A stretch of DNA of 25,735 nt from Lachnospiraceae bacterium (lineage in GTDB: Bacteria; Bacillota_A; Clostridia; Lachnospirales; Lachnospiraceae). The stretch covers positions 1-25,735 of the forward strand of contig JAEEXJ010000043.1 in the NCBI GenBank assembly GCA_016291475.1. The letters run 5' to 3'. Under the pieces are notes generated by a model, which saw only the letters and a list, made by a program, of their open reading frames with translations, had not been told where the DNA came from and did not search any database. Below, one piece after another: positions 1 to 25,735 of the stretch. Numbering within the stretch: the stretch's first letter is position 1; each line of letters opens with the position of its first letter. Position numbers and translations under genes: made by a program.

Positions 1-2
1 AA

Positions 3-344
3 GAAGTACAAGTGGATAGAAAGAGCATCGAAGAGTATCGGGAAGATGCAGAGAAATATGCCGCGACAGGAAGATTCTATTTTTGGATAGATGATCAAAA
101 CAGAAAAATCGCAAGCTGTCAGTATGCTCCTGCTGGAGATATGGCTTCTATTAATATGGTATATACCCAAAAAGCACACCGAAGAAAGCATTATGCTGAA
201 AATCTGGTTTATCATGTTACTAAGATTGTGGAGGATGCAGGCTATACTCCCATGCTATATACCAATGCGGATTATGCTGCATCGAATGCTTGCTATGAAA
301 AAATAGGATATGTACTAAGAGGTAAATTATGTACATTAGGCTGA
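3..344 (+). CDS. GNAT family N-acetyltransferase, 5'-truncated by window edge
   Basis: This is the C-terminal part of a GCN5-related N-acetyltransferase, which would transfer an acetyl group from acetyl-CoA to an unknown amine. The frame stays open to the left edge (codons GAA GTA CAA precede the GTG at 12), so the true start lies outside the window and GTG 12 is probably internal. Visible are a central beta strand (ASINMVYTQ), a degenerate acetyl-CoA loop (HRRKHYAENL, with His where a Gly is usual) and the typical motif B pattern NADYAASNACYEKIGY (S/A-N-x-x-Y-x-x-x-G-Y). The fold assignment is good; the substrate cannot be told. The gene ends 76 bases before the next ORF and reads in the same direction. 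Confidence 0.8.
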   Translation, partial: EVQVDRKSIEEYREDAEKYAATGRFYFWIDDQNRKIASCQYAPAGDMASINMVYTQKAHRRKHYAENLVYHVTKIVEDAGYTPMLYTNADYAASNACYEKIGYVLRGKLCTLG

Positions 345-420
345 AACGGTAATTCGTACTCTGGAAGATAAACCGGAATACAATGTAGACCGATAAATTC
401 ATAATTTCCGTGGAGATACA

Positions 421-960
421 ATGCTTTTATACCATTATTTTGATAAGAAAACTGGTCCGTTTCGGAATCTGTCAGACCTAAGCGAAGAAGAAGCCAATAA
501 GGTGCTTCTGGCCATAAAGTCCGAAAAGCCTGAAAGCATGTGTGCAAAAAGGCAAGACAGTTACGTTGCCGATAGAAGGCGATTCGAAGAGATACTAAGG
601 ACCGAGTTCCGGAAAAAAGGCGGGAAGATTGAACGCGAAGTCCCCCACTATCTGGTGGTTGGTGAATGCCCATGGTTACAGAGCTGGTTTGAAGACTGCG
701 ATCACATAGTGATTGATACGGCAGACCTGGATCTGAGCACAGTCTCTTTTACCTATGGAGATTCTCATCCAACGTTCAGTGACCGTGTTAATGATGGAAA
801 AGAGTACAGAAAGAAGCTCTATACATATGACGAGATATTAGGCGTGATTGAAAAGTACGGACTTCCTCAGGACTGGAACCCGGATGGGAAATACGGCCCG
901 GAGCGGTACGTCGAAGCTCATGTGTGGAGTGATAGGGGAATAAAAGATGGCATCGAGTAA
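421..960 (+). CDS. Conserved-looking hypothetical protein, 179 aa
   Basis: I do not recognise a named domain. The 179-residue protein is soluble, mixed alpha/beta and acidic, with no signal peptide or membrane segment. Notable stretches are a conserved-looking HYLVVGECPWLQSWF near the middle, an acidic run DHIVIDTADLDLSTVSFTYGD, and a C-terminal YGPERYVEAHVWSD that resembles a folded core rather than random sequence. A ribosome site GGAG at 412-415 sits five bases before ATG 421, which fixes the start. The stop overlaps the next gene by 14 bases, so the two are probably translated together. Being hypothetical, its role is left open; an enzyme or a small-molecule binding protein is equally possible. 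Confidence 0.75.
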   Translation: MLLYHYFDKKTGPFRNLSDLSEEEANKVLLAIKSEKPESMCAKRQDSYVADRRRFEEILRTEFRKKGGKIEREVPHYLVVGECPWLQSWFEDCDHIVIDTADLDLSTVSFTYGDSHPTFSDRVNDGKEYRKKLYTYDEILGVIEKYGLPQDWNPDGKYGPERYVEAHVWSDRGIKDGIE

Positions 961-1261
961 AGATTATTTGGATTTTATTTTAGAACAGCTCTCAGAGCTG
1001 GATGATATAACATACAGGGCGATGATGGGAGAATACATCATCTATTATCGTGGAAAAGTTGTCGGTGGCATTTATGATGACCGCTTTCTTGTGAAGCCTG
1101 TAAAGTCTGCTGTGAAAATGATGCCGGAAGCCGGTCTGGAACTTCCATACGAGGGAGCGAAGGAGATGCTCCTTGTCGATAATGTAGAAAACAAAGAGTT
1201 TCTTCGCAATCTGTTAGAGGCGATGTATGAAGAGTTACCTGCCCCGAAGAAAAAGAAGTGA
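947..1261 (+). CDS. TfoX N-terminal domain-like protein, 104 aa
   Basis: This stand-alone protein matches the N-terminal domain family of TfoX/Sxy. Typical features are an N-terminal helix (YLDFILEQLSEL), the family hallmark R-x-M-M-G-E-Y-x-I-Y-Y near residues 24-34, a GGIYDDRFLVKP strand turn, and a late helix with LPYEGAKEML. TfoX/Sxy regulates competence in gamma-proteobacteria, but Firmicute proteins carrying only this domain have no established role, so no competence function is claimed. The gene overlaps the end of the upstream unknown gene by 14 bases. The C-terminus ends in a lysine-rich tail (PKKKK), which might bind nucleic acid; that is inference only. Confidence 0.82.
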   Translation: MASSKDYLDFILEQLSELDDITYRAMMGEYIIYYRGKVVGGIYDDRFLVKPVKSAVKMMPEAGLELPYEGAKEMLLVDNVENKEFLRNLLEAMYEELPAPKKKK

Positions 1262-1297
1262 GCTATAGTAAGGAAAAACGGAATATAGGAGCATTGT

Positions 1298-1849
1298 ATG
1301 GGACTGTTCAATAAAATTTTTTCAAATAATAAAGACAAACAATCGGATAAGAAAAGTTTTACTGATGTTGAGATTAAAAATTCTTATTTTGGAAATGGAA
1401 TCTTAGTGAAGGATTCAAATTCTGAACCTCCTTGTTATAAAGATATAAAAAGTGGATTTGATGGGATTGATTCTTTCGGCAAAAAAAGTGATATACCTTA
1501 CGACCTGCATGAATTCATTGTGAAAGAGGATAATATAGATTATGTCCTTGCTTCTCTGGAGAAGATTTATAAGAAATCCGATCAGATAATGGAAGGCTGC
1601 TATGACGAAATATATAACGAAATAATTAACTTCTTTGAAGATGGCAGATGCTTAAAGAATGAATTCAATCTGGATTATTTGAAAGAAAACTGGTACGTTT
1701 CCGGAATAGCTATTTATGATGACAATGTAGAATTTTCTATTGGTATAAACGCTGCAGAAAATCATGAAGAAGATAGTTATTATGAAATAATGATATCTGT
1801 TGAATATGATACACAAGAAGCGGAAATTTCGTTTAATGTAGTATGGTAA
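1298..1849 (+). CDS. Hypothetical acidic protein, 183 aa, AT-rich
   Basis: Unrecognised. The protein starts with a basic, Asn/Lys-rich segment (GLFNKIFSNNKDKQSDKK), then becomes acidic and Tyr/Asp/Glu-rich, with a beta-rich C-terminus (WYVSGIAIYDDNVEFSIGI and ISVEYDTQEAEISFNVVW). No signal peptide or membrane segment is seen. AGGAG at 1287-1291, six bases upstream, supports ATG 1298. Codon use is clearly more AT-rich than its neighbours (many AAT, GAT, TAT and ATA codons), hinting at a different history. Small acidic proteins of this shape include toxin-immunity proteins, but no toxin gene lies beside it, so that idea is only a suggestion. The last seven bases overlap a longer, less likely reading of the next ORF. 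Confidence 0.7.
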   Translation: MGLFNKIFSNNKDKQSDKKSFTDVEIKNSYFGNGILVKDSNSEPPCYKDIKSGFDGIDSFGKKSDIPYDLHEFIVKEDNIDYVLASLEKIYKKSDQIMEGCYDEIYNEIINFFEDGRCLKNEFNLDYLKENWYVSGIAIYDDNVEFSIGINAAENHEEDSYYEIMISVEYDTQEAEISFNVVW

Positions 1850-1884
1850 ATAGAAATCGTAGGTCCGAAGAAAAGGTGATTATT

Positions 1885-2124
1885 ATGGAGAAAAGTATGG
1901 AGTTTAAATCAATTCTCATAAAAGATACTACCAAAGAAGAACGTGAGGTGATCGTTAAAAACTCCATGGACTGCGGAGGCGGATGCGAGAACTGTTCATC
2001 CTGCTGGCTTGGTGGTGGTTCGCCTTGGGATATCTATCAGGACTATATAGATGGGAAGCGTGAGATTCGGGAAATCAACGCAGAATATATGGACAGATAC
2101 CGTCAAGGCAGGAATATCGTGTGA
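1885..2124 (+). CDS. Small Cys-rich protein, paralogue 1 (79 aa)
   Basis: First of three related small proteins in this window. It contains ILIKDTTKEEREVIV, then a Cys cluster CGGGCENCSSC, then YQDYIDGKREIREINAEY. The middle cluster has four cysteines in a C-x3-C-x2-C-x2-C arrangement able to bind a metal or a small Fe-S cluster, although binding is not shown. The frame is open back to ATG 1843, but AAAAGGTGAT at 1871-1880 directly before ATG 1885 and the paralogue alignment favour 1885. It is followed 9 bases later by a second paralogue, so both are probably on one transcript. The function is unknown. It shares nearly every recognisable position with the protein at 16733 except the number of cysteines. 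Confidence 0.78.
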   Translation: MEKSMEFKSILIKDTTKEEREVIVKNSMDCGGGCENCSSCWLGGGSPWDIYQDYIDGKREIREINAEYMDRYRQGRNIV

Positions 2125-2133
2125 GGTGATGCT

Positions 2134-2334
2134 ATGATAAATGCACCGCTGATCGAATTGTCCTCTGAAGAGGAACGCAGGGCATTCATAAAAAACAAGT
2201 ACCCATGCATCGCGGATTGCGATATGTGCGGTCTTTGCAAGATTTTTCACGGCAAAGATCCTGAGAATGCTTATCATGATTATATAATGGGTATACGTAC
2301 ATTCGCTGAGGTATCGGATGACTATAAACATTGA
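2134..2334 (+). CDS. Small Cys-rich protein, paralogue 2 (66 aa)
   Basis: This is a divergent member of the same family as the genes at 1885 and 16733. It keeps the opening pattern (LIELSSEEERRAFI against LIKDTTKEEREVIV), a central cluster CIADCDMCGLC with C-x3-C-x2-C-x2-C spacing, and a closing YHDYIMGIRTFAEV matching YQDYIDGKREIREI. AGGTGAT at 2124-2130 precedes ATG 2134 and overlaps the stop codon of paralogue 1, so the two genes are likely translationally coupled. The tail after the DYI motif is shorter than in the other two. The cysteine spacing is the same as in paralogue 1, arguing that the cluster rather than the surrounding sequence is under selection. Function unknown. Confidence 0.75.
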   Translation: MINAPLIELSSEEERRAFIKNKYPCIADCDMCGLCKIFHGKDPENAYHDYIMGIRTFAEVSDDYKH

Positions 2335-2378
2335 ATTTCAGGATAATTGACAGCAGGGAGAATGATCATTAAGGCGTT

Positions 2379-3605
2379 ATGCAGACTATAACCGGACAAC
2401 AGGCAAGGCTGTTCATACTTTCAAAGCAGGGGCTTATCGGTCAGTACCGTTTTATCGGAAAGGACGGTGCGTATACTTATGTGCGTCAGGCCGGATGCAT
2501 TCAGTATGATCCCGTTGATGTCTGTGGCAAGAATGCTGAACTCACACTTCAGTCCAGAGTTAAGAACTTCAAAAAGACAATGCTCTATGACCTTCTGTAT
2601 GAAGATAGAAAACTTGTTGATTATGCAGACAAGGAACTATCCATCTGGGCTTCTGAAGACTGGCCGTATTTCTCGTCCTATAGAGAAAGAAGCAAAAAAC
2701 TCGGCAGAACATTTAAGGGACTCCAAAAACTTGAGAAACAGGCAATTGAATATATAGAAGCTAACGGTCCTGTATCGAGCGATTCCCTTCCCGTAGAAGG
2801 TGAAATATACTGGCATTCTTCGATGCATTGGAGCGGAAATTGGCATAAGAAATCACAGGCTGCCCGTTCGGTCTTGGAACAGCTTTATACAGACGGAGTA
2901 TTGATCATCCATCACAAAAAAGGAAGCAGGAAATATTACGACCTTGCCGGGAAACATTTGCCACGCCCGATTCTGGATGCAGAAAATCCATGCGGTAATG
3001 AAGAAGAATTCACAGCATGGCGTGTGCTCCGCAGGATTGGCGCGGTTGGACTTCTTTGGGATAAGAACAGTACCGCATTTCTTGGAATAGATATAAATGC
3101 AGAAAAAAGGAAAATGATCCTGGAAAGTTTGACAGCGCAAGGGAAGATATGCCCTGTGGCTGTTCAGGGAATAAAGCAGACGTTTTATTATCGTTCCGAG
3201 GATGATCCGCTGATGAAATCAATAGTTGATGGAAGTGCTGATCTGAAACCGAGAATGTCGTTCATAGCCCCTTTGGATCCTCTTATGTGGGATAAATCTC
3301 TGATATTGGCATTATGGGACTATCAGTATTCCTGGGAGATATATACACCTGCCGACAAACGTAAATATGGATACTATACGTTTCCGATTCTGTTAGGAGA
3401 TCGTTTTGTCGGGCGAATCGAAGCTGTTCCTGACCGCAAGGTAAAAGTCCTTACAGTGAAGGGACTTTGGTGGGAACCGGGAATTCGTCAGACAAAGAAA
3501 TTGATCAGGGAATTGGAAAAAACGTTGATCCGCTTTGCTGAGTTTAATGACTGTGACAGTGTGTCCGAAGAGGACCTTAAAAGCTGGATTGACGGATTAC
3601 AGTAA
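2379..3605 (+). CDS. YcaQ/AlkX-type winged-helix DNA glycosylase family protein
   Basis: A 408-residue member of the HTH_42 family (PF06224), built of tandem winged-helix domains. Characterised members (AlkZ, YcaQ/AlkX) are monofunctional glycosylases that remove bulky or crosslinked alkylated bases. The N-terminal helix QQARLFILSKQGL is followed by CIQYDPVDVCGKNAELTLQSR, where Gln42-Tyr43-Asp44 fits the catalytic Q-hydrophobic-D motif of the YcaQ/AlkX branch; AlkZ has Q-x-Q. Further family patterns are YWHSSMHWSGNWHKK near the middle and PLDPLMWDKSL late in the protein. The length is usual for the family. The start is supported only by a short AAGG at 2371-2374, so it is a little uncertain. 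Likely cytosolic DNA repair or self-protection against DNA-damaging metabolites. Confidence 0.85.
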   Translation: MQTITGQQARLFILSKQGLIGQYRFIGKDGAYTYVRQAGCIQYDPVDVCGKNAELTLQSRVKNFKKTMLYDLLYEDRKLVDYADKELSIWASEDWPYFSSYRERSKKLGRTFKGLQKLEKQAIEYIEANGPVSSDSLPVEGEIYWHSSMHWSGNWHKKSQAARSVLEQLYTDGVLIIHHKKGSRKYYDLAGKHLPRPILDAENPCGNEEEFTAWRVLRRIGAVGLLWDKNSTAFLGIDINAEKRKMILESLTAQGKICPVAVQGIKQTFYYRSEDDPLMKSIVDGSADLKPRMSFIAPLDPLMWDKSLILALWDYQYSWEIYTPADKRKYGYYTFPILLGDRFVGRIEAVPDRKVKVLTVKGLWWEPGIRQTKKLIRELEKTLIRFAEFNDCDSVSEEDLKSWIDGLQ

Positions 3606-3627
3606 AGGAACCGAAAGGAGATAGAAT

Positions 3628-4362
3628 ATGGCAGAAAAAATCGTACAGACCGCAGGCCGTACGCAGCTTGGTGAGTTTGCTCCCGAGTTTGCACATTACA
3701 ATGATGATGTACTGTTCGGAGAAAACTGGAATAATCAGGATATTGATATCAAGACCAGAAGCATCATTACGGTAGTTGCGCTTATGTCTCAGGGGATAAC
3801 CGATTCGAGTCTTAAGTATCATATTACGAATGCCAAAAATAACGGTGTATCACAGAGGGAAATGGCTGCGATAATCACACATGTCGCATTCTATAGCGGA
3901 TGGCCTAAGGCGTGGGCGGTTTTCAATCTTGCGAAGGAAGTTTATAACGAAAAAATACAGGAATTGACAGAAAAAGATAAGTATCAGAATTCGATCTTTT
4001 TCCCGATCGGTGATCCGAATCCTTACGGAGAGTTTTTTGAAGGGCAGAGCTATCTTGCTCCTGTATCCGAAGATCAGATTCCGATATTCAATGTAACCTT
4101 TGAGCCGGGATGCAGAAACCACTGGCATATCCATCATGCGAAAAGTGGTGGCGGTCAGATGCTGATCTGTGTCGGAGGCAGAGGATATTATCAGGAAGAA
4201 GGTAAAGAAGCTGTCGAAATGACCCCCGGAAAGGTAATCAATATTCCGGCGAATGTAAAGCATTGGCACGGAGCTGCTCCGGACTCATGGTTTTCACACC
4301 TGGCTATAGAGATTCCCGGGGATGAAGGATCAACGGAGTGGTGTGAGCCGGTGACAGATTAA
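3628..4362 (+). CDS. Carboxymuconolactone decarboxylase-like/cupin fusion protein
   Basis: Two domains in 244 residues. Residues about 15-110 form an all-helical carboxymuconolactone decarboxylase (CMD) domain (TRSIITVVALMSQGITDSSLKYHI, then MAAIITHVAFYSGWPKAWAV). The CxxC redox pair of AhpD is absent, so peroxidase activity is unlikely. Residues about 150-235 form a cupin with a metal-binding set: His165, His167 and His169 in CRNHWHIHH, Gln177, and His212/His214 in KHWHGA. Such fusions occur widely in gut Firmicutes and are usually annotated only by domain; a decarboxylase or isomerase role on a small cyclic acid is inferred. AAAGGAGATAG upstream gives a strong ribosome site for ATG 3628, 22 bases after the glycosylase gene. 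Confidence 0.88.
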   Translation: MAEKIVQTAGRTQLGEFAPEFAHYNDDVLFGENWNNQDIDIKTRSIITVVALMSQGITDSSLKYHITNAKNNGVSQREMAAIITHVAFYSGWPKAWAVFNLAKEVYNEKIQELTEKDKYQNSIFFPIGDPNPYGEFFEGQSYLAPVSEDQIPIFNVTFEPGCRNHWHIHHAKSGGGQMLICVGGRGYYQEEGKEAVEMTPGKVINIPANVKHWHGAAPDSWFSHLAIEIPGDEGSTEWCEPVTD

Positions 4363-4458
4363 GTCAAAATTCGTACTAACGTATATTATGAATCTAATAC
4401 CGGATGAGCCGCCTGATGATAAAATGGAAGAAATACCATGAAACCGGGAGGGATAGAT

Positions 4459-5244
4459 ATGATAGTCAAAGGTATAGATGAAGGAAAAGAATTTGACTGG
4501 GGCAAGACCTCAGCTGACTATGCAAAATTCAGAGACATTTATCCTCAGGAGTTTTATGATTATATTCTGAATCTGGGGCTTTGTAAGGACGGACAGAAAG
4601 TTCTTGACCTTGGAACCGGAACCGGAGTGCTTCCCAGAAACATGTACAAGTATGGAGCTAGCTGGATAGGAACCGATATCGCAGAGAACCAGATCAAGCA
4701 GGCAAAGAGGCTTTCTAAGGAAGCCGGAATGGACATTGAGTTTTTTGCATCAAGATCGGAAGATGTTTCTTTTCCGGATAATACATTTGATGTTATTACC
4801 GCGTGCCAGTGCATATGGTATTTTGATCATGATATAACTGCTCCGAAATTTGCTTCCATGCTTAAACCGGGCGGTAAATTCCTGATCCTGTATATGGGCT
4901 GGCTCCCTTATGAAGATGATATTGCGGGAAAGAGTGAAGAAATAATCCTAAAATACAATCCGGGATGGAACGGATGCGGTGATACTGTTCATCACGTATT
5001 GGTTCCTGATCAGTATCTTAAGTTCTTTGAGCTGGAATCTATCAATGAGTTCCGTGTTGATCTTCCGTTTACCAGACAGTCCTGGCATGGCCGCATGCGT
5101 GCCTGTAGGGGAGTGGGAGCATCCATGACACCCGAAACAGTTGCAATATGGGATAAAGAACACATGGAGATGCTGGAAAAGAATGCACCTGAAAATTTCA
5201 TGGTGAAACATTACGTATCCATAGCAGAATTATCTAAGTTGTGA
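4459..5244 (+). CDS. Class I SAM-dependent methyltransferase, 261 aa
   Basis: A Rossmann-fold methyltransferase. Motif I is VLDLGTGTGVLPRNM (about residues 48-62), followed by an acidic turn after strand 2 (WIGTDIAENQ), motif II/III region FPDNTFDVITACQCIWYF, and motif post-III LKPGGKFLILYMGW. This is the Methyltransf_11/UbiE-like arrangement; the substrate is unknown. The C-terminal third (PFTRQSWHGRMRACRG and beyond) is typical of a substrate cap. ATG 4438 is in frame and seven codons earlier, but GGGAGG at 4446-4451 lies seven bases before ATG 4459, so the shorter start is chosen. The 96 bases before it hold no other gene. Confidence 0.9.
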   Translation: MIVKGIDEGKEFDWGKTSADYAKFRDIYPQEFYDYILNLGLCKDGQKVLDLGTGTGVLPRNMYKYGASWIGTDIAENQIKQAKRLSKEAGMDIEFFASRSEDVSFPDNTFDVITACQCIWYFDHDITAPKFASMLKPGGKFLILYMGWLPYEDDIAGKSEEIILKYNPGWNGCGDTVHHVLVPDQYLKFFELESINEFRVDLPFTRQSWHGRMRACRGVGASMTPETVAIWDKEHMEMLEKNAPENFMVKHYVSIAELSKL

Positions 5245-5266
5245 TGGTATGTAGAAGCGGCATTGG

Positions 5267-5324
5267 TTGACATTGCCCCAAGGGCAGGCTTTATCATTGC
5301 TTTATAATATCCGGAGGCAATGAT
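5267..5324 (+). promoter_or_regulatory. Candidate promoter/operator region of the Nudix gene
   Basis: The sequence has a perfect TTGACA at 5267-5272 and a perfect TATAAT at 5303-5308, but they are 30 bases apart, too far for one sigma-A promoter. A weaker TTTATC at 5290-5295 gives 17-base spacing to TTGACA. An eight-base dyad, ATCATTGC at 5293-5300 and GCAATGAT at 5317-5324, encloses both TATAAT and the GGAG of the ribosome site. It could be an operator or an RNA hairpin over the ribosome site. Confidence 0.4.
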
Positions 5325-5330
5325 CCTGTT

Positions 5331-5840
5331 ATGAAGATTGATAAATATATTAAGATGTACCAAAATGGCGGATATATAAAGGAAATGCGTAAATATGTCG
5401 GCCATGCCCCGATAATGACCTGCGCCTGCGGCGTGATCGTTGAAAATGATAAAGGCGAGATCTTATTGCAAAAAAGACGTGATAACGGATGCTGGGCGAT
5501 CATAGGCGGTTCGATGGAAGCGGGTGAAACCTTTGAGGAAACGGTGAGACGTGAAGCTATGGAAGAATCGGGACTGTCGCTCGGAAAGCTTGAGCTTTTT
5601 AATCTTTATTCCGGAAAAGACCGCATCATAGAATATCCGAACGGAGATATATGCTTCGGGCCGGGAATTGTTTTTATCACCAGGGAGTTTGAGGGTGATA
5701 TTGTTAATGACCCGGAAGAGGTCATTGAACATCGATTCTTTAAAAAATCGGAGTTGCCGAAAGATCTTAACACGTATGACAGGGATATTATCCTGGAATG
5801 GGCCCGGGCAGTCAATACAACTTCCCGTCATAATATCTGA
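5331..5840 (+). CDS. Nudix hydrolase, 169 aa
   Basis: A complete Nudix box, GX5EX7REUXEEXGU, spans Gly60 to Leu82 (GSMEAGETFEETVRREAMEE then SGL), so the Mg-binding Glu residues are intact and the enzyme should cleave a nucleoside diphosphate linked to another moiety. The N-terminal extension KYIKMYQNGGYIKEMRKYVGHAP before the core and the phrase NLYSGKDRIIEYPNGD fit the common Firmicute branch annotated as NUDIX or MutT-like; the substrate is not predictable. The ribosome site CCGGAGG at 5311-5317 is 13 bases before ATG 5331, longer than usual. The last 29 bases overlap the convergent DUF3810 gene. Confidence 0.92.
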   Translation: MKIDKYIKMYQNGGYIKEMRKYVGHAPIMTCACGVIVENDKGEILLQKRRDNGCWAIIGGSMEAGETFEETVRREAMEESGLSLGKLELFNLYSGKDRIIEYPNGDICFGPGIVFITREFEGDIVNDPEEVIEHRFFKKSELPKDLNTYDRDIILEWARAVNTTSRHNI

Positions 5841-6972
5841 GCATCAGAAGTACTACTCCGTCGTAGTTGTATTCCTGAAGTATTTCGGCCTGAGTGCTCC
5901 ATCCCACATCGGAGATTTCCGCAGCCTCGTCCGCATAATCCTCCAGAAAATGCTCATCCTGAAGATAAAGTTCCTGCGCTTCATTTTGGGCAGTTATGAC
6001 ATCCTGATACACCCGGTCCGATAAACAATGCTCAGTAGCATCATTTATGTACATATCAATATTGTCGCTTGCAATACATGACTGACAGTAAGCTTCGTCC
6101 ACAAAGCGGAATACGTAGTAATATCCGGAGTAACGGAGCACGGGATCATCACTGTTGACAAGAGATAAATAGCTTAGGAAATTTGCTTCATGTTCTTTGT
6201 AATATCCCATGTGGTGGGAACTTTCATGTGAATATAACGATGGAAAATAAAACCGGTTAATGTACTTGTTGTAGGTTGTTTCGAGAGTATACGGATACGT
6301 GTATCCTCCGATCCACATCCAGTCAAGCACATCGGAGCACATGGCGGGTTTTATGGTAGGGTAGTATCCGCTTAATCTTGGGAACTCATTAGAAATATCA
6401 TTCATGGCGACAGAGACTTTTTCCTCTGTCGCCTCTTTTGTATCGTAGATTACATTTCCGTTTTCATCTCTCGGAACAATCTGACATTCTTCATTGATAT
6501 GATCCGCAACATAAATATAAAGAGCACGCATCTCATCGACGGAGTATTCACGATCTGCCAAAGGCACAGCCCCCAATACCGAACTTCGGTAAGGGGTAAG
6601 CCACTGGTATGTGTATATTAGGAGAACGGACAAGAATATTATTACAAGACTTTTGAAGTATCCTGAAACGAAGGCTTTATAGGTGTTCTTTTTTCTCAGG
6701 AAGATAAAAAGAATAAGAATGGGGATCGTAAGGAGGATCAGTATCGCACCGAGATACATCAAGACCTCTCCCAGTGAAAAAGGGATTATTTCCGTGACCT
6801 TGGTGATCGGGTCGCGAAAGGCTTTATAGATATGGTCAGTGTAGAAATCAGACCAGGTTCTGCTTAAAGACAGTAAAATACCGAATACTATCAGAACAGT
6901 CATCACTGCGACCGTGATAAGGAACCTGCGATCGCGTTTGCCTGATTGTTTTGTTTTCCCCCCGGTTTTCAT
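5812..6972 (-). CDS. DUF3810-family membrane protein with HExxH motif, 386 aa
   Basis: Membrane-anchored metalloprotease-like protein. After a basic cytoplasmic start (KTGGKTKQSGKRDRR) come three likely membrane segments at about 17-37, 67-92 and 106-122, followed by a large extracytoplasmic domain. That domain carries His249-Glu250-Ser-Ser-His253, an HExxH zinc motif, followed at 261-268 by HEANFLSY, which supplies a further acidic ligand as in the DUF3810 family. Length is ordinary. No proteolysis has been shown for the family to my knowledge, so activity is inferred. It is the only minus-strand gene supported here. No ribosome site precedes the ATG, and the best -10 box lies only six bases upstream, so the message may be leaderless. 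Confidence 0.9.
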   Translation of the reverse strand: MKTGGKTKQSGKRDRRFLITVAVMTVLIVFGILLSLSRTWSDFYTDHIYKAFRDPITKVTEIIPFSLGEVLMYLGAILILLTIPILILFIFLRKKNTYKAFVSGYFKSLVIIFLSVLLIYTYQWLTPYRSSVLGAVPLADREYSVDEMRALYIYVADHINEECQIVPRDENGNVIYDTKEATEEKVSVAMNDISNEFPRLSGYYPTIKPAMCSDVLDWMWIGGYTYPYTLETTYNKYINRFYFPSLYSHESSHHMGYYKEHEANFLSYLSLVNSDDPVLRYSGYYYVFRFVDEAYCQSCIASDNIDMYINDATEHCLSDRVYQDVITAQNEAQELYLQDEHFLEDYADEAAEISDVGWSTQAEILQEYNYDGVVLLMLRYYDGKLY

Positions 6973-6978
6973 ATCTGT

Positions 6979-7008
6979 ATTATACTATGGAATTTATTTG
7001 CTTGTCTC
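6979..7008 (-). promoter_or_regulatory. Candidate promoter of the DUF3810 gene
   Basis: Reading the minus strand, GAGACA (7003-7008) and a perfect TATAAT (6979-6984) are 18 bases apart. Transcription from it would begin close to the ATG ending at 6972, predicting a leaderless or near-leaderless message. Its -35 box overlaps that of the divergent + promoter. Confidence 0.5.
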
Positions 7009-7030
7009 ATTTTTAATGAGTTCTTATGTT
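7002..7030 (+). promoter_or_regulatory. Candidate promoter of the HAD/radical SAM operon with a dyad
   Basis: TTGTCT at 7002-7007 and TATGTT at 7025-7030 are 17 bases apart. A perfect dyad CTCATT-TTT-AATGAG at 7006-7020 overlaps the -35 boxes of both this promoter and the divergent one, the place expected for an operator controlling both genes. The ribosome site and start of the first gene follow at 7048-7061. Confidence 0.45.
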
Positions 7031-7060
7031 AGAATGGAAAATGTGTTGGGAGGTACCGAT

Positions 7061-7690
7061 ATGCAGGGAGTTATCATGGACACGGTTAAATGGTTGTTTT
7101 TTGATATAGGTTCGACGCTTGTTGATGAAAGTCTTGTTTATGAGTATATATTTGGCGGTTTGGCGGAAAAGTCAGGTAAAAGTACCGAATATATTTATGA
7201 TAAGGCAATGGAGTTCTACAGGCAGAATAAAAAAGGCGATAAAGAAGTGTCGGAACTTCTGGGAGTAGATAGGCCTGCGTGGGATAAAGCACGCGAAAGG
7301 CTGTATCCTGATACGGAGGAGGTTCTGACCGGGCTTGGTGAGAAATATAAGATCGGTATAATCGCAAATCAGATGTATGGGACCGAAGAAAGGCTTGAGG
7401 CATTCGGAATCCGTCATTTGATCGATGTTGTGGTCGCATCCGCGGAAGAAGGTGTCGAGAAGCCTGACAGCCGGATCTTTGAGATAGCTTTTGAAAGAGC
7501 AGGGTGCACCCCGGATGAGGCGGTTATGATAGGAGACCGTATCGATAACGATATTGTCCCTGCCAAAAAACTCGGGATGAAAACAATCTGGATCAAACAG
7601 GGATTCGGGCGTTTCTGGAAGATAAACGGAGATGAGGAGATGCCGGACTTCGAGGTGTCCTGCCTTACGGACCTGTCGGAGATTTTATGA
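7061..7690 (+). CDS. HAD-superfamily hydrolase, 209 aa
   Basis: First gene of a six-gene run. Motif I is WLFFDIGSTLVDE with nucleophile Asp15; the second Asp of the usual DxDxT is Gly17, a variant found in a branch of HAD proteins and expected to alter acid-base catalysis. The loop IGIIANQ stands for motif II, Lys in EEGVEKPDSRIF for motif III, and VMIGDRIDNDIVPAKKLG for motif IV with its acidic pair. The alpha-helical C1 cap lies between about residues 20 and 90. Probably a small-molecule phosphatase or beta-phosphoglucomutase-like enzyme; the substrate is unknown. The frame is open back to 6914, but GGGAGG at 7048-7053 selects ATG 7061; ATG 7076 is a second possibility. Confidence 0.88.
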   Translation: MQGVIMDTVKWLFFDIGSTLVDESLVYEYIFGGLAEKSGKSTEYIYDKAMEFYRQNKKGDKEVSELLGVDRPAWDKARERLYPDTEEVLTGLGEKYKIGIIANQMYGTEERLEAFGIRHLIDVVVASAEEGVEKPDSRIFEIAFERAGCTPDEAVMIGDRIDNDIVPAKKLGMKTIWIKQGFGRFWKINGDEEMPDFEVSCLTDLSEIL

Positions 7691-7739
7691 AGCTTTGATC
7701 CAATCTGAAGAAATCGTGTTATGTGCTGAAAGGAACATT

Positions 7740-8303
7740 ATGAAAAGAAGATCGGTAGAAACTAAGTTTTCCATGTGTGTGCAGCCATCCTTCATAATCG
7801 GAACATACAATGAGGACGGCTCGCATAATTTTGCACCTATCACATGGGTCAGTGCGACATGCGAAGACGGAGACGGATATATGCTTGTTATAAGTATGTT
7901 CGGATCCAAGAGAACAAAACAAAACGTTATCAGAGACGGAAAGTTCAGTGCAAATCTGGTAAATACCTCCATGCTTCCTCTAATGGATTATTTTGGATCA
8001 AAGCACGCAAAGGATGGTACCAAAAATGAAGCGGAATACGGAGTCGGAACCGGAGAGGTTCTTGATGTGCCGACTCTTGATGAAAGTCCCTGGGTTTATG
8101 AATGTGAGGTTGCAAAGTCCGTCGAGACCGGGGAATCTACCACGTTCTTTTGCCCCATCAAAAATATTCAAATGGATGAAAATGTAAATTGCGAAGATAC
8201 ATTTGATGTGGATCTGACTGAGTTTGATCCCGTCATTTATTCCGGCAGATACCATAGTCTTGGAAAAATGCTCGGAAAGATCGGTGATTTCAAGAAGGTT
8301 TAA
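7740..8303 (+). CDS. Flavin reductase-like FMN-binding protein, 187 aa
   Basis: The protein belongs to the flavin reductase-like domain family (split-barrel FMN-binding proteins, DIM6/NTAB). Support comes from the N-terminal strand and turn VQPSFIIGTYNEDGSHNFAPITWVS, the FMN phosphate region SMFGSKRTKQNVIRDGKFSANL, and the C-terminal barrel ending in YSGRYHSLGKMLGKIGDF. Family members bind FMN and move electrons to or from a partner enzyme; the partner here is not known, but the radical SAM protein downstream is a plausible recipient. AAAGGA at 7729-7734 picks ATG 7740 over upstream in-frame starts at 7632. It lies 49 bases after the HAD gene and one base short of overlap with the next methyltransferase frame. 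Confidence 0.88.
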   Translation: MKRRSVETKFSMCVQPSFIIGTYNEDGSHNFAPITWVSATCEDGDGYMLVISMFGSKRTKQNVIRDGKFSANLVNTSMLPLMDYFGSKHAKDGTKNEAEYGVGTGEVLDVPTLDESPWVYECEVAKSVETGESTTFFCPIKNIQMDENVNCEDTFDVDLTEFDPVIYSGRYHSLGKMLGKIGDFKKV

Positions 8304-8317
8304 TGAAGGGAGTTCTT

Positions 8318-9037
8318 ATGTCCGGTTCCGTTGAAAATTATAGAAACATGGTTGAACAGCCTTGGGGGAAAATGTTTTATGAACAGATCTTTACCCAGCT
8401 TGAACTTTCGGCCGATGAGAGATTAAAGATTCTTGATTTCGGTGCGGGCTTTTGCATTACTTCAAAGCACTATGCCGCTGAACATGATGTTACAAGTATC
8501 GAACCGAATGAAGAAATGTACAGCGTAAGATTTGAGGGCGACTATACTCTGATCACCAAGGGGATAGAATATCTTACGATGATAGAAGATAACACTTATG
8601 ACGTGGTTATCTGTCATAACGTTCTGGAATATGCGGATGACAAGGATACAATACTCAAAGAGCTTGGAAGAGTTTTAAAACCGGGTGGAAAGCTGTCGAT
8701 CATCAAACACAACGTTTTCGGAAGAGCACTGGCATCGGCAGTATTCGGAGATGACCCTAAGGCTTCACTGAATCTTTTAAGCGGTGAGTCTGAGGACAGT
8801 ATGTTCGGAAACAGGGATGTTTATCCGAATGAGTATCTGACGGATTTCTATGAAGGTACTATGACACTGGAAGAAGTCTATGGTATCAGAGCGTTCTTCG
8901 GCCTTTCCAAGAACAATGAGATCAAATACACGGATGAATGGTATGACGCCATGCTTGAACTTGAAAACAAGGCAAGTACAATGGATGAGTACAGAAGGAT
9001 CGCTTTCTTTAATCATTTGATTTTTGTGAAGAAATAA
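8318..9037 (+). CDS. Class I SAM-dependent methyltransferase, 239 aa
   Basis: A second Rossmann-fold methyltransferase in the window, not closely similar to the one at 4459. Motif I is ILDFGAGFCITSKHY (about residues 38-52), followed by VTSIEPNEEM with the ribose-binding Glu, then NTYDVVICHNVLEYADD and LGRVLKPGGKLSIIKHN. The long helical C-terminal half (ALASAVFGDDPKASLNL onward) resembles the UbiE/Methyltransf_11 type that acts on small molecules. The substrate is unknown. ATG 8303 overlaps the previous stop, but GAAGGGAG at 8305-8312 favours ATG 8318, five bases after it. It sits between the flavin protein and the NT5C-like phosphatase, consistent with one pathway. Confidence 0.9.
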   Translation: MSGSVENYRNMVEQPWGKMFYEQIFTQLELSADERLKILDFGAGFCITSKHYAAEHDVTSIEPNEEMYSVRFEGDYTLITKGIEYLTMIEDNTYDVVICHNVLEYADDKDTILKELGRVLKPGGKLSIIKHNVFGRALASAVFGDDPKASLNLLSGESEDSMFGNRDVYPNEYLTDFYEGTMTLEEVYGIRAFFGLSKNNEIKYTDEWYDAMLELENKASTMDEYRRIAFFNHLIFVKK

Positions 9038-9041
9038 AAGT

Positions 9042-9644
9042 ATGAATATATATGTGGATTTTGATGATTGTCTGTGCGAAACGGCAAGGCATTTCTCCGG
9101 ACTGGCAAGAGAACTTTTCGGGACTGACGTTCCCTACGAGAATATAAATTTCTTCAATCTTCAGAAGTCATTTTCTCTTACGGACGATGAGTATGTATTT
9201 ATGATGACGGAGGCTCATAAGCCGGAAGTGCTTCTGTCATATACGGAAACACCGGGGGCTTCAGAGACGGTAAATGGCTGGCTTGATGGGGGACATGATG
9301 TGTCAATCATTACAGGCAGACCCTACAGCTCATTTGAGCCATCGAGAAAGTGGCTGGATGAGCACGGGCTTGACCGCGTTAAGCTTTACTGCCTTGATAA
9401 GTACGGACGGGATAACTTCATCAAAAACAGTGAGTTTTCTCTTAAACTCGATGATTATTACAAAATGCATTTTGATCTTGCCGTAGAGGATTCACCACAC
9501 GCTTTTAAATTTTTCGACCATCTTCCGGATCTGAAAATAATGGTCTATGATCGCCCATGGAACAGGAATGTGCAGCTTCCGGGACCAAATTACAAAAGAT
9601 GCTCCGACTGGGAGATGATACGCAAATTCGGATGTAATGTATGA
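9042..9644 (+). CDS. NT5C-like HAD phosphatase, 200 aa
   Basis: A compact HAD enzyme similar to 5'(3')-deoxyribonucleotidases (NT5C family). Motif I is IYVDFDDCLCETARHF, with nucleophile Asp6 and acid/base Asp8. Motif II is SIITGRP, and motif IV is DLAVEDSPHAFKFF, the hallmark of this branch. The W-N-R-N-V-Q-L-P stretch near the C-terminus is also typical. It would remove a phosphate from a nucleotide or another small phosphoester; the context (methyltransferase, radical SAM enzyme) leaves the substrate open. Its start follows the methyltransferase stop by four bases with no strong ribosome site, so it is likely translated by coupling. The stop overlaps the next start as ATGA. Confidence 0.85.
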   Translation: MNIYVDFDDCLCETARHFSGLARELFGTDVPYENINFFNLQKSFSLTDDEYVFMMTEAHKPEVLLSYTETPGASETVNGWLDGGHDVSIITGRPYSSFEPSRKWLDEHGLDRVKLYCLDKYGRDNFIKNSEFSLKLDDYYKMHFDLAVEDSPHAFKFFDHLPDLKIMVYDRPWNRNVQLPGPNYKRCSDWEMIRKFGCNV

Positions 9645-10990
9645 AACGCCTGTATATCAAACTTATACAACCCAGAATGCTCAGACGGCCCATGGATACC
9701 GATCTAAAGCTTCATATGGCTCCTCCTTTGGGACTGTTGACGATCGTCAATCTGGTCAGGGATGAGCATTATGTTCAATTGGAGAATGAAAATATCCAAA
9801 AGATCAATTACGATGATATTCCGGATATTGTAGGATTATCAGTTACGGTGGATACCTTGCCCAGAGCCGTAAAGATTGCCAGACGATTTCGTGAGAAAGG
9901 CTGCATCGTTGTTGCCGGGGGTATCCATATCACCACCGCATATAAATATGTCCCCAAGGATGCATTTGATGTATTGTGTATTGGACCTGCGGAGGGAACA
10001 TGGCCTCAAATCCTTCAGGATTACAGTGAAAACACATTAAAACATATATACAGATGTAATAAGCAACTTACCGGCAAAGATATTGTTTCCCCGGCATATG
10101 ATTTTCTGAAAAAGGGTGAATACCTGTACTGCAATGTTGTTCATACCAGCAGGGGATGTCCTTTCAAATGCGATTTCTGTTATAACAGTGCGGGTGAACG
10201 TCAATACATCAACCGTGAATTCGAAGATGTGATCGCAGATATTAAAGCCGTTCATTCGAAACATATAATGTTCATCGACGATAATTTTGCCGGAAATCCT
10301 AAATGGACTAAGGAATTTCTCCATATGATCGAACCGATGCATATAAAATGGAGTGCGGCGGTATCCATTAATGCGGCCTTTGATGATGAACTTTTGGATC
10401 TTATGAAGAGTTCCGGATGCAGAAGCTTGTTCATAGGATTTGAAAGCATTAATCATTCGTCGGTCAGCGGAGTTCATAAAGTTCAGAATCATGTGAGGGA
10501 ATATGAAAAAGCCATCAGGGCGATTCATAAACGCGGGATAATGATCAACGCCAGTTTTGTATTCGGACTGGATGGAGATACCACGGATACCTTTAGGAAC
10601 ACTCTTGACTGGATAGTTAAGAATAGGATCGAAACGGTTACGTCTCACATTCTTACCCCATATCCGGGAACGGCTCTTTATGACAGGATGGAAGCGGAAG
10701 GAAGAATTCTTACTCGAAAATTGTCCCTGTACAATACTGCACATGTGGTATATCGTCCCAGGAATATGACAAGGGAGGAATTGTACCGCGGATATCTTCA
10801 GATCTATAAGGACATATACAGTTTCAAAAATATTATCAGGAGATGTCCGAAAGCACCGGAAATACGAGCAGCTTATTTTTTGTTTAATTTCCTTTATCGT
10901 AAGTACGGTAAATTTACCGATGCTCTTTGCCGGATTGTTACTTATGAGAAAATAGGACTGGTTGCCGGAAAACTATCGGGCTTTATATGA
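9641..10990 (+). CDS. B12-binding-domain radical SAM protein, 449 aa
   Basis: The N-terminal 140 residues form a Rossmann-like cobalamin-binding fold (DIVGLSVTVDTLPRAVKIA, then CIVVAGGIHITT); the DxHxxG base-off His motif is absent, as in many members. The radical SAM core follows: HTSRGCPFKCDFCYNSAG carries Cys173, Cys177 and Cys180 for the [4Fe-4S] cluster that cleaves S-adenosylmethionine. FIDDNF, a substrate-side SINAAFDDELLDLMKSSGCRSLFIGFES, and SFVFGLDGDTTDTF are standard B12-rSAM segments. A basic C-terminal region (residues about 370-449) is extra. Members do methylations, ring closures or rearrangements in natural product and cofactor pathways. It is the likely centre of the surrounding operon. 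ATG 9641 overlaps the upstream stop. Confidence 0.93.
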   Translation: MKRLYIKLIQPRMLRRPMDTDLKLHMAPPLGLLTIVNLVRDEHYVQLENENIQKINYDDIPDIVGLSVTVDTLPRAVKIARRFREKGCIVVAGGIHITTAYKYVPKDAFDVLCIGPAEGTWPQILQDYSENTLKHIYRCNKQLTGKDIVSPAYDFLKKGEYLYCNVVHTSRGCPFKCDFCYNSAGERQYINREFEDVIADIKAVHSKHIMFIDDNFAGNPKWTKEFLHMIEPMHIKWSAAVSINAAFDDELLDLMKSSGCRSLFIGFESINHSSVSGVHKVQNHVREYEKAIRAIHKRGIMINASFVFGLDGDTTDTFRNTLDWIVKNRIETVTSHILTPYPGTALYDRMEAEGRILTRKLSLYNTAHVVYRPRNMTREELYRGYLQIYKDIYSFKNIIRRCPKAPEIRAAYFLFNFLYRKYGKFTDALCRIVTYEKIGLVAGKLSGFI

Positions 10991-11004
10991 TTGAGAGGCA
11001 GATA

Positions 11005-11682
11005 ATGGTTAAAGCTGTAATTTTTGATATGTTTGAAACTCTGGTTTCATTGTTCGAAGGGAGAACTTATTTCGGCGAACACATAGCAGCCGATGTCGGG
11101 GCAGATCCCGCTGAGTTTCGAAAAGAATGGCATTCCATAGAAAAAGACAGGAGCATCGGAACGTATACCATCGACGAAGGCCTTGAGGTCGTCTTGAAAA
11201 GACTTGGTATTTACTCGGAAGAAAAAGTAGAACTTGCCGCCTCGAAAAGGCGTGACAGTCTTACGGATACATTCGCCGGGATACCGGATGCTACATTTGA
11301 ACTATTGGATGAACTGAAGAAAAGGCATTTAAAGATCGGACTGATCACCAATACTTTTTCGGATGAGCGTGATTATATAAGAGACAGCAAACTGTTCCCA
11401 TATTTTGATGTAGCACTCATCTCATATGAACAGGGAATCTGCAAGCCCGATCCCGAGATGTTCGGACGTATGATAAGGGAGCTTGGACTTAAGCCTGAAG
11501 AGTGCCTGTATGTGGGGGACGGAGGCTCAAAGGAACTGTATGCGGCAAGGGAAGCCGGTATGCATCCGGTTCAGTGCACATGGTTCCGCGATATGGCCTA
11601 TGAGCCCCATATTCCCTGCCCGATCCTTGATGAATTCGACCGTGCGGATAAACAGCTCGATATCTTGAAATACCTTGTATGA
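11005..11682 (+). CDS. HAD-superfamily hydrolase, 225 aa
   Basis: The third HAD-fold protein of the operon. Motif I is AVIFDMFETLV with Asp8; Phe10 replaces the second Asp of DxDxT, as aromatic residues do in haloacid dehalogenase-type sequences (D-x-Y/F). Motif II is IGLITNTFSDE, motif III Lys is in EQGICKPDPEMF, and motif IV is CLYVGDGGSKELYAAREAG. The helical cap spans roughly residues 20-95. Classification suggests either a dehalogenase-like enzyme or a phosphatase; the Phe makes ordinary phosphatase chemistry doubtful. ATG 10987 overlaps the upstream stop, but GAGAGG at 10993-10998 makes ATG 11005 more likely. The gene ends 51 bases before a strong terminator, so it closes the operon. 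Confidence 0.88.
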   Translation: MVKAVIFDMFETLVSLFEGRTYFGEHIAADVGADPAEFRKEWHSIEKDRSIGTYTIDEGLEVVLKRLGIYSEEKVELAASKRRDSLTDTFAGIPDATFELLDELKKRHLKIGLITNTFSDERDYIRDSKLFPYFDVALISYEQGICKPDPEMFGRMIRELGLKPEECLYVGDGGSKELYAAREAGMHPVQCTWFRDMAYEPHIPCPILDEFDRADKQLDILKYLV

Positions 11683-11733
11683 GCTTTTTGACCTGCTAAA
11701 ACGTTTAACTCACTGATTTTTGCCGATTTTTTT

Positions 11734-11771
11734 AAAAATAAGGATAGAGTTATTCCTATCCTTATTTTTTT
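11734..11771 (+). terminator. Rho-independent terminator after the radical SAM operon
   Basis: AAAAATAAGGATAG (11734-11747) and CTATCCTTATTTTT (11756-11769) form a perfect 14-bp stem with an eight-base loop, running into a T tract. The A-rich left side could also stop transcription from the opposite strand. Confidence 0.88.
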
Positions 11772-11787
11772 ATGTAATGATTTGAGT

Positions 11788-11793
11788 TATAAT
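11788..11793 (+). promoter_or_regulatory. Candidate -10 element for the hydrogenase/GGDEF/EAL gene
   Basis: A perfect TATAAT at 11788-11793 follows the terminator; no good -35 box lies 16-18 bases upstream (T-rich only). A start site near 11800 gives a leader of about 40 bases to ATG 11841. The TTG at 11793 overlaps this box and so cannot be a start codon on this transcript. Confidence 0.4.
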
Positions 11794-11840
11794 TGGATTT
11801 GGAAAATGTTTTCCGAAAATCGGTATTGCAGAAGATGATT

Positions 11841-14432
11841 ATGGCTAATGGTCTGGTCTTTACAAATGAAAAATGCGTAGGCTGTAACAAGTGCATTGCC
11901 GTTTGCAGTGCAATGGGAGCCTGCATTTCCGCTAATTCCGAGAAAAACGGTAATTCCAGAATAAACGTCGATCCCTCAAAATGTGTGGGATGCGGCGCTT
12001 GTTTTGATGTCTGTGAACATGGTGCCAGAGAATTCTGCGATGATACGGATGCTTTTTTTGAAGATCTCGCATCCGGCAAGGAAATCTCGATTCTGGTGGC
12101 ACCTTCATTTCGAGCAAATTATCCCGATGAATACGAGAAGATACTCGGCGGTCTCAAGGCGCTTGGCGTAAGGCATATTATTAATGTCGCCTTCGGAGCC
12201 GATATCTCTACCTGGGGTTATATCAAATATATTCAGGAGAAGGGTTTTACCGGCGGTATTTCTCAGCCCTGTCCCGCAGTCGTTACCTATATTGAAAAAT
12301 ATCTCCCCGAGCTTCTCCCGAAACTTTTCCCCGTTCAGAGCCCCCTTATGTGCGCGGCTATCTATGCGAGAAAAGAAATGGGCATTACTGACCGTTTTGC
12401 TTTCATAAGCCCCTGTATAGCCAAGAAGCTTGAGATAGACGATCCCGAAAATTCGGGACTTGTGGATTATAATGTTACATTTAATCATCTGATGAAGGTT
12501 GTCCGTGAGCGTTCGATATACGGAGAGCCTGTTAAGGATGAGATCGAATATGGCCTGGGATCCATTTATCCCATGCCGGGCGGTCTTAAGGATCATGTGA
12601 AGTGGTTCTTGGGAGACAGTGCCTTTATCCGCCAGATCGAAGGCGAGAAGCAGATGTATGAATATCTCAGGAAACAATCCTCACACCTTGTGGGTAAGGA
12701 TAACCCTTTCCTGTTTATTGATGCACTTAACTGCAAGGACGGATGCCTGTGCGGTACAGGAACCGAGCCTGAGCTTGCATCCACCGACAGAGCGCTCTTC
12801 AATCTTCTGAAGATCCGCGAGGGACTGAAAAAAGAAGACGGTGATTCGGCAATGTCCAAATCACTGCTTCCGGAGCAGCGTCTTGAAAAACTCAATGAGC
12901 AGTTTGCAGGCCTTCAGCTGTCGGATTATATGCGCAGTTACACGGATCTTTCATCGAAGTGTGCTATCAAGATACCGACTGAAGATGAACTTGATAATAT
13001 CTTCCTTACGATGGATAAGGCCACACCGGAATCGCGCCGTATTAACTGCGGATCCTGCGGATACAACACCTGTATCGAAATGGCTACCGCTATCTTCAAC
13101 GGATTCAACCGCAGGGATAACTGTGTACACTATCTGAAGAATGCGATAGAAGCGGAACACAAGAGTCTTATATACAACGCTCAGCATGATGAACTCCTTG
13201 GCATTTACAACAGATCCTATGCCATGGATCTTCTTATAATCAATTCGGATTACTGGAAGAATGCATCTTATGTAATGGCCGATATTGACGGCTTTAAGGG
13301 AATCAATTCCACTTACGGACATGAGCTTGCGGATCAGATACTGATGAATGCTGCGGTAGGTCTCTTGCAGCTCGCCAGGGATAAAGGCTGGCTTCTTGCA
13401 AGGTACGGCGGAGACGAATACCTGATCTGCCTGCCTGAACCGATGACGGAAGATCACCCTTTCCTGGACATGATACGCGGAGTTTTTGAACAGCCCTTCC
13501 GCTTGGGAAGCATTGAACTTCAGCTTTCCGCATGTCTCGGTGTTTCGAATTCGGACAGCAGTCTCAGCACTGAAGAAAATATAAACCATGCCGAAGAAGC
13601 TATGCGCGAAGCCAAGAAGCTTGGATATGACCGCACTGTTTTCTACAGCGAGATACTTCAGGAAAAGGCAAGAGAAGAAAAGCTCATCCGTGAGAAGATA
13701 GTCGATGCCTTTGAAAATGACGGTTTTTACATAGTCTATCAGCCCAAGGTTGATGCGCAGACGGTCAAGCTGTGCGGATTTGAGGCTCTTATCAGGATGA
13801 AGGAACCAGGATTCGGACCGGCCAAGTTTATTCCCATTGCCGAAAAGCATGGATGGATCTGGCGTATAGGACGTATGACCACCGAACTGGTTGTACGCCA
13901 GCTTGCGGAGTGGAGAGAAGCGGGATATGAACTTCATCCGGTTTCCGTTAACTTCTCAAGTAACCAGCTGAGCGATACCGGATATGTGGATTTCCTGGAA
14001 GAGCTGCTCAAACAATATGACATTCCTTCGAAGTATATAGAAGTCGAGATCACGGAGGGAATCTTCCTTGACCGCTCTTCACAGGTTGAAGCGCTGTTCA
14101 GGAGATTTAAGGATCTGGGCATCAGGCTTCTCATGGATGATTTCGGAACGGGTTATTCGTCACTCGGTTATCTGACATATATTCCCGTGGATACCATCAA
14201 GCTTGATAAGTCGCTTGTAGATAATTATCTGATTGACGGAAAGGACGCATTCATCAATGACGTTATCAGACTGGTCCATCATCTGGATAAAGAGATGACC
14301 ATAGAAGGTGTCGAGGAGAGGTGGCAGTATACACGTCTGAGGGAATTCGGTGCGGATACGATTCAGGGCTTTTATTTCAGCAAACCTTTGCCTGCGGATG
14401 AAGCCATAAACTTCACACCGGGTGAAAGTTGA
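11841..14432 (+). CDS. Sensory [FeFe]-hydrogenase-like protein fused to GGDEF and EAL domains, 863 aa
   Basis: Domains in order. Two ferredoxin clusters: Cys12/15/18/22 and Cys48/51/54/58. Hydrogenase large-subunit C-terminal domain: L1 motif SQPCPAV with Cys144, L2 PCIAKKLE with Cys192, Lys195 and Glu198, L3 Cys298-KDG-Cys302, so all four H-cluster cysteines are present. An extra Fe-S motif: Cys403, 406, 411 and 428. GGDEF: DIDGFK at 481-486 and GGDEY at 523-527, without a recognisable inhibitory RxxD site. EAL: EAL at 648-650, DDFGTGYSS at 766-774, IEGVEE at 821-826, all usual residues seen. Sensory hydrogenases (HydS) normally end in PAS or kinase/phosphatase outputs; here the output would make and/or break cyclic di-GMP. 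ATG 11841 follows GAAG with six-base spacing. Probably cytosolic. The proton-relay Cys of L1 is Pro143. Confidence 0.93.
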   Translation: MANGLVFTNEKCVGCNKCIAVCSAMGACISANSEKNGNSRINVDPSKCVGCGACFDVCEHGAREFCDDTDAFFEDLASGKEISILVAPSFRANYPDEYEKILGGLKALGVRHIINVAFGADISTWGYIKYIQEKGFTGGISQPCPAVVTYIEKYLPELLPKLFPVQSPLMCAAIYARKEMGITDRFAFISPCIAKKLEIDDPENSGLVDYNVTFNHLMKVVRERSIYGEPVKDEIEYGLGSIYPMPGGLKDHVKWFLGDSAFIRQIEGEKQMYEYLRKQSSHLVGKDNPFLFIDALNCKDGCLCGTGTEPELASTDRALFNLLKIREGLKKEDGDSAMSKSLLPEQRLEKLNEQFAGLQLSDYMRSYTDLSSKCAIKIPTEDELDNIFLTMDKATPESRRINCGSCGYNTCIEMATAIFNGFNRRDNCVHYLKNAIEAEHKSLIYNAQHDELLGIYNRSYAMDLLIINSDYWKNASYVMADIDGFKGINSTYGHELADQILMNAAVGLLQLARDKGWLLARYGGDEYLICLPEPMTEDHPFLDMIRGVFEQPFRLGSIELQLSACLGVSNSDSSLSTEENINHAEEAMREAKKLGYDRTVFYSEILQEKAREEKLIREKIVDAFENDGFYIVYQPKVDAQTVKLCGFEALIRMKEPGFGPAKFIPIAEKHGWIWRIGRMTTELVVRQLAEWREAGYELHPVSVNFSSNQLSDTGYVDFLEELLKQYDIPSKYIEVEITEGIFLDRSSQVEALFRRFKDLGIRLLMDDFGTGYSSLGYLTYIPVDTIKLDKSLVDNYLIDGKDAFINDVIRLVHHLDKEMTIEGVEERWQYTRLREFGADTIQGFYFSKPLPADEAINFTPGES

Positions 14433-14445
14433 TGCGGAGGGATTC

Positions 14446-15075
14446 ATGAACGAAAACATTGTAAAAAGAAACCGCCTGCTTGCGGAGAAAGTTATCAAGG
14501 GACTTGAATCCCGCAATATGAAAGGATATTACGCGGATAACAGAGAGGATGCTTTAAGGATCGCTCTCGAACTTATTCCGGAAAAGTCTTCCGTCACCAT
14601 GGGAGGCGCCATGAGTGCACATGAGATCGGACTTGTGGATGCTCTCAAGGAAGGTGATTATGATTTTCTGGACAGGGATAAGGCTGAGGATAAGAGAGCA
14701 GCAATGCTTGCGGCTTATGACGCCGATTTCTTTTTGACATCCGCAAATGCCATGACAGAGGACGGAGTCATGGTAAATATTGACGGCAACTCCAACAGAG
14801 TATCTGCAATAGCCCAGGGACCCAAGCATGTTCTGGTTATTGTCGGAATGAATAAGATATGTCCGGATGTGGATTCGGCTATGAAAAGAGCCAGAAATGT
14901 GGCAGCTCCCATAAATGCACAGCGCTTTGGGCTTAACACTCCCTGTGCCAAAACAGGATCCTGCATGAACTGCAAATCTCCCGATACCATCTGCTGTCAG
15001 TTCCTTATCACCAGGTTTTCAAGACATGAAGGCAGGATTCATGTTATCCTTGTGAATGATTCTTTAGGATTCTGA
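14446..15075 (+). CDS. LUD-domain lactate utilization-type protein, 209 aa
   Basis: Belongs to the LUD (DUF162/LutC-YkgG) family. Signature stretches are an N-terminal helix with AEKVIKGLESRNMKGYYAD, VTMGGAMSAHEIGLVDAL, DADFFLTSANAMTEDG and SNRVSAIAQGPKHVLVIVG. The C-terminal part holds Cys167, Cys173, Cys176, Cys183 and Cys184, seen in the stand-alone anaerobe branch and possibly metal-binding. LutC works with LutA and LutB in lactate oxidation in Bacillus; neither partner is here, so a lactate role is not assured. GGAGGG at 14436-14441 selects ATG 14446 over GTG 14422. It begins 13 bases after the hydrogenase/GGDEF/EAL stop, pointing to one transcript. Confidence 0.88.
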   Translation: MNENIVKRNRLLAEKVIKGLESRNMKGYYADNREDALRIALELIPEKSSVTMGGAMSAHEIGLVDALKEGDYDFLDRDKAEDKRAAMLAAYDADFFLTSANAMTEDGVMVNIDGNSNRVSAIAQGPKHVLVIVGMNKICPDVDSAMKRARNVAAPINAQRFGLNTPCAKTGSCMNCKSPDTICCQFLITRFSRHEGRIHVILVNDSLGF

Positions 15076-15091
15076 GGGAGAATTATTTACA

Positions 15092-15508
15092 ATGGAAGAA
15101 GTAAGAGATTATATACATACGGTTCAGTATTATGAGACCGATAAGATGGGAATAACCCACCACTCCAACTATATCAGATGGATGGAGGAAGCCAGGGTTG
15201 ATTTCCTGGCACAGATAGGATGGGATTACGCAAAGCTTGAAGAATCCGGAATAGTTTCTCCGGTATTGAACGTCACTTGTGATTTCAAACGTACCACCAC
15301 TTTTTCGGATAAGATAACCGTTAAAGCGTATGTCAAAGAATTCAACGGCGTTAAGCTTAAGTTTGCGTATGAAATGAAAAACGAAGAGGGAACAGTGGTC
15401 TTTACCGCAACTTCCCTGCATGCTTTTCTGAATAAAGAAGGAAGACCGGTGCGGATGAAGCAGGACTTCCCGGAGCTTTACGAAACAATAGAAAATCTGA
15501 TCGTGTGA
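15092..15508 (+). CDS. YbgC/FadM-type acyl-CoA thioesterase, 138 aa
   Basis: A single hot-dog-fold 4HBT domain. The family motif is intact: VQYYETDKMGITHHSNYIRW then MEEAR, with Asp17 as the likely catalytic residue and the His-x2-Tyr pattern behind it. The C-terminal strands read KRTTTFSDKITVKAYV and VFTATSLHAFLNKEG. The product would hydrolyse acyl-CoA thioesters; chain preference is not predictable, and 4-hydroxybenzoyl-CoA is only the family name. GAGGGAGAA at 15074-15082 overlaps the previous stop, supporting ATG 15092 and coupling to the LUD gene. It ends immediately before a strong inverted repeat. Confidence 0.92.
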   Translation: MEEVRDYIHTVQYYETDKMGITHHSNYIRWMEEARVDFLAQIGWDYAKLEESGIVSPVLNVTCDFKRTTTFSDKITVKAYVKEFNGVKLKFAYEMKNEEGTVVFTATSLHAFLNKEGRPVRMKQDFPELYETIENLIV

Positions 15509-15509
15509 C

Positions 15510-15555
15510 GAGTCAGTGGGGAGTCAGAAAGAACCGTCCCCACTGACTCTCTTTT
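15510..15555 (+). terminator. Hairpin terminator, REP-like
   Basis: GAGTCAGTGGGG (15510-15521) pairs perfectly with CCCCACTGACTC (15538-15549), followed by TCTTTT. Read on the minus strand the element contains GGGGACGGTTCTTTCTGACT, resembling a repeat I recall as dispersed in many bacterial genomes. Confidence 0.7.
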
Positions 15556-15612
15556 GGTTTACATAACACTATGAAAAACGGCATACTTAACGCTCTAAAA
15601 AGCTTTATTTTA

Positions 15613-15641
15613 TTGACTTAAAACCCCCGACAAATTATTAT
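15613..15641 (+). promoter_or_regulatory. Sigma-A promoter of fba
   Basis: TTGACT (15613-15618) and TATTAT (15636-15641) are 17 bases apart, each one base from consensus. Transcription should start near 15648, giving a leader of about 48 bases with AAGGAGG at 15680-15686. Confidence 0.75.
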
Positions 15642-15695
15642 TGATTTATGCGAGTCTTTTCGTAAACCCATACATTTTTAAGGAGGTTTTTCGTT

Positions 15696-16664
15696 ATGGC
15701 ATTGGTAACAACCAAAGAGATGTTTAAGAAAGCTTATGACGGCGGATATGCAGTCGGTGCTTTCAACGTCAACAACATGGAGATCGTACAGGGTATCACC
15801 GAGGCTGCAGGAGAGCTTGAGAGCCCTGTTATCCTTCAGGTTTCCAAGGGAGCTAGAGCTTATGCTAACCACACCTATCTTGTAAAGATGGTTGAGGCAG
15901 CTGTTCAGGAGAATCCTCAGATTCCCATCGCTCTTCACCTTGATCACGGCGATACTTTTGAGCTTTGCAAGTCCTGTATCGACGGCGGTTTCACTTCCGT
16001 TATGATCGACGCTTCCTCCAAGTCTTTCGAAGACAACATCGCTCTTACCAAGCAGGTAGTTGAGTATGCTCACGATCACGGCGTAGTAGTTGAGGCTGAG
16101 CTCGGAACTCTTGCAGGTATCGAGGATGAAGTACAGGTTGAGGCAGGTAAGGAAGCTTATACCAGACCCGAAGAAGTTGAAGAGTTCGTAGACAGAACCG
16201 GATGTGACTCCCTTGCTATTGCTATCGGAACCAGCCACGGCGCTTATAAATTCACTGCTGCTCAGTGCACCAGAAATGCTGACGGCATCCTTGTTCCCCC
16301 TCCGCTTCGTTTCGACGTTCTCGAGGAGTGCATCAAGAGACTTCCCGGATTCCCTATCGTTCTTCACGGATCATCTTCAGTTCCTCAGGAATTCGTTAAG
16401 ATGGTTAATGAGTACGGCGGAAACATGCCTGATGCTATCGGTATCCCCGAAGATCAGCTTCGTGAGGCTGCTAAGCTCGCTGTATGTAAGATCAATATCG
16501 ACTCCGATATCCGTCTTGCTATGACCGCTACCATCCGTAAGTATTTCGTAGAGCATCCCGATCACTTCGATCCTCGTCAGTATCTCAAGCCCGCTCGTCA
16601 GGCAGTTAAGGATATGGTTGCTCACAAGATCGTTAACGTTCTCGGATCCGATCACAAGATCTGA
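15696..16664 (+). CDS. fba: Class II fructose-bisphosphate aldolase
   Basis: Cleaves fructose-1,6-bisphosphate into dihydroxyacetone phosphate and glyceraldehyde-3-phosphate in glycolysis, and runs backwards in gluconeogenesis; cytosolic and zinc-dependent. The 322-residue protein has the family pattern: NVNNMEIVQGI near the start, ALHLDHGD with catalytic Asp83 and zinc ligand His84, VVEAELGTLAG with Glu135, GTSHGAYKF with His181, and IVLHGSSSVP with His224. KINIDSDIRLA near the C-terminus binds phosphate. Codon choice is strongly biased (CTT, GCT, ATC, TAT), as in highly expressed genes and unlike neighbours. It has its own strong promoter, a strong ribosome site ten bases from ATG 15696 and its own terminator, so it is a single-gene unit. 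Confidence 0.97.
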   Translation: MALVTTKEMFKKAYDGGYAVGAFNVNNMEIVQGITEAAGELESPVILQVSKGARAYANHTYLVKMVEAAVQENPQIPIALHLDHGDTFELCKSCIDGGFTSVMIDASSKSFEDNIALTKQVVEYAHDHGVVVEAELGTLAGIEDEVQVEAGKEAYTRPEEVEEFVDRTGCDSLAIAIGTSHGAYKFTAAQCTRNADGILVPPPLRFDVLEECIKRLPGFPIVLHGSSSVPQEFVKMVNEYGGNMPDAIGIPEDQLREAAKLAVCKINIDSDIRLAMTATIRKYFVEHPDHFDPRQYLKPARQAVKDMVAHKIVNVLGSDHKI

Positions 16665-16681
16665 TATCTTATGTAGAACCG

Positions 16682-16717
16682 ATGAGTCAGGGAGAGGCGT
16701 CTCCCTGACTCATTTTA
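16682..16717 (+). terminator. Rho-independent terminator of fba
   Basis: ATGAGTCAGGGAGA (16682-16695) and TCTCCCTGACTCAT (16700-16713) form a perfect 14-bp stem with the loop GGCG, followed by a short T run. The stem shares GAGTCAG with the hairpin upstream of fba. Confidence 0.88.
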
Positions 16718-16732
16718 TGTACGGAGGAATAT

Positions 16733-16963
16733 ATGAATTCTATTTTGATCAAGGATACCACCCGCGAAGAAAGAGAGCAGATAGTTGCTGAGTCCATCGG
16801 TAACATAAGCGGAAGCTGTGACGGATGCATGGCAGGGCTTGCGGAGATGTATCAGGATTATATCGACGGTAAAAAAGAGATTCGTGATATTAACATGGAA
16901 TTCAGGGCACAGTATGAATCGGGGATAGAAGCTCCGGAAAGAAACGGCTGCGGGTACATGTGA
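16733..16963 (+). CDS. Small Cys-containing protein, paralogue 3 (76 aa)
   Basis: This is closely related to the gene at 1885: SILIKDTTREEREQIV against SILIKDTTKEEREVIV, and YQDYIDGKKEIRDINMEF against YQDYIDGKREIREINAEY. The middle has only one CxxC pair (SCDGCMAG), with a third Cys near the C-terminus (NGCGYM). CGGAGGA just after 16720 supports ATG 16733. It lies 15 bases beyond the fba terminator with no room for a normal promoter, so it needs read-through or a promoter inside fba. Its stop overlaps the start of the next gene (TGATG), linking it to the U32-like protein. Function unknown. Confidence 0.8.
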   Translation: MNSILIKDTTREEREQIVAESIGNISGSCDGCMAGLAEMYQDYIDGKKEIRDINMEFRAQYESGIEAPERNGCGYM

Positions 16964-17856
16964 TGAAGATTTACTACCATCTTCCCGGATTATTTGAATT
17001 CTATGAATTCTATAAAGTATTCCTGCCTCTTTTTAATGAGCATCGGGAATACTTCTATGAGTGGTGCGAGATAGGATCGATCTACGGAGCACCTGCGGAT
17101 TGTATCTGGGGCGGCGGAAGAGTGGGATTCGGTGAAGCGGATCCCGTTAAAGTCAGGGAACTCATGAGTGAATATGATATCTCCTCTCGTCTGACTTTTA
17201 GCAATTCACTTATCACAAAGGATCATCTCAGCGATAAGAAATGCAATAAGATCTGTTCTCTTTTTGAAACAAGCGGTAAAGTTCAAAACGGTGTGATCAT
17301 TTATTCGGATCTTTTGCTTGATCACATTCGTCATAGATTTCCAAATTATTATTTTGTATCTTCTACCACAAAGGTGATAACGGATTTCGACCGGTTTGAA
17401 GATGAACTGGACAGGCCGGAATATAAATATGTTGTTCCGGATTTCAGGCTGAATAAGAAACTGGACAGACTGAATGCCTTGACCGACTCTCAGAAAGCAA
17501 AGGTAGAGTTTCTGTGTAATGAATGTTGCGGTATAGGATGTGGTGACAGGAAAAGCTGTTATGAGAACGTAAGCAGGAAGAGCCTCGGAGAAGATTGCGA
17601 AGATCATATCTGTACTTCGCCTTTAGCTTCGAGAGGATACAGGTTTTCCGATGCGATGGAAAATCCTTCTTTTATCGGAACGGACGATATCAGGAAGGTT
17701 TACGCTCCAAGCGGTTTCAGGCATTTTAAGATAGAGGGCAGGAGCCTCGGAAGCGCGGTAATCCTGGAAATGCTGATTTATTACATGACAAAACCCGAAT
17801 ACAGGCTTAAAGTAAGAGAAGAGATATATTTAGACAGTAATCTGGATCTGTTTTGA
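16963..17856 (+). CDS. Cys-rich protein with U32 peptidase-like features, 297 aa
   Basis: No certain family. The C-terminal GFRHFKIEGR (251-260) is very like the F-K-I-E-G-R signature of peptidase family U32 and related tRNA/ubiquinone hydroxylation proteins. SSTTKVITDFDRF and YVVPDFRLNKKL also resemble the barrel strands of that family. A cysteine group, Cys185, 188, 189, 193 and 199 in FLCNECCGIGCGDRKSC, plus Cys212 and Cys217, could hold an Fe-S cluster, as U32-type UbiU/UbiV do. I infer a diverged U32-like, cluster-binding protein; proteolysis is not implied. ATG 16963 overlaps the Cys-rich paralogue's stop by one base (a GTG at 16960 is possible). The gene next downstream starts 11 bases after its stop. 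Confidence 0.7.
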   Translation: MKIYYHLPGLFEFYEFYKVFLPLFNEHREYFYEWCEIGSIYGAPADCIWGGGRVGFGEADPVKVRELMSEYDISSRLTFSNSLITKDHLSDKKCNKICSLFETSGKVQNGVIIYSDLLLDHIRHRFPNYYFVSSTTKVITDFDRFEDELDRPEYKYVVPDFRLNKKLDRLNALTDSQKAKVEFLCNECCGIGCGDRKSCYENVSRKSLGEDCEDHICTSPLASRGYRFSDAMENPSFIGTDDIRKVYAPSGFRHFKIEGRSLGSAVILEMLIYYMTKPEYRLKVREEIYLDSNLDLF

Positions 17857-17867
17857 AAAGGATTAAT

Positions 17868-19604
17868 ATGCGAAGCGGAGAAAAAATTGCAAAATTCATA
17901 TATTCTGCAGGCGGATACGTGGTGTTTGCTTTTACTGCGGTCATCGCAACATGGCTGTTTTATCTCAGTTCTTCCGTTACTGCAATAATGGCTTATGAAG
18001 ATGAGCATGTTTTCTTTATTAAGGATGTGGGACCCGGAATGATCATAGGCATTCTGATCCTGCTTTTTCTTTTTGCTGCGATATATAAGAAACGAAGGAA
18101 GTTTTGGGAGAACCCGGCAAGATGCGAGCGTATTCTCAGAAACATCTGCATTATTTTAACCATTGCATTTGCGGCTGTGGGATGCTTCATCGTTAAAACT
18201 ACGCATCTGCTTCCCATATATGATCAATACAAAGTCTTCCTTGTGGCACGGGATTTTCTTGAGGGGAATTTTACGGAGTGGCAGGCCGGACAGTACATGG
18301 ACATGTTTCCTTTCCAGAACGGAATGGTACTTCTCATGATTCCCTTTGCATTGCTGGGAGATGAGGGAGTTTTCATATTTCAGTACGTAAATGTCTTTGT
18401 ACTTATCGTTGTAAACATCGGACTTGCAAAGGTAGCAAAGGAATATTTCGGAAAAAGTATGGGATATGCCACATATATCGCCGCGACTCTTTCTCTCCAG
18501 ATGTGGGGACAGATCACATTTGTCTACGGGTTCTTATGGCAGATTGCATTCGGCATTTGGGGGATCTATAAACTGATACGTTTCCATAAGTCGGGCAGGA
18601 GATCCGATGCGGCCATGGCCATTATCTTCCTTGCTTTGGGACCTGTGTTTAAATACAACGGTGTGCTCATTGTTATTGCGGCTGCACTGATGCTCTTTGT
18701 AAGAATGCTTTACAGAAAAGAAGGAAGGTTAAGGAATCTTACTGTTTTGATCCTCCTTGTTATATGTACATATGCCACTCTCGGAGGAATCAGAGCATAC
18801 TTCAATCACACAACGGGAGCCCGTCCGGATGCCGGAATAGGAATGAAGGGTTATGTAGCTTTGGGAATATCCGAAAGTTCTGTTGCTCCCGGATGGTTCA
18901 ACGATATCAATACATCCGTATACAAGGAATATGCGGAGGATCTTTCGAGAGTAGAAGAAAGGTACGGGGAGATCATAGAAGAACGTCTTGGCGTATTTTC
19001 TGACGATCAGGAGTACTGCGTGAGATTTTTTTCAAGAAAGATCGCATCCATGTGGACAGAGCCTGCTATGCAGTGCTTTACAAATACCAGTATCAGAAAT
19101 CTTTACGGGACTCTTTCATATACCTGGAAAGATATCCTGTATAACGGCGGGGTGGTAAACACCGCTCTGTACATCATTCTGGATATCGCACAGTCATGTC
19201 TCTATTTCGGATTGATGCTCAGACTTTTCTGGCTGTGGAAGAAAAAGAAAATCCGCGCATGTCTTGAAGAGGGAGATTTGTTTGTTATATTCCTGGGCGG
19301 ATTCATATATCATCTGATCTTCGAAGCAAAATGTCATTATGTACTTCCGTATTTCATCGCGATCTTTCCCTACGCACTTAAAGGGTACACAGAGACGATC
19401 ACTGAGATCGCATCTTACGGGATTAAAAAAAGTCGCAGTCTTCGTTTTGTGCTTGCAGCTTTGATCATCGGAGCTTTTATCTATATCGTGCCTTCCAAAT
19501 TTCTTGATAACACCTTACGTCTCGGAACAGCGACGAGTGATTATCTGTGGTATCTGCAAAATGAACTTGAATGGAAAAATCCCGATTACAAAAAATGGGG
19601 ATAA
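17868..19604 (+). CDS. Polytopic GT-C-like glycosyltransferase membrane protein, 578 aa
   Basis: An integral membrane protein with roughly ten or more hydrophobic segments. It opens with a signal-anchor-like helix (AGGYVVFAFTAVIATWLFYL), then a Gly/Ile-rich helix (GMIIGILILLFLFAAIY). The loop HLLPIYDQYKVFLVARDFLEG, with an acidic residue after the second or third helix, and the following FPFQNGMVLLMIPFALLG are what GT-C enzymes (PMT/ArnT-like, using lipid-linked sugars) show; the assignment is by overall pattern only. A hydrophilic domain of about 120 residues (NHTTGARPDAG onward) precedes the last helices. AAAAGGA at 17856-17862 favours ATG 17868 over the TTG at 17853. It may glycosylate a cell-surface polymer or protein. 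A terminator follows closely. Confidence 0.75.
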   Translation: MRSGEKIAKFIYSAGGYVVFAFTAVIATWLFYLSSSVTAIMAYEDEHVFFIKDVGPGMIIGILILLFLFAAIYKKRRKFWENPARCERILRNICIILTIAFAAVGCFIVKTTHLLPIYDQYKVFLVARDFLEGNFTEWQAGQYMDMFPFQNGMVLLMIPFALLGDEGVFIFQYVNVFVLIVVNIGLAKVAKEYFGKSMGYATYIAATLSLQMWGQITFVYGFLWQIAFGIWGIYKLIRFHKSGRRSDAAMAIIFLALGPVFKYNGVLIVIAAALMLFVRMLYRKEGRLRNLTVLILLVICTYATLGGIRAYFNHTTGARPDAGIGMKGYVALGISESSVAPGWFNDINTSVYKEYAEDLSRVEERYGEIIEERLGVFSDDQEYCVRFFSRKIASMWTEPAMQCFTNTSIRNLYGTLSYTWKDILYNGGVVNTALYIILDIAQSCLYFGLMLRLFWLWKKKKIRACLEEGDLFVIFLGGFIYHLIFEAKCHYVLPYFIAIFPYALKGYTETITEIASYGIKKSRSLRFVLAALIIGAFIYIVPSKFLDNTLRLGTATSDYLWYLQNELEWKNPDYKKWG

Positions 19605-19621
19605 AGATTGAGATTATTAGT

Positions 19622-19650
19622 GCCGGCAGGTTTACCTGCCGGCTTTTTTT
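19622..19650 (+). terminator. Rho-independent terminator after the membrane protein gene
   Basis: GCCGGCAGG (19622-19630), loop TTTA, and CCTGCCGGC (19635-19643) form a GC-rich 9-bp stem followed by seven T residues. A textbook terminator. Confidence 0.93.
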
Positions 19651-19654
19651 ATAT

Positions 19655-19723
19655 GTTATAACCCGAAACTATAGCAGGTTATAGTAAGACTGAATTAGAC
19701 GGTGCTATGCGGTTGTGATAACC
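19655..19723. promoter_or_regulatory. Possible operator repeats upstream of the DUF4418-ABC genes
   Basis: Three copies of a GGTTAT-type box occur in 70 bases: GTTATAACC at 19655-19663, GGTTATAG at 19677-19684 and TGATAACC (inverted) at 19716-19723. The first copy includes the palindrome GTTATAAC. No convincing sigma-A promoter was found in this gap (19651-19760); regulator binding is inferred. Confidence 0.3.
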
Positions 19724-19760
19724 TTCGTTCAAGTAATTAAAGAAAAAGGAGTTAAACATT

Positions 19761-20180
19761 ATGAAAAATAAATTTAAAATTACTGCAACCGATTTGATCT
19801 TATTATTTCTTTCAGGCTTATTCCTGATCCTTCTTTTCACTGTATTTACACCCTGCGGTCCAAAGGATGACGGCAGTTTTATGAGGTGCCAATGGGCATG
19901 GAGAGCGAATGTCTCATTGGCGTTTAATTTATTATTCCTGAGTCTGGTTCATGTACTTACATCCAAAGCACAGGTGAAGGCAGGATTGTCCGTGGGAATT
20001 GCAGGTATCTCTGTAACAAGTTTTCTTATACCTGAGAAGATAATCGGTCTTTGCATGATGGATACAATGAGATGCCATACACATACAAAGGGCGGTGTTT
20101 ATGTTTTTTCGATTCTCATCCTTATAGCTGCAGTTATTGACCTGGTTCTTGGTATTAACAAAGAGCGCAACAATAAATAA
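19761..20180 (+). CDS. DUF4418 family membrane protein, 139 aa
   Basis: A four-helix membrane protein of the DUF4418 family. Diagnostic features are FTPCGPKDDGSFMRCQWAW after the first helix and CMMDTMRCHTHTKGG before the last. Four conserved cysteines on one side of the membrane, plus the His residues, suggest metal or redox binding, but no function has been established that I know of. Hydrophobic segments lie at about residues 12-30, 48-66, 73-91 and 110-130. GGAG of AAAAAGGAG precedes ATG 19761. In related genomes this family commonly sits directly before an FtsX-type permease and an ABC ATPase, as here, so it is probably an accessory subunit. Confidence 0.9.
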   Translation: MKNKFKITATDLILLFLSGLFLILLFTVFTPCGPKDDGSFMRCQWAWRANVSLAFNLLFLSLVHVLTSKAQVKAGLSVGIAGISVTSFLIPEKIIGLCMMDTMRCHTHTKGGVYVFSILILIAAVIDLVLGINKERNNK

Positions 20181-20198
20181 AAATTATCCGATTAAACC

Positions 20199-21404
20199 AT
20201 GAAATTCAGTACCGATCTTGCGATCAAAAATATAAAAGGACATTCTGCACGAAGCGCAGCCCTTATCATTCTGGCCGGACTCTTATCCGCTTCCGTATTC
20301 GGCGGTTCACTTATCGTGAAAAGTTTGAAGAACGGATTACGCAGTTACGAACAGAGACTCGGGGCAGATATTATAGTTGCTTCCGATGATGCCATAGACA
20401 GCGGAAAATATGAATCAATACTTCTTCAGGGAGTGCCGGGATATTTTTACGTGGATGATTCCATTCTGGATGAGATAAGAGGCATTGAAGGAGTCGAAGC
20501 GGTTACACCTCAGTTTTTTCTTTCTTCCGCTTCTTCCGGATGCTGCGACACTTTGGTTCAGATCGTCGGTTTTGATCCCGAAACAGACTTTGCCGTAAAA
20601 CCATGGATAAGCGAAAGTTATGGCGGTTCGGTTAATGACGGTGATGTTATAGTCGGATGCAATATAAATATTCCGGACAGTAACAGATACAAATTCTACA
20701 ATGTCGATTGTAATGTTGTGGCCAAACTGGAAAAAACCGGGACCGGCCTTGACAGCGCGGTGTATGCCAACATGGATACCATAAAACTAATGATGGAAAG
20801 TTCCGAGCAGATCGGTTTCGGATATTTTGATGAGATAGGTCCCGAACACGCTGTATCATCTGTCCTCGTCAATGTAAAAGACGGATACAGCGTTACGGAT
20901 GTTCAAAGAAATATTAACCTTGGAATAGAAGGAGTTAAAGCAGTTTCTTCAAAGGACATGGTATCCGGTATTTCTGACGGTCTGGGAGCAATATCTAAAG
21001 TAATCGGAGTGCTGGTAGTGATAATCTGGTTTCTTTCTTTTACCATCCTTACGGTTGCATTCGGGATGATAGTAAATGAAAGAGTGAAGGAACTTGCGGT
21101 GCTGCGGATATCCGGTGCAAGTAAAAAGATGCTTTCCGGAATACTTATAAGTGAATCAATCATGCTGAGTCTTATCGGAGGGTTTGCGGGAAATGCACTT
21201 ACCGCTCTTATCTATTATCCGTTTTCCGACTCACTTAAATTATCACTCAAACTTCCGGTCCTTCTTCCAAACCCTTTATACATGGTCTTTATATTTGCTG
21301 CATCACTTCTTACATCACTTATCGTATGTGGTGTTACATCCGCGGTATGCGGATACAGGATTACCGGTAAAGATACCGGATTGTTATTCAGAGACGGAGC
21401 ATGA
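20199..21404 (+). CDS. FtsX/MacB-type ABC transporter permease, 401 aa
   Basis: The topology is one N-terminal membrane helix (AALIILAGLLSASVFGGSLIV), a large extracytoplasmic domain of about 220 residues (residues 45-260), and three C-terminal helices (VIGVLVVIIWFLSFTILTVA, the SESIMLSLIGGFAGN region, and VFIFAASLLTSLIVCGV). This is the FtsX/MacB permease fold. The segment NERVKELAVLRISGASKKML between helices two and three is the signature coupling loop to the ATPase. Family members export peptides, lipids or drive cell-wall enzymes by mechanotransmission rather than importing nutrients. The Cys pair SGCCD in the external domain is unusual. It starts 18 bases after the DUF4418 gene, and the ATPase follows at once. 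Confidence 0.92.
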   Translation: MKFSTDLAIKNIKGHSARSAALIILAGLLSASVFGGSLIVKSLKNGLRSYEQRLGADIIVASDDAIDSGKYESILLQGVPGYFYVDDSILDEIRGIEGVEAVTPQFFLSSASSGCCDTLVQIVGFDPETDFAVKPWISESYGGSVNDGDVIVGCNINIPDSNRYKFYNVDCNVVAKLEKTGTGLDSAVYANMDTIKLMMESSEQIGFGYFDEIGPEHAVSSVLVNVKDGYSVTDVQRNINLGIEGVKAVSSKDMVSGISDGLGAISKVIGVLVVIIWFLSFTILTVAFGMIVNERVKELAVLRISGASKKMLSGILISESIMLSLIGGFAGNALTALIYYPFSDSLKLSLKLPVLLPNPLYMVFIFAASLLTSLIVCGVTSAVCGYRITGKDTGLLFRDGA

Positions 21405-21405
21405 T

Positions 21406-22065
21406 ATGAAACTGATCGCTGATAAAGTCGGATATAAATATTACAGGAAAAACAAAAAGCTTTTATTCGAACTAAAAGAAACTGTATTAAAACCGGAAGA
21501 AGGAAAACTCACCGAGATAGTCGGTCATTCGGGAAGCGGGAAAAGTACACTTTTAAATATTTGTGCGGGGCTTCTGACGCCGGATACCGGGAGACTATAT
21601 GTCGGTGATGCGGATCTGTACAGTATGTCCGATGAAGAAAGAAGCAGATTCAGGAATGCACATATCGGTATTATCCCTCAGGGACAATCTGTTCTGAAAC
21701 ATCTGACGGTTATTGAAAACATCTTATTACCCATCTCAATGTATCATGATAATCCGCCCAAAGAACTTTTAAATGAGCTGATAGAAAACTTCGGCCTAAA
21801 GAATCTGAAAGATGAGCAGGCGGGAGGTTTGTCCGGCGGTGAAATGAGAAGAGTCGCTATTGCAAGGGCACTTATTGGTGAACCGGAGATAATCCTTGCG
21901 GATGAACCTACGGGAGACCTTGATGCCGATAACAGAAAACTGGTTATGTCCGTACTCAGAAAAATTGCTGATGAAGGACGCCTTGTGCTGATGGTTACCC
22001 ATGACAGGGAAGCGGAAAGCTACGCGGATACAATCCTCAAAATGGATGGCGGAGTGCTGGTATAA
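21406..22065 (+). CDS. ABC transporter ATP-binding protein, 219 aa
   Basis: The ATPase partner of the upstream permease. It has all nucleotide-binding motifs: Walker A GHSGSGKST, Q-loop IIPQGQSVL, signature LSGGE, Walker B IILADEPTGDLDAD with catalytic Glu, and H-loop VTHDRE. The length and the MacB/LolD-like pattern LADEPTGDLD suit an exporter-type or mechanotransmission ATPase. GGAG at 21396-21399 and ATG 21406, one base after the permease stop, set the start; the long upstream in-frame extension to 21184 lies inside the permease gene and is not real. The transported substrate is unknown. Confidence 0.95.
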   Translation: MKLIADKVGYKYYRKNKKLLFELKETVLKPEEGKLTEIVGHSGSGKSTLLNICAGLLTPDTGRLYVGDADLYSMSDEERSRFRNAHIGIIPQGQSVLKHLTVIENILLPISMYHDNPPKELLNELIENFGLKNLKDEQAGGLSGGEMRRVAIARALIGEPEIILADEPTGDLDADNRKLVMSVLRKIADEGRLVLMVTHDREAESYADTILKMDGGVLV

Positions 22066-22187
22066 AGAAAATCTATAACGGGCAATAGACAAGAGGTATT
22101 GGTCAGCGCATTCATAACATGATAACTTATCAAACATGTTAAGCATCATTTATTTGATGAGCAGATAAAAGACAGAAGGATAAAAAT

Positions 22188-22250
22188 ATGATCCATTATA
22201 AAAAGTCATCGGGAGGCCCTCCATTCTGTAGATGTTTGGGAATCTCTTGA
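22188..22250 (+). CDS. 20-codon leader ORF with two Cys codons upstream of the desulfinase-like gene
   Basis: A 20-residue peptide beginning MIHYKKSS and ending in PPFCRCLGIS, then TGA. GAAGGA at 22175-22180, seven bases before ATG 22188, is a good ribosome site, which few chance ORFs of this size have. Cys codons (TGT) are at codons 14 and 16. The codons for Pro11-Pro12 through Cys14 are complementary to the ribosome site of the next gene. The gap 22066-22300 otherwise holds only a palindrome, TGATAACTTATCA at 22120-22132, with no coding gene. The peptide is probably regulatory rather than functional. It is inferred from sequence only. Confidence 0.6.
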   Translation: MIHYKKSSGGPPFCRCLGIS

Positions 22251-22292
22251 ACATATAACAGAAAACATTTAGATGATCATACAGATCGGAGG
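22218..22292 (+). promoter_or_regulatory. Predicted hairpin hiding the ribosome-binding site of the desulfinase-like gene
   Basis: CCTCCATTCTGTA (22218-22230, inside the leader ORF) can pair with TACAGATCGGAGG (22280-22292). Eleven of 13 positions match, in blocks of five and six pairs split by a 2x2 internal loop; the right arm ends with the GGAGG of the downstream ribosome site. Translation or stalling at Cys14 (22227-22229) would cover the left arm and free that site. This is a translation-attenuator design; pairing was done by eye. Confidence 0.5.
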
Positions 22293-22300
22293 ATATAAAA

Positions 22301-23320
22301 ATGGCTAAAGAATTTAATTACACTATCTGCCCTGTGGCAAATGCATCATACATTGCAGCTAATCACGGATTCCTTAAAGAGAGACTCGAGAAGATCGGAT
22401 ATACTCCCGTAAAGCTTCAGACACTTGAGCAAGAGCATTGGGTTGAGCACTTCAATTATCAAAATGACAGACTTTTCCGTGAGGGCGGTAATACTCCTCC
22501 CATCTGGGCTAAGTCAAGAGGAGCAGAACCGGTTCTTATCGGACTTAATCTCATCCCCGGACAGCAGGCGATACTTGTTCGCGAAGATTCAGATATCAAA
22601 ACGGTAGCGGACCTTAAAGGTAAGAAGCTCGGAGTCCCCGACAGGATCAATGTAACAATAGATCATCAGAAGACCGCAACACTGGAAGGATTTGAAAACG
22701 CTCTTAAATCTGCAGGATTGAAGAATGAAGATGTGGAGTGGGTATTTATCAAGGATGAGACTCCTGATTATCCGGGCGGAGCAAGATGGACTTTCAAAAC
22801 CGGACTCGATTTTGAGGCACTTGATAAGGGTGAGGTAGATGCAGTGTTTATCAAACTCTCCGCTTCCGAAAGAGTTCTTGAATCAGGTAAGTACAGAAAG
22901 ATCATTAACATCGTAGCCGATCAGGACAGTGTTGATCCCGTAAACAATGAGTGGCCCAATGTTCTTACCGTAAGCCGTAAGCTTGCCGAAGAAGAACCCG
23001 AAGTGGTTGTCGAATACCTTAAAGCAGCAATAGTTGCAGCAAGATGGGCTAAGGATCACAAGGATGAAGCAGAGGAACTTCTTGCAGAGCAGACCTTTAG
23101 TACGGTAGAGCAGTATCGCAGAGCTTATCCCGCAGATTTCTACAAGCAGCTTGAGCCCAACTTCTCGGAAGCAGGTCTTAAGTCACTTCAGACCAGAGCG
23201 CAATTCCTTTATGATCACGGATTTACCGATAAGGTTGTTGATGTAAATGCATGGGCAGACAAGAGTTTCCTTGAAAGAGCACTTAAGGAACTTGAAGAGG
23301 AGGCAAGAAAAGCCGGTTGA
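22301..23320 (+). CDS. DszB-like desulfinase homologue (SsuA/NMT1 fold), 339 aa
   Basis: A periplasmic-binding-protein fold without a signal peptide, so cytosolic. It lines up well with Rhodococcus DszB, the 2'-hydroxybiphenyl-2-sulfinate desulfinase, from memory: NYTICPVANA with Cys10 against the DszB segment around Cys27, HFNYQNDRLFREGG with His50, Arg60 and Gly63 against His60, Arg70 and Gly73, then LIGLNLIPGQQAILVREDSDI, VLTVSRKLAEEEPE and YPADFYKQLEPNF. DszB cleaves C-S of a sulfinate to give sulfite. The substrate here is unknown; an NMT1-fold binding role is the alternative. Strong GGAGG at 22288-22292 serves ATG 22301. It heads an operon with an SsuA/SsuC/SsuB-type transporter. The start follows the leader ORF by 50 bases. 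Confidence 0.75.
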   Translation: MAKEFNYTICPVANASYIAANHGFLKERLEKIGYTPVKLQTLEQEHWVEHFNYQNDRLFREGGNTPPIWAKSRGAEPVLIGLNLIPGQQAILVREDSDIKTVADLKGKKLGVPDRINVTIDHQKTATLEGFENALKSAGLKNEDVEWVFIKDETPDYPGGARWTFKTGLDFEALDKGEVDAVFIKLSASERVLESGKYRKIINIVADQDSVDPVNNEWPNVLTVSRKLAEEEPEVVVEYLKAAIVAARWAKDHKDEAEELLAEQTFSTVEQYRRAYPADFYKQLEPNFSEAGLKSLQTRAQFLYDHGFTDKVVDVNAWADKSFLERALKELEEEARKAG

Positions 23321-23377
23321 TGTTTTGCAGGCAAAATGTGTTGGGGAACATAAAGAGGAAATATAAGGAGAAATATT

Positions 23378-24532
23378 ATGAAAAAACATGGATTGATCAC
23401 AAAGTTTGCAGCACTTGGACTTGCTGCTGCGCTCGGACTTGCGGGCTGCGGCGGACAGAGTGGAAGCGGTAATCAGGGATCTGAGGTATCCGAAGTGACT
23501 ATTACCGCAGAGGAAGAGGCACTTGCCAAGGAACTTCTGGAAAGAAATGTAACTGCATCCGATGTAATAACTGTCGGAGTTATCGAATCAGCCATCAAAC
23601 AGCTCAAGGAGAAGTACACCTTTGAAGAGCTGGATGATTTGAAGATCGGTTCCGGCGGCTGGGTATATCTTTCGGATAAAAACGGATGGTTTGCAGAGCT
23701 TCTCGGCGACAACAATACTAAGGTAAGCATTGTTGAAGGCGCTGTCGGAAATGAGGTTCAGCTCATGGAGAGAAATGAACTTCACCTTATGAACCGTATG
23801 CTTTATCCATTTCTTCTCTACAGAGTACAGGGTGGTGATATTACAGCGGTTGAACTTTCCGAAGATCCCGCACCCGGAATTATTACCATTCTTGTTGCTA
23901 AGGATTCTCCCTATGAGACTCTTGAGGATCTTAAGGGCGGTACCATTGCAAGCTGGAAGGCAGGATGCCAGTATGTTGCACTTATCGAGCAGACCATCGA
24001 TCTCGGATGGACAGAAGGCGTAGATTGGACTTACGCAAATGTTTCAAACAACGATATCAAGACCGCTCTTGAAGCAGGTGAAGTTGATGCAATCTCCGTT
24101 CATCCTTTCGCAAACATCAATAACGAGATCATCTCAGGTAATTTCCGTGAGATAGCAAATGCTAAAGCAGACGGAGTATATACCAACTACGGTGGTGCAT
24201 CCGTTACCTTCGCTCCTTCGGAATTTGCAGATTCACATGTAAATCTTATCAAAGCGGTTCTTAAGCTTCGTCAGCTGGTAAATGCTTATATCATTCAGAA
24301 CCCTGAAGAAACGGCAGCAGTACTTGAGACTATTACCAGAGAGCCTGCAGAAAATACCATTTGGTGGAACAACAGAAGCGCAGAGACCTTCTATTCCGCT
24401 TCAGCCCCTCTTTCACAGCTCGTTGATGATACCGACAATTATCAGAACTGGCTTATTGAGAATACCGAGGAGTTTACCGAAGACGGACGCATTGACAAGG
24501 ATACATTCTTTAATCCCAACTTCTTTGAGTAA
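23378..24532 (+). CDS. SsuA-like ABC transporter substrate-binding lipoprotein, 384 aa
   Basis: A Sec signal peptide with lipobox LAGC and lipidated Cys24 (MKKHGLITKFAALGLAAALG precedes) anchors it outside the membrane. The mature domain is a type-2 binding protein of the NMT1/SsuA family: VITVGVIESAIKQLKEKY, GIITILVAKDSPYETLEDLKGG and the hinge-side ALEAGEVDAISVHPF are typical. The partner permease and ATPase follow in SsuC/SsuB form, so it delivers a small anion, probably an organosulfur compound; nitrate, taurine or a pyrimidine precursor would also fit the family. AAGGAG at 23365-23370, seven bases before ATG 23378, is a strong ribosome site. A hairpin separates it from the permease gene. 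Confidence 0.9.
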   Translation: MKKHGLITKFAALGLAAALGLAGCGGQSGSGNQGSEVSEVTITAEEEALAKELLERNVTASDVITVGVIESAIKQLKEKYTFEELDDLKIGSGGWVYLSDKNGWFAELLGDNNTKVSIVEGAVGNEVQLMERNELHLMNRMLYPFLLYRVQGGDITAVELSEDPAPGIITILVAKDSPYETLEDLKGGTIASWKAGCQYVALIEQTIDLGWTEGVDWTYANVSNNDIKTALEAGEVDAISVHPFANINNEIISGNFREIANAKADGVYTNYGGASVTFAPSEFADSHVNLIKAVLKLRQLVNAYIIQNPEETAAVLETITREPAENTIWWNNRSAETFYSASAPLSQLVDDTDNYQNWLIENTEEFTEDGRIDKDTFFNPNFFE

Positions 24533-24539
24533 AAAAATA

Positions 24540-24562
24540 CGGGAGGGCGTAAAGCTCTCCCG
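24540..24562 (+). repeat. Intercistronic hairpin between binding-protein and permease genes
   Basis: CGGGAGGGC (24540-24548) and GCTCTCCCG (24554-24562) pair over nine positions (one G-U) with the loop GTAAA. No T tract follows, so it is more likely an RNA-stability or processing element than a terminator. Confidence 0.6.
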
Positions 24563-24576
24563 GGATAGGAATAAAC

Positions 24577-25428
24577 ATGGCAAAACCATTAACTGCGGAA
24601 GTGCCCGTAGATCAGAAAAATATAATAACTAAAATATCCGGTGACTTTGAGAGTACGAAACTCGGCCCCAGGATAGTGGCATTGATCAACACGATAGCAG
24701 TTCCTGTTTTGCTGCTTCTTGTCTGGCAGGTTCTTTCGGGATCTGGATTGTTGTTGGAAGTAATTCTTCCATCCCCTCTCAAAGTTATCAAAGCACTTGG
24801 GGCTATGATCTCTGACGGCACACTTGCTAAGGATCTTGCTATCAGCGGAAAAAGAGTATTTATCGGATATTTATGGGGCGCAGGCATAGCTCTGATACTC
24901 GGAGTTATCAGCGGACTTAATAAAGTCAGTGAGAGAGTTTTTTCACCCATCATCAATGTCATCAGACAGATTCCCCTCTATGCATGGATGCCCCTCATAA
25001 TCCTCTGGTTCGGAATCGGTGAAGTATCCAAGGAACTTATCATTGCAAGAGGCGTGCTGATCCCGATCTTCCTCAATACATTGCAGGGAATTAAAGGTGT
25101 TCAGGTAGAGTATTGTGAGCTTGCCGAGGTGCTTGAACTTAAGAGAAGTATCTTCTTAAGAAAGATCGTACTTCCTTCAGCTGTATCTTCGATCTTTACC
25201 GGACTCAGACTCGGAGCCGGAAATGCATGGATGGCCGTAGTTGCTGCAGAGATGCTCGGTGGTCTTACCGGACTCGGATACGCACTTATGAAATCAAGAG
25301 AGTTTCTCTGGTCCGATAACCTTATAGCACTTATGGTTGTCATCGGTGTAATAGGTGTGGCCATTGATGTAATACTTCATCAGATCGAACAAAGATCCCT
25401 TAAATGGAAAAGAAAGACCGTCAAGTAA
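24577..25428 (+). CDS. SsuC-like ABC transporter permease, 283 aa
   Basis: An inner-membrane subunit of the nitrate/sulfonate/taurine-type importer family. After a polar N-terminal tail of about 35 residues come hydrophobic segments at about 38-54, 98-110, 130-150, 158-174, 216-232 and 248-266. The EAA-type coupling loop for the ATPase is EYCELAEVLELKRSIFLRKI followed by VLPSAVSSIFTGLRLG, although the usual Gly in the EAA motif is replaced by Glu (LEL for LGA). IRQIPLYAWMPLIILWFGIGE is highly typical of SsuC. GATAGGA upstream marks ATG 24577. The substrate is set by the lipoprotein. Confidence 0.93.
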   Translation: MAKPLTAEVPVDQKNIITKISGDFESTKLGPRIVALINTIAVPVLLLLVWQVLSGSGLLLEVILPSPLKVIKALGAMISDGTLAKDLAISGKRVFIGYLWGAGIALILGVISGLNKVSERVFSPIINVIRQIPLYAWMPLIILWFGIGEVSKELIIARGVLIPIFLNTLQGIKGVQVEYCELAEVLELKRSIFLRKIVLPSAVSSIFTGLRLGAGNAWMAVVAAEMLGGLTGLGYALMKSREFLWSDNLIALMVVIGVIGVAIDVILHQIEQRSLKWKRKTVK

Positions 25429-25447
25429 ACGGAAGACAGGTAACGTT

Positions 25448-25735
25448 ATGAGCGACAATAATATTTTGGAAATTAAAAATGTATCCAAGATCTTTCATAC
25501 ACCGGATAAGGATGTGGAAGCTATCAAAAAGGTGGATTTAACCGTTAAAGAGGGTGAGTTCATATCCATAATCGGTGCCAGCGGATGCGGAAAGACCACT
25601 TTGCTCAGACTGATCGCCGGTCTTGAGAAGAACTATAACGGCGATATACTTCTTGACGGAAAGAGAGTGGAAAAAGCAGGGCTCGACAGAGGCGTGATCT
25701 TTCAGGATCACAGGCTTCTTCCCTGGCTTACCGTA
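25448..25735 (+). CDS. SsuB-like ABC transporter ATP-binding protein, 3'-truncated by window edge
   Basis: The first 96 codons of the ATPase of the same importer. The Walker A GASGCGKTT is complete, preceded by the A-loop region (IFHTPDKDVEAIKKVDLTV). The Q-loop stretch GVIFQDHRLLPWLTV is the nearly invariant hallmark of the SsuB/TauB/NrtD group. The signature, Walker B and H-loop lie beyond the window. The start follows the permease stop by 19 bases, with a weak AGGTAAC as ribosome site. It hydrolyses ATP to drive uptake with the permease and the lipoprotein upstream. Confidence 0.93.
   Translation, partial: MSDNNILEIKNVSKIFHTPDKDVEAIKKVDLTVKEGEFISIIGASGCGKTTLLRLIAGLEKNYNGDILLDGKRVEKAGLDRGVIFQDHRLLPWLTV

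Follow-up and report, generated by a model that had tools for sequence, protein, structure and literature searches.

The closest described counterparts of the protein analysed here are the sensory [FeFe]-hydrogenases (HydS), which HydDB divides into groups C1, C2 and C3, linked to a histidine kinase, an MCP and a phosphatase, respectively, and of which TmHydS (group C) and TamHydS (group D) are examples. [NiFe]-hydrogenases are a metalloenzyme family unrelated to [FeFe]-hydrogenases, and the H-domain fold is also found in Nar1/NARFL, which keeps the cysteines without the [2Fe] subcluster, has a role in cytosolic Fe-S assembly and is not known to have a signalling output. Sensor-GGDEF-EAL proteins of the DosP type carry haem or PAS sensors. 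The layout of HydS, including a C-terminal Cx2Cx4Cx16C motif, is taken here from excerpts of PMC8163306, and the substitution pattern of sensory hydrogenases at C299, M353 and M497 from excerpts of PMC10055695. In the available portion of PMC5037454, HydDB links group C to kinases, chemotaxis and phosphatases, and a diguanylate-cyclase link, marked as putative, is given only for [NiFe] group 2c.

The window, by which we mean the whole stretch of 25,735 nucleotides analysed, encodes a protein that shares with HydS two N-terminal [4Fe-4S] motifs, four H-domain Cys ligands, changed C299, M353 and M497 positions and a C-terminal Cx2Cx4Cx16C motif. It also has a fused regulatory output, but of another type: a GGDEF-EAL pair, which is absent from C1-C3 in the portion of PMC5037454 available. 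The assignment to HydS rests on the shared features; where the output differs, the sensor's nearest relatives carry an MCP or a hybrid kinase instead. As proposed for [NiFe] group 2c, described in the same excerpt as 'diguanylate cyclase-linked (putative)' (PMC5037454), hydrogenase-type sensing would here lead to c-di-GMP; unlike group 2c with its cyclase link, the window protein has a conserved phosphodiesterase site, a single chain and an [FeFe]-type H-domain. Its output half matches the solved structures of DosP, PA0575 and PA0861, whereas its sensor is an iron-sulphur H-domain module. A previous sequence-only reading of this DNA knew of no characterised case, and the open literature that we searched, with subscription papers outside its scope, likewise yielded no example in which GGDEF or EAL is joined to an [FeFe]-hydrogenase domain; in a 2022 census of c-di-GMP sensors (PMC8846402), the terms 'hydrogenase', 'iron-sulfur' and 'Fe-S' occur 0 times. 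As far as this literature goes, the GGDEF-EAL output appears to be new among HydS-type sensors.

The sensor gene and its domains

The sensor gene is an intact forward-strand ORF of 863 aa (11841..14432) with the order 2x[4Fe-4S]/H-domain/C-terminal Fe-S/GGDEF/EAL, and it contains all the sensor elements first read from it, namely two ferredoxin clusters, the four H-cluster cysteines, the Lys/Glu pair and an additional Fe-S motif. The N-terminal two-cluster ferredoxin domain (residues 8-62, 11862..12026, + strand; Pfam Fer4_7, matching at 11-62, and Cys conservation) holds the cysteines C12, 15, 18, 22, 48, 51, 54 and 58. It is followed on the same strand by the H-domain (Fe_hyd_lg_C, residues 81-305, 12081..12755), which is supported by Pfam, Cys conservation and the predicted fold, and whose ligand codons are C144 (12270-12272), C192 (12414-12416), C298 (12732-12734) and C302 (12744-12746). 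The C-terminal Cx2Cx4Cx16C motif (PF04060, residues 401-429, 13041..13127, + strand) is followed by a helix, seen in the AlphaFold2 secondary structure, that connects the final cysteine of the motif with the output domains (residues 429-448, 13125..13184, + strand) and is probably signal-transmitting. The output consists of a GGDEF domain (residues 447-596, 13179..13628, GGDEY motif at 13407-13421), which is degenerate in most of the listed relatives, and an EAL c-di-GMP phosphodiesterase domain with all catalytic residues present (residues 618-849, 13692..14387), both on the + strand. The best NCBIfam match of the output half is DosP (249.7 bits over residues 426-855, below the cut-off of 857). 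Judged by this anatomy, a HydS-type Fe-S sensor fused to a predicted c-di-GMP phosphodiesterase is well supported.

Relatives of the sensor

For the search for relatives, residues 1-440 served as the query; the 7998 candidates sharing most words were scored, 6485 of which matched at E<=0.001, and the best 120 were listed. The domain order that was to be sought in other genomes recurs in 74 full-length GGDEF + EAL proteins among these best 120 matches, the remainder being 44 MCP-domain proteins, 640-680 aa long, and 2 truncated sequences. The 14 genome loci retrieved comprise 13 titled Lachnospiraceae and one Acetatifactor, and several come from rumen or omasum samples. Best-segment identity to the window protein is 97% for L001, 95% for L002, 91% for L006 (isolate P6A3), 89% for L003, 88% for L004 and 68% for L005.

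The same sensor is carried by hybrid histidine kinases (L007, L091, L097, L106, L110 and also L070, in whose receiver domain the contig ends) and by an MCP-REC fusion (L073). Pfam MCPsignal was found in 10 of 10 MCP-size proteins scanned, 7 of which are rows of the sensor tree or the same gene as one of these rows; on the tree itself, 'MCP-size' is a label of length. A sensor-MCP paralogue with Pfam MCPsignal is present in G002, G003, G005 and G006. In a sensor tree of 70 rows, the seven GGDEF-EAL proteins of the clade to which the window protein belongs group together (98*), surrounded by sensors fused to MCP and kinase outputs, and the GGDEF-EAL label requires two changes; a second origin of the fusion is not certain, as it involves only the two long-branch rows L108 and L112. 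The tree leaves out L010 and L014 (short), L042, L045, L047-L050 and L056-L063 (same genes again), L052 (C3-like), L078 (frame broken), L119 (partial) and sensor matches that bring no locus. L078 (G115) is an MCP-type sensor gene whose frame is broken by one stop, either a pseudogene or a sequencing error.

The GGDEF-EAL output

All residues of the window's EAL site (E648, N704, E736, E739, D766, D767, K787, E822 and Q842), which we take to be the metal- and substrate-binding site, are present, and 74 of 75 sequences (the window protein and its relatives among the matches listed) have the full catalytic set, the exception, P0102, having a gap. By comparison, the GGDEF site (D481, N489, D498, (D/E)525 and E526) is complete in only 16 of the same 75 listed sequences, 37 of which have Gln, the commonest state, at position 526. 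Because the EAL site is so much more often complete, the conserved output activity is predicted to be c-di-GMP hydrolysis. The sequence-only reading had both domains as seemingly active and fused for c-di-GMP synthesis and hydrolysis: the fusion into a single chain, in a conserved gene family, holds good, but synthesis together with hydrolysis lacks support in the form proposed, hydrolysis being the one activity whose site is conserved across the listed family.

The window's own GGDEF domain is canonical apart from F to Y, a GGDEY form that it shares with its two nearest listed relatives, P0002 and P0003. It retains D481, D483, K486, N489 and D498, and the DxD, N, D and GG(D/E)EF elements presumably make up the cyclase site, so that additional cyclase activity may exist in the window's clade. 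These residues would also suit a GGDEF-EAL half that acts as a c-di-GMP receptor or as a cyclase-dominated bifunctional enzyme instead of a phosphodiesterase; the 74 complete EAL sites against 16 complete GGDEF sites among the matches listed argue against this, and we regard it as very improbable. Two GGDEF-only relatives, P0026 and P0044 (575 aa), were considered as a cyclase-only class and rejected, since their sequences stop or lose homology inside GGDEF and thus look like truncated predictions.

Conservation of the H-domain pocket

The window protein keeps all four H-cluster cysteines together with Lys195 and Glu198 and has P143, S190 and L296 at the C299, M353 and M497 positions, residues also present in most rows compared; a Pro stands in place of the proton-relay Cys, a substitution known from some group C sensory hydrogenases (HydS). 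Neither the NCBIfam model of group A (TIGR02512, 100.5 bits, cut-off 405.95) nor that of B1 (TIGR04105, 135.6 bits, cut-off 450) reaches its cut-off. In the predicted structure the H-domain fold is intact, with a poorly predicted loop at 236-243, and the collapsed pocket that would have spoken against a working H-domain was not seen. Taken alone, the four cysteines would show no more than that a [4Fe-4S] cluster can be accommodated.

The residues around this site are also conserved. A87-P88, S167-P168, G247-G248, K195, E198 and the four Cys ligands are kept in the window's clade; the CpI numbers of pocket positions beyond C299, M353 and M497, set by alignments, are those which we take to apply. 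In the clade of seven, 16 of 16 pocket positions are invariant, compared with 170 of 245 H-domain positions (hypergeometric p 0.0023), and without L005, which leaves six members, the values are 16/16 and 204/245 (p 0.048). The contrast is larger among the 30 HydF-less rows (15/16 vs 37/245, p 4e-13; mean conservation 0.994 at pocket positions vs 0.688 for the H-domain average) and is also seen in the 35 HydF-positive rows (7/16 vs 12/245, p 8e-7). These p values ignore the relatedness of the rows and are therefore optimistic, the 16 positions were our choice, and in both the seven-member clade and the HydF-less rows the window carries its HydF-less label by inference from its relatives. On these alignments, the pocket is under constraint with or without maturases. 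The Fe-S sites are similarly stable: all 12 ferredoxin and C-terminal Fe-S cysteines are kept in each of the 30 sensor rows labelled HydF-less (window included), and on the 70-row tree the HydF label switches at least 19 times without loss of the Fe-S cysteines.

All 65 rows compared retain the C-terminal four-Cys motif, even L112 with its degenerate pocket. This would fit an H-domain that is a remnant and serves only as a folded, dimerising scaffold, sensing (for instance of O2 damage to clusters) being left to either the ferredoxin domain or the C-terminal Fe-S module. A further point in its favour comes from excerpts of PMC13104023, in which a TamHydS variant in the C-terminal cluster retains activity and H2 fails to reduce this cluster, whose signalling may hence be of a non-redox kind. 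A remnant would, however, not be expected to have a pocket conserved above the H-domain average, as it is in the HydF-less rows, and a scaffold of this kind appears decidedly improbable to us. L112 (L112:268-2853) is itself a divergent H-domain/GGDEF-EAL protein from the HydEFG-positive genome G207; the protein has lost the pocket Lys and the Gly pair and still carries the Fe-S and H-cluster cysteines.

Distribution of the maturases HydE, HydF and HydG

Known assembly of the H-cluster depends on HydE, HydF and HydG (excerpts of PMC8887013 and PMC9431212). We searched the genomes of relatives and took the window's genome to be alike. None of the three proteins was over cut-off in the six closest genomes, G001-G006; in the 14 related genomes, HydG was over cut-off in 4, HydF in 4 and HydE in 3, all among G007-G010. 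In the P6A3 genus as the tool defines it, which is also that of the window, none of 31 genomes gave a HydF match, so that an H-cluster is not assured there. In a sample of 200 genomes of the P6A3 family (Lachnospiraceae by NCBI), HydG was over cut-off in 100 and the dimer domain of HydF in 118; the profile for this domain was also run on 14 named control genomes, of which only Thermotoga maritima was positive. HydE was over cut-off in 2 of 48 genomes without HydF and HydG (control, 8 of 8 positive genomes found), and a HydG protein query found 0 of 26 HydF/HydG-less genomes (control, 3 of 3 positives found). We considered whether the missing maturases merely reflect MAG incompleteness and rejected this explanation because HydE is also missing in 46 of the 48 HydF/HydG-less genomes and HydF in all 31 of the genus, a judgement made from counts and not from completeness values.

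The sensor itself (E<=1e-60) occurs in 43 of the 200 genomes, and its presence is not linked to that of HydF (28/43 with and 90/157 without sensor; Fisher p 0.39) or HydG (24/43 and 76/157; p 0.49). Of the 25 genomes whose sensor matches were weaker (to 1e-30), 17 carry HydF and 15 HydG, and adding them leaves sensor and HydF unlinked (45/68 vs 73/132, p 0.17). As a control, we used group-A-class genes, defined by a best PF02906 match of E<1e-78, which were linked to HydF (88/132 vs 30/68, p 0.0025) and hardly to HydG (73/132 vs 27/68, p 0.052). As this control link is itself weak, little weight can be put on the lack of association between sensor and maturases. Because the maturases were not found and sensor and HydF are unlinked, the proposal that H2 is read through the H-cluster lacks support in the form in which it was first made for this DNA.

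Should a good part of the family live without HydEFG, counts of group C genes would not equal counts of H2 sensors, and its H-domain would have another cofactor route or another job. In the excerpts available, rumen data are rich in group C [FeFe]-hydrogenases, for which a role as general sensors of H2 in that habitat has been proposed (PMC6776011), and a genome survey discarded group C2 matches following its checks, which for [FeFe]-hydrogenases required a known H-domain Fe-S motif (PMC9431212).

Catalytic-type hydrogenase genes and the case for H2 sensing

Group-A-class genes were found in 132 of the 200 genomes, and 42 of these 132 are without HydF and HydG, which weakens, without leading us to reject, the argument that no HydEFG means no H-cluster. 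HydF and HydG were undetected and HydE was below cut-off in the genomes of L120 (G163), L121 (G141), L128 (G130) and L034 (G006), the first three being group-A-class genes and L034 a B1 gene. L120, from a 5.7-Mb genome, and L128, from the window's genus, are above the NCBI A6 cut-off, the P6A3 gene L034 is above that of B1 (564 vs 450 bits), and L120, L128 and L034 have canonical L2 and L3 motifs. These genes are the strongest finding against a plain reading without an H-cluster: if they work, absence of HydEFG need not mean absence of an H-cluster. A literature search directed at a lack of HydEFG found no paper. A run of 377 N lies near a group-A-class gene in L131 (G163 C1 1277000-1280500) at 2383-2759, either a gap or a withheld stretch, because of which the absences in G163 carry a small reservation.

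The sensor could accordingly be a true H2 sensor, its complete H-cluster supplied by a new maturation route or by missed maturase genes, with H2 setting c-di-GMP hydrolysis. Such a sensor would account for the four Cys, K195, E198, A87-P88, S167-P168 and G247-G248 kept in the clade, and it is in keeping with the catalytic-type genes of HydEFG-less genomes and with the divergent H-domain/GGDEF-EAL proteins in HydE/HydF/HydG-positive genomes (L108 in G090, L112 in G207). Excerpts of the literature add that Pro occurs at the C299 position in ~10% of sensory hydrogenases (PMC10055695) and that Giardia intestinalis encodes a hydrogenase but not the maturases (PMC11437800, PMC6397501). Set against this are the counts for HydF in the genus and for HydE and HydG in the maturase-less genomes searched, the missing link between sensor and maturases, and L112, which is without the pocket Lys despite its HydEFG-positive genome; overall, we consider H2 sensing rather unlikely, if a serious candidate. 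An undiscovered maturation route is conceivable in view of the catalytic-type genes of HydEFG-less genomes and of the conserved pocket residues facing the [2Fe] subcluster, and the more specific idea that a genus without detectable HydF (or, in the members tested, HydE or HydG) fills both catalytic and sensory H-domains by such a route, with an H-cluster or something like it, one of them directly setting c-di-GMP hydrolysis within one polypeptide, seems improbable.

A proposed mechanism

Redox sensing by the [4Fe-4S] clusters is at least as likely as H2 sensing through an H-cluster. The reading that we favour, and to which we give an even chance of being right, is that of a cytoplasmic Fe-S redox sensor that switches a c-di-GMP phosphodiesterase and, in this genus, most likely does without the [2Fe] subcluster that HydEFG would deliver. 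A low-potential donor such as ferredoxin would supply electrons, which would enter by way of the two N-terminal [4Fe-4S] clusters and set the state of the H-domain. The H-cluster site would hold only its [4Fe-4S] part and hence read redox state and not H2. A change in the H-domain could then pass through the C-terminal Fe-S module and helix 429-448 to GGDEF-EAL, in a switch whose direction we leave as a supposition, and by analogy with DosP-type proteins the GGDEF half would be mainly regulatory while EAL hydrolyses c-di-GMP. The MCP-fused paralogue in the same genomes may feed the same signal into chemotaxis as a presumed target behaviour.

The [4Fe-4S]-only site gains weight for two reasons: known assembly requires HydE, HydF and HydG, which went undetected in the closest genomes, and the apo form of HydS is soluble. 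In excerpts of PMC8163306 and PMC13104023, TamHydS made by E. coli lacking HydEFG is obtained as soluble apo-protein that contains four [4Fe-4S] sites. Against it stands the retained [2Fe]-facing pocket, for which a site holding a [4Fe-4S] cluster alone would seem to have no use. The window protein offers a compact test bench for these readings, as c-di-GMP hydrolysis is easy to assay and the clusters can be poised by H2, CO and redox dyes. If electron flow does act on c-di-GMP, the state of fermentation would be tied to attachment and motility.

Genomic neighbourhood

Downstream of the sensor gene, a LUD-domain gene (14446..15075, + strand) starts with an ATG 13 bases past the sensor stop and is probably co-transcribed with it; a 4HBT thioesterase-like gene (15092..15508, + strand) begins 16 bases past the LUD gene. 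Among six loci, the order sensor-LUD-4HBT-FBA is kept in L001-L004 and L006 and not in L005, the LUD gene being more distant from the sensor in L003. Upstream, a hairpin with a T run at ~11735-11775, 3' of a HAD gene, was seen by eye and was not listed by the promoter/terminator scan; given this hairpin, the sensor gene probably has its own promoter. The same scan gave no excess of promoter-like sites (6 vs 7.6 expected), and the Rfam and tRNA scans of the window returned 0 matches and 0 tRNAs, respectively. The HAD gene (10987-11682) shares four bases with the preceding gene at 9641-10990, which encodes a B12-binding radical SAM protein with DUF4070 (PF04055, PF02310, PF13282). Towards the end of the window, 22301-25428 holds two NMT1/THI5-like binding proteins followed by an ORF that by eye resembles an ABC permease, and is a probable uptake operon.
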